Shown here piece by piece: positions 1 through 64,000 of a stretch of 64,000 bases of DNA (positions are counted from its first letter, which is position 1; each line of letters begins with the position of its first letter). The stretch is from Thermoanaerobaculia bacterium (GTDB lineage: Bacteria; Acidobacteriota; Thermoanaerobaculia; UBA5066). A program made the translations under genes and the position numbers. The notes below the pieces were generated by a model. That model saw only the letters and a program-made list of their open reading frames with translations, was not told the origin of the DNA and did not search any database. The stretch covers positions 1 through 64,000 of the forward strand of contig JAJVIN010000054.1 of NCBI GenBank assembly GCA_022071945.1. Direction: 5' to 3'.

Positions 1-2086
1 CCGCGGTCGCAGGTCCGCCATCGCCTGCGAAGCCCATTGTGCCCATCTTGCCCGCGACCGTGGTGATGATCCCCGTTCCTGTGTCAACTCTGCGAAGTGC
101 ATAACGATCTGTCAGGAACAGGTTTCCCGCGGCGTCCAGCGCGATTCCGCTTGCCGTCACGCTCGCGGACGTCGCCGGCCCTCCGTCTCCCGGGGAGGCG
201 TTCCCACCCCCGGCTACCATCTCGGCAACATTCTCGTCCTCCAGAAGTCTGTAGATGCCGCGACTCGTCGCGATGAGGAGGTCACCGGAATGGTCGAGAG
301 CAAGGTCCCAAGGACTCATCGAAATCTGCAGAGGGTCCTGCCTGCTTCCCCTTTCTGGCGTGCAGTAGTTGCTTTTCCCCGTCCCGGCCACCGTCGTGAT
401 CAGCCCTGTCTGGGCCGAGACCCTCCGCACGGCAGAATCTGCCGTCACATAGATGTTTCCGGAAGTATCAAGAGCAACCCCACGTTCGCCGCCCACGCCT
501 CCCCTCAGGTAGGCCGCCGTCGCGGCTCCGTTTTCTCCTGTGAAGGTTGAACTTCCGTTACCCGCCGCCGTCGATATGAGGCCCGTTCTCAACGAGATCT
601 CACGTACTCTCTGGTCTCCCATCAGGAGTAGGTGGCCTGACGTATCGACAGCCAGACCTGACGCGAATCCGAGCATGGCCAAGCTGGCCGGACCACCGTC
701 GCCGAGTACGCACCGACCGGCTGAGTCGACGAAAGTGCTTGCGGCCAGTGTTTTGGAATCGAATTTGGTGATCCCGTACCAGCTCCCGGTGTAGATGTCG
801 CCATTCGCAACGTCAACCGCGACACTGTAGGGTCTGGCCGGCGAGAGCGCGTTGACCTGCAACAGGGTCGAGATAACGCCCGTCTGCCCATCCACGCGCC
901 TGACTGCTCCGTTGTTGGTGTCGGCGATGTAGAGGTTGCCCCCGCCGTCAGCCGCCATCCCCGAGGGCTGGGACAGCGTCGCGCGAAGGGCCGGCCCGCC
1001 GTCACCTCTGAGATCCGTTCCCCCGCCTGCGACTTTCAGCTTGGTCTTCGCCACCGGGTCGATCTCGAAGACGTAGTTCTCCTTTGTAGCCGCGTATAGC
1101 TTGCCAGATGGTCCGAACCTGATCCCATAGAAGTAACCGCCGGTCACGACCGTCGAGATGACCCCGGTGCTCCGGGCGACCCTGCGCACATCGCCCTCGG
1201 TGCCGATGAAGATGTCGCCGTCCGGCCCGACGGCGATTCCGTGAGGGGTCCTGAGCGCAGTTGCCGTGGCGGGCTCGCCGTCACCCACCCCGAACCCGCC
1301 AGCCTGCTGCAGCCCGTTCCCCGCGAAGGTCGTTATCAGTCCTGTGCGGCCGTCGATCTTTCGAACTCGGCGGAACTCCGAGAAGTAGATGCTCCCCTCC
1401 GGGTCAACTGCGAGGCGATCCGGAAAGTACAATGACGCCGCCACCGCAAGCCCACCGTCTCCCGCGAAGGAGTTTGTGCCGTTTCCGGCGATGGTCGTGA
1501 TGATTCCCGTGTTCTTGTCGATCTTCCTTATTCGATAGTTGAGCCTGTCGATGAAGTAGACGTTTCCCGCGTCGTCAATATCCAGGCTATTCGGCTCGTG
1601 CAGAGCTGCCGCGGTGGCCGGTCCACCATCTCCCAACAGGGATCCGCCTCCTGCGACCGTCGTGATCACGCCCGTTCCGGCCGCAATCCTGCGAATCCTG
1701 TAGTTCGCCCAGTCGGAGACGTAGAGGTTGCCGTCGCGATCGAATCGAACGTCCGACGGCTGATTTACCGCGGCTGCTGTAGCCAACCCGCCATCGCCGG
1801 AATAGCCCCAGAAGCCGTTTCCCGCAAACGTCGAGATCAGTCCCGTCACTGCCGAGACCTTCCGGATCCTGCTGTGGCCCTTGTCGGCGATGTACAGATT
1901 TCCGGCTCCATCTTGAGCTACGCTCTCCGGATGGAGCGCAGCGCCCAGCGCCGGGCCTCCATCATCTATCCCTCCACCCGCCACAGTGAAGATCGACTGT
2001 GATTGAGCCTCCGTGGACCAGAAGAGGCTCGCCGCTGCCATGAATGCAAGGAGAACGTTCTTGTTGGCCGCGACCGATCTGCTCAT
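1..2086 (-). CDS. NHL-repeat beta-propeller secreted protein (3' end outside window)
   Basis: The frame stays open from ATG 2086 to the window edge, giving at least 695 codons. The first 28 or so residues are a signal peptide (basic start, hydrophobic core, end near TEAQSQ). The mature protein opens with the QSIFTVAGGG signature seen in its paralogues here. About ten NHL-type repeats follow, each with a GDGGPATAA-like element, a VD..GN.Y.AD strand and a RRVD..TG.I.T.AG strand, as in beta-propellers. NHL propellers bind proteins, glycans or RNA; no catalytic residues are visible, so the ligand is unknown. An AAGGGA ribosome site lies about 6 bases before the ATG. It starts 16 bases after the stop of the next NHL gene and is probably the last of a three-gene transcript. 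Whether it has the shared Ig-like C-terminus cannot be seen. Confidence 0.9.
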   Translation of the reverse strand, partial: MSRSVAANKNVLLAFMAAASLFWSTEAQSQSIFTVAGGGIDDGGPALGAALHPESVAQDGAGNLYIADKGHSRIRKVSAVTGLISTFAGNGFWGYSGDGGLATAAAVNQPSDVRFDRDGNLYVSDWANYRIRRIAAGTGVITTVAGGGSLLGDGGPATAAALHEPNSLDIDDAGNVYFIDRLNYRIRKIDKNTGIITTIAGNGTNSFAGDGGLAVAASLYFPDRLAVDPEGSIYFSEFRRVRKIDGRTGLITTFAGNGLQQAGGFGVGDGEPATATALRTPHGIAVGPDGDIFIGTEGDVRRVARSTGVISTVVTGGYFYGIRFGPSGKLYAATKENYVFEIDPVAKTKLKVAGGGTDLRGDGGPALRATLSQPSGMAADGGGNLYIADTNNGAVRRVDGQTGVISTLLQVNALSPARPYSVAVDVANGDIYTGSWYGITKFDSKTLAASTFVDSAGRCVLGDGGPASLAMLGFASGLAVDTSGHLLLMGDQRVREISLRTGLISTAAGNGSSTFTGENGAATAAYLRGGVGGERGVALDTSGNIYVTADSAVRRVSAQTGLITTVAGTGKSNYCTPERGSRQDPLQISMSPWDLALDHSGDLLIATSRGIYRLLEDENVAEMVAGGGNASPGDGGPATSASVTASGIALDAAGNLFLTDRYALRRVDTGTGIITTVAGKMGTMGFAGDGGPATA

Positions 2087-2102
2087 ACAGTTCCCTTGCA
2101 CT

Positions 2103-5100
2103 TCACGGCCTCAACCCCAAGTTCTTCGTGTCGTTCGTCTTGTTGTCGATGCGGGTGGCGAGGGCAATCACGCGGCCCGTGCTCCCCGGCTTCGGCCGGA
2201 TCTGGCACATCACGTTTGCCCGGTCCTTCTCTCCAATCGCAAATCCCGCGTCTCCAAAGATGTCGTTGATCTGCCGTTGCTCGTAGCCGTTGAGCTTCAG
2301 CGTCAGCTTCCCTGTAGCCGCCACTCGCCGCTGAGTCTTCTCCCAGATCGTCACCTCGACCTCCACCGGGTTCCCCGTGATCTCCGTCAGGATGAGATTC
2401 GTCCGCGCTCCGCGCGTCCGGTCCCCCTTCGCCGTCCCCTCCAGCCCCTCCGCGATCAGGATCCGGTTGCTCTCACCCGTCGTCCGCCCGTCGTCGAGGG
2501 TGTGGCTCTCGATGGCGTCCCCGTAGCTCCCGGCGGGTGTCTCCACGTACACGCGGCTCACCACCGACAGTGATGCCGCCTCCGCCTCCACGTGCAGCGG
2601 CCCGAAGGAGGTCAGCGTGGACGGAAGATTGAACACATCCTTCAGCACGTTCTCGAACACATCGATCTGCCTCGGACCCAGCGTCCGCTCCGGACTCGTC
2701 AGGTTCCCCGTGTTCCCCAGGTATGTCAGCCCGTACTTCACGGCCCGGTCCGTGTTGTTCCTCACCTCCACCCGGCTGTTGAACGTCGTCGACGTCACCA
2801 CGCTGGGTAGCGCCAGTACGCTCGCGGAGCCGCTCAGCGGGATCCCCTCGAAGCTCGATGCGTCTCCGCTCCTCCCGTCGATCACCGTTATCAGCGGAGC
2901 GACCGTTCCCGCGGATCCTTCACTCGCCACGATCTCCAAGGCTCCCCCGTTCACCGCGTTGCTCCCGGAAAGCTCTCCGATCGAGAGCTGCGTCTTCGTG
3001 AAGGGGCTCAACGCCCTTTCCGTAGACCCGATGGGCTTCCCGGTCCTGTCGTAGAGGGTGATCGTCACCGACGAGGTCTGCCCCGACGTCTCCGTCAGGA
3101 TCAGGTTCGTCCGGTACGGCGTCGCGTGGTTCACTCCCGTCACCACGTACGGCTTCCCAGAACGGACACCTTCCCCGCTCATGAACACCGGAAGCTGGAA
3201 TCCGAACGAGCCTCCGCCCGACGCCGGAGCATCCACGAAGCTTGTGATCCGGAGCTGTCCCGGGCTGCCCGACCGGATCTCGAGGCTTCCCGATCCCTCC
3301 GTCCCGAACAGCTGCGCCACCGGATCCGTCAGAACCAGGACGTCATTCCCGGGAACGGTCAGCGTGGCCACCTGGACCTTCGTGCAGTCGTACCCATCGG
3401 CCCCCGGCACGTCCGGCGTGTAGTAGAGGTCCGCCTGGATCGTCTCCGGCCCCAGGTTCGTCAGAAGCACCGTGCTCACGAACCGCACGCCTCCCGCTCC
3501 GCTCGCACTCACGAGCGACGGAACGATCCAGCTCGTCTCGCCGGAGGCCAGGAGAGAACGTCCCCGGCACGGGGCCGCCGTCATCGGCCCGGGATCCTCG
3601 ACCAGAACCCGGCTGCTCTTCCCATCGATCGTCCGGAACGTGACATAGGTCTGCCGGGGGAACGACCCTCCCGACTCCCCTCTCAACCGTTCCAGCGCCA
3701 GCCTCACCGTCCGGGTCGCGTTCGGCGGGATTGGAACCGAATTCCAGCCCTTCGGCCAGATGGTGACCCATGGGTCGGGGAGAACGTCCGCCGCCAGATC
3801 CAGCGGCGCGCTTCCCACGTTCTTGATATCCACCGTTAGTTCCGGAGCCACCTCGCCGAGTCCCGCCGGAGCGAACCGGAGTCTCTCGACGGCCTTCCCG
3901 TCCAACTGGATGACCGGAGCAGCCGTCTGCGGCAGTGGGTTCTCTCCCTTGTTACTCGTGACGTTCAGCGAGATCGACGCTTGCGGGAACGCCGTGGTAT
4001 CCGTCGGGTCCTGCGAGTGGATAGAGAGCGTCCCCTCGTACTGCCCCGGCTGGTTCATCGGGACGCCCGAGAACTGCAAGTAGAAGATTCGGATCTCCCC
4101 TGCCCGCAGCGAGAAGAACGTCTCGTTCATGATGAAGAATGGAATCGTCTGCGACGTGTTGAAGTACCCCACGAAGTCCGTCGTTCCCGTGTTCCGGACC
4201 TCCACCTCGAGCTTCGGCAATGGCAATCCCGCCTTCGGCTGCGCGATCACCGTTGCCTTCGGGGGATTCGTCATCGTCAGGAACGGGGGAGCCGCCGACA
4301 CCGAAACCGGCAACGGACTCGACCACGCGCTTCGCGTCCCGCAGGACGCCTGGGCGGCCACCCGATGGAAGTACGTGGTCCTCTCGGCTCCGGTGAGGAC
4401 AAGTGACGTCTCCCGAGTCGTGAAGCTCTCCGCACCCGTGAAGTCGCCGCCCTTGGCCCGTTCGATGCGGTAGATACCGCCCGACTCCACGCCCTCCGCA
4501 GGTGACCACGTCAGCGTGTAGGTCGAACCCTGTTGCGCATTCCCCTTCGTCGACGCGACGCCCGCCGGGATAGCCGGGGTCGCGCACGCGACCGTTGCGA
4601 AGCTCCAGGTCTCCGACAGCGCCGTCCTCGAATCGTCGCACGCGGCATGTGCGACGACCCTCCAGCGGTACGTCCTGCCGGGAGCCAGAGCTACCGGTAG
4701 CTCCATCCCTCTCATCCCCGAAGCGACGAGTCCGTCATCGACGTAGACGTCGTAGCTCGACGCCCCAGCAATCGCACTCCACCTCAGCACGACCTCCGAC
4801 GGGTTTCCCGCACTCGCATTCGACGGCGAGAGGAGCTTCACGCTCTCGGGACCTTCGCAGGTCCCAGAGGTCCTGAACTCCCCTTCCAGAGATGAGGAGG
4901 TCAGCGCGGTATTGCACATGGCGCGGGCCACGACTATCCAGCGATAGGCCGTGCCAGGATTCAGGCCCGTCGCCGTGAACGACCCGGGCGGGACACCGGA
5001 AGCGATCCGGCCAAGCGGGGACGTTCCCGAGCCGAGGTACACGTCGTAGGACGCCGCTCCCGATGCAGCTCCGAACTTCAACGCAGCCGACGTCCCCTGA

Positions 5101-7481
5101 CTCGTCACGTTCTCCAGAACCGGAGGAGCTGGTGCTGAACATGGTGCCGCCGTCGTGAACCGCCGAACCCCTGACGACCGCTCCACGGCCGGGCAGTACG
5201 GATCCCCCTTGGCCCGAACCTGCCAGTAGTACGTCTTGCCCGGTAAGAGCCCCGAAAGCGACAGACCCTGGCCGGTCACATCCTGCTGCGTGACTTTCTT
5301 CGGTGGGAACTCCGTGTCGAGGAGCAGGTCGTAGCGGAACGCCCCGTCCGCCTTCGCCCAGTCGATGTTGAGGGCCGTGCCACCGGCGATGATGCCGTCG
5401 CTGGGGAATGACGGGTCGAAGGCGCCGAGCGAGGTACGGCAGGCGTAGACAGCACGGACACGGCCAGCCCTCGCGTCGGAAACGAAGAGATTCCCGGCCC
5501 TGTCCACCGCCAAGTCCGCTGCGGAAACACCAGCCGCCACTGCTGGTCCACCGTCACCCGAGAAACCGAAACTACCGCTACCGGCAGAAGTTGTTACTAT
5601 ACCTGTCTTCGAATCAATCCGCCGTACGCGCGAAACGTCCGACACAAACAGGTTCCCAGTTCCGTCGACGGCCACATTGTCCGCCGACAGAAAGCCCGCG
5701 TCTGCTGCCGGTCCTTCGTCTCCTGAGAACTCCCAAGATCCATTCCCCGCGACGGTCGTCATAATTCCCGAGATCAAGTCCACTCCTCGGACGCGGCGGT
5801 TCCTACTATCCGCGATGAAGAGTGTCCGAGTACCATCCGTGGCTACACCGGAGGGTCCAACACCTGCCGCCGTCGCTGGTCCACCATCGCCAAGGAAGTT
5901 GGGGTTTCCGTTCCCCGCAGCCGTCGTTATTACACCTGTGCCCAAGTCCACACGGCGTACGCGATAAGCGGAACTACTATAGCCGTTATCGTCCACGACG
6001 AAGAGAACCCCGCCACTGCCAGCCGTCAGTCTAAACGGGGCGATTCCGGCCGATGTGGCCAATCCACCATCGCCAGAGAAAGAGGAGCTTCCGTTCCCCG
6101 CAACCGTAGTAATGACTCCAGATTCCGCATCAACGCGCCGGACCCGATTGTTAAAGGGCCAATTGTCCGCAATAAAGAGATTGCCGGCACTATCCACAGC
6201 TAAACCACTAGGAAATACCCCCGCAGCCGTCGCCGGTCCATTGTCCCCAGAGTAACTGAGACCGCCGCTCCCAGCGACCGTTGTTATCGTACCCGAGGTC
6301 GTGTTCAGGCGCTGGACACGATTGTTGGCGGTGTCGCCGATGAAGAGGTTTCCAAGACCGTCGACAGCGAGGCCAGCAGGCCACGTGACGTCGGCGGCGT
6401 GACTAAGATGCCCGTTCCCAGCCGCCGTTGTGACTATTCCCGTTCTTCCGTCCACACGCCGGACACGATGGTTCAAGTCGTCTGCGATGAAGAGGTTCCC
6501 AGCGCCGTCGATCGCAACCGCCCTAGCGGAAATCCCTGCGGCCGTAGCGGGTCCACCATCGCCGGAATACGCACTGCTTCCGTTCCCAGCCACCGCCGTG
6601 ACGACCCCGGTCGATCCGTCCACGCGCCAGACGCGCCAATCTGGGATAAAGACACTCCCAGAACTGTCCACCGCCGCAAAACTGCTGCCGCGATTCGCGA
6701 CCGTCGTTATGATTCCAGTCCTCCCGTCCACACGGCGCGTCACGTGACTAACGACGTCCCCGACAAAGAGGTTTCCGTCCCTGTCCACATCCACGCCGTC
6801 AGCGCGTATGCCCGCAGCGCTCGCCGGTCCGCCATCGCCGGAGGGCACGCCGATTCCGTTTCCCGCTATCGTTGTGATGATTCCCGTCTTCGCGTCTACG
6901 CGCCTGACACGGTAGTTTAGACCGTCCGCAATGAAGAGGTCCCCAGAGCCGCTCACGGCCACCCCTCTTGGCCCCAAGCCTGCCGCCGTCGCCGCTCCGC
7001 TGTCGCCGAAGTACTCTCGCTTACCGCTACCGGCAACCGTCGTGATGACTCCTGTCGTGCCATCCACGCGCCGAATGCGATAATTGAGGTGGTCCACAAT
7101 GAAGAGGTTCCCGGAATCATCAATGGCGATGCCAAACGGATCGACACCTGCGAGGGTCGCCTGCTCGCCATCTCCAGTCGCGTAGCTGGCCCCGTTTCCC
7201 GCAGCCGTCGAAATGGTGCCTGTCTTCCCGTCCACACGCCGGACACGCTTGTGAAGCCAGTCCGCAATGAAGAGGTTTCCCTGACTGTCTACCGAAACGT
7301 CCGAAGGCGAAACGGCCGCCAACGTCGCGTGGCGCCCGTCATCGCTTCCTCCTCCGGCTATTGTCAGGATCGACTGTGCTAGGAGTGCTTCCGGGTTCGG
7401 CGCCGCACAGATCACCCACAGCATTTCAAGTATGCCCCAGACCTTCCGCAACAGGCTCGCACTTGGGCGATCAACGTTCAC
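2103..7481 (-). CDS. Giant secreted NHL-propeller / fibronectin-III / Ig-like protein
   Basis: This is a 1792-residue exported protein. The start is GTG 7481, preceded by GAGGGGAAG; a signal sequence ends near ALLAQS. Residues about 40-690 hold about twelve NHL repeats (GDGGPATAAG-type). Three fibronectin-III-like modules follow (each with YDVYL/YDVYV and a YRW.V..KA strand), then an ASPM/Hydin-like Ig segment (TNPPKATVI) and a C-terminal module of about 600 residues. That module has LILTE-SG strands and is shared with the other large genes here. It ends with RIDNKTNDTKN, but unlike two full-length NHL paralogues it lacks a C-terminal IGF. No enzyme motif is visible; a cell-surface binding or adhesion role is inferred. 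It lies 13 bases after the stop of the 888-residue gene, so co-transcription is likely. GC appears lower in the propeller part than in the C-terminal module. Confidence 0.9.
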   Translation of the reverse strand: MNVDRPSASLLRKVWGILEMLWVICAAPNPEALLAQSILTIAGGGSDDGRHATLAAVSPSDVSVDSQGNLFIADWLHKRVRRVDGKTGTISTAAGNGASYATGDGEQATLAGVDPFGIAIDDSGNLFIVDHLNYRIRRVDGTTGVITTVAGSGKREYFGDSGAATAAGLGPRGVAVSGSGDLFIADGLNYRVRRVDAKTGIITTIAGNGIGVPSGDGGPASAAGIRADGVDVDRDGNLFVGDVVSHVTRRVDGRTGIITTVANRGSSFAAVDSSGSVFIPDWRVWRVDGSTGVVTAVAGNGSSAYSGDGGPATAAGISARAVAIDGAGNLFIADDLNHRVRRVDGRTGIVTTAAGNGHLSHAADVTWPAGLAVDGLGNLFIGDTANNRVQRLNTTSGTITTVAGSGGLSYSGDNGPATAAGVFPSGLAVDSAGNLFIADNWPFNNRVRRVDAESGVITTVAGNGSSSFSGDGGLATSAGIAPFRLTAGSGGVLFVVDDNGYSSSAYRVRRVDLGTGVITTAAGNGNPNFLGDGGPATAAGVGPSGVATDGTRTLFIADSRNRRVRGVDLISGIMTTVAGNGSWEFSGDEGPAADAGFLSADNVAVDGTGNLFVSDVSRVRRIDSKTGIVTTSAGSGSFGFSGDGGPAVAAGVSAADLAVDRAGNLFVSDARAGRVRAVYACRTSLGAFDPSFPSDGIIAGGTALNIDWAKADGAFRYDLLLDTEFPPKKVTQQDVTGQGLSLSGLLPGKTYYWQVRAKGDPYCPAVERSSGVRRFTTAAPCSAPAPPVLENVTSQGTSAALKFGAASGAASYDVYLGSGTSPLGRIASGVPPGSFTATGLNPGTAYRWIVVARAMCNTALTSSSLEGEFRTSGTCEGPESVKLLSPSNASAGNPSEVVLRWSAIAGASSYDVYVDDGLVASGMRGMELPVALAPGRTYRWRVVAHAACDDSRTALSETWSFATVACATPAIPAGVASTKGNAQQGSTYTLTWSPAEGVESGGIYRIERAKGGDFTGAESFTTRETSLVLTGAERTTYFHRVAAQASCGTRSAWSSPLPVSVSAAPPFLTMTNPPKATVIAQPKAGLPLPKLEVEVRNTGTTDFVGYFNTSQTIPFFIMNETFFSLRAGEIRIFYLQFSGVPMNQPGQYEGTLSIHSQDPTDTTAFPQASISLNVTSNKGENPLPQTAAPVIQLDGKAVERLRFAPAGLGEVAPELTVDIKNVGSAPLDLAADVLPDPWVTIWPKGWNSVPIPPNATRTVRLALERLRGESGGSFPRQTYVTFRTIDGKSSRVLVEDPGPMTAAPCRGRSLLASGETSWIVPSLVSASGAGGVRFVSTVLLTNLGPETIQADLYYTPDVPGADGYDCTKVQVATLTVPGNDVLVLTDPVAQLFGTEGSGSLEIRSGSPGQLRITSFVDAPASGGGSFGFQLPVFMSGEGVRSGKPYVVTGVNHATPYRTNLILTETSGQTSSVTITLYDRTGKPIGSTERALSPFTKTQLSIGELSGSNAVNGGALEIVASEGSAGTVAPLITVIDGRSGDASSFEGIPLSGSASVLALPSVVTSTTFNSRVEVRNNTDRAVKYGLTYLGNTGNLTSPERTLGPRQIDVFENVLKDVFNLPSTLTSFGPLHVEAEAASLSVVSRVYVETPAGSYGDAIESHTLDDGRTTGESNRILIAEGLEGTAKGDRTRGARTNLILTEITGNPVEVEVTIWEKTQRRVAATGKLTLKLNGYEQRQINDIFGDAGFAIGEKDRANVMCQIRPKPGSTGRVIALATRIDNKTNDTKNLGLRP

Positions 7482-7494
7482 GGTCTTCTTCCCC

Positions 7495-10155
7495 TCAGAA
7501 CCCGATGACCGACGACCCCTGGCTTTCGTTCAACGGCAACAAGACCAGCACCTTGGTATCCGCCGTCAAGTTGTCCACGCGGGTCCCGAGGGCGACAACG
7601 GCTCCCTGGCTCGCCGCCGTGGCCGTGACGTCGCAGAGGATGTTCGTCCGGTCCTTACCGCCCGCTCCCAGGGCCGACACGACCCGGTTCAGCTGCAGCT
7701 TCTCGTAGGCCTTCAGCTGGAACGTCCCCTTCCCGATGGGTCCCTGACGCTCCTTGCCCTTCTCGAAGAGCTTGACCTCCACCTCGGATGCCTTTCCCGC
7801 GATCTCGGTCAGGATCAGGTTGGTTCGCGCTCCCCGAAATTCGTTGGTCGAATGCTCGAATCCGTCGGACAGGAGCTGCCTCTTGTTCAGCGCCGTCGTC
7901 AGCGCCGCGGAGTTCAGGGGATAGACCGGGATCGCATCCCCGAACGAGCCGTCGTCGGTATTCGAGTAGACCTTCGAGGACAGAACCAGTGCGCCGATCT
8001 CCGCGTCGACGAAGAGGAGCCCCTGCGCGTCGCCCGTGATCGAGAAGGCCTCCTTCAGGACGCTCTGGTAGGCAACCGTCCTTCTGGCACCAACGGTCAT
8101 CACATCCGTCTTCCGCTCCGACCCCGCTCCGTCGACGAACGTGAGCTGGAACCGGACCGCCCTCGACGTCGGGTTGGTGATCGACACGCTCGATTCGTAG
8201 GGGAACGGTCCCCGTCCGGGCTTCGAGTTGTAGCCGGTCACGACCGTCGGAACAGCCGCCCTGTTCGGCAGCTCTCCCACCTTCAGGACGGGTTTGCGGC
8301 TCGCTGCGTCCGCCAGCTGGGGCCGGCCAACGAGACAGGAGGCATCCTGATTCACCCTGTCGATCACCGTCGCGACGGCCGCCACCGTTCCCGCGCCGTC
8401 TAGAACCGTGACCGAGGCCGCCGCGCCCACCGCCACCCGGCCCGCGAAGATCTCGGAGTCATTCAACCCCGCCTGGAGCTTGGCGTACGGGGGAATCGTC
8501 TTCGTCGTCCGGAACAGCAGGGTTCCGTCAGGCCCGAAAACGCTCACTAGAACCGTGGCGGCCTGGCCAGACGTCTCGGACAGGATCAGGTTCGATCGAT
8601 AGGTCTCGTTCGAGATCAGGCCCGTGACCCAGAGGTCAGTGTTGAGGGCCGCACCCGTGCCCCGCTTCATCACGGGCATCTGGAAGCCGTAGAACCCGCC
8701 CCCTGGCGCCGGTGTGTCGACGACGGAGTCGGCCCGGACCTGGGCGATCTTGTCCGACCGGATCTCGAAGCTGCCGTGCACGACGTCGGCAGGTCCATAC
8801 CCGAAGAGCTTGGCGAGGGGATCCGTGAGAATGAGCGCGTCCGAACCCGGAATCGCGAGGGTCGCCTTCTTGACCTTCGTGCAGTCGAAGCCGCTCGTGC
8901 CGCTCCCATCGTCTCTCGTGAAGTAGATGTCGACCGTGGCGGCATCCCTGCCGATGTTGCTGATGAGGAGTTTCGAGACGAAGACGACCCGGCGCCCACC
9001 GACCTGATAGTCCGCCGACACAACGGAGGGAACGATCAACGAACTGCTCTCCGCCAGCAGAGCTGTCCGAACGTCACAGGCTCCTCCCGATTTGTCGTCC
9101 AAATCCTGAAACTGGACGCGACTCGATTTGCCATCCTGCGTTCGTACCGTGAGGAACGCGTATCGCGGCAGGACGCCGCCCGCCTGACCCTGGATCCGGC
9201 GGGAGGAGACCTGAAACGTTCGTTTCTCTCCGGGCCGTAGCGGGAGTGCGTTCCATCCGGGGGACGGGACGAGCCACCCGTCTGGTCCCGTCTCGGCCGC
9301 GATGGCGAGGTCGGTTGATCGAGTGTTCGTGACCGAGATCGTCATCGGGGGCGGATCCGAACCCGGCTCGGTCGCCTGAAAGGAAACGAACTCGGTCTCG
9401 AAGACCGGCGCCGGTTCATCCGCATCGGGTGCCGGCTTGCGAGAGGCCACCGGTTTCGGCGCCACGGTCAGGTTCACCAGGGCCCACGGATAGGGATAGT
9501 CAGGAATCGTCCCCGCCGACTCGATAGTCAGGAGGCCCTGGTAGGTTCCAGGCGTGTTGACGAAGCTCGAGTAGAAATCGATCGAGAACGTCTTCGCCTC
9601 TCCGGGTCCGAGCGTCACGATCGAATCCGGAAACGTGAAGAACGGCGCACCCTTGGGGCTGAGGTACCCTGAGAAGGGTGTCCCGCCCAGATTTCGGACC
9701 TCGAAGCTGGCCGACGAGGCAGCATCGCCGACTGTCCTGACGACGGCGGGCGGCTGAGAAGAGAAGATGACGACCGGGGATCCGTCCACGATCCGGATCG
9801 TCACCGGATCAGACGGCTCTCCCTGGGTTCCGCAGGACTGCACGGCGCGCACCCGGTGCAGGAAGTTCCCCGCAACCTTCGACTTCAAGGACGCGGCCGT
9901 CGATGTCGACGTGAAGGACTCGACCCCGGTCTGGAACGTTGCGTCGGCAGTACGCTCCAGAAGGTAAGTCGAACCTGACTGAAGACCTGCTGGCGCCGTC
10001 CACGCCAAGACGTACGACTGATCCTTGGCTGTCGGAAGGTTGGAGAACAGGCTGATGGCAGGCTTCCCCGGTGCAGGGCACTGGCCAATGGCGGGTGCAC
10101 ACACACAGGAAGCCATGAGCATCACACAGCACGAGACGAATCGCAGTGCTCCCAT
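7495..10155 (-). CDS. Secreted Ig-like module protein without an NHL propeller
   Basis: This is an 886-residue exported protein. Two in-frame ATGs lie at 10161 and 10155. The AGGAG touches the first and sits 6 bases before the second, so 10155 is preferred. A signal peptide ends near PAIGQ. One fibronectin-III-like domain follows (SYVLAWTAP, LLERTAD), then an ASPM/Hydin-type Ig domain (residues about 130-230) and the same C-terminal module as the NHL paralogues: a TDPLAKLFG strand, repeated NLILSE/NLILTE strands and a final DNLTADTK. It ends in VIGF, like the PIGF end of two giant paralogues. It looks like an NHL protein minus its propeller. It is the first gene of the minus-strand trio and is divergent from the kinase gene. 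The function is unknown; surface localisation is inferred. Confidence 0.87.
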   Translation of the reverse strand: MGALRFVSCCVMLMASCVCAPAIGQCPAPGKPAISLFSNLPTAKDQSYVLAWTAPAGLQSGSTYLLERTADATFQTGVESFTSTSTAASLKSKVAGNFLHRVRAVQSCGTQGEPSDPVTIRIVDGSPVVIFSSQPPAVVRTVGDAASSASFEVRNLGGTPFSGYLSPKGAPFFTFPDSIVTLGPGEAKTFSIDFYSSFVNTPGTYQGLLTIESAGTIPDYPYPWALVNLTVAPKPVASRKPAPDADEPAPVFETEFVSFQATEPGSDPPPMTISVTNTRSTDLAIAAETGPDGWLVPSPGWNALPLRPGEKRTFQVSSRRIQGQAGGVLPRYAFLTVRTQDGKSSRVQFQDLDDKSGGACDVRTALLAESSSLIVPSVVSADYQVGGRRVVFVSKLLISNIGRDAATVDIYFTRDDGSGTSGFDCTKVKKATLAIPGSDALILTDPLAKLFGYGPADVVHGSFEIRSDKIAQVRADSVVDTPAPGGGFYGFQMPVMKRGTGAALNTDLWVTGLISNETYRSNLILSETSGQAATVLVSVFGPDGTLLFRTTKTIPPYAKLQAGLNDSEIFAGRVAVGAAASVTVLDGAGTVAAVATVIDRVNQDASCLVGRPQLADAASRKPVLKVGELPNRAAVPTVVTGYNSKPGRGPFPYESSVSITNPTSRAVRFQLTFVDGAGSERKTDVMTVGARRTVAYQSVLKEAFSITGDAQGLLFVDAEIGALVLSSKVYSNTDDGSFGDAIPVYPLNSAALTTALNKRQLLSDGFEHSTNEFRGARTNLILTEIAGKASEVEVKLFEKGKERQGPIGKGTFQLKAYEKLQLNRVVSALGAGGKDRTNILCDVTATAASQGAVVALGTRVDNLTADTKVLVLLPLNESQGSSVIGF

Positions 10156-10217
10156 GAACATCTCCTACGGTCTGCAATTATCGATGCAAATCCCGTCTCG
10201 GAAGGCACGCAGAGCCC

Positions 10218-10343
10218 ATGAACATCGCAGGCAGTTGGCGGCTGATACTCGTTCTCGTTCTTCCAGCAGCAAGGCACTCCGCTGGTCAGTCGATCTTCAC
10301 CGTCGCGGGAGGGTGCACGAAGGATGGACGTCCGGATCCGTAG
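10218..10343 (+). pseudogene. N-terminal remnant of an NHL-repeat gene
   Basis: A 41-codon frame starts at ATG 10218 and stops at TAG 10341-10343. Its first part is a good signal peptide (basic start, LILVLVLPAA core). Then come GQSIFTVAGG and DGRP, which match the mature N-terminus of the intact NHL proteins in this window almost residue for residue. The rest of the gene is missing and kinase-upstream DNA begins at once. It lies on the opposite strand to the adjacent NHL cluster. The best reading is a decayed or deleted copy; a functional 41-residue secreted peptide is less likely. Positions 10156-10217 contain only the leader of the minus-strand gene. Confidence 0.7.
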
Positions 10344-10395
10344 CGACGATCCCGTCACGGGAGCTTCTTTCGGGTTCCCGGGCATAATCCCGACG

Positions 10396-12282
10396 ATGCT
10401 CGTCCACGTCGAACCTGGCATGAGTCTCGGGCGGTACAAGGTGGTCCGGCCTGTCGGCGTCGGCGGGATGGCGGAGGTCTGGGAGGCCGTCGACGAGGTC
10501 CTCAAGCGGACCGTCGCCATCAAGCTCGTCCTGCCGTCCTTCACCACCGAGAAGGAGTTCACGAGCCGGTTCCTGCGCGAAGCTCGCCTGGCGGCGTTTC
10601 TCGAGCACCCCAACATCCTGCCGGTCTACGACGTCGGCACATTCGAGGACCGGCCCTTCCTCGTGACGCCGCTCCTCCAGGGCGGCCGCCTGCTCGACAA
10701 GATGGCCGAGCACGTCCCGGATTCCGTCGCCATCGGGTGGCTGCAAGCACTCGCCAACGCCCTCGACCACGCTCACGCGCATCAGGTCGTTCACCGGGAC
10801 GTGAAGCCCGCGAACGTCCTCTTCGACAAGAAGGACAAGCCGTACCTCTCCGACTTCGGCATCGCCAAGAGCCTCGAGGAAAGCACTGTCCTCACACAGG
10901 ACGGCGCCGTGGTCGGCACCCCCGCCTACATGTCTCCAGAACAGGCCATGAGCGCCGAAATCTCTCCGGCGGCGGACCAGTACTCGCTGGGAGTCATGGC
11001 TTACCGGCTCCTCTCGGGACAACTCCCCTTCGACCGGAAGACTCCCACCCCGGTTCTTCTCCACAAGGCCATCTACGAAACCCCGCCGCCCCCGTCGAAG
11101 TACCGGCCTGCCCTCGGCCCCCGCGTCGACGCGGTCTTTCAGCGCGTCCTCGACAAGAAGCCCGAGAGGCGCTATCGAAGCTGCTCGGACTTCGTCCGAA
11201 ACCTCTACCTTGCCCTCGCCTCCGCCGCCCTGGTCGAGGGTCCCGCCGGGAGGCTCGACGACAGCCCGGACAGTGAAGCCCTGACCGCTCCGGACGGGTT
11301 CGCCAACGCGCGTGACGGACGGACGGCGGAAACGGGATTCACCACCCAGCCGGTGGGCCCGGGTGAGTCCAAGACCCCACCAAGCATCTCGAAGGGACCG
11401 AGCGCCCAATCGGGATCGCGTCCCACTCAAACGGGAGATACGTCCCTCAACCCGAACCCGGGCAGGACGGCCTTCGTCGCGGGGGTCGCGGTGGCTGCCG
11501 TTCTCGTCATCGCCGGCGTTTTCGCCCTCAAGGGCCTCCTCGAACGGGAACGGTCGAAGGAACCTCTCAGCCAGCCTGTTGCCTCCACCTTGCCTGCCGC
11601 GGCCACCGAGCCGACTCCGTCAGCGGTGCCTTCACAGCCGTTCAAGGGAGCCGCGCCGGAGGATCAACCACTCCCCACGGTCGCCGTTCCATCCCCGACC
11701 CCCGAGCCGCCCGCTCCGGTCACCCGCACAGCGGTCGCCGCCGAGGCACCCAAACCCAAGTCCCCCACGGCGACGCGGCCAGCGCGTGCCACTTCCACTC
11801 CAGTACCTCCGACAGCGACGGCCATGGCCGCTCCAACGGCCACCCCTGCCCCGATCGCCGCCCCACCGACACCGACCCGGCCCGCGCCGATCCCCACCCC
11901 CACGGCGGTCAGCCGGCCCCAGGTTCCGGGAGGTCCGGTGCGAATCGAGGAAGCGACCCTCTCGGCCGTATCCGCCCGGGTGAAGGACCCCTCTTTGGTC
12001 CTCACCTTCAAGTTCGATCGCCCCATCTCGCCCCCCGCGCCGGGCTCGATCCGGATCGAATCGATCATCTCGGGGGCCACGGGATCCTTCCTCCTGCGAA
12101 CGGGGGTCAAGGACCTCAGCTGTCAGCCTTCCGGCAACGACTCGGTCATCTGCCCGCTTGGGCTCCGGGTCTTCGACCAGGAGAAGCGCCGTCAGCTCAG
12201 GCCCGAGAGCGAGCTCGAGATCACCGTCTCGATCGGATCGAAAAAGGTGCTCAAGGCTGTCCGGTTCCTGGAGTCGGACTAG
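10396..12282 (+). CDS. Membrane Ser/Thr protein kinase (PknB/Hanks type) with extracytoplasmic domain
   Basis: This is a 628-residue receptor-like kinase. The kinase domain spans residues about 11-275: glycine loop VGVGGMAEV, lysine in VAIKLV, catalytic HRDVKPAN near residue 133, DFGIAK near 153 and GTPAYMSPEQ. A linker leads to one transmembrane helix near residues 358-380, then about 130 residues rich in Pro, Thr and Ala. The last 115 residues are a compact, probably beta-rich domain with two cysteines. It is not PASTA and I do not recognise it. ATG 10396 is chosen because the kinase fold begins right after it; the longer frame from 10324 overlaps the NHL remnant. No strong ribosome site is visible. 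Its 3' end overlaps the convergent M1-like gene by 32 bases. Substrates are unknown. Confidence 0.93.
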   Translation: MLVHVEPGMSLGRYKVVRPVGVGGMAEVWEAVDEVLKRTVAIKLVLPSFTTEKEFTSRFLREARLAAFLEHPNILPVYDVGTFEDRPFLVTPLLQGGRLLDKMAEHVPDSVAIGWLQALANALDHAHAHQVVHRDVKPANVLFDKKDKPYLSDFGIAKSLEESTVLTQDGAVVGTPAYMSPEQAMSAEISPAADQYSLGVMAYRLLSGQLPFDRKTPTPVLLHKAIYETPPPPSKYRPALGPRVDAVFQRVLDKKPERRYRSCSDFVRNLYLALASAALVEGPAGRLDDSPDSEALTAPDGFANARDGRTAETGFTTQPVGPGESKTPPSISKGPSAQSGSRPTQTGDTSLNPNPGRTAFVAGVAVAAVLVIAGVFALKGLLERERSKEPLSQPVASTLPAAATEPTPSAVPSQPFKGAAPEDQPLPTVAVPSPTPEPPAPVTRTAVAAEAPKPKSPTATRPARATSTPVPPTATAMAAPTATPAPIAAPPTPTRPAPIPTPTAVSRPQVPGGPVRIEEATLSAVSARVKDPSLVLTFKFDRPISPPAPGSIRIESIISGATGSFLLRTGVKDLSCQPSGNDSVICPLGLRVFDQEKRRQLRPESELEITVSIGSKKVLKAVRFLESD

Positions 12283-14416
12283 GCTTCTTTAGAGCGGCGG
12301 CCTCCGGGAGTTCGTTTGCGTAGATGTACCTCTCGAACCACGGATACCAGTCGTCGCCTGTGGCTCGGTTGAGGGCGTCCAGGAGGTCTTCCAGGCCCAT
12401 CTCTCCGGCCTCACGCCGCTCTTTCAGGAAGCTCTTCAGAAAGGCCCCGAACGCCTCGCGGCCCATCCGGCTCCTGATCGCGTCCATCACGACGAGACCG
12501 GCCGCATGGGAAGCGAGCGCGTGGCCCCTCACGAGCGGCGTTCGCGGGGCGTTGAGTCCGTCGGGGGCATCCGGGCCCTGGGCCGCGGCCACCCTGACTC
12601 GGCCCTTCAACTCGTTCTTCATCTCGGGATCGCCCATCTCGGACAGGAGCGTCGCGGGAGTCCGCCGAAGGTCCGCGAAGAGCTGACGGGAGCGCTCCTT
12701 GGCGGATTCGACCAGGCCGCCCGTCTTGATCGACGGCGCGATCTTCTCGAGCACTTCCAGGGCCGAGATGTTCGCGAGGGCCACGATGACCCACGTGTCC
12801 TGACGCCGCCGAGGCCGGATCTCATCCAGCCAGACCCCCTGCAGGACTCGCCCCGCCATCCGCGAGGCCTCGGAGAGGCTCGGGGACTTCCGCGCCGCCA
12901 CGAGATTCCCGAGTGTCAGCCCCCAACTCTGGGAGTCCATCTCATCCGCGGACGCATCGCGTTCGACGATCCGGATCTCGGTACCCGGAACTCCTCCCAG
13001 AACATCCGCCGAGGCGAGGCTGATCCTCGTCACGAGATCCACGACAGCCGCCTCCCAGACATCCGGCTGGCCGCAGAACCCGTGAGCGGTGACGGCAGGA
13101 GGCGATGGGGCGGAGGGGGCCGGCGAACTGACCAGCCATGAGAAGAATCCCTGAGCATCCGCTCGAGAGGGTGTCCCCCCCACGTTGTAGCAGCCGGCCA
13201 GGAGGGACAGCGAAGGCCGCGGGCTTTTCACCTTGAACTCGAGGGCATTCCAACCGCCGTCGACCCACCTTCTCAGCTCCTGGCCAGGGGCGAGCGGCTG
13301 GCTCGGCTTCCGGGACCGCACGGTGCCCCGGAAGGTCGCCCGCACGTTCTCGAACCGGGCGGGCCTCGGGTACCAGGCCTGATGGCCCGGCAATTCCCAC
13401 CCGAGACGATCCGGCTCGTACCGCGGGAGGAGCCCGCCCTGGTACCTCATCCTGAGACTCAGGGAGGTCCCCGCCGGCAGCGTTTCCGGAAGGAAGACGA
13501 AGAGGCGCCCGTTTTTCAGGATGAACGGGAGATCTCCGAGCTTCTCCTCGGAAAGGGAATCAAAAAAGACGGGCGACGGTGTGAAAGGGGGATCGGAGAG
13601 GAGCGCGAAGACCAGGACGCTCGCGGCTTCCTCCAGGCGGATCTCCTCGGTCACGCGGAAGAGGCCCAGCCCGTGACTTCTCTCGAGTTCTCGAATGTCG
13701 AGCTCGACGGAGTTCAGCATCCAGCCGGAACGCTCCCTGACGCTCCAGGAATCGAGTAAGAGGGCTGGCGCCCCCTGTGAGACGACCCAGAGCAACGCCT
13801 CGCCGCTGAACACGCCATCTTCGTGGTGGACCAAGTCCTTTTTGCCCTCGAGCTGGGCCGCGAAGAATGGCCGGTCCTTTTCCACGAGGGCCGTGGCCAG
13901 CGCCGGATCGACTGGAGGCAGAAACGGGTTCTCGAACCTCCTCCCGTGTTTTTGGAGGGCGTCGGACGGCGGCTTCTGGGCTTCCCAGGCCGCCGGCACC
14001 TTGAGAGGGTTCACCCCGGCAGAGAGGAAGCTCGCTTCCTGAAACCGGAACTCCGCCCCCCGCTCATCGGCCTTGAGGAACTTTCCCAGCTGTTTTGCGA
14101 GCCCGTCGCCCGGTCCGGCGGAAACACCCGTCTCGGCCAGCGCCGGGCTCCGCTTCCACCTGAGATTGCCCTCACCCTTGAAGAAGTACCCGAGGGCCTC
14201 CCCCTTGCTCGTGACGACCTCCCAGAGCGTCCCCTTGATGAGCGAGTAGGCCGCCGCGCGCGACTCGAGCGTCAGCGGTTTCTCTCCGGACAGGCGAATC
14301 GCCCGTCCGGAGAGCTTCCTGGCAGTGATGGAGGCGGCGATCTCGGGGCCGGGCTGCGCCAGGAGCCGCGGAGAGACGAAGAGGAGTGGAAGGAGAATCG
14401 CCGCCCGGATGCGCAT
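12251..14416 (-). CDS. M1-peptidase-like secreted protein, apparently catalytically dead
   Basis: This is a 721-residue exported protein; the signal peptide (MRIRAAILLPLLF) ends near LLAQPG. ATG 14416 is chosen because an in-frame upstream extension would run through the preceding barrel gene. The central and C-terminal parts follow the order seen in M1 aminopeptidases: a WYPRP strand, a propeller-like sheet, a helical segment and a C-terminal helical domain ending in DDWYPWFERYIY. Where M1 enzymes have HEXXH and a downstream Glu, this protein reads RMAGRVLQGVWLDE, with no zinc ligands. It is probably a non-catalytic paralogue with a binding or structural role. It lies 19 bases after the FadL-like gene and is probably co-transcribed. 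The M1 assignment rests on overall pattern and is moderate. Confidence 0.75.
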   Translation of the reverse strand: MRIRAAILLPLLFVSPRLLAQPGPEIAASITARKLSGRAIRLSGEKPLTLESRAAAYSLIKGTLWEVVTSKGEALGYFFKGEGNLRWKRSPALAETGVSAGPGDGLAKQLGKFLKADERGAEFRFQEASFLSAGVNPLKVPAAWEAQKPPSDALQKHGRRFENPFLPPVDPALATALVEKDRPFFAAQLEGKKDLVHHEDGVFSGEALLWVVSQGAPALLLDSWSVRERSGWMLNSVELDIRELERSHGLGLFRVTEEIRLEEAASVLVFALLSDPPFTPSPVFFDSLSEEKLGDLPFILKNGRLFVFLPETLPAGTSLSLRMRYQGGLLPRYEPDRLGWELPGHQAWYPRPARFENVRATFRGTVRSRKPSQPLAPGQELRRWVDGGWNALEFKVKSPRPSLSLLAGCYNVGGTPSRADAQGFFSWLVSSPAPSAPSPPAVTAHGFCGQPDVWEAAVVDLVTRISLASADVLGGVPGTEIRIVERDASADEMDSQSWGLTLGNLVAARKSPSLSEASRMAGRVLQGVWLDEIRPRRRQDTWVIVALANISALEVLEKIAPSIKTGGLVESAKERSRQLFADLRRTPATLLSEMGDPEMKNELKGRVRVAAAQGPDAPDGLNAPRTPLVRGHALASHAAGLVVMDAIRSRMGREAFGAFLKSFLKERREAGEMGLEDLLDALNRATGDDWYPWFERYIYANELPEAAALKKPSPTPGTGQP

Positions 14417-14435
14417 CAGCAGATAGTAGAGCGCC

Positions 14436-15956
14436 TCACTTCGGGCTGCCCCAGCGGAAGAACCCCGAAAGAACGAAGTACTGGCTGGAACTCGAAACGT
14501 CACCCGCGACGTCGATGGACCACGAGGATGACGGAGAGAACCCGGCGCCAAACGAGAAGTGGTCCTCGGCCTCCCCTCCGTCGAAGAGCTTCTTGTATGC
14601 GGAGCTGAACGGGGGAGAAGAGACGTCGACCGGCGCTCCCGAATCCGCCCTGCGATCCGAATTGGCATCCGGGTAGAGAGACACGGTCATCCCGTGGGCG
14701 GGCTCGCGGTAGTACCCGCCCCGAAGGCTGAGGCGAGAGCTCGACGAGAGCAGCAGGGTGTACTCGGCTCCCGCCCGAAAGACGTTCCCATCTTCCGTCT
14801 CTCCCTTGGAGATGGCCCTCTTGTCCGCAGGGCAGGCTCCGGGGCCCCGCGACTGACAGAAAGCGAAGAGAGGAACGAATCCGTCGTTGAGATTGGAATA
14901 CCAGACCTTCTGGAACTCCAGTGCGACCATGAGTCGCGGGACGATGCTTGCGGAGATGCCGATCGAGAGGTCGTCGGGGACCTCGAGAGTCCCGCAGGCA
15001 CTGGCGTTCTGCACGGCGTCCCCCGAGGACCTGCCACAGCCGAAGTCGGCGAAGGGCGCGCTCTGGCCGGGGATCAGGGCCCGGACGCTGTAGGCGACGT
15101 CGAACTTCGCCCCTTTTCGATAGGAGATGCCGAGGGCCACGGCGTTCGGCTCGTAAAGGTCCGCCTTCATCCCGAGCACCCACCCCAGCTCGGCTCCGCT
15201 ATCGACGTCGACCGACACCTCGGTCCTGTACGCCCGGTCGGTGCCCGGGATCTGGCTGCCGGACGAATCGAGGTTGTCCTGGTTCACGAAGAACTGGTGG
15301 GAGCCGTTGGTGCCGGGCCCGGTCAGATCGTATTTCAACCGGTTGAAGTTGATCCCGGCCCCGAAGGAAACCATCCGGTACCGGTACCCGGCCGAGATGC
15401 CGAACATCTCGTTTCTCATGTCGAAGATCCCGGACTCGTCGATGCTGAGGACGTTCGAGGCATCCTCTGAGATCACGAAGCTCCGGAAGTCACCCGAGAA
15501 GGTCTTCGCGGTATCGGACTTGTAGCGCAGGTTGACGGCGTAGTAGGCGGCAAGGGAGAACTTCTTCGAGACCGGAAAGACGAAACTCGCGAACTCGAGA
15601 TCGGTGACGCTGCCCTCGGGCTCGTACTCGGTGGAGTTCGCCGTCAGCTGGTAGTTGCCGGTGGTCCGGCTCCCCACCCACTCGCTCGAGACGAGGGTGG
15701 GTGTGAAGGCGAAGTACTTGCCGGAGATGCCGAACTCGTAGCGAGTCAGCTGCGGGAGCCCCGCGGGATTCGCCAGAGCCGCGGTGGCGTCGTCCGCCAT
15801 CGAGACGAAGGCGCCGCCCATGGCGATGGACTTGCCGCCTGGATTGACCAGGTTGGGCTGGATCTTCGAGAGGATGGGTGCCTCGAACTGAGCCTTCGCG
15901 GGTGCGCAGAAAAGCGTGCCCAGGACGAGGGCGGTGACCACGGGGGTTATCTTCAT
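14436..15956 (-). CDS. OmpP1/FadL-family outer-membrane transport protein
   Basis: This is a 506-residue outer-membrane beta-barrel. The signal peptide ends near APAKAQ. The mature start contains the family hallmark SIAMGGAFVSMADDATAALANPAGL. Long aromatic-alternating strands follow to the end, finishing with FVLSGFFRWGSPK. FadL-type channels move hydrophobic compounds such as long-chain fatty acids or aromatics across the outer membrane; the substrate here cannot be told. ATG 15956 has GGAGG 5 bases upstream, so it is preferred to the TTG four codons earlier. It starts 19 bases after the giant NHL gene and is followed 19 bases later by the M1-like gene, a probable three-gene operon. Confidence 0.88.
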   Translation of the reverse strand: MKITPVVTALVLGTLFCAPAKAQFEAPILSKIQPNLVNPGGKSIAMGGAFVSMADDATAALANPAGLPQLTRYEFGISGKYFAFTPTLVSSEWVGSRTTGNYQLTANSTEYEPEGSVTDLEFASFVFPVSKKFSLAAYYAVNLRYKSDTAKTFSGDFRSFVISEDASNVLSIDESGIFDMRNEMFGISAGYRYRMVSFGAGINFNRLKYDLTGPGTNGSHQFFVNQDNLDSSGSQIPGTDRAYRTEVSVDVDSGAELGWVLGMKADLYEPNAVALGISYRKGAKFDVAYSVRALIPGQSAPFADFGCGRSSGDAVQNASACGTLEVPDDLSIGISASIVPRLMVALEFQKVWYSNLNDGFVPLFAFCQSRGPGACPADKRAISKGETEDGNVFRAGAEYTLLLSSSSRLSLRGGYYREPAHGMTVSLYPDANSDRRADSGAPVDVSSPPFSSAYKKLFDGGEAEDHFSFGAGFSPSSSWSIDVAGDVSSSSQYFVLSGFFRWGSPK

Positions 15957-15975
15957 CGTCTCCTCCAAATCGAGA

Positions 15976-18900
15976 TCAGAATCCGATGGGGCCGGTACCT
16001 TCCCCGGTCCCGGCCGGGACCAGCTTGCCGTTCCGGATGTCCGCGGTCTGGTTGTCGATCGTCGTCACGACGGCAGACACCATACCCTCTCCCGAGACCG
16101 CCTGCACGATGCACTTCACGTTCTTCCGGTCCTTGCGGTGAGCATCGTCGCTCAGCCCGAGGGCGGCGAAGACGGTATTGAGCTGCAGCCTCTCCAGAGG
16201 CTTGACGTCGAACTCCCTCTCCGCGATCGGGACCAGACGGTTCCCCGCCTCGTACAGGCTCACCCGGATCCTCACGGCCTTTCCGAGCGCCTCGTTGAGG
16301 ATCAGGTTCGAGCGCGTCCCTCGCGAGCGCTCCGACCACTCGCCCGGGCCCGTCTCCACGAAGGCCTGTTCCAGGTCGTCGATCTCCAGGGGCCTCTGGG
16401 ACGCGCCTCCCGTCATTCCCTCCGGGCCGATCGGAATCACCGGGAACGCGTCCCCGAAACTCCCCCTCCCCTCAACCGTCGAGTAGACCTTCGTGTACAG
16501 GGACCCGCCTCCGCCGACCTCGACGAACACGGGCCCCTGAGAGCCCTGCCCGGGTGCAAGGCCGAACAGTTCCTCGATCACATTCTTGTACTCCACGGTC
16601 TGCCGGCGCGGGACCTCCACCGTCTTCGTCCGCAACTCCGGGGCGTTCGGATCCTTCCCGAGGTCGTAGTACTTCAGCTCGAATGTCGCGGCCTGGCTCG
16701 CCGGGGCCTTGAACCCCATCAGCGACCGGAACATGTACGGTGTGCTCGTCCCAGGCAGGAACTGCGAGTACCCCGTGACAATTGACGGCACCAGCACCTT
16801 CTGTGTCCCGATCGCTCTGGCCCACGCGGGCTTCTTCACGAGATTCCGCAGGACTCCGGCCGTCCCCGGCGTCGACGGTATCGCGACGTACGTCACGGCG
16901 TCGTCGTTCCGGTTGTCGATCACGGTCACGGCCCCGAAGACTGCCCCGCCTCCCGACAGAACCTCGATCTCCAGGCTTGCCGCCTCCTGCGTGTTCCCGC
17001 CTCCGAGCGAAGGGACGACGCCGTTGAGCTGAGACATCCCGTACCTCGGGATCGTCAGTGTCGTCTCGCCGAGCTTCGTCCCTGTCTTGTCGTAGAGGGT
17101 GACGCGCGTCTGGGTCGCCTCGATCCCCGTCGTCTCTGACAGGATCAGGTTCGTCCGGTAGTCCCCGGTCGCGGTGATCCCGGCAATCTCGTAAGGGATC
17201 CCGGCTCTTGCCCCGATCCCTCGTCTCACGACCGGCATCTGGAATCCGAAGGTCCCTCCCGACTTCGATGGAGCGTCCACACCGCTCGCCACGGTCAGGT
17301 ACCCTGCCTTCTCCCTGGGAACCCTGACCTCGAGCGTTCCGACGGCGGGGCGTTCCAGATCGAACACCTGGATCAGGGGATCCGTCAGGTTCACGAGGTC
17401 GTTAGGGGGCACCACCACGATCGCCTTCTTGAAGGTCTCGTAGCCGTCCTTGTCGGGAGCCGTCAGGTAAATCTCGGTCTGGACCGCCTCCGTTCCTGTG
17501 TTCGACAGCTTCAGGCGCGAGATGAAGAGGTTTCCGATCTTGGACTTCGCGCTCGCCGCCGAGGGCACGATATGGCTGGGCACATTTCGATCCAGCTGGG
17601 GTCGGCCCGCTCCGAATTTTGAGGCCTCGTTGTCCTGGACGAGGAGCCGTGCCGAGGTCCCGCTCTTTGTCCTGACGGTGAAGTAGGTGTACCGCGGCAG
17701 GGCCGTCCCGTTCGGAGCCCTCACGCGTTTCGTGTAGAGCTTGATCGTCCGGGTCGCGCCGGGCTGGATCGGTGTCGCGTTCCACCCGAACTCCGGCTCC
17801 AGCCAGAGCTCCGGTCCGATCTCGGCGCCCAGTTCCATGGGTGTGCTTCCGGGGTTGTGGACGTCCACGGTGATCGGAGCCCGCCTGGAGTCATCACCGT
17901 CGAAGCCCGGGAAGAACACGGCCTCGGTCCTCTCACCGTTCAGCCAGAGTTCGGGTGCGGTCGTGTCTCTTGATCCGATCTTCAGGTTCACGAAGGCGTA
18001 GGGCGTAATCCCGGGAACCGAGGAGCCATCCGCCTTCATCACCTGGATCACGCCCTGGTACGAGGCCGCCTTGTCTTTCTGGACCCCTTGAAAGCGCACC
18101 TCGAAGCTCCTCGTCTCCCCGGAGCCGAGGGTGAAGTTCAGGACGCTGCCGCCCATCGGGTCACGAAAATAGAAGAAGTCCTCATCCGAGGCGTTCTCGA
18201 GCCGCTGTTTCTGCAGCGACAGAGTCAAGGACTCGCCCCCGATGTTCTGAAGGACGAACGACGTCTTCTTGTCTGTCAGGATGTTCTCGAAATCGTCGCC
18301 CAGCGCCGTGAAGACGGGTTTGGGCTGGACGGTGAAGACGACGTTCGCCTTTGCCTCTGTGATCGTCACGCGGCGAGGGTCGGAATCGAGGCTCAGCTTC
18401 GTGGGATCGCACCCGGCCGCCGCGAAGACCCGATGGTAGATGCGCCCCACCTCATTTCCGACGAACGACGCGAAGGTGTCGGAGGTGACCTGGCGATCGA
18501 GGATGGGCGAAAAGGTCGCGTTCAGCGATCTCTCGACGATGTAACCGCCGCCGGCGTCCAGGCCTTCGACCTCCTTCCACGCGACAACGTAGCTCTGGCC
18601 CTTGCCAGCCTCCTCGGGGACGAAGGTAATGACAGGGATCTTGGGAGGAGTGCAGATTCCCGCGACCCTGAAGGAGCGGACGTCGGACGAAGCCGGGGTG
18701 CCGGTCACGCAGGAGGGTCTTGCGACCACCTTCCAGCGATAGGTGACACCCGGGCGGAGGGACCCCGGAGTCAGGGTTCTGGTCCCCGGAGGCAGGTTCG
18801 AGAGGAACAAGGGTGGATCGAGCTCCGTCCCGAAGTGGACATCGTAGCCCCCGGCATTCGCCGAGGCGTTCCAAGAGAGGGTCACGCCTGCCGGAACGTC

Positions 18901-21513
18901 GTTCGCTTCGGAGGGCGGAAAGGCCAGCGTGAAGGAACCCGGTGCCGCGCAGGTTCCTGCCGTCTGGAACGTCCTCACCGGGCTGGTCGAGGTCTTCGTC
19001 GTGTCGCACGAGGCCTTCGTCACGACGTTCCAGTAGTAGCGGGATCCTGGCTGGAGGCCGGATGGTGTGTAGGAGGTACCCGTCACACCCGACACCACGA
19101 GCGGCGGCGGGTTCGTCGTACCCAGGTAGACGTCGTAGTTCCGCGCCCCTGTCACCGCCGCCCACGTCAAGGTCAACGTGGTCGGTTGCCCGGTCGCGTT
19201 GTCCGCCGGCAGTGTCAGTCCCGCCGAGGCTGGAGCGGCGCAACCCGTCGCGGTCGTGAACGACCAGGTCTCGGAGGACGTCACGGATTTGGGGGTGCAG
19301 TAGGGATCCCCCTTCGCGACGACGCGCCAGGAGTACGTCGAGCCCGGTTGGAGGCTAGATGCCGTGAATGAGGTGCCGCTCAGATCCTGGGCCACGAGCT
19401 GCAGCCCGGTCGAGGCCGTACCAAGGTACACGTCGAACGAAGACACGGCCTCTCCCGATTCCCACTGCAGGAGAACGGATGCCCGAACGTCAACTTCGCC
19501 GGGGCTGGGCGAGGTGAGTGAGAAGGAGCTGACGTCGCGGCATGCCGGAATCAAACGGACACGATTGCTATAGACCTCTCCAACGAACACGTCGCCATTT
19601 GATCGGTTCCTCGCAACGTACGCAATGCCTGATAAGCCTGCGGACAGAGCCGCGCCACCATCACCCGAGTATTTCCTACCGTGTGCTCCCGCAATCGTCT
19701 CTATTCTTCCAGAAGGAATGGCCATGCGCAGTAGCCGGTAGGGCCAAGCCGCGATGAGCAGCATATCATCGCCCGCCAACTCAATGTCGCTTACGCTCGC
19801 TCCCAGTTCCTTGCTTCCAGCCACGTGTGTGATTACTTGCGTCTGAGCGTCGATTCTCCTGATACTGACGCCCGTCGAAAGGTAAATGTTTCCTGCTCCA
19901 TCTATGACGATGGAACTCACACGGCCGATCCCGGCCTCGAGTGCGGACTTACCGTCGCCAGTCTCGTCCATCTCTCCGTTTCCAGCGACTCGGGTAATGA
20001 TCCCCGTAGAACGGTTTACGCGACGAATGACGCCGGCATACGAATCCGCGATGAAAAGGTCTCCTCCGGCATCGGATGCAAAATCCCACGGAGTGTCCAA
20101 CTCGGCCAATGTCGCCGGCCCGCCGTCGCCGGAGTTCCCATCCGCGCCCGTGCCTGCCACTACTGACGTCGTCATAGTTCGAAGGTCGAAAGCCATAACC
20201 TGATGGTCCGGCGCGAATATCAGCCTTCCGGTAGGATCCACATGGATCTTCCGCGCTCCAGATGTTCGGCTCACGACGGTATCGATGCTGTGCGTCACTC
20301 CGTCAACCCTGCGGATAGTGCCCTCAGTCCAGTCTTTGACGTAAAGGTTTCCTCCATCGTCAATCGCTAGGCCATCGAGGTAGGAGAACCTCGCCATCGT
20401 TGCAGGCCCACCGTCCCCGTAATTCGAACTCCGCCCAGAGCCAGCATAGTGTGTTGCCTGTGCCCCAGGCACCCATACATACACTTTCAGATCATCCATT
20501 TCTATGTCAAATATACGTCCGTCGTTGGCAACAGCGAACGAAGCGGACACACTTACATCAGATACTCGTCGTGGCGTACTTGTAGAGCTTAGCAAGAAGA
20601 TCCCACAATCGGATCCAGCGCAGCCGTTTCCAAACACTCGCCCTCCAGGATCCGCAACGACTTGGCCGCGGAATCCGTCGAGTACAGCTGTACCTCCGTC
20701 AGCGGGACTCCATCGCCGGACCTTCCCCTCTGTGCCTGATAGGCAGATGCTCCCATCTACCCCTGCGGCGATAGAGGTTGCTTCAGCTATCGTCAGCGCT
20801 GCCACTCTCACAGGCAAGGCTGTGCTGCCTAATTCCCACCTCAATACCGAAACCGGACACTCCGGCAGAAGTCGCCCGAGTTCGAAGTCACACTTCCAAT
20901 CGAACGGGTCAGAACTTCTCTCCACTTCTATCCAGAATAGCGAAGACTCGAAGGCAGAGGCAGAGCTGACATAATATGCCCATGGTACGGAGTAGAGGAG
21001 TCCTGACTGCCCGGAAACCCAGCTCATTCCCAGGCGTTCGACTATGACGATGTCGCCTGCGGCGTCAACGGCAACATCGCGAGGCTGGTCAATGCCGTAC
21101 TGAATAGCGGGGACGCCCTCCTGCCCGCCCAGAACATCGCCATTCCCCGCTACAACTGTTGCGATGGAGGATTTCGCGTCGACCTTCCAGATATGATTGT
21201 AGGTCCCATCCGCCACGAAGAGGTTTCCGATCTTGTCCACTGCGAGACCCTTTGGCCCCATCGCCGCCTGCGTCGCCGGCCTCCCATCGTCCGTTCCGCC
21301 GCCCGCGTACGTGAAGATCGACTGCCCTCCTGCCTTCAAAGTGACGAGGCAGAGCAGAGCCAGCACCGCCAGGCGCGCCGTGCACTTGAGCGGCCAGATC
21401 CGGGATCTTCCGAGAGGGCATCCGGCTTCTCCGCTGCAGGCCGCGCCTCTCTCGCGTCCGATGGCTGGCCTCGCCTGGGTTGAACGACCCTGTATCGGCA
21501 GTAGGTTGTCCAT
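15976..21513 (-). CDS. Giant secreted NHL-propeller / fibronectin-III / Ig-like protein
   Basis: This is a 1845-residue exported protein. ATG 21513 has GGGGAG 5 bases upstream. An unusually long basic N-region of about 40 residues precedes the hydrophobic signal (LAVLALLCLV). QSIFTYAGGGTDDGRPAT opens the propeller. About seven clear NHL repeats are visible, with a non-NHL insert near residues 170-350. Three fibronectin-III-like modules follow (YDVYLGT strands), then a binding-type FnIII/Ig region and a conserved module of about 700 residues with YRTNLILSE, MFRSLMGFKAPAS and RGTRSNLILNE. It ends in GTGPIGF. By eye it is very similar over the last 900 residues to the gene at 22959-28700. Codon and base use differ between the propeller half and the Ig half. 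It is first in an operon with a FadL-like barrel. Function unknown; surface exposure inferred. Confidence 0.9.
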   Translation of the reverse strand: MDNLLPIQGRSTQARPAIGRERGAACSGEAGCPLGRSRIWPLKCTARLAVLALLCLVTLKAGGQSIFTYAGGGTDDGRPATQAAMGPKGLAVDKIGNLFVADGTYNHIWKVDAKSSIATVVAGNGDVLGGQEGVPAIQYGIDQPRDVAVDAAGDIVIVERLGMSWVSGQSGLLYSVPWAYYVSSASAFESSLFWIEVERSSDPFDWKCDFELGRLLPECPVSVLRWELGSTALPVRVAALTIAEATSIAAGVDGSICLSGTEGKVRRWSPADGGTAVLDGFRGQVVADPGGRVFGNGCAGSDCGIFLLSSTSTPRRVSDVSVSASFAVANDGRIFDIEMDDLKVYVWVPGAQATHYAGSGRSSNYGDGGPATMARFSYLDGLAIDDGGNLYVKDWTEGTIRRVDGVTHSIDTVVSRTSGARKIHVDPTGRLIFAPDHQVMAFDLRTMTTSVVAGTGADGNSGDGGPATLAELDTPWDFASDAGGDLFIADSYAGVIRRVNRSTGIITRVAGNGEMDETGDGKSALEAGIGRVSSIVIDGAGNIYLSTGVSIRRIDAQTQVITHVAGSKELGASVSDIELAGDDMLLIAAWPYRLLRMAIPSGRIETIAGAHGRKYSGDGGAALSAGLSGIAYVARNRSNGDVFVGEVYSNRVRLIPACRDVSSFSLTSPSPGEVDVRASVLLQWESGEAVSSFDVYLGTASTGLQLVAQDLSGTSFTASSLQPGSTYSWRVVAKGDPYCTPKSVTSSETWSFTTATGCAAPASAGLTLPADNATGQPTTLTLTWAAVTGARNYDVYLGTTNPPPLVVSGVTGTSYTPSGLQPGSRYYWNVVTKASCDTTKTSTSPVRTFQTAGTCAAPGSFTLAFPPSEANDVPAGVTLSWNASANAGGYDVHFGTELDPPLFLSNLPPGTRTLTPGSLRPGVTYRWKVVARPSCVTGTPASSDVRSFRVAGICTPPKIPVITFVPEEAGKGQSYVVAWKEVEGLDAGGGYIVERSLNATFSPILDRQVTSDTFASFVGNEVGRIYHRVFAAAGCDPTKLSLDSDPRRVTITEAKANVVFTVQPKPVFTALGDDFENILTDKKTSFVLQNIGGESLTLSLQKQRLENASDEDFFYFRDPMGGSVLNFTLGSGETRSFEVRFQGVQKDKAASYQGVIQVMKADGSSVPGITPYAFVNLKIGSRDTTAPELWLNGERTEAVFFPGFDGDDSRRAPITVDVHNPGSTPMELGAEIGPELWLEPEFGWNATPIQPGATRTIKLYTKRVRAPNGTALPRYTYFTVRTKSGTSARLLVQDNEASKFGAGRPQLDRNVPSHIVPSAASAKSKIGNLFISRLKLSNTGTEAVQTEIYLTAPDKDGYETFKKAIVVVPPNDLVNLTDPLIQVFDLERPAVGTLEVRVPREKAGYLTVASGVDAPSKSGGTFGFQMPVVRRGIGARAGIPYEIAGITATGDYRTNLILSETTGIEATQTRVTLYDKTGTKLGETTLTIPRYGMSQLNGVVPSLGGGNTQEAASLEIEVLSGGGAVFGAVTVIDNRNDDAVTYVAIPSTPGTAGVLRNLVKKPAWARAIGTQKVLVPSIVTGYSQFLPGTSTPYMFRSLMGFKAPASQAATFELKYYDLGKDPNAPELRTKTVEVPRRQTVEYKNVIEELFGLAPGQGSQGPVFVEVGGGGSLYTKVYSTVEGRGSFGDAFPVIPIGPEGMTGGASQRPLEIDDLEQAFVETGPGEWSERSRGTRSNLILNEALGKAVRIRVSLYEAGNRLVPIAEREFDVKPLERLQLNTVFAALGLSDDAHRKDRKNVKCIVQAVSGEGMVSAVVTTIDNQTADIRNGKLVPAGTGEGTGPIGF

Positions 21514-21717
21514 GGTCTCCCCAACTTTTCGCGAGATGTTGGTGGCAGTCTAGGGATCCGTCACCCCGCCGTCAACGAGGGCTTCACGCACCAGAAATGG
21601 ACATTCCGATCGCGGATGCATCCCTCGAACTCCCTGACTTCGCTCTTCAGAGAACACGAATCAGTCGTGTAGCCTTCACATGGGTTCGCCCCGGCCACTC
21701 TTCCGGCAGAAGGGCGA

Positions 21718-21911
21718 TCAGGCGGCAGACGCTTCGCTGGTAAGGCGTGAGAGCCATTTCCTCAACCGTGCGGCCTCCCGGAAGGCCCGGAGGTCTCCAT
21801 TCTTCTCGATCGCGGAGAGAGTCCTCGGGATCTCATCATCCGTGCGGGCCGGAAGTCCGGACGCAGGAACCAGAGACAGCGCTCCCGGTACTCGTCGACC
21901 AGCCCCGTCAC
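21718..21911 (-). pseudogene. Frameshifted small protein (EYRERCLWF... family)
   Basis: Reading leftward from a possible GTG at 21911, one frame gives LVDEYRERCLWFLRPDFRPA and then loses sense. A frame displaced by one base continues at once with DDEIPRTLSAIEKNGDLRAF and ends AARLRKWLSRLTSEASAA before TGA 21718-21720. The joined product (about 65 residues) resembles a small protein often seen near nucleotidyltransferase or toxin-antitoxin genes, recalled from pattern only and without an assigned function. A single-base change near 21840 would restore it. The rest of the 21514-22121 gap shows no convincing gene: 21514-21717 is featureless and 21912-22095 is GC-rich with no supported frame. Confidence 0.55.
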
Positions 21912-22100
21912 CGAACGCTCCAGCTCCTACCGGTCTCCGTCCATGACATCAGGCGAGGACCGTTGTCGGAACCTGCGGCATCCGGACACCCGAGGCCGCG
22001 GCTCAGAAGCCGGCCGGCCCCGGCCCCCCCAGCCGATGTCGGGAGCCGAGCCGCACCGGGCCGTCCGCCGGCCAAGCCGGCAAGGATCCAGCAAGCTAGC

Positions 22101-22123
22101 AACTGGTTTATCATCTAGTTTAT
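22101..22123 (+). promoter_or_regulatory. Probable autoregulatory operator of the toxin-antitoxin pair
   Basis: An imperfect inverted repeat (AACTGG, 8-base spacer, CTAGTT) spans 22101-22120. The 9-base near-repeats CTGGTTTAT and CTAGTTTAT lie 12 bases apart, the second overlapping the antitoxin ATG. Phd/YefM antitoxins usually repress their own promoter by binding such palindromes. No clear Shine-Dalgarno precedes the ATG. Confidence 0.4.
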
Positions 22124-22406
22124 GAGTGCCTCGAATTCGGACAGCTTGCGGACCATCGGTGCCTTCGAGGCCAAGACTCACCTCTCGCAGCTGCTCAAGG
22201 ATGCCGAGGGCGGGATCGAGACGATCATTACCGTTCGCGGGAAGCCCGTTGCGCGACTCGTACCCTGGCGCGTGCCGCATGCGGAAGAGGCCCCGAGCGA
22301 AAAGGAGCGGATCCTCGCCGCGATTCGAAGGCTTCGAGCCATGCGTGCCCAGGAGCCCGCCGGAGAGGATTCCGTCGCGGACCTGATTCGCATGGGCAGG
22401 CGATGA
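22122..22406 (+). CDS. Type II antitoxin, Phd/YefM family
   Basis: This is a 94-residue cytoplasmic antitoxin. The Phd/YefM fold shows in IGAFEAKTHLSQLL, then TIITVRGKPVARLVPW. The C-terminal third (EEAPSEKERILAAIRRLRAM) is the charged tail that in this family wraps the toxin. It overlaps the PIN toxin by 4 bases, the usual coupling. The N-terminal half should bind DNA and repress the operon through the palindrome at the start codon. No other start looks better than ATG 22122. Confidence 0.9.
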   Translation: MSASNSDSLRTIGAFEAKTHLSQLLKDAEGGIETIITVRGKPVARLVPWRVPHAEEAPSEKERILAAIRRLRAMRAQEPAGEDSVADLIRMGRR

Positions 22407-22831
22407 CAGAGGCCATCGTCGTCGACGCGTCGTTCGTTTGTCCCCTGCTCCTTTCCGACGAGAGTTCGGAGGAGTCAGAGGCGCTCTTCACTTCGGCCGC
22501 GAACACCCCGGCGATCATCCTTGCTCCCGGACTTCTGTATCTCGAGGTCCTCTCTGCACTCCAGCAGGCCGTGCGCAGAAGACGTCTCTCTGCTGGCGAT
22601 CTCACTGCTCGATTCGAGGCCATGCTCGAGCTGGGGATCGAGGTACTCGACCTGGCGGGTACTCCCCTCGAGCGCGCGAGGCGTTGCCTGGCTTTCCTAG
22701 GCGAGACCGGCCTCACCGTGTACGACGCGACCTACCTGGACATGGCGATCTCCCTCGATCTGCCCCTGGCGACCCATGACCGTGCGCTGCGCAAGGCAGC
22801 ACGGCACCGGGGACTTCTCTTCAATCCCTGA
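22403..22831 (+). CDS. vapC: PIN-domain ribonuclease toxin (VapC-like)
   Basis: This is a 142-residue PIN-domain protein covering the whole domain. The acidic metal-binding residues expected of VapC nucleases are present: Asp8 (IVVDASF), Glu48 (LLYLEV), Asp108 (TVYDATYLD) and Asp126 (LATHDRAL). Such toxins cut tRNA or rRNA in a Mg-dependent way and are blocked by the partner antitoxin just upstream. The pair looks intact. It converges on the giant NHL gene, leaving a 127-base gap (22832-22958) in which I see no gene and no convincing terminator. Confidence 0.9.
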   Translation: MTEAIVVDASFVCPLLLSDESSEESEALFTSAANTPAIILAPGLLYLEVLSALQQAVRRRRLSAGDLTARFEAMLELGIEVLDLAGTPLERARRCLAFLGETGLTVYDATYLDMAISLDLPLATHDRALRKAARHRGLLFNP

Positions 22832-22958
22832 TCCTCGGCGACCGGTCAAACCGGAAGTCCTCCTCATTTGCCCGTATCCCGGGTTCTGTCGCCTTCTCCC
22901 TGAGTTGACGATCGAGCCTCCTGCCAGAAGACGGCGCCTTCGTCGGGTGAGCGCGCCC

Positions 22959-25900
22959 TCAGAACCCGATCGGGCCCGTGCCTCCGCCGCCTGTCGGCGT
23001 CGGAAGCCCATTCCTCGTGTCCGCCGTCTGATTGTCGATCGTCGTCACCACGGCAGAGACCAGCCCATCACCTCCAACCGACTGGATCACACACTTCACA
23101 TTCGTCCGGTCCTTGCGGTGCGCCTCGTCATTCAACCCGAGTGCCGCAAACACCGTGTTGAGCTGGAGCCGCTCGAGAGGCTTCAGGTCGAACTCCTTCT
23201 CTGCGATCGGCACGAGCCTGTCTCCAGGCTCGTAGAGACTCACCCTCACCGTTGCCGGGAGCCCGCCTACCTCGTTCAAGATCAAGTTCGACCGCGTCCC
23301 CCGCCCGCGTTCGGTCCACGCTCCCGGACTCGTCTCGACGAAGGCCTGCTCCAGTCCATCGATTTCGAGCGGCGTCCGGAATCCGCCGCCCGTCAGCCCC
23401 TCCGTCGTGATGGGAATGACTGGAAAGCTGTCGCCGAAACTCCCACTTCCCTCGACGGTCGAGAACACCTTCGTGTACAAGCTCCCGGCCCCCGTGACCT
23501 CCACGAAGACCGGTCCCTGCGAGGCCTCGCCGGGACCCGCACCGAAGAGTTCGACCGCCACGTTCTGGTACGTCTTCTGCTTTCTCGGATCGACCACGAC
23601 TGTGGCCTCCCGGATCCGAGGGTTGGCGGGATCCGCCGCCAGGTCGTAGTACCTGAGCGAGAACGTCACCCTCTGACTCGCCGGAGCCTTGAAGCCCATC
23701 AGCGACCGAAACATGTAGGCCGTCCCGGTGCCCGGGAGAAGCTGCGTGTAGCCACTCACTATGGACGGCACGACGTACTTGAATGTCTCGGTCCCCCTGG
23801 CCCACAACGGCCTCCGGACAAGCCGGCGCGACAGAGGCCGGGCCTCCGGCTCCATCGAGCGGGAGACGTAGGTCACCGCGTCGTCATTGCGGTTGTCGAT
23901 CACTGTCGCGACGGCGAAGACCGCTCCACCGCCCGACGTCACCTCGATCTCCACGCTCGCCGCTTCCCGGACCTCGCCGCCGCCGAGGGCCGCCACTACA
24001 TTGTTGATCTGTGCCATCCCGTAGCGCCCAACTGTGATCTTCGCGTCGCCCAGCGGCACGGCGTCCCGATCGAACAGAGTGACCTTCACCTCCACCGCTT
24101 CCAGTCCGCTCGTCTCGGTCAGGATGAGGTTCGTCCGGTAGTCCGCGCTGGCGGTGATTCCGGAGATCTCGCTGGGCTTCCCAAGCTTCGCCCCGGTTCC
24201 CCTGAGGACGACGGGCATCTGGAATCCGAAGACCCCGCCGGTCCTCGCGGGCGCGTCCACGCCGCTCGTCACCGTGAGGAATCCCGCCTTGCCTTCGGGA
24301 ACTCGTACCTCCAAGGAGCCCACGGCCGGCCGCGACAGGCCGAACAGCTGAACGAGTGGATCGGTGAGAGCGACCACGTCTCCGGGCGGAGCGATGACCG
24401 AGGCCTTCTCATAGACAACGGCACCATCGGCTCCCGGAGGCGTCCGGTAGATCTCCGCCTGGACAGTCTCCGTGCCGGAGTTCGACAGTGTGAGACGCGA
24501 GACGAAGAGATTCTGCCGGGCCGACAGCGCACTCGCGGCGGAAGGAACGATGTAGGACACCTGGCCCCTCGCCAGGAGCGGCCGGCCGGATCCGAGGATG
24601 GGAGCATCGTTATCCTGAACCAGGAGTCTTGCGGAGGCTCCTCCCTTCGTCCGCACGGTGAAGTAGGTGTACCGGGGAAGCGCGGTCCCGTCAGGAGCCC
24701 GGGTTCGCCTCGTGAGGAGATTCACCGTCCGGCTCGCCCCCGGCGCGATCGGCTGGGCGTTCCACCCCGCCTGGGGCTCGAGCCACAGTTCGGGACCGAT
24801 CTCCGCCGCGAGCTCCATGGGAGACGCTCCGGGATTGTAGATATCGACGGAGATGGGGGAACGGCCGCTGTCGTCTCCCGTGAGCCCAGGGAAGGTGACG
24901 GCTTCGACTCGTCTGCCGTCCCGGCGGAACTCAGGAACCGAGGCATCGGCGCCTCCCACCTTCAGGTTCACATAGACCAGGGGCGAGGATCCCGGCGCGG
25001 ACAGGTCTCCGGCTGGAGCGACTTCCACGACACCCTGATAGGAGCCCTCCCTGTCACGAGCAACGCCACGGAAACGGATCTCGAAGGTTCGACTCGCTCC
25101 ACTTTCCAGCGTGAAGGTCTCCGTGGACCCTCCCGCCGGATCCCGGAAGTAGAAGAAGTCTTCCCGGGAGCTGTTCTCCAGAAACTGCCGCTTCAGTGAG
25201 AGCGTCGCCGCCGTTCCACCCACATTCTCGACTGTGAAGCTCGTCCTCCTGCCGCTGAACGGCTCCTCGAAGTTCTCTCCTATCTCGGTGAAGACGGGCT
25301 GCGGCTGGCGCGTCACGATCACCTTCTGAGTCGCGGAAGTCACGACTGTGCGGACAGGCGCGGAGGCCGGGCCCCGGACCGCCGGATCACACCCGGCAAC
25401 GGCCTGGACTCTCACGAAGAGGTCGCCGGGCCCGTCTGCACGGAAGGCCGCGGAAGGGCCGGAGATGAACTGCCGGTCGAGGACGGAACCGAAGTCCGGG
25501 TCCCGCGATCTCTCGACGATGTATCCCGCCCCCGCGTCGAGACCGTCCGGGGGCTTCCAGGTGACCACGTAGCTCCGGCCCGCCGTCACCCGCGACGGCA
25601 CCAGATCGACGACAGGGACTCCGGGCGCGCGGCAGGCTGCCTCCACCGTGAAGGTGCTCACGGGGGTCTCTCGAACCCCACCCGACTCGCAGCCGGCCCG
25701 GGCGACAACCTTCCAGGAGTACGTCTCTGCCGGGGTGAGCGCGGACACCTTCAGGGAGGACGTCGCTGGCGACAGCCCCGCGGCGTACAGCGGAGGATCC
25801 GCGGCCGAAGCCGTTCCGAAATAGACGTCGTACGAGCCCGCACCGGCAGCCGGGCTCCAGCCGAGGAGAGGAGCCACCTCGACGTTCGAGGCGCCCGAGG

Positions 25901-28700
25901 CGGGACCGGTCAAGGAGAATGACGCCGGCTGGCTGCACATCCCGGAGCGCTGGAAGGAGCCCGGCGCGCTCGTCGAGGCTCTCGACGGGTCGCAAGCGGC
26001 TCTCGCAACAACGTTCCAGAAGATGCGGGACCCCGGAGGAAGGCCTTGCGGAACATAGGAGGTCCCGATGATTCCCGGGGCAACCAATGGAGGCGTCTCT
26101 CCGGTGCCCAGATAGACGTCGTAGGACCCCGCTCCGGCAACGGCCGACCACTGGAGAGCCACCCCGTCGGCCACGTCCAGCGCTCCGCTGGCGGGCGACA
26201 ACAGCTGAGGCGCGGGCGGGGCCTCGCAACCCAGAATCGTCGTGAATATCCCGGTTGTCGAGGTCGCGCTCGATGGTGCGACGCAGAAGGGGTCGGACTT
26301 CGCGGAGACGCGCCATGAATAGCGTCTGCCGGGAAGGAGGTTCGCTGGAGAGAGGGACGTTCCGGGCAGATCCCTGGCGACGAGGGTGAGATCCGCCTCG
26401 TCGGTCCCGAGGTAGACGTCGTAGCGCTCGGCCCCGCGGACGGTCTCCCACCGCAGGATGGGCTGGAGCGGCGTGCCAGATGCATCCTGGGACGGACTCA
26501 GGAGGGCGGGAGCCGCGACCGGCCCGCAGCCCGAGATGACGCGAATCCGGTTCGTGTTGACGTCGGCGAAAAAGAGGCGATCGCGCGAGTCGAAGACCAG
26601 GGCGTAGGGGGCGTCCATCGTCGCGGCGGTGGCGGCCCCTCCATCGCCCGAGAAGTCTCCCGCCCCCGTCCCGGCAACCGTTTCGAGCTTTCCCTCGCCG
26701 TTGATGCGCCGGATCCGGTGTGCGGTTGCTTCGGAGAAAACGATCGTCCCCTTCGCGTCGACGGCGACCCAGGTCAGTTCCTCGAACTTTGCCTGTCGCG
26801 CGAGCGTGCCGTCGGGTGAGGATCCCGCTTCCCCGGTCCCGGCGATCGTGTCGATCAGGCCAGTCTTCAGGTCGATTCTGCGAATCCGATGTCCCCACTG
26901 TTCGGCGACGAGGAGGCCGTCGCTCTGATCGAGGGCGATTCCCGCCGGGGTGTCGAGCCGGGCCTCGATGGCGAGACCGCCGTCGCCTCCGGAGCCGCCT
27001 CCCGCGACGGTGGTGATCGTCCCGCCGGGCGCGACTCGCCGGATCCTCTTGTTGCAGGTGTCGCTCACGTAGATCCCACCGGCGGAGTCGATGGCCACCG
27101 ACATCGGACTATTCAGGCGCGCGGCCGTTGCCGGGCCGCCATCGCCGTCGTTTCCACCGGTTGCGGGAGAGCCGGTTCCGGCCACGGTCGAGAGCTGCCC
27201 CGTTCCCGCGGAAAGCCTGCGTACGGTGTGCCAGCCCCGCTCTACGAAGAGGATGTCGCCGCTGGCACTGACCGCGACGCCCGCGGGACCATTCAGGAGG
27301 CCGGACGTGCCCGGCCCTCCGTTCCCGGCGTCCTCGGAGAACTTCTCCCCGGCGAATCCCCTTCCCGCGATGGTCTCGATCGTTCCGTCGGACTTCAGCC
27401 GGCGAAGCCGGTGTTCCTCGTGCTCCGAGAAGACGAGGGTCCCGCTGCTTTCGAGCGCAACCCCCATCGGGGCGTGCAGGAAGGCGTTGAGCGCGGGTCC
27501 CCCATCGCCGTTTGTCGCGGTCCCGGCCGCTGGAGGACCGGCATACGTCGAGATTGCCGAGGTCGTGAGGTCCATCCGGCGCACGCGGTGGTTCCAGGAG
27601 TCCGCCACGAAGAGGTCCCCGTTCTTGCCAATGGCCAGACCCGCCGGGTGGTTGAGCGAGGCGCCGGTGGCCGGTCCGCCATCTCCGGCAAATTCCGCCC
27701 GTCCGTCACCCGCGAAGGTGGTGATCTTCCCTGTCGAAGCCTCGACCCGGCGGATCCGGTTGTTGCGGAAATCGGCGGCGTAGAGGTTGCCGGCAGCATC
27801 CAGGACGCAGGCGTAGACCCCGGACATCGACGCCAGGGTGGCGGGGCCGCCGTCTCCGGAGAAGCCCGATTGTCCATTGCCAGCCAGGGTCGAGATGACG
27901 CCAGAGACCCGGCTCACGCGACGGACGACTCCATTCCCGAAATCCGCGATGAGGAGGTTCCCCTCACCATCGAGGGAGACACCATGGGGTCTCGAAAGAC
28001 GGGCGGACGTCGCGGGGCCGCCGTCACCCGAGAAGCCCTCTCCCCCCGTGCCGGCAACCGTTCTGACGAGGCCCGTCTGCAGATCGACGGCCCGAACTTT
28101 GTGGTTACCGCGATCGGCCAGGTAGAGGATCCGGCGCGCTCCGTCGAGCACGAGGCCCGTGGGCTCGTTCAGCGCGGCGCGCGTTGCCGGCCCGCCATCT
28201 CCCGAACTCCCGCTATCTCCGGTTCCAGCAACCGTCCCCAGGAGACCGGAGACAGGATCGACCCGGCGGACCTTGTGGCCGGCCTGATCGGAGACGTAGA
28301 TCGATCCATCCGCGTCGATGGCCGTGGCCGCAGGAGCCGTTATCCCCGATGCTGTCGCGGAGGTTCCGTCCGGCGAGGAGAGCCTCGAGCCGTTCCCCGC
28401 GACGACGCTGATCCGGCTGGTCTTCGCATCGACCCGCCTGACGACGCGGTTCACGTAGTCCGCGATCACGAGGTTGCCCGAGGAGTCGAGCGCCACGTCG
28501 AACGGATAGCTGAGGGACGCGGCCGTCGCCGGTCGTCCGTCGTCGGTCCCGCCGCCCGCCACGGTGACGACGGACTGTGCCCGAAGAAGGGAGGGCCAGG
28601 AAGAAACGAGGAGAGCCGTCAGGACGAGGCGCGGCACGCACAGGGGACGGCAGTGACACGGCCTCTGCGCGGAATCCCCGGAATTCGAGAGATTGCCCAT
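22959..28700 (-). CDS. Giant secreted NHL-propeller / fibronectin-III / Ig-like protein
   Basis: This is the largest and most regular paralogue, 1913 residues. ATG 28700 has GGAGG 6 bases upstream. A signal peptide (LVLTALLVSSW) ends near LLRAQS. The propeller opens with VVTVAGGGTDDGRPAT and has about twelve NHL repeats up to residue 725. Three fibronectin-III modules follow (YDVYLGT or YDVYFGT), then a further FnIII/Ig segment and the conserved C-terminal module: LILTETSG, MFRSLMGFKAPAS, RGTRSNLILNE, VTTIDNQTADTRN and a final GTGPIGF. GC is uniformly high, unlike the propellers of the paralogues. It lies 73 bases after the selenoperoxiredoxin gene on the same strand, so the two may share a transcript. 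No catalytic motif; a surface or adhesive role is inferred. Confidence 0.92.
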   Translation of the reverse strand: MGNLSNSGDSAQRPCHCRPLCVPRLVLTALLVSSWPSLLRAQSVVTVAGGGTDDGRPATAASLSYPFDVALDSSGNLVIADYVNRVVRRVDAKTSRISVVAGNGSRLSSPDGTSATASGITAPAATAIDADGSIYVSDQAGHKVRRVDPVSGLLGTVAGTGDSGSSGDGGPATRAALNEPTGLVLDGARRILYLADRGNHKVRAVDLQTGLVRTVAGTGGEGFSGDGGPATSARLSRPHGVSLDGEGNLLIADFGNGVVRRVSRVSGVISTLAGNGQSGFSGDGGPATLASMSGVYACVLDAAGNLYAADFRNNRIRRVEASTGKITTFAGDGRAEFAGDGGPATGASLNHPAGLAIGKNGDLFVADSWNHRVRRMDLTTSAISTYAGPPAAGTATNGDGGPALNAFLHAPMGVALESSGTLVFSEHEEHRLRRLKSDGTIETIAGRGFAGEKFSEDAGNGGPGTSGLLNGPAGVAVSASGDILFVERGWHTVRRLSAGTGQLSTVAGTGSPATGGNDGDGGPATAARLNSPMSVAIDSAGGIYVSDTCNKRIRRVAPGGTITTVAGGGSGGDGGLAIEARLDTPAGIALDQSDGLLVAEQWGHRIRRIDLKTGLIDTIAGTGEAGSSPDGTLARQAKFEELTWVAVDAKGTIVFSEATAHRIRRINGEGKLETVAGTGAGDFSGDGGAATAATMDAPYALVFDSRDRLFFADVNTNRIRVISGCGPVAAPALLSPSQDASGTPLQPILRWETVRGAERYDVYLGTDEADLTLVARDLPGTSLSPANLLPGRRYSWRVSAKSDPFCVAPSSATSTTGIFTTILGCEAPPAPQLLSPASGALDVADGVALQWSAVAGAGSYDVYLGTGETPPLVAPGIIGTSYVPQGLPPGSRIFWNVVARAACDPSRASTSAPGSFQRSGMCSQPASFSLTGPASGASNVEVAPLLGWSPAAGAGSYDVYFGTASAADPPLYAAGLSPATSSLKVSALTPAETYSWKVVARAGCESGGVRETPVSTFTVEAACRAPGVPVVDLVPSRVTAGRSYVVTWKPPDGLDAGAGYIVERSRDPDFGSVLDRQFISGPSAAFRADGPGDLFVRVQAVAGCDPAVRGPASAPVRTVVTSATQKVIVTRQPQPVFTEIGENFEEPFSGRRTSFTVENVGGTAATLSLKRQFLENSSREDFFYFRDPAGGSTETFTLESGASRTFEIRFRGVARDREGSYQGVVEVAPAGDLSAPGSSPLVYVNLKVGGADASVPEFRRDGRRVEAVTFPGLTGDDSGRSPISVDIYNPGASPMELAAEIGPELWLEPQAGWNAQPIAPGASRTVNLLTRRTRAPDGTALPRYTYFTVRTKGGASARLLVQDNDAPILGSGRPLLARGQVSYIVPSAASALSARQNLFVSRLTLSNSGTETVQAEIYRTPPGADGAVVYEKASVIAPPGDVVALTDPLVQLFGLSRPAVGSLEVRVPEGKAGFLTVTSGVDAPARTGGVFGFQMPVVLRGTGAKLGKPSEISGITASADYRTNLILTETSGLEAVEVKVTLFDRDAVPLGDAKITVGRYGMAQINNVVAALGGGEVREAASVEIEVTSGGGAVFAVATVIDNRNDDAVTYVSRSMEPEARPLSRRLVRRPLWARGTETFKYVVPSIVSGYTQLLPGTGTAYMFRSLMGFKAPASQRVTFSLRYYDLAADPANPRIREATVVVDPRKQKTYQNVAVELFGAGPGEASQGPVFVEVTGAGSLYTKVFSTVEGSGSFGDSFPVIPITTEGLTGGGFRTPLEIDGLEQAFVETSPGAWTERGRGTRSNLILNEVGGLPATVRVSLYEPGDRLVPIAEKEFDLKPLERLQLNTVFAALGLNDEAHRKDRTNVKCVIQSVGGDGLVSAVVTTIDNQTADTRNGLPTPTGGGGTGPIGF

Positions 28701-28773
28701 CGGGCCCTCCTTGTCTTCGAGATGTCAGACGCGCGAGCGGCGGCGGAGCGCCGCCCGCGGGTCACTGTCTTTC

Positions 28774-29316
28774 TCAGGGACCTTTCTTCGCGACGCCCAA
28801 CTCGCCGAGTTTCCTAGCGACGTCGGGCCCGGCGGTTGCCGGCTTCACTTCACGGTCGACGTGGAGAAGCTTGCCATCCTTGCCGATGTAGAAAGTCCAG
28901 CGGAAGGGGACCTTGCGCTCCGCGTTCACGACGCCATAAGCCTTCGCGACCGAACCATCGACGTCCGCGAGCATCGGGTAGTCGGCGTCGAGGGACTTCG
29001 CGAACTTCGTGATCTCCTCGACGGGATCGATGCTCGCCGCGAAGTAGGCGACGTCGAACTTCCGGATTTCTGTGCCGCTCTCACGGAGCGACTTGCATTC
29101 CTGCGTTCACCCACCCGTGAAGGCCTTGGGGAACCAGGCCAGGACGACGACACGCTTGCCAGCGTGCTCGGCCAGAGTGTGGGCCTTGCCGTCGGAGCCG
29201 GTCAGCGAGAAGGGCGGGGCCTTGTCTCCCGCCGCGAGGGATCTGGCCCCCTCCTGGGCCGGGGCAGGGCCGAGCGCAAAGAGCAATGCGGCCGTGAGGG
29301 GCATCGAGAGACGCAT
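28774..29316 (-). CDS. Peroxiredoxin-like selenoprotein (in-frame UGA at active site)
   Basis: ATG 29316 has AGGAGG 5 bases upstream. The first 20 residues are a signal peptide (PLTAALLFALGPAPAQ), so the protein acts outside the cytoplasm. The AhpC/TSA fold follows: GDKAPPFSLTG, VVVLAWFPKAFTGG. At codon 70 (29107-29109) there is UGA where the family has the peroxidatic Cys; the frame continues TQECKSLRESG and then AAS-IDP, MLADVDGSVAKAYGVV and FYIGKDGKLLHVD to the true stop at 28774. Cys74 could resolve the selenenic acid. A 7-base-pair hairpin lies just after the UGA. Both halves are conserved protein, so decay is unlikely. The 180-residue length fits a single-domain peroxiredoxin. It is separated from the upstream cytochrome by a terminator. 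Confidence 0.87.
29074..29092 (-). promoter_or_regulatory. Candidate bacterial SECIS hairpin of the peroxiredoxin gene
   Basis: Fourteen bases after the UGA the message reads GTCGCTC, loop CGTGA, GAGCGGC: a 7-base-pair stem (one U-G pair) with a 5-base loop containing GU. Bacterial SelB recognises a short stem-loop right after the UGA, with G and U in the apical loop; the spacing here is similar to that of fdhF. Confidence 0.6.
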
Positions 29317-29388
29317 GGAGACCTCCTGTTTTCCATGATCCTAGCCCGAAGCCGGCCGGGCCAACAGCGGGCGCCGTCTCCCACACTC

Positions 29389-29417
29389 AAAAAAAGAACC
29401 CGGCGGTTGCCGGGTTC
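29389..29417 (-). terminator. Rho-independent terminator after the decahaem cytochrome gene
   Basis: Read on the minus strand, an 8-base-pair GC-rich stem (GAACCCGG / CCGGGTTC, 6-base loop) is followed by seven T. It ends the transcript from 31604 and separates it from the peroxiredoxin gene. Confidence 0.85.
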
Positions 29418-29549
29418 GTGCAGTCATCCGAATTCAACTCGTCCGGACCCTCGCGGTCCCGTCGAGGCCATGATGATTTCCGTGGCGTCCAGAGTTCTCG
29501 AATCGAGGCGCGGAGGGGGTGCGAGACCCCCTCCGCCAGAGGCTTCAGA

Positions 29550-31604
29550 TCACCGGGAGTGAGACTTCGAAACCGACCACTCGGAGTTCGGCCCGTGGCA
29601 GACCGCACAGGACTCACCGATCTTCGAGGTGTTGATGTTCGCGTGGCTCAGGTGGTCCTTGGAGTCGTGGCAGCCGGTGCAGGAGGTCGTTCCGGGGCCC
29701 TGCACGCTCATGTAGTCGCGAGGAGTCGGCGTCTCGAGGTTCCCTCCGGGCGGAAGGTTGTAGGTCGAGCCGGTGTGGCAGGCGCTGCAGTTGCGGCGGT
29801 CGCCCGGGTAGCGGACTTCGTTGTAGTTGTGACGGCTCTGACCGTTGCCGTACACGGTGAAGTCCTGCGCGAGTTCCTCGCCCGTGTGGATCCGGTGGAT
29901 CATCCGCTTCATGTCGACGGACTCCGGATCCCCGTTCCCCGCGGGGCGCTGGTTCCGGTCGTCCTTCAGCGGGTTGTGGCAGATCACGCACTCTTCCATG
30001 ACGAGGCGCTGCCCGCCATGGAGGGCCAGCTGATCATGGCAGCGATTACAGAGGGCCATCGAGGCCACGCTCCGCCGGTTCACGACGGGCTCGCCCGCCT
30101 TGATCGCACCGTACCAGATCGGGTTCGTCGCGCACTCGCGCACGCTCGTGTCGGCCGTGCCATCGCCACGCACCAGGCTGACGTTGCGGTAGGCATCCAG
30201 GCTGACCGTCCAGGTACCAACGGCGTCGGCCGGGATGGGATTCGTGAAGGTGTACGCCGTATTGCCGGTCGCGGCATCGAAGACGCCCGTCGCGAGGCCG
30301 GACTCACGCCAGTAGGCCTTGTAGTCCGCCGTCGGACCCGCGAGGATGGGGGAGAAGCTGTTCAGCTTCGTGGCGTTGACGGCGGTGCCGTCGCCGTTGG
30401 TGACCTTGAAGGTGGCGGTCGGCTTCTGGCCCGGGACGAAGTTCGTGACGCTCACGATGGTGGCCTTCAGGCCCTTCAGCTGCGTGGACTTCACCGGGAT
30501 GACGTGCGCGCCCTTCACCGAGATGTCGAACTCGGCGTTCATCGTGGCGCCGTGGCAGTTCTTACAGGCCAGGTCGCTGATCTGGGGCAGTCCGCCGCAG
30601 TGATTCTCGCCCGTCGTCCAGTTGATGTTGTCGTGGCAGGAACCGCAGACGGCGCGCGTCGGACGCGTGTACCAGATGCTCGCCTCGGTAGCCGTCGTCT
30701 GGTGGCAGGTCTCGCAGTTGCGGATGTCCTGGGGATAGGCCACTGTCGAGTAATCGGCTCCAGCGATATAGGGCTTCCCGCCGACAACGCTCGGTAGATC
30801 CTTGCCGCGGTGGAGCTTGTGGAAGAGGACCTTCCCGTCGAACGTTTCACCGCTCGTCGCGTCCTTGCTGATCGAGGCGTTGTGGCAGAGCATGCAGTTC
30901 TTGGCGTCGCGCCGGCTTCCACCGTGCTCGGCGAGCGGGTCGTGGCAGCGGTTGCACGTGGCCGTCGTGTTCATCGCGCTCCAGACGGCAGCTGGCGTCC
31001 CGCCGTCGGCCCGCAGCTCCTGGAAAACGTTCGGGGCGTAGTAGTTCTTCTCCAGGATGCCCGACATGTTCCGGGATCCGTAGGCGCCCAGGGTATTGGT
31101 CGCCGCGACGTCCATGTCAGCCGGCAGAGTCGTTCCGAACGTGTACTTGTACCGTCCGATCGCGACCTCGGTGAACGTGCCGCCCTGGTCAGCGGAGGGA
31201 TTCGTCACGCCGTTTCTCGTCCGGAAGGTGTAGGGCACGTAGTAGCGGGTCGTGGGGTTCCACTTGGCGAGGATGAAGCTGACCGAGACCGGTCCGGGAG
31301 TGGTCGCCCCAAGGCGATCGAGGGGCTGCTTGAGATCGTCCGTGATCGTGAACTCGACGACGGGCTTCTTGCCCGGCGCCAAGTCCGTCACGCCGAGGAT
31401 CGTGACGTTCAGCCCCGGACGGATCCAGGCGATCTGGTCGGCCGACAGGAAGTACTCCTGCGAATTGGGAGTAAAGGCTGACGGAGGGCCAATCTTCGCT
31501 CCATCTCCTATGTTCTCCGAGATGGCCACGGCGGATTGGTGTGAGAGGACGGCAAAGGCTGCGGCGGAGAGGACCAGGAAGAAACGACGCTGAATCGGGT
31601 GCAC
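29550..31604 (-). CDS. OmcA/MtrC-family decahaem c-type cytochrome
   Basis: This is a 684-residue exported cytochrome with exactly ten CXXCH motifs in two groups of five: CNRCH (residue 217), CMLCH, CETCH, CGSCH, CKNCH, then after a beta domain CNRCH, CVICH, CSACH, CTGCH, CAVCH. This beta / pentahaem / beta / pentahaem order is that of MtrC and OmcA, cell-surface reductases passing electrons to minerals or other extracellular acceptors. Start is GTG 31604 with GGGAGGG upstream. The signal peptide ends near QSAVA, without the lipobox cysteine of the Shewanella proteins. No MtrA-like cytochrome or MtrB-like porin is nearby. It ends in a terminator at 29389-29417 and appears monocistronic. Confidence 0.95.
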   Translation of the reverse strand: MHPIQRRFFLVLSAAAFAVLSHQSAVAISENIGDGAKIGPPSAFTPNSQEYFLSADQIAWIRPGLNVTILGVTDLAPGKKPVVEFTITDDLKQPLDRLGATTPGPVSVSFILAKWNPTTRYYVPYTFRTRNGVTNPSADQGGTFTEVAIGRYKYTFGTTLPADMDVAATNTLGAYGSRNMSGILEKNYYAPNVFQELRADGGTPAAVWSAMNTTATCNRCHDPLAEHGGSRRDAKNCMLCHNASISKDATSGETFDGKVLFHKLHRGKDLPSVVGGKPYIAGADYSTVAYPQDIRNCETCHQTTATEASIWYTRPTRAVCGSCHDNINWTTGENHCGGLPQISDLACKNCHGATMNAEFDISVKGAHVIPVKSTQLKGLKATIVSVTNFVPGQKPTATFKVTNGDGTAVNATKLNSFSPILAGPTADYKAYWRESGLATGVFDAATGNTAYTFTNPIPADAVGTWTVSLDAYRNVSLVRGDGTADTSVRECATNPIWYGAIKAGEPVVNRRSVASMALCNRCHDQLALHGGQRLVMEECVICHNPLKDDRNQRPAGNGDPESVDMKRMIHRIHTGEELAQDFTVYGNGQSRHNYNEVRYPGDRRNCSACHTGSTYNLPPGGNLETPTPRDYMSVQGPGTTSCTGCHDSKDHLSHANINTSKIGESCAVCHGPNSEWSVSKSHSR

Positions 31605-31855
31605 TTAATCCCTCCCTCTGGATATTGAAAAGAGAACTCGGGACTCTGGAAAGAACCCGGCCCCAGTCCCATCAGCGGTGGGTTTCCGTCGATCGGAGGG
31701 GACCGCGGGGGAATTCTACTCGCCGGACAAGGACAGGAACCGGACATGAATCATCTGCACTATGCCGGAGAAAGTTGTGGCGCCCTGGACGAATCGGGAG
31801 CAGTATTTAGGGTTTTTCCCCCCCATTCGTGTCCTGCTGATCGGTTCTCATGTAG

Positions 31856-31875
31856 GGGCGCGATTCACCGCGCCC
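31856..31875. repeat. Short inverted repeat (REP-like)
   Basis: GGGCGCG and CGCGCCC flank ATTCAC, a perfect 7-base-pair arm. The motif resembles short palindromes scattered in intergenic DNA of several high-GC genomes; copy number cannot be judged here. Confidence 0.4.
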
Positions 31876-31917
31876 GCGACTCTGTGAGAGCGCGTGGCCG
31901 CGCGGGCCGTTGCTGAA

Positions 31918-31954
31918 CTCTCCCCCGCGGGGGGCCCTGCGGGGCGGGGGAGAG
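31918..31954. repeat. 11-base inverted repeat downstream of fumarase
   Basis: CTCTCCCCCGC and GCGGGGGAGAG form a perfect 11-base-pair arm around a 15-base GC-rich loop, 47 bases beyond the fumarase stop. No T-run follows on either strand, so it may stabilise a 3' end or be a dispersed repeat rather than a classic terminator. Confidence 0.55.
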
Positions 31955-32000
31955 GGTGGGGGCGCCGCGGGGGAGGGGATGACCTTGCCGGCCCGGTCGC

Positions 32001-33782
32001 TCAGGCCAGCCGCTGGAAGAAGTCGTTTCCCTTGTCGTCGACCAAGATGAAGGCCGGGAAGTCGACGACGTCGATGGCCCAGATCGCCTCCATTCCCAGC
32101 TCGGGGAACTCCAGGACGTCGACCTTCTTGATGTTCTCTTCCGCCAGGATCGCCGCGGGTCCACCGGGGGAACCGAGGTAGAACCCGCCGTGCTTCTTGC
32201 ACGCCTCCGTGACCTTCGCGCTCCGGTTTCCCTTGGCGATCATGACCATCGATCCGCCCCGCGACTGGAAGAGGTCCACGTAGGAATCCATCCGGCCCGC
32301 GGTCGTCGGACCGAACGAACCCGACGGCTTTCCTTTCGGGGTCTTCGCCGGTCCGGCGTAGTAGACGGGGTGGTCCTTGAAGTACTGCGGCAGGTCGGCG
32401 CCGGAGTCCAGCCGCTCCTTCAGCTTCGCGTGGGCGATGTCACGGGCGACGACGAGCCTGCCCGTCAAGGCGAGCGGCGTCGCGACCGGGTACTTCGAGA
32501 GCTCCGCCAGGATCTCTGGCATGGGCCGGTTCAGATCGATCCGGACGATTCCCGAGTGCTCCCCGCTTCCCTGCCGCGCCGGCAGGAGAGAGGCGGGATC
32601 ACGCTCGAGCTCCTCGAGCCAGAGCCCCTTCTCGTTGATCTTGGCCAGAACGTTCCTGTCGGCGGAGCACGACACGCCCATCCCGACCGGGCAGGAGGCT
32701 CCGTGCCGCGGGAGCCTGATGACCCTCACATCGTGGGCGAAGTACTTGCCACCGAACTGGGCTCCGAAACCCGAGGCCTGCGCCGCCTTCAGGAGCCTCG
32801 CCTCGAGCTCGGGGTCGCGAAAGGCGCGCCCGCTCTTGCTTCCACTCGTGGGAAGGGTGTCGTAGTACCCGGTCGAGGCCAGCTTCACGGTCTTCAAGCA
32901 GGCCTCGGCCGAAGTCCCCCCGACGACGATGGCGATGTGGTAGGGCGGGCACGCGGCCGTCCCGAGGAGCTTCATCTTCTCGACGAGGAACTTCTCGAGG
33001 CTCTCCGGATTCAGGAGGGCCTTCGTCTCCTGGAAAAGATAGGTCTTGTTTGCCGACCCGCCGCCCTTGGCGACGAACAGGAACTTGTACTCCATCCCCG
33101 GCGTCGCGTAGATGTCGATCTGCGCGGGGAGGTTGTTGCCGGTGTTGACCTCGTCGTACATGGTCAACGCGGCGGTCTGCGAGTACCTCAGGTTCTCCTC
33201 GGTGTACGTTTTCCAGACGCCCTTCGAGAGGTGCTCGGCATCATCCGCCCCCGTCCAGACTTGCTGGCCCTTCCAGGCCACGATGGTGGCCGTGCCCGTG
33301 TCCTGGCAGAACGGGAGCTCGAACTTCGAGGAGATGACCGAGTTCTTCAGGAGCGTCATCGCCATGAAGCGATCGTTCGGAGAGGCTTCGGGGTCCTCGA
33401 GGATCGCCGCGACCTGGCGCTGGTGCTTGCCCCTCAGGAGGAAGGAAACGTCCCGCATCGCCTGGTTGGCGAGGAGAGTCAGGGCCTCTGGATCGACGAC
33501 GAGCACGGGCTTCCCGGCGAACTTCGACACCGTCACGAGGCCCTTCTTCACGAGGCGGTACTTCGTCGAATCCTCCCCTCGCGGGAAGGGGTTCTCGTAC
33601 GTGAAGACGGGCCCGGCCGAGGCGGGGGCCTTGGAAGTCGTGGCGGCGGCCTTCTTCTTGGTCGCCGTCTTCTTCGGACTGGTCCGCTTCGCCAAGACGG
33701 CGGGAGTGGCCGCCTTCGCTGACTTTGCTTTCGCCGGGGGCTTCGCCTTGCCAGGTTGAGGCTTTGCTCTTTTCGTCGGCAT
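32001..33782 (-). CDS. fumA: Fumarate hydratase, class I (4Fe-4S), with Lys/Ala-rich N-terminal tail
   Basis: This 593-residue enzyme interconverts fumarate and malate in the TCA cycle. The alpha part has [10 protein letters not shown] (near residue 157), AACPPYH (near 278) and GMGVSC; cysteines in these places hold the labile 4Fe-4S cluster in class I fumarases. The beta part is fused behind it, with [19 protein letters not shown] and GSPGGPAA. The first 55 or so residues are odd: almost only Lys, Ala, Pro, Thr and Ser ([24 protein letters not shown]), like a histone H1 tail. The frame has no better internal ATG before the conserved VFTYENPFP. It lies 82 bases after the acyltransferase-like gene. 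Fe-S fumarases are oxygen-sensitive, which fits low-oxygen growth. Confidence 0.93.
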
Positions 33783-33864
33783 CGGAATCTCCTTGCCGGG
33801 AGCTTCAGGCGGTTGGGGGCGCGGTGCCGTCCGGCCGCCGCGGGCTCGCCGCGATCACCCGGTC

Positions 33865-34638
33865 TTACGGAAATATAGCCGACACCGGAGGCCCCGGCGG
33901 CCTCCTCGATTCGGACTTTCTGCCGATCCTGCGGGCAGGCACGCCCGCCCAGATCTCACCCGGACCGACCTTCGCGCCCTTTGACAGGACTGCTCCCGCC
34001 GCGATGACGGCTCCGTCGCCGATCTCGCACCCGGGAAGGATGACGGCCATGATCCCGACCGTCACATTCCGCCCGATCCTCACGGGGGCCGTGACGAGCT
34101 TCCCTCTTTCCGCGACGTGGGCGACGAGGGTCACGTCTCCGCCGATCACGGTGTCATCGCCAATCGAGATCAGATTCTGGTCTCCGACCACGGCCGTATT
34201 GATCTGGACGCGTTTCCCGATCTTCATGCCCATCAGACGGTGGAAGAGATTCAAGAAGGGCGTCAGCCTCACCCAGTTCAAGAACGAGAACCGGAACATG
34301 AGGGTCAGCGCGTTGTAGCTGGCCCACCGCCAGGCTGGAAACGAGAGGAAGGCGAAATGTCCGACGGGAGTTCCGAGGGAGAAGGTCAACCACCTGGCAG
34401 CCGGTAACACGGCGATCTGGGTCAGCCCAAAGATGAAGTAGCCGAGCACCGCGGCCATCGTGAGGATGAGGAGCCGCCACGGGTTCCCCCGAGGGACGAG
34501 GTCCGAAACGAGAGCCCAGAGTCTCACGGCCGGGTACGCCGAGAGCCCCAGGAGGAGCGCAGCCTCCAGGTAGAGAAAGACCGACGCCACGACCTGCAAG
34601 GGCGTCAGGGCCGACGCCCGGAAGTCCCGCTGAACCAT
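33865..34638 (-). CDS. Membrane protein with left-handed hexapeptide-repeat (acyltransferase-like) domain
   Basis: This is a 257-residue protein. The N-terminal half has about two hydrophobic segments (VVASVFLYLEAALLLGL, LLILTMAAVLGYFIFGL) and an amphipathic aromatic stretch. The C-terminal half is a left-handed beta-helix with hexapeptide steps (IGKRVQINTA, IGDDTVIGGDV, IGRNVTVGIMAVILPGCEIGDGAVIAAGAVL) and the usual exit WAGVPARRIG. This end is typical of O-acetyl/acyltransferases and resembles the terminal domain of some NRPS-associated membrane acyltransferases. The acceptor is unknown; envelope modification is inferred. It sits between the selenothioredoxin (55 bases) and fumarase genes. 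Confidence 0.75.
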   Translation of the reverse strand: MVQRDFRASALTPLQVVASVFLYLEAALLLGLSAYPAVRLWALVSDLVPRGNPWRLLILTMAAVLGYFIFGLTQIAVLPAARWLTFSLGTPVGHFAFLSFPAWRWASYNALTLMFRFSFLNWVRLTPFLNLFHRLMGMKIGKRVQINTAVVGDQNLISIGDDTVIGGDVTLVAHVAERGKLVTAPVRIGRNVTVGIMAVILPGCEIGDGAVIAAGAVLSKGAKVGPGEIWAGVPARRIGRKSESRRPPGPPVSAIFP

Positions 34639-34693
34639 TACCGTCTCCCTGCCGGACCCGGCGCTTGCGAGACGCCGGGCCTCGTACGTGACC

Positions 34694-36040
34694 TCACGAC
34701 ATCGAGGCGAGCTTCTTCTTCAGGGACTCGATCATGCGCTCCGATCTCTGCCCCTGGGGGAGCCCCTCGGCCAGAGCGAGCGCTTCCTCGAGGGTCTTCT
34801 TCGCCGCCGCGGGATCCCCCTTGGCCGCGTAAATGTCCGACCGGACTCTCAGGACGACGATCTTCCGCGGCCCGTACACCTTCTGGAGCGCCCGGTCGGA
34901 AGCGGCGAGCGCCTCTTCGTGCTTGCCGAGAGCCTTGTAGGCGGAAGCGAGCCTGGCGGGCGGGTTGTAGTCGTCCGGGAGGTCGCGCTCGGAGGCCTCG
35001 AGCATCGGGATGGCCTTCTCGGGAGTCCCGAGGGCCAGGTAGGCCGAGAGCCGGTGGGAGTCATAGACGGCGCGCGCGTCCGGGGTCTTCGCGTCGGCGG
35101 CCGCCTTCTCGAGGAACGCGGCCCACTCACCGGCGATCTTCTTGACGCCGGCCTCGTCACCGGCACGATCGCGGGACTCGATCAGGGACCCGTACACCGC
35201 GGAGCGGTCATCCGGCGCAATCGCGGTCTTCGAGTCCGCGATCACATCGGCCGCATACCTCTCGAACTCCGCCACGAGTGCGGCCTTGCCGGTGTTGTCC
35301 GGCTTCAACTCGAGGGCGCAGTCGAGCCCGGAGGCCGCAACGTTGGCGGCGGACGCCGTCTTCTTCAACTGGGGCCACGCCTGGCTGGCGGCCTTTGCGC
35401 AGGCCGCCGAGTCCCCCGCCCGGCCGTACGCGTAAACGAGCGACTCCGAGACGCGCCCCCAGCTCGCCCAGGACTTGGGCACCTTCGCGAGGAGGTCCCG
35501 GTAGGCCGCCGCGGCCTCGGTGTACTGCCCGGCCGCAAACCACCGGTCTGCCTCGGCCAGGGCCTTCTCGAGCCCTTCGCTCCGGCTGGCCACGTTCCGG
35601 GCTCCGTCTTTCAGCATCTTGAGGATCTGATCCACGGTGGCCCCGCCCGCCCAGCGTAGAACCGGAGCCTCTGTTACCGGGTCGACGATGAAGAAGGTCG
35701 GGTAGTTCTCGATCGAGAACGTCTTGCGGAAGCGGGCGTTCTGGGGCTTTTCCGTGTCCATCGCGAGCCAGACGAACTGTCCGGCCTGCCGCCCGAGAGC
35801 CGGGTCCGTGAAGACCGTGGCCCTCATCGAGCGGCACGTGTGTCACCAGGGGGCCCAGGCCTCGATGAAGATCGGGAGCTTCTTCGCCCTCGCCTCCGAG
35901 AGCGCCTTCTGATAGTCGTCCTCGATGAAGGGGACGGACTTCTTCTGCGTCTTCTCTGGGGCGGGGACCTTGGTGTCTGCCGCCGCGGGGAACGTCAGCA
36001 CGAGCGCCGCGAGGAGCGCGGCGAAAACGGTACGTCTCAT
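34694..36040 (-). CDS. Thioredoxin-like selenoprotein with UxxC site and TPR-type C-terminus
   Basis: ATG 36040 starts a signal peptide (TVFAALLAALVLTFPAAA), so the product is exported. A thioredoxin fold follows: ALSEARAKKLPIFIEAWAPW, then UGA at codon 66 (35843-35845), then HTCRSMRATVFTDPAL and YPTFFIVDP with the cis-Pro. Thioredoxins of this type read WAPWCHTC, so UGA stands for the nucleophilic Cys and gives U66-x-x-C69. The frame continues uninterrupted to 34694, 448 residues in all. Residues about 165-440 are helical TPR-like repeats, probably a partner-binding platform. A hairpin follows the UGA. An ordinary ORF call splits the gene into 65 and 377 residues. It lies 35 bases after the GGDEF gene. 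Confidence 0.87.
35816..35838 (-). promoter_or_regulatory. Candidate SECIS hairpin of the thioredoxin-TPR gene
   Basis: Four bases after the UGA a hairpin can form: CGTG/CACG, CC/GG and CTC/GAG stacked with two single-base bulges and a GAT loop, nine pairs in all. The loop lacks the GU of the E. coli element, so the assignment is weaker than for the peroxiredoxin gene. Confidence 0.4.
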
Positions 36041-36075
36041 CGCCCGGCATCGTAGCAGCGAACGGAAACGAGGAG

Positions 36076-37884
36076 TTAGCCCGAGCCGGTTCGGGAGCCT
36101 GCCAGGGGGCTCTCGGCCGAGTCGCCGCCGGCCGGGGTTTCACCGGGCGCCCGTTCTTCCGCGGCAGGGGCCTCCTCGCGGAACTCGGCCGCCACGACCC
36201 GGTTGCGTCCGCCGATCTTGGCACGATAGAGAGCTTCGTCCGCGCTCCGGATGAGCTCGTCCGGCTGGGTTCCGTTGTGCGGGAAGGAGGCGACGCCGAA
36301 CGAGACGGTGACGGGAGAGAGCTGCCGTCCGTCATGGATGACGCGGTACGTGGAGAAGGCACGCCGGAGGCTCTCCGCCCTCTCCACGCTGACTTTCGGA
36401 GGACTCTCGGGCAGGACGAGGACGAACTCCTCCCCTCCCCACCGGCAGGCGAGATCGCCTCCGCGAACCGAGTCCGCGAGGACTCTCCCGAACTCGCGCA
36501 GGACCGCATCCCCGGCGGGATGCCCGAGGGTGTCGTTGACGCGCTTGAAGTGATCGATGTCGGCGATCAGGAGACCGATGGGCTTGCCGGATCGCAGGGC
36601 CCGGGCGCATTCCTTGGCGAGGATTTCCTCGAGATACCGGCGATTGAAGAGCCCCGTGAGCGGGTCGCGCACGCTCTCGGCCCGCAGCTGCTCGCGGAGC
36701 ACCAGGTTCGACACCGCAAGACCGATCGGCCCGGCCGCGGCGGGCACGACACGCGTCCACTCAGGCGGGACCTGCCCCGGCTCGACCTCGCTCGACAGGA
36801 CACCGACGACGTCGTCACCCGCCATGAGCGGCACGCAGAGCATTTCCGTCACGCCCGGGTGGTGAGCACATTTCTGCCCGGAAACCCCCTCCCGAAAGTG
36901 ATTCTGCTGCCCCCGCCGGATCGCCCAGCAGTCCGCCGATTCGAAGGACGCCACCGGCTCGTGCCCGGCCGGCCACGAGGCCACCATCCTCAGACCTGAA
37001 GGAGAAGGGGAAGCGAGGTAGATGGCGCCGGACGTACCTGGCCAGAGCCGCGTGCGCATCTGCCGCATGACGGCGCTCATCTCGCCGAGCGCCAGGCACG
37101 AGTGGAGCCCGGACGTCATCTCGGCAAGGGTCTCGATCTCAGCCCGGCGGGTCTCGGACTCCTCCACGTGCTGGCTCAGCCGGGCGTTTGCCTCCGACAG
37201 GGCAGCCTCCACCCGGCGACGGGCGAGGTTGTCGCGGCGAAGGCGGACAAACGCCCACACGAGAAGTCCGAACGCGAACCCGTTCCCGGCGATCAGGAGG
37301 AACTTGTTTCTCTGGAGGGACCGTGCCGTCGCGGCCGTCCGAATCTCCAGGCGGCGGAGCTCTTCGTCACGCAGGGTCTCGAAGGCCTCCGCGATGGCCC
37401 GCTGTTCGCGAAACTCCAGATCGGCGTCGAACACCCTGGGGCCTGTCGTCTGGGAGGCCCGCCGGACATCCTCCTCGAGCCGGCGAAGCCGTGCCGTCAG
37501 AAGCCCATTCAGGGCTTCCACCCGGGCTGTCTGGACCGTGCTGTCCGACTCCAGCGCGCGGAGGTCTTCCATGTAGCCGGGGATCTGGCTGCTTCTTTTC
37601 GCGAACTCCAGGAGAAAGCGTTCGTCTCCAGTCAGGAGAAAGGTCCGCTGAAAGGCCAGGCCCTCTCTCGTCGCAAGCCGGGCTTCGGCGAGTAACCGGA
37701 GAACGTCCTGGGTGGTGTCCATCCGGGCCGCCTCCTGCGCCGCTCTGATCGTGCTCCGGTATGAGACGACACCTATGGCGGCCATCAGCGCCAGGGCAAG
37801 CACGAGGGCCAGGGATTCGAACGGGAAACGCTTGGACGTCATCGGCTCGCGGCGATCTCGCTGGATTCTCCCCTTTGCCCCCAT
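36076..37884 (-). CDS. Membrane diguanylate cyclase: CHASE3-like sensor, GAF, GGDEF
   Basis: This 602-residue protein makes c-di-GMP. Two transmembrane helices (near residues 24-45 and 195-215) flank a CHASE3-like extracytoplasmic helical domain. A coiled coil (EANARLSQHVEESETRRAEIETL) leads to a GAF domain (about 255-400, with MLCVPLMAGDDVVGVLSSE) and a GGDEF domain: DPLTGLFNRRYLE, IDHFKRVND, active site GGEEF near 479. RGGD five residues before it is the product-inhibition I-site, so the enzyme should be active and feedback-regulated. ATG 37884 is taken; ATG 37842, just before the first helix, is an alternative, and neither has a clear ribosome site. It may lead a transcript running through the selenothioredoxin to fumarase. 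Confidence 0.92.
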   Translation of the reverse strand: MGAKGRIQRDRREPMTSKRFPFESLALVLALALMAAIGVVSYRSTIRAAQEAARMDTTQDVLRLLAEARLATREGLAFQRTFLLTGDERFLLEFAKRSSQIPGYMEDLRALESDSTVQTARVEALNGLLTARLRRLEEDVRRASQTTGPRVFDADLEFREQRAIAEAFETLRDEELRRLEIRTAATARSLQRNKFLLIAGNGFAFGLLVWAFVRLRRDNLARRRVEAALSEANARLSQHVEESETRRAEIETLAEMTSGLHSCLALGEMSAVMRQMRTRLWPGTSGAIYLASPSPSGLRMVASWPAGHEPVASFESADCWAIRRGQQNHFREGVSGQKCAHHPGVTEMLCVPLMAGDDVVGVLSSEVEPGQVPPEWTRVVPAAAGPIGLAVSNLVLREQLRAESVRDPLTGLFNRRYLEEILAKECARALRSGKPIGLLIADIDHFKRVNDTLGHPAGDAVLREFGRVLADSVRGGDLACRWGGEEFVLVLPESPPKVSVERAESLRRAFSTYRVIHDGRQLSPVTVSFGVASFPHNGTQPDELIRSADEALYRAKIGGRNRVVAAEFREEAPAAEERAPGETPAGGDSAESPLAGSRTGSG

Positions 37885-37906
37885 GACAGGTCCAGACGGC
37901 TCCCCG

Positions 37907-37939
37907 AAAAACGAAGCGGCGCGACCGAAGTCGCGCCGC
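37907..37939 (-). terminator. Rho-independent terminator after the M43 protease gene
   Basis: A perfect 10-base-pair stem (GCGGCGCGAC / GTCGCGCCGC, tetraloop) is followed on the minus strand by TTCGTTTTT, 30 bases beyond the protease stop. Confidence 0.85.
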
Positions 37940-37968
37940 CCGGAGAGTTCCCTTTTTCTACCGGAGGC

Positions 37969-38925
37969 TTACTTGCCCGCGCGGTAGGTATTCCACATGG
38001 AGGTCATGCGGGTCTTCTGGCCAGCGGTGAACTGGTACATGCAGGAGTCGTCGGTGTAGTCCATGAAGTTGGTGATCGGGTCGTTGCCGGCGCTGGAGCA
38101 GGTGTTGCGGCCCGTCGGGCAACCGTAGGCAGGGGACTTCTCGGCCGGGGTGTCAGAAACGTAGTCGCCGCCATTCGTCGTGCTCTTGGCGCAGCCGCCC
38201 TGGAACGTGTGGTAGAGGCCCATCCAGTGGCCGACTTCGTGGGTCCCGGTGTCACCGAGGTTGTAGGGGGCCGCGGAGCCGCCGGGCAGGGAGGAGGAGA
38301 GGATCACGACGCCGTCCATCTTGGGGTTGCTGGCATAGCTCGACGGGAAGGTCGCCCAGCCGAGGAGGCCGCCGCCCATGTTGTTGAAGTAGATGTTCAG
38401 GTCGTCGGCCGAGCCCTTGCGGAGGGTGTTCTTCATCTGCGACTCGCAGGTTCCGCCGCTGCAGGTGTACCAGGAATCGTTGTTGGAGTAGTCCGTGGAG
38501 ACGACGCTGAACGAGAAGCCGTGCGGAGCATAGGCGTTGTTCAGGACCGTCATCTGGTTGTTGATCTGGGTCGCCGTCGGTCCGCCGGAGCCCGCGGAAT
38601 TCCGGATGACGTGGATGTAGACCGGGATCGTGACGGCCATCGGAGCAGCTTCCCAGCGCTGATAGGTCATCTCGGACTCGATCTCGGCCTCGATCCTCTC
38701 GAGGGTCTCCTCATCGAGATCCTCGGTCGTGCAACGGCGGCCGCTCTTGATGAAGGTCTCCTGGCTGTCGTAGGCAATGCCGTTCACGACGAAGGGCCGG
38801 TTTTCAGGGCCCGTGGCACCCTCGTCCTGATTGCGAACGGCCTTTTCGGCCATCGCCGGAAGGCCAGCGGCCAACAGGAAGGCGGCGGAGAGGGAAGCGA
38901 TGAAAGTCTTGGTGGTGCGTGTCAT
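37969..38925 (-). CDS. Secreted M43 (pappalysin/cytophagalysin) zinc metalloprotease
   Basis: This is a 318-residue secreted endopeptidase. A signal peptide ([19 protein letters not shown]) is followed by a propeptide-like segment and the catalytic domain. The metzincin motif [11 protein letters not shown] (near residue 228) gives three zinc His and the catalytic Glu; the Met-turn is in [16 protein letters not shown]. Eight or more cysteines suggest disulfides. Of two in-frame ATGs after GGAGG (38931 touching it, 38925 seven bases away), 38925 is preferred. It is transcribed alone and ends in a strong terminator. An extracellular protein-degrading role is expected. Confidence 0.93.
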
Positions 38926-39044
38926 GGTCATTCCTCCGTTTTTTTGTTTTGGAATCTCTGTTCGCTGCTCTTACTTGCAGGTTCGTTGCCAACCCTCGAA
39001 ACGCTCGGAAGCCGCCATTTGCGCCAGGGTTACGGCCAAAATAT

Positions 39045-39100
39045 GGTCAGCCGCTGACCCTGCGACCCGGACTGGGTTAAGTGTATTGACCCACGGGTCA
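39045..39100. promoter_or_regulatory. Two palindromes upstream of the M43 protease gene
   Basis: GGTCAGC-C-GCTGACC (39045-39059) and TGACCC-AC-GGGTCA (39087-39100) are perfect inverted repeats sharing a TGACC half-site, 27 bases apart, in the 186-base gap between the aldo/keto reductase stop and the protease start. They look like paired operator sites; the regulator is unknown. Confidence 0.4.
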
Positions 39101-39111
39101 TGAATCGACCC

Positions 39112-40002
39112 CTAGATCTGTCCGACCCACCATCCCGGGTCGTTTTCGATAAACGACCGCTCGATTTCGGCCCGGACCTCATCGGGGAGCGGACCGCTCT
39201 CCAAGGCCCTCACGTTATCCATGAGGTGCTGGATATTTCGGGTTCCAACGATGGTGGAGGCTACTCCGGGAGCGAAGGCGGCAAACCTGAGCCCGAGTTC
39301 CGAGAATGCCAGTCCGCGAGGGTCGAGACCCATCGTCCGCCACCGCCACCAGTACTCCTCCTCGGCGCGGTCGTCCCCTCTCGGACACTCGGAGTGCCGC
39401 CACACCGCATTGGCGAGGGGACGCTTGGCGATCACGCCGATCCCCCGGCCCGCGGCCTGGGGAAAGAGATCCCTGATCACGCGCTGGTCACAGAAGTTGA
39501 CCGAACACTCTATCGAGCCGAATTCACCTGAATTCACCGCCCACTCGAGGGCTTCATTCTCTCCGGAATAGGCGGCGACCCGCACCTTGCCTGCCTCCAC
39601 GGCCTGGCCCAAGGCCTCCACGACGCCAGCCTCCCTCAGGACGTCGAGCGGGCAGGAGTGGAGGTGTACGACATCGAGCCGGTCCGTCCGGAGGGTCTCC
39701 AGAGCCAGGTCGATCCCGAGACGGATGCACTCGGGTGTCCAGTCGGGAACGCCCGGAACTCCGTACCCGATCTTCGTGGAGAGGACGACGTCCTGCCTGC
39801 GAGCCGAGAGGTGACGCCCGATCCGTTCTTCCGACAGCCCATAGCCGCGGGCGGTGTCGACGAGGTTGATACCGAGGTCGAGAACCCCGTGGAGAAGCCG
39901 CGCGGCCTCGGCCTCGGAAAGCTCCGGATTCCCTATCTGACCGGCCCCGAGGCCGAGAATCGACACTTCGAGGCCGGTCTCTCCCAGATCACGCCGCTGC
40001 AT
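39112..40002 (-). CDS. Aldo/keto reductase family oxidoreductase
   Basis: This is a 296-residue cytoplasmic NADPH-dependent oxidoreductase. The family tetrad is visible: Asp49 (NLVDTARGYG), Tyr54, Lys77 (STKIGYG) and His113 (VVHLHS). The TIM-barrel is complete, with GLSEERIG, VEAGKVRVAAYSGE and a C-terminal VASTIVGTRN, the cofactor-binding strand. Length is normal. Substrate is unknown. It begins 4 bases after the subtilase stop and is probably translated from the same message. Confidence 0.93.
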   Translation of the reverse strand: MQRRDLGETGLEVSILGLGAGQIGNPELSEAEAARLLHGVLDLGINLVDTARGYGLSEERIGRHLSARRQDVVLSTKIGYGVPGVPDWTPECIRLGIDLALETLRTDRLDVVHLHSCPLDVLREAGVVEALGQAVEAGKVRVAAYSGENEALEWAVNSGEFGSIECSVNFCDQRVIRDLFPQAAGRGIGVIAKRPLANAVWRHSECPRGDDRAEEEYWWRWRTMGLDPRGLAFSELGLRFAAFAPGVASTIVGTRNIQHLMDNVRALESGPLPDEVRAEIERSFIENDPGWWVGQI

Positions 40003-40006
40003 GACC

Positions 40007-43000
40007 CTACTTCTTCTGGACGCCTGTCTGGCCCGTGCCGGTCGACGGCAAACTTCCGGGCGCCGCCGGAACGCACGTCCCCGGCGACGTCACGTTCGTG
40101 ACCTTGACGTCGTCGAGGAAGAAGCCGGTGTACTCGAGTCCCGGATCCGTCGTGAGGCGCCAGCGGATGCGGACGGTCTTGCCCTCGTACTTGGTCAGGC
40201 TCGAGCTGAAGGGTTCCCAGGACGTGAGTGCTGTGTTATCCGTCGGCCCGGTGAAGGCCCCCCTCGAGGCCGGGTAGCCGCACTGGTTGGCGGGCGGGTT
40301 GCCCGTCTGGGCGAGCCGGCCCGGGTACCCGATGCCACTTTCCGGGGGCAGGTCCACCCAGGTCGAACCGCCATCGGTCGAGATCTCCACGACCACTCCG
40401 TCCCATTCGTCCTCGAGGTTGTAGCGGGCCCGGTACGAGAGAACGGAATTCTTCCCGACGACGAGGGACGGGGTCGTGAGGGCGGCGCAGGTGGTCGCAG
40501 GGTACGTCCCGTTCACGGAACCGGCGTGGTAGCTTGCCCGCCCGGACACCGACTGCGCGGTCGAGACATACCACGGCCACTCGGGCAGAAGGGCCGCCCG
40601 CGTGTCCCCGCCGTCATCGACGAAATCGCCCGCCACGGACGGCGGCCCCAGGGCCGTCCCGAATCCCGAGACGAGATTGGGATCCTCATTGCCCAAGGAT
40701 GGGCCCGAACCGAACCCGGCCAGCTCCTCGGCTCTCACCACATAGAAATAGGTGGTTCCGGACGCGAAGGACACGGTCGTATCCACGAACTCGGTCGTTC
40801 CCGTGACCGTGGCGATCAGGTCATCGAAGGTCGGCGTGAAGCCAGGCCTGGTTCCCCGGTAGACGTTGTACCGGATCACCGGATTCGCCAGAGGGCACAT
40901 ACCGGTGGCGGGGCTCCAGGTCACCTTCAGGCGGCACGTCTGGGCGTCGGGCACCACGGAGGCGAGACCCGCGAATCGTGGCTGGAGGTCGCACTTGCCC
41001 GTGGGCGTGATGCCGACGCAGTCCGAGATCGGGCCTTCTCCGCACCCATCCCTCCCCCGGACCCAGTAGCTATAGGGGAACCCGCCCTGGGCACGCGAAT
41101 CGGTGAAGGTCCCGCGAGAAGTCTCGCCCACGAGGCTCCGGGGTCCCGGGGCTTCGCACGGGCCCGATGCCCGGTAGACCTGGGTTGCAGCGGAGCCGCT
41201 CGCGGGAGTGAACGTCAGAACGGCCCCCATCTTCGGATCGCTTGCGGCCGACAGAGCCGACGGAGCCTGTGCGACCGAAGTCGAGCAGGCACCCATCGAA
41301 ACGGCCAGACCGAAACCCTGCCGGTCCGTGTACGTCCGGCCCGTGCCGGGCACCCGGGCCCCGTGAACCGTGAGGGTGTACACGCCGGCCACGGGAGCGG
41401 TGAACCGGACCTGCTCGACGTTGTTGATCTGATCGGCCGTACCGCCGCTCGTCGAGACTCCGTCGGGTCCAAGGACATTCCCGAGAAACACCGTTCCGTC
41501 GGGCGCCGTGACGGAGAGGTCCAGGTTGTTCACGAGAGCGGCGGCGGCGCCGAGCGTCCCTTCGGGATCCGCCCAGACGAGGGTTGCGCGGAACTCTTGC
41601 CCCTCCACGACATCCACGCTGAACGTCGACTTCTCACCGGTCTGGAGCCCCTGGGCGTTGGCGACCGAGAAGACCCGCAAGCCGCGCGCATCACCCCGGA
41701 AGTAGAGGTTGTTGTCGAGAAAGACGCGGCCCCACCCAGTATGCGGGTTCCCGAACCCGCGTCCCGTGCTGATGATCGGCAGGGTCCCGTTGAGGAGGAC
41801 CGCCTTGAGGGCCACGGCGGAGATCTCCCAGCGGTCCGCCGCGTTGCGCTCTCCTGACGGGTAGAACCCATCGGAGAAGTACTGCCGGAGGAGGGCCGCC
41901 CCGCCCGCGGCGATCGGGCACGACATCGAGGTGCCGCTGAGGGCTCTCGTGTTGCAGTTCTGGCTCGTATGGTTCGTATCGCCAGCGGCCGAGACTATGG
42001 CCGACCCCGGTGCCATCAGGTCCGGCTTGATCCTCCCGTCCTTCGCGGGGCCCCTGCTCGAGAAGAAGGCCACGGCCGTCGACATCCCGCTTTCCAGGGC
42101 CCCGACCGTCACGACGTTCTTGGCGGCGGCGGGGCTCCCGATGCTTCCCTCGGCGGAGCCTTCATTCCCGGCGGAAAAGAACACCGAAAGCCGCTCGTCA
42201 TCGAAGAGGAAGCGGTCGACGACCCGCTCGTCACTCCCGTACGACCCGTCGGAGGAGCCTCCCCAGGAGTTCGAGAAGATCCGGGCCCCGCCGTTGGCCA
42301 CCTGCTCGAGCGTCGCGCCGTAGTCACCGAGCCCCGAGAGACACCCGTTGCTGTCGTTGCCGATGTCGATGAAGAGAAGCTGGGCGTTCGGGGCCATGCC
42401 GTCCCCGGTGTTGACTCCCGGATCGGTAGGGCTCGAGGCCGGGGAAGGATTGTCACCGAGCACCGAGGCCGAGACGTGAGTCCCGTGGAACGGGACAGGC
42501 GGCCCGCTGCAACCCTGGTTGTTGTCGTAGGCCGTGGCTCCGGGCTGGATCCAGTAGCCGAGGACCTTCCGGTTCGGAAAGACCGGCCCGAGGGCCGGGG
42601 GCGTGGTCGCCGACGCATCCGTGATCTCGTCGACGCCGTTGAGCTGCCTGAAGAAACACATGTCGGAGTCACAGCCTGAGTCCGAGACGGCGACGATCTG
42701 CCCGGTCCCGGTCAGACCCATCTTGAAGACCGTCCGCCCCGCGTCACCCGCGGCGTTGCCCTGAATGGGTCCGGAGGACTCGAAGTTGTGGAGACGGGGT
42801 TCCCGATAAGGCTGGATCCACGCAACACCCGGATCGAGCGCCGCGGCTTCCACGAAGGCATCGCGGATCGAGTGAGGAACGCCGAACCGGATCCGCGGGG
42901 TGTCCTTGTCATTCGACGTCGCGAGGCGGATGACGCCCGGCACGCGGCTCTCGAGGAGACGTCCCCCCTTCTCGGCGGACTCGCCGGGGAAGAAGACGAC

Positions 43001-43501
43001 GGTGATCTCGGGTGACTGGTCCTTCGACCCGGGCCAGATCGAGGGGTGGACCTTGAAGCCAGGCTCCCAGACCCCGACCCACCGGACAGCGGGATGCTCC
43101 TGGAGGATCTCCCGCGCAGCTTCATCGAGGCGGATGAGGAAGGCAGAGTCGGGGATGGGCCCGAAGAACCGGACTCCCCGTTCCGCAAGCTCCTTCCTGG
43201 CGGACGGAGCCTCCCTCGGGGTGAACTGGACGATCCCGTACCGGTGTTCTTTCGCCCTTCCTTCCAGGGCGCGAAGCGATTCCGGCTTCAGAACCGCTCC
43301 CTTCTGCTCCGTGAGAGGATCGAAGGACCCGGCCTCGAGCCGGATTTCCTGTCGGACCGCCGCCCTGGCGGGTCTCGACGTCGAGATCTTGGGCTCGTCG
43401 GGCCCTGCGCCCGAACCCTTTTCGGCCACGGCCGAAAACGGCACGAACACAGAAGTCACCAGGGAGAGGATCAACCAGCGGGTCTTCGGCATGGGGCGCA
43501 T
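40007..43501 (-). CDS. Secreted subtilisin-like serine protease (S8) with C-terminal FnIII and beta-sandwich domains
   Basis: This is a 1164-residue exported protease. ATG 43501 (GAAGGA 7 bases upstream) is chosen; the longer frame runs into the divergent gene. After a signal peptide (WLILSLVTSVFVPFSAVA) comes a propeptide of about 200 residues with RYGIVQFTP and an inhibitor-like fold. The triad is Asp in VAVSDSGCD (near 270), His in HGTHVSASVLG (near 340) and Ser in GTSMSCPIAAGG (near 524). A P/homoB-like domain follows (LVWADPEGT, NNLDLSVTAPDG), then one or two fibronectin-III repeats and a final region with DGVVVEISTDGG and FFLDDVKVTNV, a jelly-roll seen in secreted proteases. Extracellular protein breakdown is expected. 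Confidence 0.94.
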   Translation of the reverse strand: MRPMPKTRWLILSLVTSVFVPFSAVAEKGSGAGPDEPKISTSRPARAAVRQEIRLEAGSFDPLTEQKGAVLKPESLRALEGRAKEHRYGIVQFTPREAPSARKELAERGVRFFGPIPDSAFLIRLDEAAREILQEHPAVRWVGVWEPGFKVHPSIWPGSKDQSPEITVVFFPGESAEKGGRLLESRVPGVIRLATSNDKDTPRIRFGVPHSIRDAFVEAAALDPGVAWIQPYREPRLHNFESSGPIQGNAAGDAGRTVFKMGLTGTGQIVAVSDSGCDSDMCFFRQLNGVDEITDASATTPPALGPVFPNRKVLGYWIQPGATAYDNNQGCSGPPVPFHGTHVSASVLGDNPSPASSPTDPGVNTGDGMAPNAQLLFIDIGNDSNGCLSGLGDYGATLEQVANGGARIFSNSWGGSSDGSYGSDERVVDRFLFDDERLSVFFSAGNEGSAEGSIGSPAAAKNVVTVGALESGMSTAVAFFSSRGPAKDGRIKPDLMAPGSAIVSAAGDTNHTSQNCNTRALSGTSMSCPIAAGGAALLRQYFSDGFYPSGERNAADRWEISAVALKAVLLNGTLPIISTGRGFGNPHTGWGRVFLDNNLYFRGDARGLRVFSVANAQGLQTGEKSTFSVDVVEGQEFRATLVWADPEGTLGAAAALVNNLDLSVTAPDGTVFLGNVLGPDGVSTSGGTADQINNVEQVRFTAPVAGVYTLTVHGARVPGTGRTYTDRQGFGLAVSMGACSTSVAQAPSALSAASDPKMGAVLTFTPASGSAATQVYRASGPCEAPGPRSLVGETSRGTFTDSRAQGGFPYSYWVRGRDGCGEGPISDCVGITPTGKCDLQPRFAGLASVVPDAQTCRLKVTWSPATGMCPLANPVIRYNVYRGTRPGFTPTFDDLIATVTGTTEFVDTTVSFASGTTYFYVVRAEELAGFGSGPSLGNEDPNLVSGFGTALGPPSVAGDFVDDGGDTRAALLPEWPWYVSTAQSVSGRASYHAGSVNGTYPATTCAALTTPSLVVGKNSVLSYRARYNLEDEWDGVVVEISTDGGSTWVDLPPESGIGYPGRLAQTGNPPANQCGYPASRGAFTGPTDNTALTSWEPFSSSLTKYEGKTVRIRWRLTTDPGLEYTGFFLDDVKVTNVTSPGTCVPAAPGSLPSTGTGQTGVQKK

Positions 43502-43553
43502 TCTAGATTCCTTCTCGAGAACCGGCCGGCGGCGCCGGACGTAGCATCCGGTC

Positions 43554-44099
43554 ATGAAGTGCACGCGGGTGCTCCTCACCTTTCTCGTCGTCCTCGCCTT
43601 CCCGGCTTTCTCCACTCAGCCGGAGCCGGCCGACGCCGTCCTGTCGAAGGCCCTCCAGTCGGCGAAGGCCTCCAAGAAATCCGTCTTCGCCGGTTTCCAC
43701 GCTTCCTGGTGCGGCTACTGCAAAAAGCTCGAGAGGTACCTCGACTCCGCGGAGGTGAAGCCCATCATCGACCGGCATTTCGAGGTCACGTGGCTCACGG
43801 TCCTGGAGCGCGGAGAAAAGAAGGCTCTCGAGAACCCCGGAGGCGCGGAGTTGATGGCTCGCTGGAGCGGACTCCCCGGCGCCGGCCTTCCGTTCTTCGC
43901 GTTCCTGGATGGCAAGGGAACGGTTCTCGCCACCTCGATTCGGCCCGTCTCGGGCACGAAGGGTCAGAACACGGGCTTCCCCGCGGCACCCGAAGAGATC
44001 GAGCACTTCCTGTCATCCCTGAAGAAGGCCGCTCCCGGTCTGACCGCGAGCGATCTCGAGATCCTCAGGCGGAACCTGAAGCCCCTTCCGCCTCGCTGA
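43554..44099 (+). CDS. Exported thioredoxin-family protein (CGYC)
   Basis: This 181-residue protein starts with a signal peptide (LLTFLVVLAFPAFS). The thioredoxin fold carries FHASWCGYCKKLERYL with Cys53 and Cys56, and a downstream cis-Pro loop (GLPFFAFLDGKG). This DsbD-gamma/SoxW-like layout fits a periplasmic disulfide reductase or thiol carrier. Unlike the thioredoxin-TPR protein in this window it has a normal CxxC. It diverges from the subtilase gene with a 52-base gap and converges tail to tail with the L,D-transpeptidase gene. Confidence 0.88.
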   Translation: MKCTRVLLTFLVVLAFPAFSTQPEPADAVLSKALQSAKASKKSVFAGFHASWCGYCKKLERYLDSAEVKPIIDRHFEVTWLTVLERGEKKALENPGGAELMARWSGLPGAGLPFFAFLDGKGTVLATSIRPVSGTKGQNTGFPAAPEEIEHFLSSLKKAAPGLTASDLEILRRNLKPLPPR

Positions 44100-44100
44100 C

Positions 44101-44820
44101 TCACGGCTTGCGCGGAAACTTCGAGAGCGCCGCGGCCAGCCTGACGTAGAGACCGGCGGCCCATTGCGGTCCGCCAGACGGCCAGACCGAGCCGGGACGC
44201 CTCAGATCACGCGGCGAGATGAGAACATCGATGTTCGCCGTCCCCGTGCGCCCGGCGAGGACGAAGAGCTCCTCGATCGCCTCGTCTCCCATCGCCAGGC
44301 AGCCGGCCGACACCTGGTTGCCGTGGATGAAGATGTCTCCGCCGAGGTTCGTCCGCTTCTCCTTCTTCGCCATGTCGAAGTCGAAGACATTCGGGTAGTT
44401 GATCTTCATCGAGAGGTGGTACTGGCTGTACGGGTTCAACCACAGAACCCGGTAAAAGCCCTCCGGTACCTGAAGGTCTCCCTGTCGCAGCTTCGGCCCG
44501 AGCTCCCCGCTCGCGGCCAGGATCGGGTACTCGCGAACGAACCTCCACGCCCCGTCCGCCCTGTTCGAGGCCCACACCTCCAGGGATCGCTCCTCCTTGA
44601 AGGCCAGCAAAGTCACCCGCCGGGGCGGGAACGTGAGCTGAGCCTTTTCGAAGAACGGCTTCAACCGCTGCGACGCGGAGGGTCCGTATCGCACGAGCGC
44701 CGCTTCGACCCCGGCCCCGAGTGAAGCCCCGGCAGCCGCGGGCGGTTTGCCAAGTCCCAAGACCAGGCCCGCGAGGAGGACCAGAACCGCCGCCCCGAGA
44801 CCACGCCGCGCTCTTCGCAT
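44101..44820 (-). CDS. L,D-transpeptidase (YkuD/ErfK family)
   Basis: This is a 239-residue exported enzyme. A hydrophobic N-terminus (AAVLVLLAGLVLGLG) is a signal peptide or anchor. The YkuD signature reads IFIHGNQVSAGCLAMGDEAIEELF, with the His and catalytic Cys (near residue 172). Such enzymes make 3-3 peptidoglycan cross-links or attach proteins to peptidoglycan. The domain resembles the short YafK-like group, some of which are hydrolases, so either activity is possible. It is divergent from the DUF2339 gene. Confidence 0.9.
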   Translation of the reverse strand: MRRARRGLGAAVLVLLAGLVLGLGKPPAAAGASLGAGVEAALVRYGPSASQRLKPFFEKAQLTFPPRRVTLLAFKEERSLEVWASNRADGAWRFVREYPILAASGELGPKLRQGDLQVPEGFYRVLWLNPYSQYHLSMKINYPNVFDFDMAKKEKRTNLGGDIFIHGNQVSAGCLAMGDEAIEELFVLAGRTGTANIDVLISPRDLRRPGSVWPSGGPQWAAGLYVRLAAALSKFPRKP

Positions 44821-44881
44821 GGAAAAAGGTTACCCTTGCCCACGCCATCCACGAAACGGTTTTGAGGAGAGCCCTACCCTG

Positions 44882-47800
44882 ATGGAAGCACTCATCGGCC
44901 TTCTCGTCATCGCCCTCTTCCTCCTGCCCTTCGCAGGATTCATCCTCTCCCTCGTCACCAGGAAGAGGGTGGGAGAGCTCTCGGCCGAGGTCGAGTTCCT
45001 GAGGCGAGAGCTGAACCAGCTCGAAACCCTGGTGAGAACGCTGTCAAAAGGGGCGAGCAGAGCCCCAGCCCACGAAGAGGAGCGGCACCCCGGCCCACCC
45101 ATCCCAACCGCCCCGCCCGCCCACCTGGAGCCCTCCCCCTTCGGACCTCCGGTGGTCCCGGCCGAACCCGAGCCCTTCCCCACGAGCCCCTTCGAACCCG
45201 TCTTTCACCAGGAACCCGTCTCCCAGCGCGAGAGGTTCGCCGCGGGCCTACCGGCGGAGCCGCCTCCCCCGCCACCGCCGCCACCGGTCACGGCGCGACC
45301 ACCGGTCACGGCGCGACCGCAGGTCACCGCGCCCCCGCCGGTCGTCTATCCGGCTTCCCCACCGCCTCCGCCTCCCCCGCGTCCCACCCAGCCCGCGCCC
45401 CCCCTCTTCGAAAAGGCCGAGGCTCCCGAACCTCCTCCTCCGAAGCCCGCCTTCGACTGGGAGGGACTGGTTGGCGTCAAGCTCTTCTCGTGGATCGCCG
45501 GGATCGCTCTCGTCATCGGCGCCGTCTCGTTCTTGCGCTACTCGATCCAGGAAGGCTGGCTGACGCCTCCCTTGCGGCTCGCGATCGGTCTTCTCACCGG
45601 AGTCGGGCTCCTCGTCGCCTGCGAGAAGAAAGCCGCGCGGAGGTACCCGGTGACGGCCAACGCCCTCGACGGGGCCGCCATTGCCATTCTCTTTTCCACG
45701 TTCTTCGCGGCGCACGCCCGGTGGGATCTGGTCCCGGCCGGAATCGCCTTCGGGTTGATGGCCCTGACCGCCGCCGCCGGGGTTCTTCTCGCGATCCGGC
45801 GCGATTCGGTCTTCATCGCCGTTCTCGGTCTCGTCGGCGGCTTCTCGACCCCCATCCTCCTGTCAACGGGCGAGGACAGGCCGATCGCTCTCTTCAGCTA
45901 CCTGGCCCTCCTCAACGCGGGGCTGGCCTGGGTCGCTCACAAGAAGCGCTGGCCGCTCCTCTCGTTTGCCACCATCGTCCTCACGGCGCTCTACCAGTGG
46001 GGATGGGTCGCGCGGTTCCTCAATGAAGGGAAGCTCCCGCTCGCGCTCGGGATCTTCCTGGTCTTCCCCGCCCTGACCTTCGCCGCCCTCTTCTTCGGCG
46101 AGGACGAGGACACGGCCCGCGAGGCGAGCTTCAAATCGTTTGTCCGGGCCGGCCGGCTCGCGACCGTCGTGCCCCTGTTCTTCGCTCTCTTTCTCGCGGC
46201 CGTCCCGGCCTACGGCGCGCGGTACGGGTGGCTCTTCGGGTTCCTGGCCCTCGTGGCGATCGGCCTGGCGGCCGTCTCCATCTGGCTCGAGGAAGGCCTC
46301 CTCCATTTCGGGGGAGCGGTCTCGACGCTCTTCGTGACGGGACTCTGGCTCTTCATCTCGTACCGCTCTGAAGCCTGGCCCGCGGTCGCCTTCATCACCC
46401 TCGCCTTCATCTTCTTCTTCCTGGCCGTTCCCCTCATCGCGGAAAAGCTCGGACGGGAGCTCACGGGGGCCGCGGTTCCGGCCGTCATCGCCGCGCCGCT
46501 TCTCTTCTTCACCTTTCCGACACTGGCCATCAAGGAGAGCGTGACCGCGAGTCCCTGGCTTCTCACGGGAGCTCTCCTCGTGGCCTTCTCGGGTGTCAGC
46601 CTCTACGCGATGAGGCGTCGGGAGCCGGCCCTTTTCCACCTCGCGGCCGCCTTTGGCGTCACGACGGGTGTCGTCTGGTGCCTGAAGCACCTTCGGGCCC
46701 CGAACCTCGAGGAGGGCCTCTTCTTCCTCGGCGTCCTTTCCCTCGCGCTCCTTCTTGCCGCATCGTTCGGCGTCCGTGAGACCGCGCCCGCTGGCGGCGC
46801 GGCTCTCACGAGGGAGCACCGCTCCTTCCGCTTCGGTCTCTTCTTCCCGCTCTTCTCGTTTCTCGTCCTCATACCCGTCGTTCTCGGCAGCAGATTGACC
46901 GGGTCCTCGATCTGGCCCCTGGTTCTCGTCTCGCTCCTCGTGATCGCCGTCGGCGGCGTCGCGATCTGGCTTCGCGCCGGGGGCCTCTGGCTCGCCACGC
47001 TCCTCCTCGCTCAGCTCGTCCTCCTCTTCTACAGCACGAGCCAGCAGCTTGCTCGTCCCGAGGCTGGCGTCGCGATCACCCTCGTCGGGCTTCTCGGCGC
47101 CGCATCGGTCTTCATCGACCGGGCACGGAACCAGGACCTGTCGACCCGCCTCTTCCCCTCGGCGGCGCTCTGCGGTCTCATGGTTGGACAGCTCGCGCTG
47201 GGAGTCGTCGGAGGAACCGACCAGCATCCTCCACTGGCCTTCGTGATCGTCTGCCAGGCGCTCCTGATCGCGGCTGTCCTCGTCGTGGCAACTCGGACGA
47301 GAGCCTTTCTCGGCGTCCCCCTTTCCGTCTTTCCCGCCTATTTCGCCGCGGCGGTTTTTGGAACGGGGCCGAGGGCCGAGCTTTGGGACGACAAGCTGGG
47401 ATTCGGCCTCCTGATCGGCCTCTTCTACTTCGCCTACCCCGTGATCCTCGGCAAGCGGCTCGGGAAGAGACTCGAGCCGCACCTGGCGGCCGTCATCGCG
47501 AGCGGCCTCCTGTTCGCTCTCGGGCGGCAGTGCTTCATCGACGGGAACCTCGAGTCGATCATCGCGATCCTGCCCGTCGGCGAGGCCGCGATTCTGGCCT
47601 TCCTTCTCTGGTCGCTCCTGAAAGACGAGGCGCCGGGAGAGCGTCACCAGGGGCGCCTCGCGCTCGTGGCCGGAGCGGCCCTGGCCTTCATCACCGCCGC
47701 GATCCCGCTCCAGCTCGAGAAGGAGTGGATCACGATCGGGTGGGCTCTCGAGGCCGCCGCGCTCGCGTGGCTCTACACGCGGGTGACACACAAGGGCCTC

Positions 47801-48388
47801 GCCGCGACCTCACTCGGCCTGGCGATCGCGGTGTTCGTCCGATTGACGTTCAACCCGGCGGTCTTCGAGTACCACGCAAGGACGGGGACGCCGGTCTTCA
47901 ACTGGTACCTCTACACCTATTTCGTCCCGGCTCTCGCCTTCTTCGTGGCGGCCGCCTTCTTCAGAAAAACCGATGACCGCCTTGCCGAGAAGCTCCCGAG
48001 GGTCTCGACCTTCCTGCCCGCGTTCGGGACGATCACCCTTTTCTATCTCGTGAACATCCAGATCGCCGATTACTTCTCCGAGGGACCGGCCCTGACCTTC
48101 AATTTCACGCGCGGGGCCTCCTTCGCGCAGGACGTGGCCTACACCCTCGCCTGGGCGATCTTCGCAATCGCTCTTTTGGCCGCCGGCGTGATCTTCCAGA
48201 ACCGCCCGACGCGGATCGCGTCGATCGGACTCCTGACCGTCACGATCCTGAAGGCCTTCCTGCGGGACCTGCCGAGGCTCGGAGGCCTCTACCAGGTTCT
48301 GTCCTTCGTCGGCCTGGCGATCTCGCTCGCGCTCGTCGCGGTTGCGATCCAGAAGTTCGTCCTCGCCAAGAGAACCGAGGGACCGTGA
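44882..48388 (+). CDS. DUF2339 multi-pass membrane protein
   Basis: This is a 1168-residue integral membrane protein. ATG 44882 begins a membrane helix directly (ALIGLLVIALFLLPFAGF), followed by a coiled coil (LSAEVEFLRRELNQLETL) and a proline-rich stretch of about 120 residues with repeated PPVTARP units. From FDWEGLVGVKLFSWIAGIALVIGAVSFLRY onward it has roughly thirty hydrophobic segments, the DUF2339 pattern. The frame upstream of 44882 overlaps the divergent gene and is not used. Function of the family is unknown; it is regularly paired with DUF3999, as here. No catalytic residues are evident. Confidence 0.92.
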   Translation: MEALIGLLVIALFLLPFAGFILSLVTRKRVGELSAEVEFLRRELNQLETLVRTLSKGASRAPAHEEERHPGPPIPTAPPAHLEPSPFGPPVVPAEPEPFPTSPFEPVFHQEPVSQRERFAAGLPAEPPPPPPPPPVTARPPVTARPQVTAPPPVVYPASPPPPPPPRPTQPAPPLFEKAEAPEPPPPKPAFDWEGLVGVKLFSWIAGIALVIGAVSFLRYSIQEGWLTPPLRLAIGLLTGVGLLVACEKKAARRYPVTANALDGAAIAILFSTFFAAHARWDLVPAGIAFGLMALTAAAGVLLAIRRDSVFIAVLGLVGGFSTPILLSTGEDRPIALFSYLALLNAGLAWVAHKKRWPLLSFATIVLTALYQWGWVARFLNEGKLPLALGIFLVFPALTFAALFFGEDEDTAREASFKSFVRAGRLATVVPLFFALFLAAVPAYGARYGWLFGFLALVAIGLAAVSIWLEEGLLHFGGAVSTLFVTGLWLFISYRSEAWPAVAFITLAFIFFFLAVPLIAEKLGRELTGAAVPAVIAAPLLFFTFPTLAIKESVTASPWLLTGALLVAFSGVSLYAMRRREPALFHLAAAFGVTTGVVWCLKHLRAPNLEEGLFFLGVLSLALLLAASFGVRETAPAGGAALTREHRSFRFGLFFPLFSFLVLIPVVLGSRLTGSSIWPLVLVSLLVIAVGGVAIWLRAGGLWLATLLLAQLVLLFYSTSQQLARPEAGVAITLVGLLGAASVFIDRARNQDLSTRLFPSAALCGLMVGQLALGVVGGTDQHPPLAFVIVCQALLIAAVLVVATRTRAFLGVPLSVFPAYFAAAVFGTGPRAELWDDKLGFGLLIGLFYFAYPVILGKRLGKRLEPHLAAVIASGLLFALGRQCFIDGNLESIIAILPVGEAAILAFLLWSLLKDEAPGERHQGRLALVAGAALAFITAAIPLQLEKEWITIGWALEAAALAWLYTRVTHKGLAATSLGLAIAVFVRLTFNPAVFEYHARTGTPVFNWYLYTYFVPALAFFVAAAFFRKTDDRLAEKLPRVSTFLPAFGTITLFYLVNIQIADYFSEGPALTFNFTRGASFAQDVAYTLAWAIFAIALLAAGVIFQNRPTRIASIGLLTVTILKAFLRDLPRLGGLYQVLSFVGLAISLALVAVAIQKFVLAKRTEGP

Positions 48389-49308
48389 TCGCGCTCCTCG
48401 CCTTCCCGCTCCTTTTCGCGCAGGCCATCACGGGACCGGAGGAGATCCCGGTCCCTGCCGTCACCCGGGGAGCTCCTCTCGACCCGAAGCCGTTCGCCCA
48501 CAGACGGACCTTCGAGACGGGCTCCATCGGCTGGAAGCGGCTCGAACTGGATGCCCACGTCCTCTCGGCGAGCCGCGATCTCGCCGACCTGCGCCTCGTC
48601 ACCGGAGGCAACGTCCAGATCCCCTATATCCTCGAGCGTTCGAATCCACCCGTCCGGGTCCCGCTGCCGCCGCTCGAGAAGACAGATCTCCCCGGCGTGA
48701 AGGTCCCTGCCTCGACATCGGTGTACAGAGTCGAGCTCCCCTTTCCCTCGATCCCGCGCTCGACGTTGACCGTGACGGCTCTCGACCCGGTCTTCGAGAG
48801 AGACATCGTCATCCACGCCCCGGCCCCGGGCCACGATCGGCGGCTCGACCGGTCGCTCCTCGACCGGATCTACTCGGGAACCTACGCGCATCGCGATCCG
48901 GGTTCGCCGCCGGATCCGCTAGAGATCGAGCTTCCGCCCGTCCGGGGACGTCACCTCTACATCGAGGTCCGGGAGGGGGACAACGCCCCGTTGAGGCTCC
49001 AGAAACCCGAGCTCGCCCTTCAGGCCTACCGCCTCCGCTTCTACGTCGACGCGGCCGAGCCGCTGACGCTCCTGTACGGAAACCCGGATGTTCGTCCGCC
49101 TCTCTACGATTCCGCGCTCGAGACACTCCGGGTGCCCGAGAACTCGATCGGCCCGCTCGCGCTCCCGCCCGCGCCTCCCGTTCCTTCCGTCGATGAACAG
49201 AAGGAACAGAAGGGCCGCGTCCTCTTCTGGGCGGCGCTCGGCCTGTCGATCGTGGCGCTGCTCTTTCTCGTGGCTCGCCTCGTCAGGGGAGGCGAACCCT
49301 CGGAGTGA
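48385..49308 (+). CDS. DUF3999-like exported protein, partner of DUF2339
   Basis: This is a 307-residue protein. GTG 48385 overlaps the DUF2339 stop by 4 bases and has GAGG 6 bases upstream, so translation is probably coupled. A short signal sequence (IALLAFPLLFAQA) leads to a beta-rich extracytoplasmic region (LPLPPLEKTDLPG-like linker, YRVELPFPSIPRSTLTV, GRHLYIEVREGDNAPL) and one C-terminal helix (VLFWAALGLSIVALLFLVARL). DUF3999 and DUF2339 proteins likely form one membrane complex; the role is unknown. It ends 3 bases before the convergent cyclase stop. Confidence 0.82.
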   Translation: MIALLAFPLLFAQAITGPEEIPVPAVTRGAPLDPKPFAHRRTFETGSIGWKRLELDAHVLSASRDLADLRLVTGGNVQIPYILERSNPPVRVPLPPLEKTDLPGVKVPASTSVYRVELPFPSIPRSTLTVTALDPVFERDIVIHAPAPGHDRRLDRSLLDRIYSGTYAHRDPGSPPDPLEIELPPVRGRHLYIEVREGDNAPLRLQKPELALQAYRLRFYVDAAEPLTLLYGNPDVRPPLYDSALETLRVPENSIGPLALPPAPPVPSVDEQKEQKGRVLFWAALGLSIVALLFLVARLVRGGEPSE

Positions 49309-49311
49309 CTC

Positions 49312-50913
49312 TCAGGGAACCCGGGGCGCGTTCGTCCAGGTGGCGTCCACGGCCGGTGCCTGGGAGCCGACGCGGTAGACCTTCAGGGGATGCTCCTTCC
49401 CCTTCACCAGCGCCGGAGGCATCTCGATGAGGGGGACCCTCCCTCGTGTCAACCTGCCGGCGGTGACATCCGACAGGACGATCTCGCCGGCATTGGCGAG
49501 ATTGCAGACCCGGCTCGCGACGTTCGTCGTGTCTCCGATGGCGGCGAACTGGACGTAGTCGGCCGACCCGATGTTCCCGAACGTCACCGGCCCCGAATTG
49601 AGGCCGATGTGAATGGACAGGGGCGGCAGACCGGAGAGCTCGGAGTTGAACTTCTGGAGCGCCGACTGCATCTCGATGGCGGCCTCCAGGGCGCGGTCCG
49701 CGTCGTCCTCCTGGGGCTCCGGCGTCCCCCAGATCGCCATCAGGGCATCGCCAATGTACTTCTCGAGGGTTCCGTTGTACTTGAAGACGATTCCGGCCAT
49801 GACGGGGAAGTAGCGGTTGAGAAGCTCGACGATCTGGCGGGAGCGCATCTTCGACGACATCGCGGTGAACCCGCTGATGTCGGAGAAAAGGACGGTGACT
49901 TCCACGTCTCTCGGCTCGCGCCCGAAGTCCGGGGAGGACATGAGGGGGCCGACCATGGCGGGGGGAAAGAAGCGCAGGAGGGCGCTCTTGACCACGGCCT
50001 CGTTCTGGAGCTTCTTCGCCATGCGCGAGTTGTCGATGGCGATGCCGGCCGCCGAGGCGAACGCCTCGAGGAACTCGAGGTCTTCCTCGCTGTAGCGGTT
50101 CGCCACCGAGAGGTTGTCGACGTAGAGAACCCCGACCACCTTCTCCTGCACCTTCAGCGGCACGCACATCGTGGAGCGGATCGCGTTGGCCATCACCGAC
50201 GCGGACTCCTTGAACCTCGGGTCGATCGTGGCGTCACCGGCCAGAACGCTCGACCCCTTCTTGAAGACGTGCTGAACGATGTTCTGGCTGTAGATCGGGG
50301 CTGGCCCGGCCGACCCCTTGTTGGCGCGGATCAGAACGGGCTCGAGAGCCTCGCTCCCTTCCTCGGGCGAAAGCAGCAGGGCGGCCCTGTCGACCTCGAG
50401 GATCTGGAACAGGAGATCGAAGACCTTCGGGAGCAGGCTGTCCAGAGAGGTCGGCGACGACAGAAACTGGCTGACCGTCAGGAGGAGCCGGAGCTTCTCT
50501 TCCGCCCGCCGCTCGGGCTCGACCATTCGGATCTTCAGGGCCGACGTCCGCTGTTCCCCGTCCAGAGCGAGCATGCCGCTGAGGTCCATCGTGGCTCTTT
50601 TCAGAACCTGCGCCCGGGCCACCTCGCGCTCGTCCTCGACGAGGTACTTGACGTCCCCGAACTGGACGGTGTCGCCGTGCTTGAGCCGGCTCCTCTGCAC
50701 CTTCAGCCCGTCGACCGAACAGCCATTCCGGCTGTTGAGGTCGGTCATCAGGATGCGGTCCGCCTCCACATCGAGCCGCGCATGCTGACGGGAGACACTG
50801 CCGTGCAAGACGACGATGTCGCTCTCACGGCCGCGGCCCACGAGGTTCGCGCCAGGCTTCAGAGGAAGGCGCTGTCCCGGCGTCTCCCCTCCCACGGAGA
50901 TCAAATACGGCAT
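49312..50913 (-). CDS. FHA-GAF-class III adenylyl/guanylyl cyclase
   Basis: This is a 533-residue cytoplasmic signalling enzyme. The FHA domain (residues about 20-95) has VGRGRESDIVV, SVSRQHARL and LNSRNG, the phosphothreonine-binding residues. A GAF domain spans about 165-315. The class III cyclase domain (about 340-510) has LFSDISGFTAMS (first metal Asp), GDALMAIWG (second metal Asp), and NSGPVTFGNIGS with DTTNVASRV for transition-state binding. The enzyme should make cAMP or cGMP; substrate choice cannot be fixed by eye. The FHA domain suggests control by a Ser/Thr kinase such as the one at 10396-12282, an inference only. It diverges from the DUF456 gene with a 44-base gap. Confidence 0.94.
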   Translation of the reverse strand: MPYLISVGGETPGQRLPLKPGANLVGRGRESDIVVLHGSVSRQHARLDVEADRILMTDLNSRNGCSVDGLKVQRSRLKHGDTVQFGDVKYLVEDEREVARAQVLKRATMDLSGMLALDGEQRTSALKIRMVEPERRAEEKLRLLLTVSQFLSSPTSLDSLLPKVFDLLFQILEVDRAALLLSPEEGSEALEPVLIRANKGSAGPAPIYSQNIVQHVFKKGSSVLAGDATIDPRFKESASVMANAIRSTMCVPLKVQEKVVGVLYVDNLSVANRYSEEDLEFLEAFASAAGIAIDNSRMAKKLQNEAVVKSALLRFFPPAMVGPLMSSPDFGREPRDVEVTVLFSDISGFTAMSSKMRSRQIVELLNRYFPVMAGIVFKYNGTLEKYIGDALMAIWGTPEPQEDDADRALEAAIEMQSALQKFNSELSGLPPLSIHIGLNSGPVTFGNIGSADYVQFAAIGDTTNVASRVCNLANAGEIVLSDVTAGRLTRGRVPLIEMPPALVKGKEHPLKVYRVGSQAPAVDATWTNAPRVP

Positions 50914-50957
50914 GTCGCGCTGAATCGTACTCCGGATTCACGAACGTATATCCCTAC

Positions 50958-51455
50958 GTGACGACATGGCTGTGGCTCCTCGTGGCGCTCCTGCTCCTGG
51001 CCGGGCTGGCGGGAACGATCCTGCCCGCCCTGCCCGGGACCCCCCTCATCTTCGCGGGACTCTTCCTGGCCGCCTGGATCGACGGATTCCAGAAGGTCGG
51101 GTGGTTCCCCCTGACGATTCTCGGGATCCTCACCGTCCTCTCGTTCGCCATCGACTTCGTGGCGACGTCGCTCGGCGCCAAGCGCGTGGGCGCGAGCAAG
51201 GAGGCCATCATCGGGGCCGCCCTGGGGACCGTGGCCGGCCTCCTCTTCGGCCTCATCGGCGTCTTCGTCGCCCCGTTCGTGGGCGCCGTGGCCGGGGAGC
51301 TCGTCTCCCAGTGGCGCAAGAGCCAGTCTGCCGACCAGAAGCAGGCGCTGAAGGCGGGCCTGGCGACCTGGCTCGGCATCCTCCTCGGGACCGCCACGAA
51401 GCTCGCCCTCGCGTTCACCATGATCGGAATCTTCGCGATCGCCTATCTGATCTGA
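50958..51455 (+). CDS. DUF456 small membrane protein
   Basis: This is a 165-residue inner-membrane protein, almost entirely hydrophobic, with four or five helices. GTG 50958 is the only start that keeps the first helix (WLWLLVALLLLAGLAGTILPALPGTP). Family marks are LPALPGTPLIFAG and DFVATSLGAKRVGASKEAIIGAALG, a glycine-rich hairpin. Function is unknown. It is followed 44 bases later by pgeF. Confidence 0.88.
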   Translation: MTTWLWLLVALLLLAGLAGTILPALPGTPLIFAGLFLAAWIDGFQKVGWFPLTILGILTVLSFAIDFVATSLGAKRVGASKEAIIGAALGTVAGLLFGLIGVFVAPFVGAVAGELVSQWRKSQSADQKQALKAGLATWLGILLGTATKLALAFTMIGIFAIAYLI

Positions 51456-51499
51456 ATCGGACGCCTCGAGGGATCCCTCCTCTCTCCTAGAATCCTGGC

Positions 51500-52255
51500 G
51501 TGACCTTGCGCGCGACGCTCAGGCCCGAGGGACATTTCGTCTTCGATGGGCTCCCGCCTCAGTTCGTCGCGGGTTTTTCGACGAGAAAGCTCGTACCCGA
51601 CGGAATGTCCGGAGCCGCCGCCTCCGCGAGGCTGGCTTCCGCGCTCGGGTTCGAGAACGCCGAGATCGCCCGGGTGTTCCAGGTGCACGGCAACGCCATC
51701 ACCGAGCTTCAAGGACCGGCGATCCCCGGCAGGAATGAGCTGAACGGTCAGGCCGACGCTCTGGTCACGTCCGAGCCCGAGCGGCTTCTTGTCGTCTCGA
51801 CGGCGGATTGCGTCCCCGTTCTTCTGGCAGATCCGGATTCAGGCTGGATGGCCGCGATTCACGCCGGCTGGCGGGGGGCGGCGAAACGGATCGTCACCGC
51901 CACGCTCGCACTCCTGGCGGAAAGAGGGTGTCCCGCCGGACGGCTTTTCGCCTTCATCGGCCCCTCCATCAGTCAGCCTGCCTATGAGGTCGGGCCCGAG
52001 GTCGTCTCCGCCATTCGAGACGCCTTCCCCGACGGCACCTGTCCGGGTTCCGCCATCCAGGCAGGCTCCGGGGATAGGTCCTACCTCGACGTTGCGCTCC
52101 TGACCGAGTCCGAGCTCTTGCAGGGAGGCGTTGCGGCCAGCCGTATCCTGCGTCCCCCCCTCTGTACCGCCAGTGGCCCGGAGCTCTTTCCCTCCTACCG
52201 GCGGGACGGGCCGAGAGCCGGGCGAATCGTCACGGGGATCATTCGAAAGCGATGA
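51500..52255 (+). CDS. pgeF: Peptidoglycan editing factor PgeF / laccase-domain (DUF152) protein
   Basis: This 251-residue cytoplasmic protein has the complete laccase/YfiH domain. Metal-site residues are in place: His63 (FQVHGN), Cys104 (STADCVPVLL) and His121 (AIHAGWRG), followed by FIGPSISQPAYEVGPEV. In E. coli the protein removes wrongly incorporated residues from peptidoglycan precursors; related proteins act on purine nucleosides. Start GTG 51500 fits the family length. It overlaps the next gene by 4 bases (ATGA), so the two are translationally coupled, which joins cell-wall quality control with outer-membrane assembly. Confidence 0.93.
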   Translation: MTLRATLRPEGHFVFDGLPPQFVAGFSTRKLVPDGMSGAAASARLASALGFENAEIARVFQVHGNAITELQGPAIPGRNELNGQADALVTSEPERLLVVSTADCVPVLLADPDSGWMAAIHAGWRGAAKRIVTATLALLAERGCPAGRLFAFIGPSISQPAYEVGPEVVSAIRDAFPDGTCPGSAIQAGSGDRSYLDVALLTESELLQGGVAASRILRPPLCTASGPELFPSYRRDGPRAGRIVTGIIRKR

Positions 52256-55200
52256 CCGAACCGGAGACGACTCCCCGCCGGTCTCTCGGAAGGCGAGTCC
52301 TTCTCTACGCGGGCGCGGGCTGTCTCCTCCTCGTCCTCCTCACCGCGCTCTCTGTCATCCTGCTGCCGAGAAGCCAGGCCTTCAGGCAGCGGGTTCTGGC
52401 CCAGGTCACGAGCCGCGTCCTCGGTGACTTCGGGATCTTCGTGACGGCCCGAGACTTCGATCTCAGGCTTCGCCACGGACACCTCACCGTCAAGGGACTC
52501 GAGATCGCCGCCGCAAGGGGCGCTGCGCCGTTCGCCCGAATCGAGGAAGCCGAGACCGTCATCGAAGTCGGCGCCCTCGCTCACCACAAGCTCCTCATCC
52601 GGTCGCTCACCCTGACGGGCGTCACGCTCGACTTTTCGGCTCCGCTCCCGAGACCCCGTATAGCCCCCTCGGAACCCGGCTCGCCGCCCTACTCGGTCTC
52701 GGTCGCCGCGTTCGAGCTGAGAGAGGGGCAGATCTTGAATGCTCCGGGTCCCGCGTTTCCAAACGAGTGGGTGGAGAAGGCCGAGGCGACGAGGATCTCG
52801 CTCAAAGGCAGCTTCGAGAACGACACCGCCCCGTTCTCGCTTCACGTCACGTCGTTCTCCCTCACCGGCAAGGAGGGGCTTTCCCTGACGGCCACGCTCA
52901 ATGCGGACGGAGAGATCTCGACCCGCGGTCCCTTCAGACTCGAGCACCTCTATGTCTCGAACGAGGCGGTGGACCTGACCGGCGAGCTTTCGGGGGACTT
53001 CACGAAGCCGGCCGGAATCAGCGGACAGGCCCGGCTCGCGATCACACTGAAGCGACTCCTCCCAGGGCTGGGAGTCGACGGGGACTTCCTGGCCACGGCG
53101 GACTGGAAGGGCGGCGAGCGAGGCGGTTCGTACACGTTGACCGCTTCGAAAGTGGGGGCCGAATCTCTCGAGAAGTGGATGTCCCCCTCTGCCTTCCGGG
53201 CCCTCTCGGCCAGGGGAACACATTTCGACCTCCAGTCGAGTGGGCGGGTCGATCTGGACTGGCCGGCCTTCCTCTCAGGTGAAGCCCAGCTCCACTGGTG
53301 GAGGGGCGAGGAGCCACTCGCGATCGTCTCCGCCGAAATCCCCGAGGCCGTGAAGCCGGAGGCGGCGACGATGCTGAAGGCGACGCTGGCCCTCCTCCCG
53401 GCCGGGCCGGGCCAGAGGAACGCGACCGCGGAGATCGAGTTCTCGAGGTGGGAGGATCTCCCCCGCGCCCTCATCCGGAAGGCCGAGGCCAAAATCGCCG
53501 CTCCGGACCTGCTCGACTCGGTCAAGGAGCTGCGGACCCGCTGGCCGGACCTCGTTCCCGAGCAGGCGCTCGACCCTCGTCTCGCCGGGCCCCTGTCGGC
53601 CACCGTCGAGGCCGCGGGGCCTCTCGGATCGCCACGGCTTCGCTCCACGGGGACTTTCCACCCGGGCTCGGGAGGGTCGGCGACCTGGGACCTGGCCGGC
53701 AGGCTCTCGCCTCGGGAGATCTCCGGGGAGGTCGCCGTCGCGGACCTGCCCTTGGCCCTCGTCTCCCCGAAGGCCGCCGGGTACCTCTCGGGGTCCGCGG
53801 ACATCCGCTATGCGGGCGGCAAGCCCTCGGGGCGGATCGTCGCCCGGGCCACGGACGTCTGTCTCGAGGGGGCTGCCGAGTGCGTGGAACGGCTCGAGCT
53901 GACGGCCTCGGGTTCGCCGCAGCGTCTCGTCATCGAGAAGGCCCAAGCCGAAACGGAGACTTTGAACCTCGAGCTCACGGGCTCGACGACCCCGTTGGCG
54001 CCCTGGACGGATACCGGCCTTCGGGGCCGCCTGGGATTCCGGCTCGCCGCTCTTTCACCCGTCGAGTTCGAGGTTCAGGCATCAGATGGAGTGATCTCGG
54101 CCGCGCTCGTACCAATCGACGAGCGAGCCGGGCTCTTCCAGGCATCGGCGAGCCTCCCGCTCGGCACCCTCAAGAAGGCTCCCCTCACCCGTGAAAGCGC
54201 GGCCTTTCTCCCCGACGGCCTGCCCGAAGGCCCGCTTTCCGTTGCCGTGTCCGCTTCCGGCATCGACTCCTGCGCCCTGCCCGAGCTTCTCGAACGCGTT
54301 TTCGGCGCGTTCCAGAAGCCGCTCCCGGCCGCGGCCGCCACTCTCGGCACGCTCACGACCCAGGTGACGGGTGCCCTCTCGGTCGCCGTCGATGCCGATC
54401 TCGTGAATCCCGATGCCTCCCGGGGCAAGGCCGTCGCGGATGGGCTCACAGTCGAGGGTCCGGCGGGACTTCTGACCACGTCGACCTTCGCCGAGATCAC
54501 CCTGGAGAACGGCGAGCTAAGGCTCGACCCGGTCCACGTCATCGGGCCGGAGACGGAGTTCTCGGTTTCGGGGCGCGCGAGGCTCACGCCCGGGCTCCTT
54601 TCGGGAAAGGCCGTCGCCAGGGCGGTCGAGAGTATCGATGCCAGAGTTTCGGGGAGGCTCGAAGCCAGGCTTTTGCGTCCCTTCCTGGCGGGCGGTGTTC
54701 CATCAGGGCAGATCGAGCTCTCCGCCCAAGCCTCGGGGCCACTCGACACGCTGACCGGAACTCTGAATGCGCGGGGCAAGGACTTCAAGATCGTCTGGCC
54801 GCGCCCCTACACGACGAAGCTCGAGAACGTGCTCGTGGAAGCGACCTTCGGAGGCAACGGACTCGTCGTCAAGAGCGGAACGGGCTCCCTCAACGGCGGC
54901 CCGGTGACGCTCGCGGGCTCCATCACGATCGAGGACGGACTCGATCTGAGGGCGGCGTTCTCGAGCGTGAGGTACCGCCTGGCTTATGGATTCGTCTCGA
55001 CGCTCGGAGGTCATCTGGAGCTCTACTTCCCGTGGGAGGGGCGTCGGCGGCTGTCGGGGCAGGTGGCCGTCGAGCGGGGGCTTCTGGAGAGGGACATCGA
55101 TCTCGAAAGCGAGCTCGTGAGGCGGCTCCTGGCACCTCCCGAGTCGAGGTCCGCCGAGCCAGGGCTTCTCGACACGCTGGACCTCGACATCGACGTGACG

Positions 55201-58020
55201 AGCCCCTCCGGAGTGAGGATCAGAAACAACCTGGCGGACCTGAAGGCCACGTGGGACCGGATCGCGGTTTCGGGAACCGCGGCCGAACCCGTGATCCGTG
55301 GCCGTATCGAGGTCGAGCCCGGGGGGCGTGTTTACGCCTACCAGCAAGCGTTCCGGATCGACCGGGGGGCCCTGACCTACACGGGCGACGCCGCTTCCGA
55401 CCCCCAGCTCGAATTCGTCACGACGAGCTCGCTCGACGACCCGACGATTGCCCAGGGCGACTCGCGGGCGACATTCGATCAGGCCCCCGAAGCCCGAACC
55501 GACGCGGCCAACGCCCTCGCGGAGGGGCTCGCGACCTACTTTGGCGAGCGGCTCACGAAGGGGATCGGAGAGGCCCTGGGCGGGGCGAGGATTCTCCTGA
55601 GGCCCGTCCTCGTCTTCGGCGAGACCGACCCCGGAACGCGTCTGACGGTCTCCAAGGACATCTCGAAAAACGTCCTCTTCGCGGTCTCGCTCGATCTGAG
55701 GAACGCGCAGAGGCAGACCTACCTCGTGGACCTGCACGGCTTCAAGGGGCTCCCGTCCTTGACCGCCCAGATCTTCACGAAGGAAGACGCCGTCTGGGGT
55801 GGCACGCTCCAGCAGTCCATCCGCTTCGGGGGAACAAAAACCCATGACGAGGTTTCCCCGCGACTCGCCTCGATCCGCTTCGAGGGTCCCAAGGCCCTGA
55901 TCACGAGGTCCCTCAAGCGCACCGTGCGCGTCGGAAAAGGAGATCCGGTCCCGCGTGAGCTGCCGTTCGATCTCGAGATCGAGCTCGGATCACACCTGAG
56001 GGACCGCGGCTACCCGGAGGCGGAGGTTCGGGTGACGACAGCTCCCGCGGGGAAGCCGAACACCGTGGACATGACCGTCCGGATCACCCCTGGGAGGAAG
56101 GTCCGCTTCGACTTCACCGGACAGAAACCTCCCCGTCCCTCGCAGGCCGGGATCTCGTCTCTCTACATGCCCGGCGATGACGAGGAGGTCTCTCTCTCCG
56201 AGATGGAGGCGCAGACCGTCCGGGTCTTCCGCTCTCTCGGCTTCGCGGAACCCAGAGTCCAGATTGCCGTCTCGGATGGGGAGGAGGACGGAGTCCCGGT
56301 CAGGGTGGTCAGAATCGAGAGCGCTCCGGGGCGGAAAGCCCCGATCGAGATCGTCGCCTTCGAGGGCGTGACCGCCGAGGAGGCGGCCTTTCTAGAGGCT
56401 CGTTTCTCCGGTCCCTCCGAACGGCTCGAGCTCGCCTCTGGCGGCGCGGGCGCCCGGCGCCGGGTCCTCTCGTCGCTCGCCCTCCTCGGCAGACCCGCCG
56501 CCGGTATCCAGTCGATCACCCCCGAGAACGAGGGACGCCTTCTGCGGGTCGTCGTGGACGGCGGACCCCACAGCACGGTCTCGGAGGTGGCGATCGAGGG
56601 GGTCGACGCGGGTGAGGCCAGCCGGCTGGCGGCTGTCTCGCAGCTGGCGGCGGGTGCGGTCGCCCGCAGTGACCAGATCGCCCTCGGCTCGCTCCGGATC
56701 GAGGAGGCCCTAAAGGAGCGCGGCTACCTCGCCGCGCGGGTGAAGGCCCTCCTTTCCCCCGCGACTCCCGAGCTCGTTCCCCCCATCCGGGTCCGGTACT
56801 CGGTCGACACGGGCGAGCCCGCGATCCTGTCGGCCATCAGATTCGAGGGCCGGCGGTACGCGAGCCGGTCCTACATCGAACGAACCGCCGCGCTCGAGGC
56901 CGGCGAGGCCGCGGTGCAGAGAAACCTCGACGCGGCCCGCTCCCGCCTCTACGGCACGACGCTCTTTTCCTCCATCCGCTCCGAGCTGCGCCCGGACGGG
57001 CCCGGGAAGGCGGAAGCCGTCTTCACGCTCGAGGAGAGGCCGCGCTTCTCGGTGGCCTACGGCCTCAGATGGGCGAGCGACGAGGGTTTTGCCGGGGTCG
57101 TGGACCTGCTCGACCAGAACCTGCTGGGCCGGGCGATCACGGTCGGAGTTCGCGCGCTCTATTCGCAAAACCACAGGAGCGGACGCTTCTACCTCGCCTC
57201 TCGCAACCTCCTCGACACACGTCTCGACCTCGAGGGATTCCTCGAGATCCGCCGGGATTTCGTCGATGGCCTCATCGACGACACCACCGAGATGACGCTC
57301 CAGCTCTCCCGCCCCCTCGGACGTGGCTTCATCGCGCGCGTGTACGGGAAGTACCAGAAGAGCCACCAGTTCGACGAGATACCTGATCCGACACTGCCGA
57401 TTGACGTGACGATTGCCTTCCCGTACCTCGGCAGCCAGCTGATCTGGGACACGCGAGACGATCCCCTCTTCACCAGCAAGGGCTTCCTCGCCACGACTGA
57501 CCTCCAGGCGAGCGGGCCCTTCCTCTCGAGCGACTTCGCCTACTTCCGGGTCTTCGGGCAGCTCAACGTGTATCAGCCTCTCATCAAGTGGAAAGGCGGA
57601 GCACTCTTGTGGGCTCAGTCGGTGAGAGGGGGATGGGCGAAACCGAAGGAGGGTCAGGAGCTGACCAAAGATGTTCTCTTCCTGGCGGGCGGAGATTCGT
57701 CCGTCCGGGGATACCCGCTGGAAGGCCTGGGACCCTACGATCCGGATTTCGGTTACCAGGGGGGCTCGCGTCTCTTCGTCCTCAACGAGGAGCTGCGCTT
57801 CCCCATCTACTCGATGGTCTCGGGCCTCGTCTTTCTCGACGTCGGCTCGGTCTGGAACGAGGGGCAGGCGATGGGCGACTTTCTGGTGAAATCCACCGGG
57901 ATAGGCCTGCGCGGAAACACTCCATTGGGTATCCTGCGAGGCGACCTCGCCTTTCCCCTCGACCGACGCGAGGGCGACCCGCGCATCAAGTTTTATCTGG
58001 GCTTCGGAAACATCTTCTGA
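52252..58020 (+). CDS. TamB-Omp85 (TamA/BamA-like) single-chain fusion protein
   Basis: This is a 1922-residue envelope protein. Residues 17-39 are an N-terminal inner-membrane anchor. An AsmA/TamB-like beta-helical region follows to about residue 970, then the conserved TamB C-terminal domain (about 975-1190; IRNNLADLKATWD, LTVSKDISKNVLFAVSLDLRN). Residues about 1200-1590 are POTRA-like repeats (IRFEGRRYASRSYIERTAALEAGE is typical), and 1597-1922 form an Omp85 barrel with the VRGYP motif near 1818 and a C-terminal aromatic (GFGNIF). In other bacteria TamB bridges the periplasm and TamA or BamA is a separate barrel. Here one frame spans inner membrane to outer membrane with no internal stop or ribosome site. 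A role in inserting outer-membrane proteins or moving lipids is inferred. Confidence 0.9.
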   Translation: MTEPETTPRRSLGRRVLLYAGAGCLLLVLLTALSVILLPRSQAFRQRVLAQVTSRVLGDFGIFVTARDFDLRLRHGHLTVKGLEIAAARGAAPFARIEEAETVIEVGALAHHKLLIRSLTLTGVTLDFSAPLPRPRIAPSEPGSPPYSVSVAAFELREGQILNAPGPAFPNEWVEKAEATRISLKGSFENDTAPFSLHVTSFSLTGKEGLSLTATLNADGEISTRGPFRLEHLYVSNEAVDLTGELSGDFTKPAGISGQARLAITLKRLLPGLGVDGDFLATADWKGGERGGSYTLTASKVGAESLEKWMSPSAFRALSARGTHFDLQSSGRVDLDWPAFLSGEAQLHWWRGEEPLAIVSAEIPEAVKPEAATMLKATLALLPAGPGQRNATAEIEFSRWEDLPRALIRKAEAKIAAPDLLDSVKELRTRWPDLVPEQALDPRLAGPLSATVEAAGPLGSPRLRSTGTFHPGSGGSATWDLAGRLSPREISGEVAVADLPLALVSPKAAGYLSGSADIRYAGGKPSGRIVARATDVCLEGAAECVERLELTASGSPQRLVIEKAQAETETLNLELTGSTTPLAPWTDTGLRGRLGFRLAALSPVEFEVQASDGVISAALVPIDERAGLFQASASLPLGTLKKAPLTRESAAFLPDGLPEGPLSVAVSASGIDSCALPELLERVFGAFQKPLPAAAATLGTLTTQVTGALSVAVDADLVNPDASRGKAVADGLTVEGPAGLLTTSTFAEITLENGELRLDPVHVIGPETEFSVSGRARLTPGLLSGKAVARAVESIDARVSGRLEARLLRPFLAGGVPSGQIELSAQASGPLDTLTGTLNARGKDFKIVWPRPYTTKLENVLVEATFGGNGLVVKSGTGSLNGGPVTLAGSITIEDGLDLRAAFSSVRYRLAYGFVSTLGGHLELYFPWEGRRRLSGQVAVERGLLERDIDLESELVRRLLAPPESRSAEPGLLDTLDLDIDVTSPSGVRIRNNLADLKATWDRIAVSGTAAEPVIRGRIEVEPGGRVYAYQQAFRIDRGALTYTGDAASDPQLEFVTTSSLDDPTIAQGDSRATFDQAPEARTDAANALAEGLATYFGERLTKGIGEALGGARILLRPVLVFGETDPGTRLTVSKDISKNVLFAVSLDLRNAQRQTYLVDLHGFKGLPSLTAQIFTKEDAVWGGTLQQSIRFGGTKTHDEVSPRLASIRFEGPKALITRSLKRTVRVGKGDPVPRELPFDLEIELGSHLRDRGYPEAEVRVTTAPAGKPNTVDMTVRITPGRKVRFDFTGQKPPRPSQAGISSLYMPGDDEEVSLSEMEAQTVRVFRSLGFAEPRVQIAVSDGEEDGVPVRVVRIESAPGRKAPIEIVAFEGVTAEEAAFLEARFSGPSERLELASGGAGARRRVLSSLALLGRPAAGIQSITPENEGRLLRVVVDGGPHSTVSEVAIEGVDAGEASRLAAVSQLAAGAVARSDQIALGSLRIEEALKERGYLAARVKALLSPATPELVPPIRVRYSVDTGEPAILSAIRFEGRRYASRSYIERTAALEAGEAAVQRNLDAARSRLYGTTLFSSIRSELRPDGPGKAEAVFTLEERPRFSVAYGLRWASDEGFAGVVDLLDQNLLGRAITVGVRALYSQNHRSGRFYLASRNLLDTRLDLEGFLEIRRDFVDGLIDDTTEMTLQLSRPLGRGFIARVYGKYQKSHQFDEIPDPTLPIDVTIAFPYLGSQLIWDTRDDPLFTSKGFLATTDLQASGPFLSSDFAYFRVFGQLNVYQPLIKWKGGALLWAQSVRGGWAKPKEGQELTKDVLFLAGGDSSVRGYPLEGLGPYDPDFGYQGGSRLFVLNEELRFPIYSMVSGLVFLDVGSVWNEGQAMGDFLVKSTGIGLRGNTPLGILRGDLAFPLDRREGDPRIKFYLGFGNIF

Positions 58021-58076
58021 ACGAGCCCCGTACCCGCGACGGGTCTCGAGAATTCACGAAACAGAGGTACCTCGAC

Positions 58077-58937
58077 ATGAGTCTGAAGAAGACCACCGCT
58101 CTCCTCGCCTTTGCGGCGCTCGTCTCCTCGGCGGCCGCCCTCGCGCAGTTCCAGCCGCCCGCGCCGAGCCCGAAGGCCTCCCTCTCCCAAACCGTCGGAG
58201 TGACCGACATGACCGTCAGCTACAGCAGGCCTTCCGTGAAGGGCCGCCTGATCTGGGGCGAGCTCGTCCCGTGGGACAAGCCCTGGAGAACGGGCGCCAA
58301 CCAGGCCACGACGATCACCGTCGCCGATGACGTCATGGTGGAAGGCAAGAAGCTTGCTGCCGGCACCTACAGCATCGTGACGATCCCGGCCAGGGAGGAG
58401 TGGACCGTCATCTTCAACACCGACACCGCCCTGTGGTGGCAGACCGACTACTCGGAGGCCAAGGACGTCCTCAGGGTCAAGACGAAGCCCCAGATCGGCC
58501 AGTTCCAGGAGACCTTCCAGATCTCCTTCGAGAACTTCACCGCTGATTCCGCCCAGCTGGTCTTCGCCTGGGAACGCTACCGCGTCGCCGTGACGATCGC
58601 CGTCGACGTCAAGGACCTCCCCGTCAAGAAGGCCCGCGAGGCCGTTGCCAAGGCCAAGGCCGACGACTGGCAGACGCCGCTGGCCGTGGCCCGCTACTTC
58701 GCCGACTCGAAGATCAACATGGACGAGGCCCTCAAGCTCGCCGACAAGTCGATCTCGATCCAGAAGAACTACTCCAACCTTGGTCGGAAGGCCCGGATCC
58801 TGGCCCAGACCGAAAAGTGGGCGGAGGCGGTGAAGACCGGCGAAGAGGCCGTCAAGCTCGCCAAGGCGAGCCCGGAGAAGCCGAACATCGAGGCGCTCGA
58901 GAAGGCCATCACCGAGTGGAAGGGGAAGGTCAAGTAG
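58077..58937 (+). CDS. DUF2911 exported protein
   Basis: This is a 286-residue secreted or periplasmic protein. ATG 58077 opens a signal peptide (ALLAFAALVSSAAALAQ); the longer in-frame reading runs back into the Omp85 gene and is rejected. The DUF2911 core is clear: SLSQTVGVTDMTVSYSRPSV, WGELVPWDKPWRTGANQATT, AGTYSIVTIPAREEWTVIFN. The last 100 residues are helical and resemble TPR repeats (MDEALKLADKSISIQ, WAEAVKTGEEAVKLA). Function unknown; the family is common in Acidobacteriota and Bacteroidota. It begins 56 bases after the TamB-Omp85 gene and ends 12 bases before the BNR gene. Confidence 0.9.
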   Translation: MSLKKTTALLAFAALVSSAAALAQFQPPAPSPKASLSQTVGVTDMTVSYSRPSVKGRLIWGELVPWDKPWRTGANQATTITVADDVMVEGKKLAAGTYSIVTIPAREEWTVIFNTDTALWWQTDYSEAKDVLRVKTKPQIGQFQETFQISFENFTADSAQLVFAWERYRVAVTIAVDVKDLPVKKAREAVAKAKADDWQTPLAVARYFADSKINMDEALKLADKSISIQKNYSNLGRKARILAQTEKWAEAVKTGEEAVKLAKASPEKPNIEALEKAITEWKGKVK

Positions 58938-58949
58938 AGGCGGCACGGG

Positions 58950-61900
58950 ATGCGCAGAATCGCCTGGAGCCTTCTCCTCCTCGTTCCCCTGGCGGCCGCG
59001 GCCGCAAAGAAGGAAGAACCCGCCAAAAAGACGGAGGCGCCCAAGTCGCCGCTTTCCGCCGAGACCTTCGAGGGCCTGAAGTTTCGTGCGCTCGGTCCGG
59101 CCGTGACGTCCGGCCGAGTCGCCGACGTGGCCGTTCACCCCAGGAAACCCAGCACGTACTACGTGGCGGTCGCGTCCGGGGGCGTCTGGAAGACGGTCAA
59201 CTCGGGAACGACGTGGACGCCGGTCTTCGATGATCAGGGGTCCCATTCGATCGGCTGCGTGACGATCGACCCGAACGTGCCCGACACCGTCTGGGTCGGG
59301 ACGGGTGAGAACAACAGCCAGAGGAGCGTCGGGTACGGCGACGGCGTCTACCGCTCGCTCGACGGAGGCAAGACCTGGCAGAACATGGGGCTGAAGAGCT
59401 CCGAGCACATCGGCAAGATCCTCGTCGACCCGAGGAACTCGAACGTCGTCTACGTCGCTTCCCAGGGCCCGCTCTGGAACGCCGGAGGTGATCGCGGGCT
59501 CTACAAATCGACCGACGGGGGAAAGACCTGGAAGGCCGTCCTGACGATCTCGGAGAACACCGGGGTGTCTGACGTCTGGTTCGACCCCCGAAACCCCGAC
59601 CGGATCCTCGCGACCTCCTACCAGCGCCGCAGGCACGTGTGGGGGATGGTCCACGGCGGCCCGGAAGGCGCGGTCCACAAGTCGACGGACGCGGGAGCCA
59701 CGTGGCGGAAGGTCACCAACGGCCTCCCGAAGGGCGATCTCGGCCGGATCGGTCTCGCCGTCTCGCCCGCCGAGCCCGACACCGTCTACGCGCTCGTCGA
59801 GGCCTCCGACAAGAAGGCCCGCGGCACCTACCGCTCGCTCGACTTTGGTGAAAGCTGGGAGAAGGCCGGCGACTACTCCCCGCAGGGACCGCAGTACTAC
59901 CAGGAACTGATCCCGGATCCGAAGAACCCCGGCCGCGTCTACTCGATGGACACCTGGATGCAGGTGACGGAGGATGGGGGCAAGACGTGGCAGAAGGTCG
60001 GCGAGAAGTTCAAGCACGTCGACAACCACTCGCTCTGGATCGACCCGGAGAACACCGACTATCTGCTTTCGGGATGTGACGGGGGCCTGTACGAGTCCTG
60101 GGACCGGGGCGCCACTTGGCACTTCAAGGCGAATCTCCCGGTCACGCAGTTCTACCGTGTGACCGTCGACAACGCCGAGCCCTTCTACAACATCTACGGC
60201 GGCACCCAGGACAACCAGACGCTGGGCGGTCCCTCCCGGACGAGGACGGCCCACGGGATCACGAATGCCGACTGGTACGTCACGGTGGGCGGCGACGGCT
60301 TCTTCAGCCAGGTCGACCCGACGAACCCCGACATCATCTATTCCGAGTCTCAAAACGGCGGACTCGTGAGGTACGACCGCAAGACCGGCGAGACGATCGA
60401 CATCAGGCCCCAGCCCGGCAAGGGCGAGGATCCCCTCCGCTTCAACTGGGATTCCCCCCTCCTCCTGAGCCCCCACTCCCCCACCCGGCTCTATTTCGCC
60501 GGCCAAAAGCTCTTCCGAAGTGACGATCGCGGCAACACCTGGAAGGCCATCAGCGGCGACCTCACCCAGCAGATCGACCGGAACAAGCTCAAGATGATGG
60601 GCCGGGTCTGGAGCGTCGACGCCGTGGCGAAGAACACGTCGACTTCCTTCTACGGAAACATCGTTTCTCTCAGCGAGTCGCCCCGGAAGGAAAACCTCAT
60701 CTACGTGGGCACCGATGACGGGCTCGTGCAAGTCACGGAGGACGCCGGAGGGACATGGAGAAAGGTCTCGGCCTTCCCGGGCGTTCCCGCCAACTCGTAC
60801 GTCTCCGATCTCTTCGCCTCCGAGCACGACGAGAACACGGTCTACGCCTCGTTCGTGAACTACAAGATGGGAGACTTCAAGCCTTACCTTCTCAAGAGCG
60901 CGGACCGGGGAAAGACCTGGACCCCGATTTCCGCGGGCTTGCCCGAGAGAGGGAGCGTGCATACGGTCGCCGAGGATCCCCAGACGAAGGGCCTCCTCTT
61001 CGCGGGAACCGAATTCGGGGTCTTCTTCTCCCCGAGCGACGGCAAGCAGTGGATCCAGCTCAAGGGCGACCTCCCCGTCATCGCGGTGAGGGATCTCGTC
61101 ATACAGAAGCGTGAAGGCGACCTCGTGCTCGGCACCTTCGGCCGCGGGTTCTACGTCCTCGACGACCTGACGCCCGTCCGCATGGCGTCCGAGTCTCTCC
61201 TGACGCGCGAGGCCACCCTCTTCCCCGTCAAGAAGACCTGGATGTACATCCCCTCGCTTCCTCTCGGGCTGAAGGACAAGTCGTTTTTCGGCGATTCCTT
61301 CTACAACGCTCCCAACCCGCCCTTCGGGGCGGTCTTCACCTACCACTTGAAGGACGAGATCAAGACGCGAAAGAAGGCCCGCCAGGACGAGGAGAAGAAG
61401 ATCGCCGAGAAGGGAGGCGACGTCTCGTATCCCTCCTGGGAGTCCCTGACGGCCGAATCGCGCGAGGACGAGCCGGCGGTTCTTCTGACCGTGACCGATT
61501 CCGAGGGCCGGGTCGTCAGACGCCTGACCGGTCCCGTGAAGGCCGGCTTCCACCGCGTCGCGTGGGACCTTCGCTACCCCGCGCCGAATCCCTCTGACCT
61601 GAGCCCGAAGACCGACGAGAACCCGTTCGAGGATCCCGTCCAGGGGCCGCTGGCCATGCCCGGAACGTACAAGGTGAGCCTTTCAAAGAAGGTGGATGGC
61701 GCCATCACGCCCCTCGGAGACGCCGTTGCCTTCAGCGCCGAGATTCTCGGCACGGCCAGCCTGCCGGCTCCCGACCGGGCCAAGCTTCTGGCCTTCCAGC
61801 AGAAGACGGCGCGGTTGCAGCGGGCCGTCCTTGGAACGATTGAGTCTGTCAAGGAAGCGCAGAAGCGGCTCGACCACATGGAGAAGGCCCTTCTCGACAC

Positions 61901-62246
61901 TCCCGCGGCCAGGCCCGAGATGCTCGCCCGCACTCGCGAGCTAAGGGTCAAGGTCAAGGATGTGCAGAAGGCCCTCACCGGCGACCCCGTCAAGGGCAAG
62001 TACCAGGAACCTGCCGATCCCGGCATCGCCGACCGCGTCGGCAGCATCGTGAGCGGTCACTGGTCGACGACCTCGGCTCCCACGTCGACTCACATGGCGG
62101 CCTACGACTTGGCCGCAACCGACTTCGCTCCCTTGCTTGCGGAAGTCAAGAAGCTCGACGCCGATCTCGGTGCCCTCGAGACCGCCGCCGAGGAGCTCGG
62201 CGCCCCCTGGACACCCGGCCGCGTGCCGAACTGGAAGCCCGAGTAG
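58950..62246 (+). CDS. Exported sortilin/BNR-repeat beta-propeller protein (glycosyl hydrolase-like)
   Basis: This is a 1098-residue exported protein. After a signal peptide (IAWSLLLLVPLAAAAA) come many Asp-box/BNR repeats of the form S-D-G-G-x-T-W (YRSLDGGKTWQ, YKSTDGGKTWK, HKSTDAGATWR), as in sialidases and VPS10/sortilin propellers. They cover residues 40 to about 750. A FnIII-like domain follows (FHRVAWDLRYPAPN), then a helical coiled-coil tail of about 160 residues. Databases usually name such proteins glycosyl hydrolase, but no catalytic set is visible and the substrate is unknown. It closes the run of plus-strand genes starting at 50958 and is followed by a terminator. Confidence 0.9.
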   Translation: MRRIAWSLLLLVPLAAAAAKKEEPAKKTEAPKSPLSAETFEGLKFRALGPAVTSGRVADVAVHPRKPSTYYVAVASGGVWKTVNSGTTWTPVFDDQGSHSIGCVTIDPNVPDTVWVGTGENNSQRSVGYGDGVYRSLDGGKTWQNMGLKSSEHIGKILVDPRNSNVVYVASQGPLWNAGGDRGLYKSTDGGKTWKAVLTISENTGVSDVWFDPRNPDRILATSYQRRRHVWGMVHGGPEGAVHKSTDAGATWRKVTNGLPKGDLGRIGLAVSPAEPDTVYALVEASDKKARGTYRSLDFGESWEKAGDYSPQGPQYYQELIPDPKNPGRVYSMDTWMQVTEDGGKTWQKVGEKFKHVDNHSLWIDPENTDYLLSGCDGGLYESWDRGATWHFKANLPVTQFYRVTVDNAEPFYNIYGGTQDNQTLGGPSRTRTAHGITNADWYVTVGGDGFFSQVDPTNPDIIYSESQNGGLVRYDRKTGETIDIRPQPGKGEDPLRFNWDSPLLLSPHSPTRLYFAGQKLFRSDDRGNTWKAISGDLTQQIDRNKLKMMGRVWSVDAVAKNTSTSFYGNIVSLSESPRKENLIYVGTDDGLVQVTEDAGGTWRKVSAFPGVPANSYVSDLFASEHDENTVYASFVNYKMGDFKPYLLKSADRGKTWTPISAGLPERGSVHTVAEDPQTKGLLFAGTEFGVFFSPSDGKQWIQLKGDLPVIAVRDLVIQKREGDLVLGTFGRGFYVLDDLTPVRMASESLLTREATLFPVKKTWMYIPSLPLGLKDKSFFGDSFYNAPNPPFGAVFTYHLKDEIKTRKKARQDEEKKIAEKGGDVSYPSWESLTAESREDEPAVLLTVTDSEGRVVRRLTGPVKAGFHRVAWDLRYPAPNPSDLSPKTDENPFEDPVQGPLAMPGTYKVSLSKKVDGAITPLGDAVAFSAEILGTASLPAPDRAKLLAFQQKTARLQRAVLGTIESVKEAQKRLDHMEKALLDTPAARPEMLARTRELRVKVKDVQKALTGDPVKGKYQEPADPGIADRVGSIVSGHWSTTSAPTSTHMAAYDLAATDFAPLLAEVKKLDADLGALETAAEELGAPWTPGRVPNWKPE

Positions 62247-62276
62247 ATCCTTTCTTCACGGAGACCCGGTTCCCGG

Positions 62277-62313
62277 GGGCGGTGGCGACTCTCGCCGCCG
62301 CCCTCTTTTTCTT
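62277..62313 (+). terminator. Rho-independent terminator after the BNR gene
   Basis: GGGCGGTGGCG, loop ACTCT, CGCCGCCGCCC forms an 11-base-pair stem with one G-T pair, followed by TCTTTTTCTT. It lies 30 bases after the stop and isolates the cytochrome gene. Confidence 0.85.
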
Positions 62314-62449
62314 CTGGACTGCTGCACAGTGACAACAGTCACCATCCAGAAGCCGTTAGATCCTTACACTTCACACCGAGAGCCGGATGCGGCTGGACGG
62401 CCCATCAGCGACAGGATCCCATCTCTCAGTTGAACCTTGGGAGGTGCGC

Positions 62450-64000
62450 ATGTCAAAACGAACTGCGCTTGTGGTGGTCGTGTCACTCACAGTCATGATG
62501 GTCGCATGGATTCCGCTTTGGGCCGTGAGTGCCACCGGCTGGAAAGTCATCGCCTGGAACAACCTCGGGATGCACTGCATGGACGCGGACTTTTCAGTCT
62601 TCGCCATCCTGCCCCCGTACAACACAATTCAGGCGGAAGTGATCGATCCGAACGGCAAGAAGGTGAAGGATCCTGCGCGGGTTCAACTGACGTACCAGGC
62701 GGTGGCCGACCCAGCCGGATCGATCAACAAGACGTCTCAGGGCAAGACGAATTTCTGGAACTGGATCCAGCCTCTGTTCGGGGTTCCCCTCGCCGTTGAC
62801 CGGGGCCTCGCGGGCAAGGACATGCCGGGGCCATCCAACGCACATCAGACGATGTCCTTCGACTCGAACGTGAAGACCTTCGTCGCCGAGGGGATTCCGA
62901 TTGCTCCGTTCGACGACCGGGGCCAGAAGAACACCTACCCCATGATGCAAGTCACCGCCCAGAGCTCGAGCGGCGCCCCTCTCGCCTCGGCCCGCGTCGT
63001 GCTGCCCGTTTCCGACGAGATGGACTGCTCGGCCTGTCACGCTTCGGGGACTCAAGCCGCGGCGAAACCCTCGGCGGGGTGGGTCTGGGTGAACGACTCT
63101 CAGCGGGACTTCCGCCTCAACATCCTGAGGCTCCACGACGACCTCAACGCCGGAAAGCCCCTCTACGCCTCGTCGCTGGCGGCCGCGGGATACGACCCGA
63201 AAGGGTTGTTTGAGACAGTCAACCAACGTCACGTCGCCATCCTGTGCGCCCGGTGCCACACCTCCGAGGCGCTGCCCGGAAGCGGGCAACCCGGCGTGCC
63301 GCCGCTGACACGGGCCGTTCACGCCCGGCATGCGCCCGTCATCGATCCCCTCACGGGACAGACACTCGACGCGACATCCAACCGGTCCGCCTGCTACCGG
63401 TGCCACCCGGGTTCCGAGACCCGCTGCCTGCGCGGCGCGATGGGGAATGCCACGGCCCCCGACGGCACCATGCTCATGCAGTGCCAGAGTTGTCACGGCA
63501 GCATGGCGGCCGTCGGCGCCCCCACGCGAACGGGCTGGCTCAACGAGCCTTCCTGCGGCCAGTGCCACACGGGCACCGCAACGAAGAACTCGGGACAGAT
63601 CCGCTACACGTCGGTCTTCCTTGCCAGCGGCTCTCCTCGCCAGGCCGCCGACAGGACATTCGAAACGAACTCGAACACTCCGGGTCCAGGGTTCTCTCTC
63701 TACCGGTTCTCGAAGGGCCACGGGGGCCTGCAGTGCTCCGCCTGTCACGGCTCCACGCACGCCGAGTTCCCCTCGTCACACGCGAACGACAATCTCCTGA
63801 GCATCGACCACCAGGGACACGCCGGCGTTCTCGTCGAGTGCGCCTCCTGCCACGGGAGCAAGGTGCCCGAGACCGTCGCTGGCGGTCCACACGGTCTCCA
63901 CCCGATCGGCGCGAAGTGGGTGGACAAGCACGGAGACGCCGCCGAACACGACCCGGCCCCCTGTCAGTCCTGCCACGGCGCGAACTACCGCGGGACCGTT
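62450..64000 (+). CDS. Exported multihaem c-type cytochrome (3' end outside window)
   Basis: ATG 62450 has GGGAGG 6 bases upstream. The frame is open to the window edge, 517 codons. A signal peptide (VVVVSLTVMMVAWIPLWAVSA) precedes a conserved non-haem N-terminal domain with WNNLGMHCMDADFSVFAILPPYNT. Eight CXXCH motifs follow in the part visible: CSACH, CARCH, CYRCH, CQSCH, CGQCH, CSACH, CASCH, CQSCH. The spacing is irregular, unlike MtrC. It is likely a periplasmic or outer-surface electron carrier; more haems may lie beyond the edge. It is a single gene behind a terminator, with no partner visible. Confidence 0.92.
   Translation, partial: MSKRTALVVVVSLTVMMVAWIPLWAVSATGWKVIAWNNLGMHCMDADFSVFAILPPYNTIQAEVIDPNGKKVKDPARVQLTYQAVADPAGSINKTSQGKTNFWNWIQPLFGVPLAVDRGLAGKDMPGPSNAHQTMSFDSNVKTFVAEGIPIAPFDDRGQKNTYPMMQVTAQSSSGAPLASARVVLPVSDEMDCSACHASGTQAAAKPSAGWVWVNDSQRDFRLNILRLHDDLNAGKPLYASSLAAAGYDPKGLFETVNQRHVAILCARCHTSEALPGSGQPGVPPLTRAVHARHAPVIDPLTGQTLDATSNRSACYRCHPGSETRCLRGAMGNATAPDGTMLMQCQSCHGSMAAVGAPTRTGWLNEPSCGQCHTGTATKNSGQIRYTSVFLASGSPRQAADRTFETNSNTPGPGFSLYRFSKGHGGLQCSACHGSTHAEFPSSHANDNLLSIDHQGHAGVLVECASCHGSKVPETVAGGPHGLHPIGAKWVDKHGDAAEHDPAPCQSCHGANYRGTV

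Follow-up and report, generated by a model that had tools for sequence, protein, structure and literature searches.

A probable selenoprotein family uniting an exported UxxC thioredoxin domain with a TPR domain in Acidobacteriota, Candidatus Eisenbacteria and Myxococcota

Results and discussion

A gene on the minus strand of the window, the whole 64,000-nucleotide stretch of Thermoanaerobaculia contig JAJVIN010000054.1 that was analysed, in all likelihood encodes a selenoprotein in which an exported thioredoxin domain, with selenocysteine (Sec) in the first position of its active site, is followed by a helical TPR domain (Table 1). The bacterial selenoproteome thereby gains a well-supported family whose domain architecture is new, from phyla whose selenoproteins have been little studied. 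Genes of this type are readily annotated as truncated or split.

Table 1. Features of the thioredoxin-TPR gene, in window positions
Feature	Position	Strand	Remarks
Complete gene, probable exported thioredoxin-TPR selenoprotein	34694..36040	(-)	448 aa, ATG start, UGA stop 34694-34696
UGA for predicted Sec66, first position of UxxC (WAPW-U-HTC)	35843..35845	(-)	codon 66
N-terminal signal peptide, MRRTVFAALLAALVLTFPAAAD, ~22 residues	35975..36040	(-)	extent judged by eye from sequence
Thioredoxin_7 / thioredoxin domain, residues ~34-144	35609..35941	(-)	PF13899 E=3e-11, PF00085 E=5e-7, predicted structure
Helical TPR domain, residues ~155-448	34697..35578	(-)	Pfam TPR_12/14/19, AF2 pLDDT mostly >90, TPR structure matches
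Candidate bSECIS region	35795..35842	(-)	5-bp stem, 8-nt loop GCCACGGU, -13.1 kcal/mol

The recoded reading frame

The earlier note had described this locus as an exported thioredoxin-TPR fusion with a UGA in place of the first active-site Cys. Translation of 36040-34694 (-) with UGA read as Sec agreed with this description and with the coordinates, giving a single product with one internal UGA, which begins with the hydrophobic signal listed in Table 1, carries its active site within FIEAWAPW-U-HTCRSM, has its thioredoxin match at residues 40-143 and continues into TPR repeats. The frame stays open for 382 codons beyond the UGA, for which the chance at the local base composition is about 1e-4. 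When all in-frame TGA codons of the window were screened without bias for coding-like GC3 on both sides, seven sites passed, two of them in recognisable genes, namely the thioredoxin-TPR gene and a peroxiredoxin gene (29107-29109), in agreement with the count of two such genes within 7 kb in the earlier note. The remaining five sites, which have no recognisable protein context, were taken as antisense or shadow frames.

Conservation of the UGA codon and its exchange with cysteine

Four orthologues with 52-54% identity were found in 14 genomes of the host's taxonomic family, three with a single TGA and one (genome G006) with WAPWCHSC. All four keep a full-length frame, and independently degraded halves in sister strains, which had been named beforehand as a sign that the selenoprotein reading was wrong, were not seen. 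A profile search found the protein in 19 of 396 genomes of the phylum, while a scan of genome contigs found 34 loci across Acidobacteriota, Candidatus Eisenbacteria and Myxococcota. Of the 51 loci with a readable active site, which include the window's own locus and some very close relatives that are not independent events, 30 have TGA at the aligned active-site codon, 21 have TGC or TGT, and none has UAA or UAG. Alignment with Cys-containing homologues, proposed earlier as a check, thus placed the UGA at the first active-site Cys, 21 of the 51 loci carrying Cys at that same codon.

Among the Cys forms are those of Myxococcus xanthus, Corallococcus, Archangium and three Acidobacteriota, and UGA is retained in some Myxococcota MAGs. 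A maximum-likelihood tree of 48 rows needed five label changes, at least four of which were forced by well-supported branches, and one switch falls inside a single genus. Sec and Cys have therefore been exchanged repeatedly, and these switches, together with Cys forms in the cultured and genetically tractable M. xanthus, provide a clean comparative system, suited to asking what benefit selenium brings to an exported oxidoreductase.

Selection on the sequence following the UGA was assessed from dN/dS (Nei-Gojobori) over 381-384 codons past position 66 in close pairs of loci (L018/L019, L020/L021 and L070/L071). Values were 0.13-0.22 for these three pairs and 0.13-0.26 across the close pairs including Sec forms, a Cys-Cys pair from Myxococcus fell in this range at 0.21, and dN/dS before position 66 was similar to that after it. 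As these values are well below 1, the part after the UGA is not sequence lying behind a true stop and is under purifying selection. The same data refute a pseudogene or a sequencing error, under which a thioredoxin-TPR gene would have been interrupted by a nonsense UGA. While the failure to find a convincing SECIS (see below) could be held in its favour, the same UGA stands in 30 loci from three phyla, is never replaced by UAA or UAG and is followed by constrained sequence, which leaves this explanation a vanishingly small probability.

In G006 (L020/L087), the sole Cys-form species of its genus (g3), the thioredoxin-TPR part lacks a signal peptide of its own and is fused in frame to an upstream HExxH metallopeptidase, giving a 1092-codon frame; its three UGA-form sister species carry this peptidase as a gene of its own, directly upstream. 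Clustering of flanking ORFs, a coarse approach given the shadow ORFs of GC-rich DNA, found no gene neighbour common across phyla that would indicate clients.

Selenocysteine machinery

The host genome (6.17 Mb, 96% complete) encodes SelB (PF09107 and TIGR00475), a tRNA-Sec with a UCA anticodon (Rfam 64 bits against a cut-off of 47, also found by ARAGORN), SelA and two SelD genes. An absence of selB or selC had been offered in the earlier note as a means of refutation, and this failed, SelB, tRNA-Sec, SelA and SelD all being present; the selenoprotein reading is thus supported both by the Sec genes of the host genome and by the full-length frames in sister species. Among the 51 genomes with homologues, tRNA-Sec was detected in 44 and SelB scored above cut-off in 45. 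One or both were present in the genomes of 29 of the 30 UGA-form loci, the exception being MAG G432, a partial match of the UGA form in which neither was seen. Within the phylum sample SelB was found in all 16 UGA-form genomes, as against 254 of 396 overall, a comparison uncorrected for kinship.

The presence of this machinery also bears on whether UGA might be reassigned, for instance to Trp, or read through non-specifically, a reading that has the open frame alone in its favour. UGA is not globally reassigned, since the thioredoxin-TPR gene itself terminates at an ordinary UGA, as do 11 of the 30 Sec-form homologues; moreover, the homologues carry Cys and not Trp, and tRNA-Sec and SelB are available. 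Reassignment or non-specific readthrough is thus highly improbable.

Loss of the Sec trait was considered as an account of the Cys form and rejected as a general one, most Cys-form Myxococcaceae keeping both tRNA-Sec and SelB. In genome G006, which is 99% complete, tRNA-Sec is retained and no SelB match exceeds the cut-off; in G240 SelB is present, and the threshold applied revealed no tRNA-Sec.

One of the two SelD genes of the host (L011, G000:C37:45501-46466) is itself of the Sec type, with an in-frame TGA at the active site (FASAAG-U-ACKLG), and its GUACK site matches UxxK, the motif given for Sec-type SelD (PMC13188914). The second (L010) lies beside it; its SelD domain is part of a frame of 750 codons that no stop interrupts. 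In an Acidobacteriota MAG (L101), tRNA-Sec (8905-9002) lies 3.8 kb from the thioredoxin-TPR gene (3861-5081), and in G042:C63 and G055:C9 the two are on the same contig about 27 kb apart; linkage of tRNA-Sec with the thioredoxin-TPR gene is possible in these three cases.

Search for a SECIS element

The bSECIS model specifies a loop of 3-9 nt with G in the first two loop positions, a spacing of 16-37 and an MFE <= -7.5, and a subset of selenoprotein genes fails it (PMC13188914). The hairpin of the window gene (Table 1), at a spacing of 21 nt, lies within this model, as do about half of the synonymous shuffles of the gene. Across the family, 19 of the 30 UGA genes fit the model, where synonymous shuffles would lead one to expect 15.3, and the mean MFE z against such shuffles was -0.18 for UGA genes and +0.35 for Cys genes, which is non-discriminating. 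RNAalifold gave no consensus fold after the UGA across the family. The SECIS-like hairpin of the thioredoxin-TPR gene is not distinguishable from chance, an outcome that we do not read as negative evidence.

Domain composition and predicted structure

The window protein exceeded the cut-off for Thioredoxin_7 (PF13899), a model that all 42 family members examined with Pfam matched, and several Pfam TPR models matched the C-terminal part. An AF2 model, built from a 42-row alignment with Cys substituted for Sec, had a mean pLDDT of 93 and a pTM of 0.88, and consisted of a thioredoxin fold over residues ~34-150 followed by antiparallel helices to the C-terminus, which make up about 300 residues of TPR. 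In comparisons with VIA-align, the thioredoxin half lay near DsbD-gamma, thioredoxins and thiol proteins exported by Bacteroides (Z ~15-16), and the helical part near TPR superhelices, LGN among them (Z 17-18), although repeats and helices readily score high and LGN-type matches indicate fold class only.

W62, W65, U/C66, C69 and P114 (the cis-Pro position) are invariant in the 42 sequences, in all of which C241 is likewise conserved, with C214 present in 38. Residues 66, 69, 214 and 241 are the only chalcogen residues of the window protein. Cys214 and Cys241 lie in adjacent helices (H211-225 and H231-243) of the AF2 model and may be joined in a structural disulfide or act as an additional redox centre. 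Most homologues have an N-terminal signal peptide or, in Myxococcota, a lipobox such as LVAC or LLAC, as judged by eye, and export is therefore predicted to be a family trait.

Comparison with known selenoproteins and redox proteins

Selenoproteins with a thioredoxin fold and a UxxC motif are as such well known. Sec thioredoxin (UxxC, PF00085) and the thiol:disulfide interchange selenoproteins (PF13098) likewise have a thioredoxin fold with Sec first in the CxxC motif; however, their domain is Trx or Trx_2 without a TPR arm, whereas the present family combines Trx_7 with about 300 residues of TPR and is predicted to be exported. The Trx7/PDZ (seleno)protein NF041199 also places Thioredoxin_7 in a two-domain (seleno)protein, but its second domain is PDZ and not TPR, its Sec is given as CxxU, in the second position, and its cut-off of 300 was not reached by the window protein (16.4 bits) or by an orthologue (20.6). 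With the rhodanese/DsbD-fusion TsoB (NF045694) there is a common DsbD-gamma-like thioredoxin domain (30 bits), while the full-length architecture differs and the cut-off of 805 bits was not reached. The DsbD gamma domain is among the best-matching folds for the thioredoxin half (Z ~15, 21-22% identity); DsbD, however, has a membrane domain, which the thioredoxin-TPR protein lacks, being a separate soluble or lipid-anchored protein.

No NCBIfam model was passed by the family, Trx7/PDZ and TsoB being the nearest of the selenoprotein models, no thioredoxin-TPR entry is present among the 119 prokaryotic selenoprotein families and subfamilies of a 2026 review (PMC13188914), and a text search of the accessible literature found no described thioredoxin-TPR selenoprotein, although single database records may still annotate Sec. 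The family is absent from the current catalogue of bacterial selenoproteins, its architecture being new and its UxxC chemistry known.

The order of an N-terminal thioredoxin domain and a C-terminal TPR domain is shared with CnoX/YbbN, for which redox and holdase roles have been proposed. CnoX is cytoplasmic and has CxxC or SxxC without Sec, in contrast to the UxxC and predicted export of the present family; the window protein has a signal peptide, and most homologues have a signal peptide or lipobox (by eye). E. coli YbbN/CnoX (3qou) was the third Foldseek match with both domains aligned, but its domain arrangement appears to differ from that of the AF2 model (TMq 0.21, rmsd 25.6 A). Caulobacter CnoX is both a holdase and a reductase (PMC6282202), and by analogy the TPR arm might hold unfolded envelope proteins while Sec66 shields client thiols from oxidation. 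Against such an exported chaperedoxin stand both the apparently differing domain arrangement and its location, as the periplasm is not known to have a GroEL or DnaK to take over clients. We consider this role attractive but somewhat unlikely; it concerns function and is compatible with the selenoprotein conclusion.

Proposed function

In the mechanism that we infer, SelB would bring Sec-tRNA(Sec) to the codon-66 UGA, translation would run on to the real stop and the signal peptide would export the product. In the periplasm the Sec66 selenol would attack a client disulfide and Cys69 would resolve it, as in UxxC thioredoxins, these roles being assigned from thioredoxin chemistry, in which a Sec at the first position of UxxC is the attacking nucleophile. 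The TPR arm would bind a client or partner, and the oxidised U-C pair would most likely be re-reduced by the DsbD electron relay. Reduction seems the likelier direction because the thioredoxin half resembles DsbD-gamma and thioredoxin. A DsbD-type membrane domain is encoded in the host genome at G000:C43:10077-10709, with an adjoining thioredoxin-like match on the same strand (C43:9624-9875), and the predicted pair would fit a complete DsbD electron relay. The likeliest function, though a tentative one, is that of a selenol reductase in the periplasm that receives electrons from DsbD and holds its clients on the TPR arm.

An envelope oxidase or isomerase resembling DsbA or DsbC would also be exported, with a thioredoxin fold and a helical arm, and the nearest solved sequence, 2kuc, is annotated as a 'putative disulphide-isomerase'. 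The other close profile and fold matches, however, are DsbD-gamma and thioredoxins, both reducing proteins, and a selenol at the first active-site position generally favours reduction. An oxidase or isomerase, which would equally leave the selenoprotein conclusion intact, is therefore doubtful. A further, rather unlikely proposal is a widespread but uncatalogued envelope selenol chaperedoxin of Acidobacteriota, with a Cys form in Myxococcaceae including M. xanthus, in which the UxxC site and Cys241 of the TPR arm would form a redox relay repairing exported proteins.

The peroxiredoxin gene and its neighbour

The exported peroxiredoxin of the window (28774-29316 (-), PF00578 E=7e-29) has its UGA, FTGG-U-TQEC, at the position expected for the peroxidatic Cys, and is very probably the other, first UGA selenoprotein of the earlier note. 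A TGA-interrupted orthologue was found in six other genomes of the taxonomic family, with 69-81% identity. Its UGA is followed by a clean 7-bp bSECIS-type hairpin with the loop CGUGA, a signal of a clarity that the thioredoxin-TPR gene lacks. Adjoining the peroxiredoxin gene is one for a 684-aa protein (29550-31604 (-)) with repeated CxxCH motifs, by eye a multihaem cytochrome c of the OmcA/MtrC-like kind.
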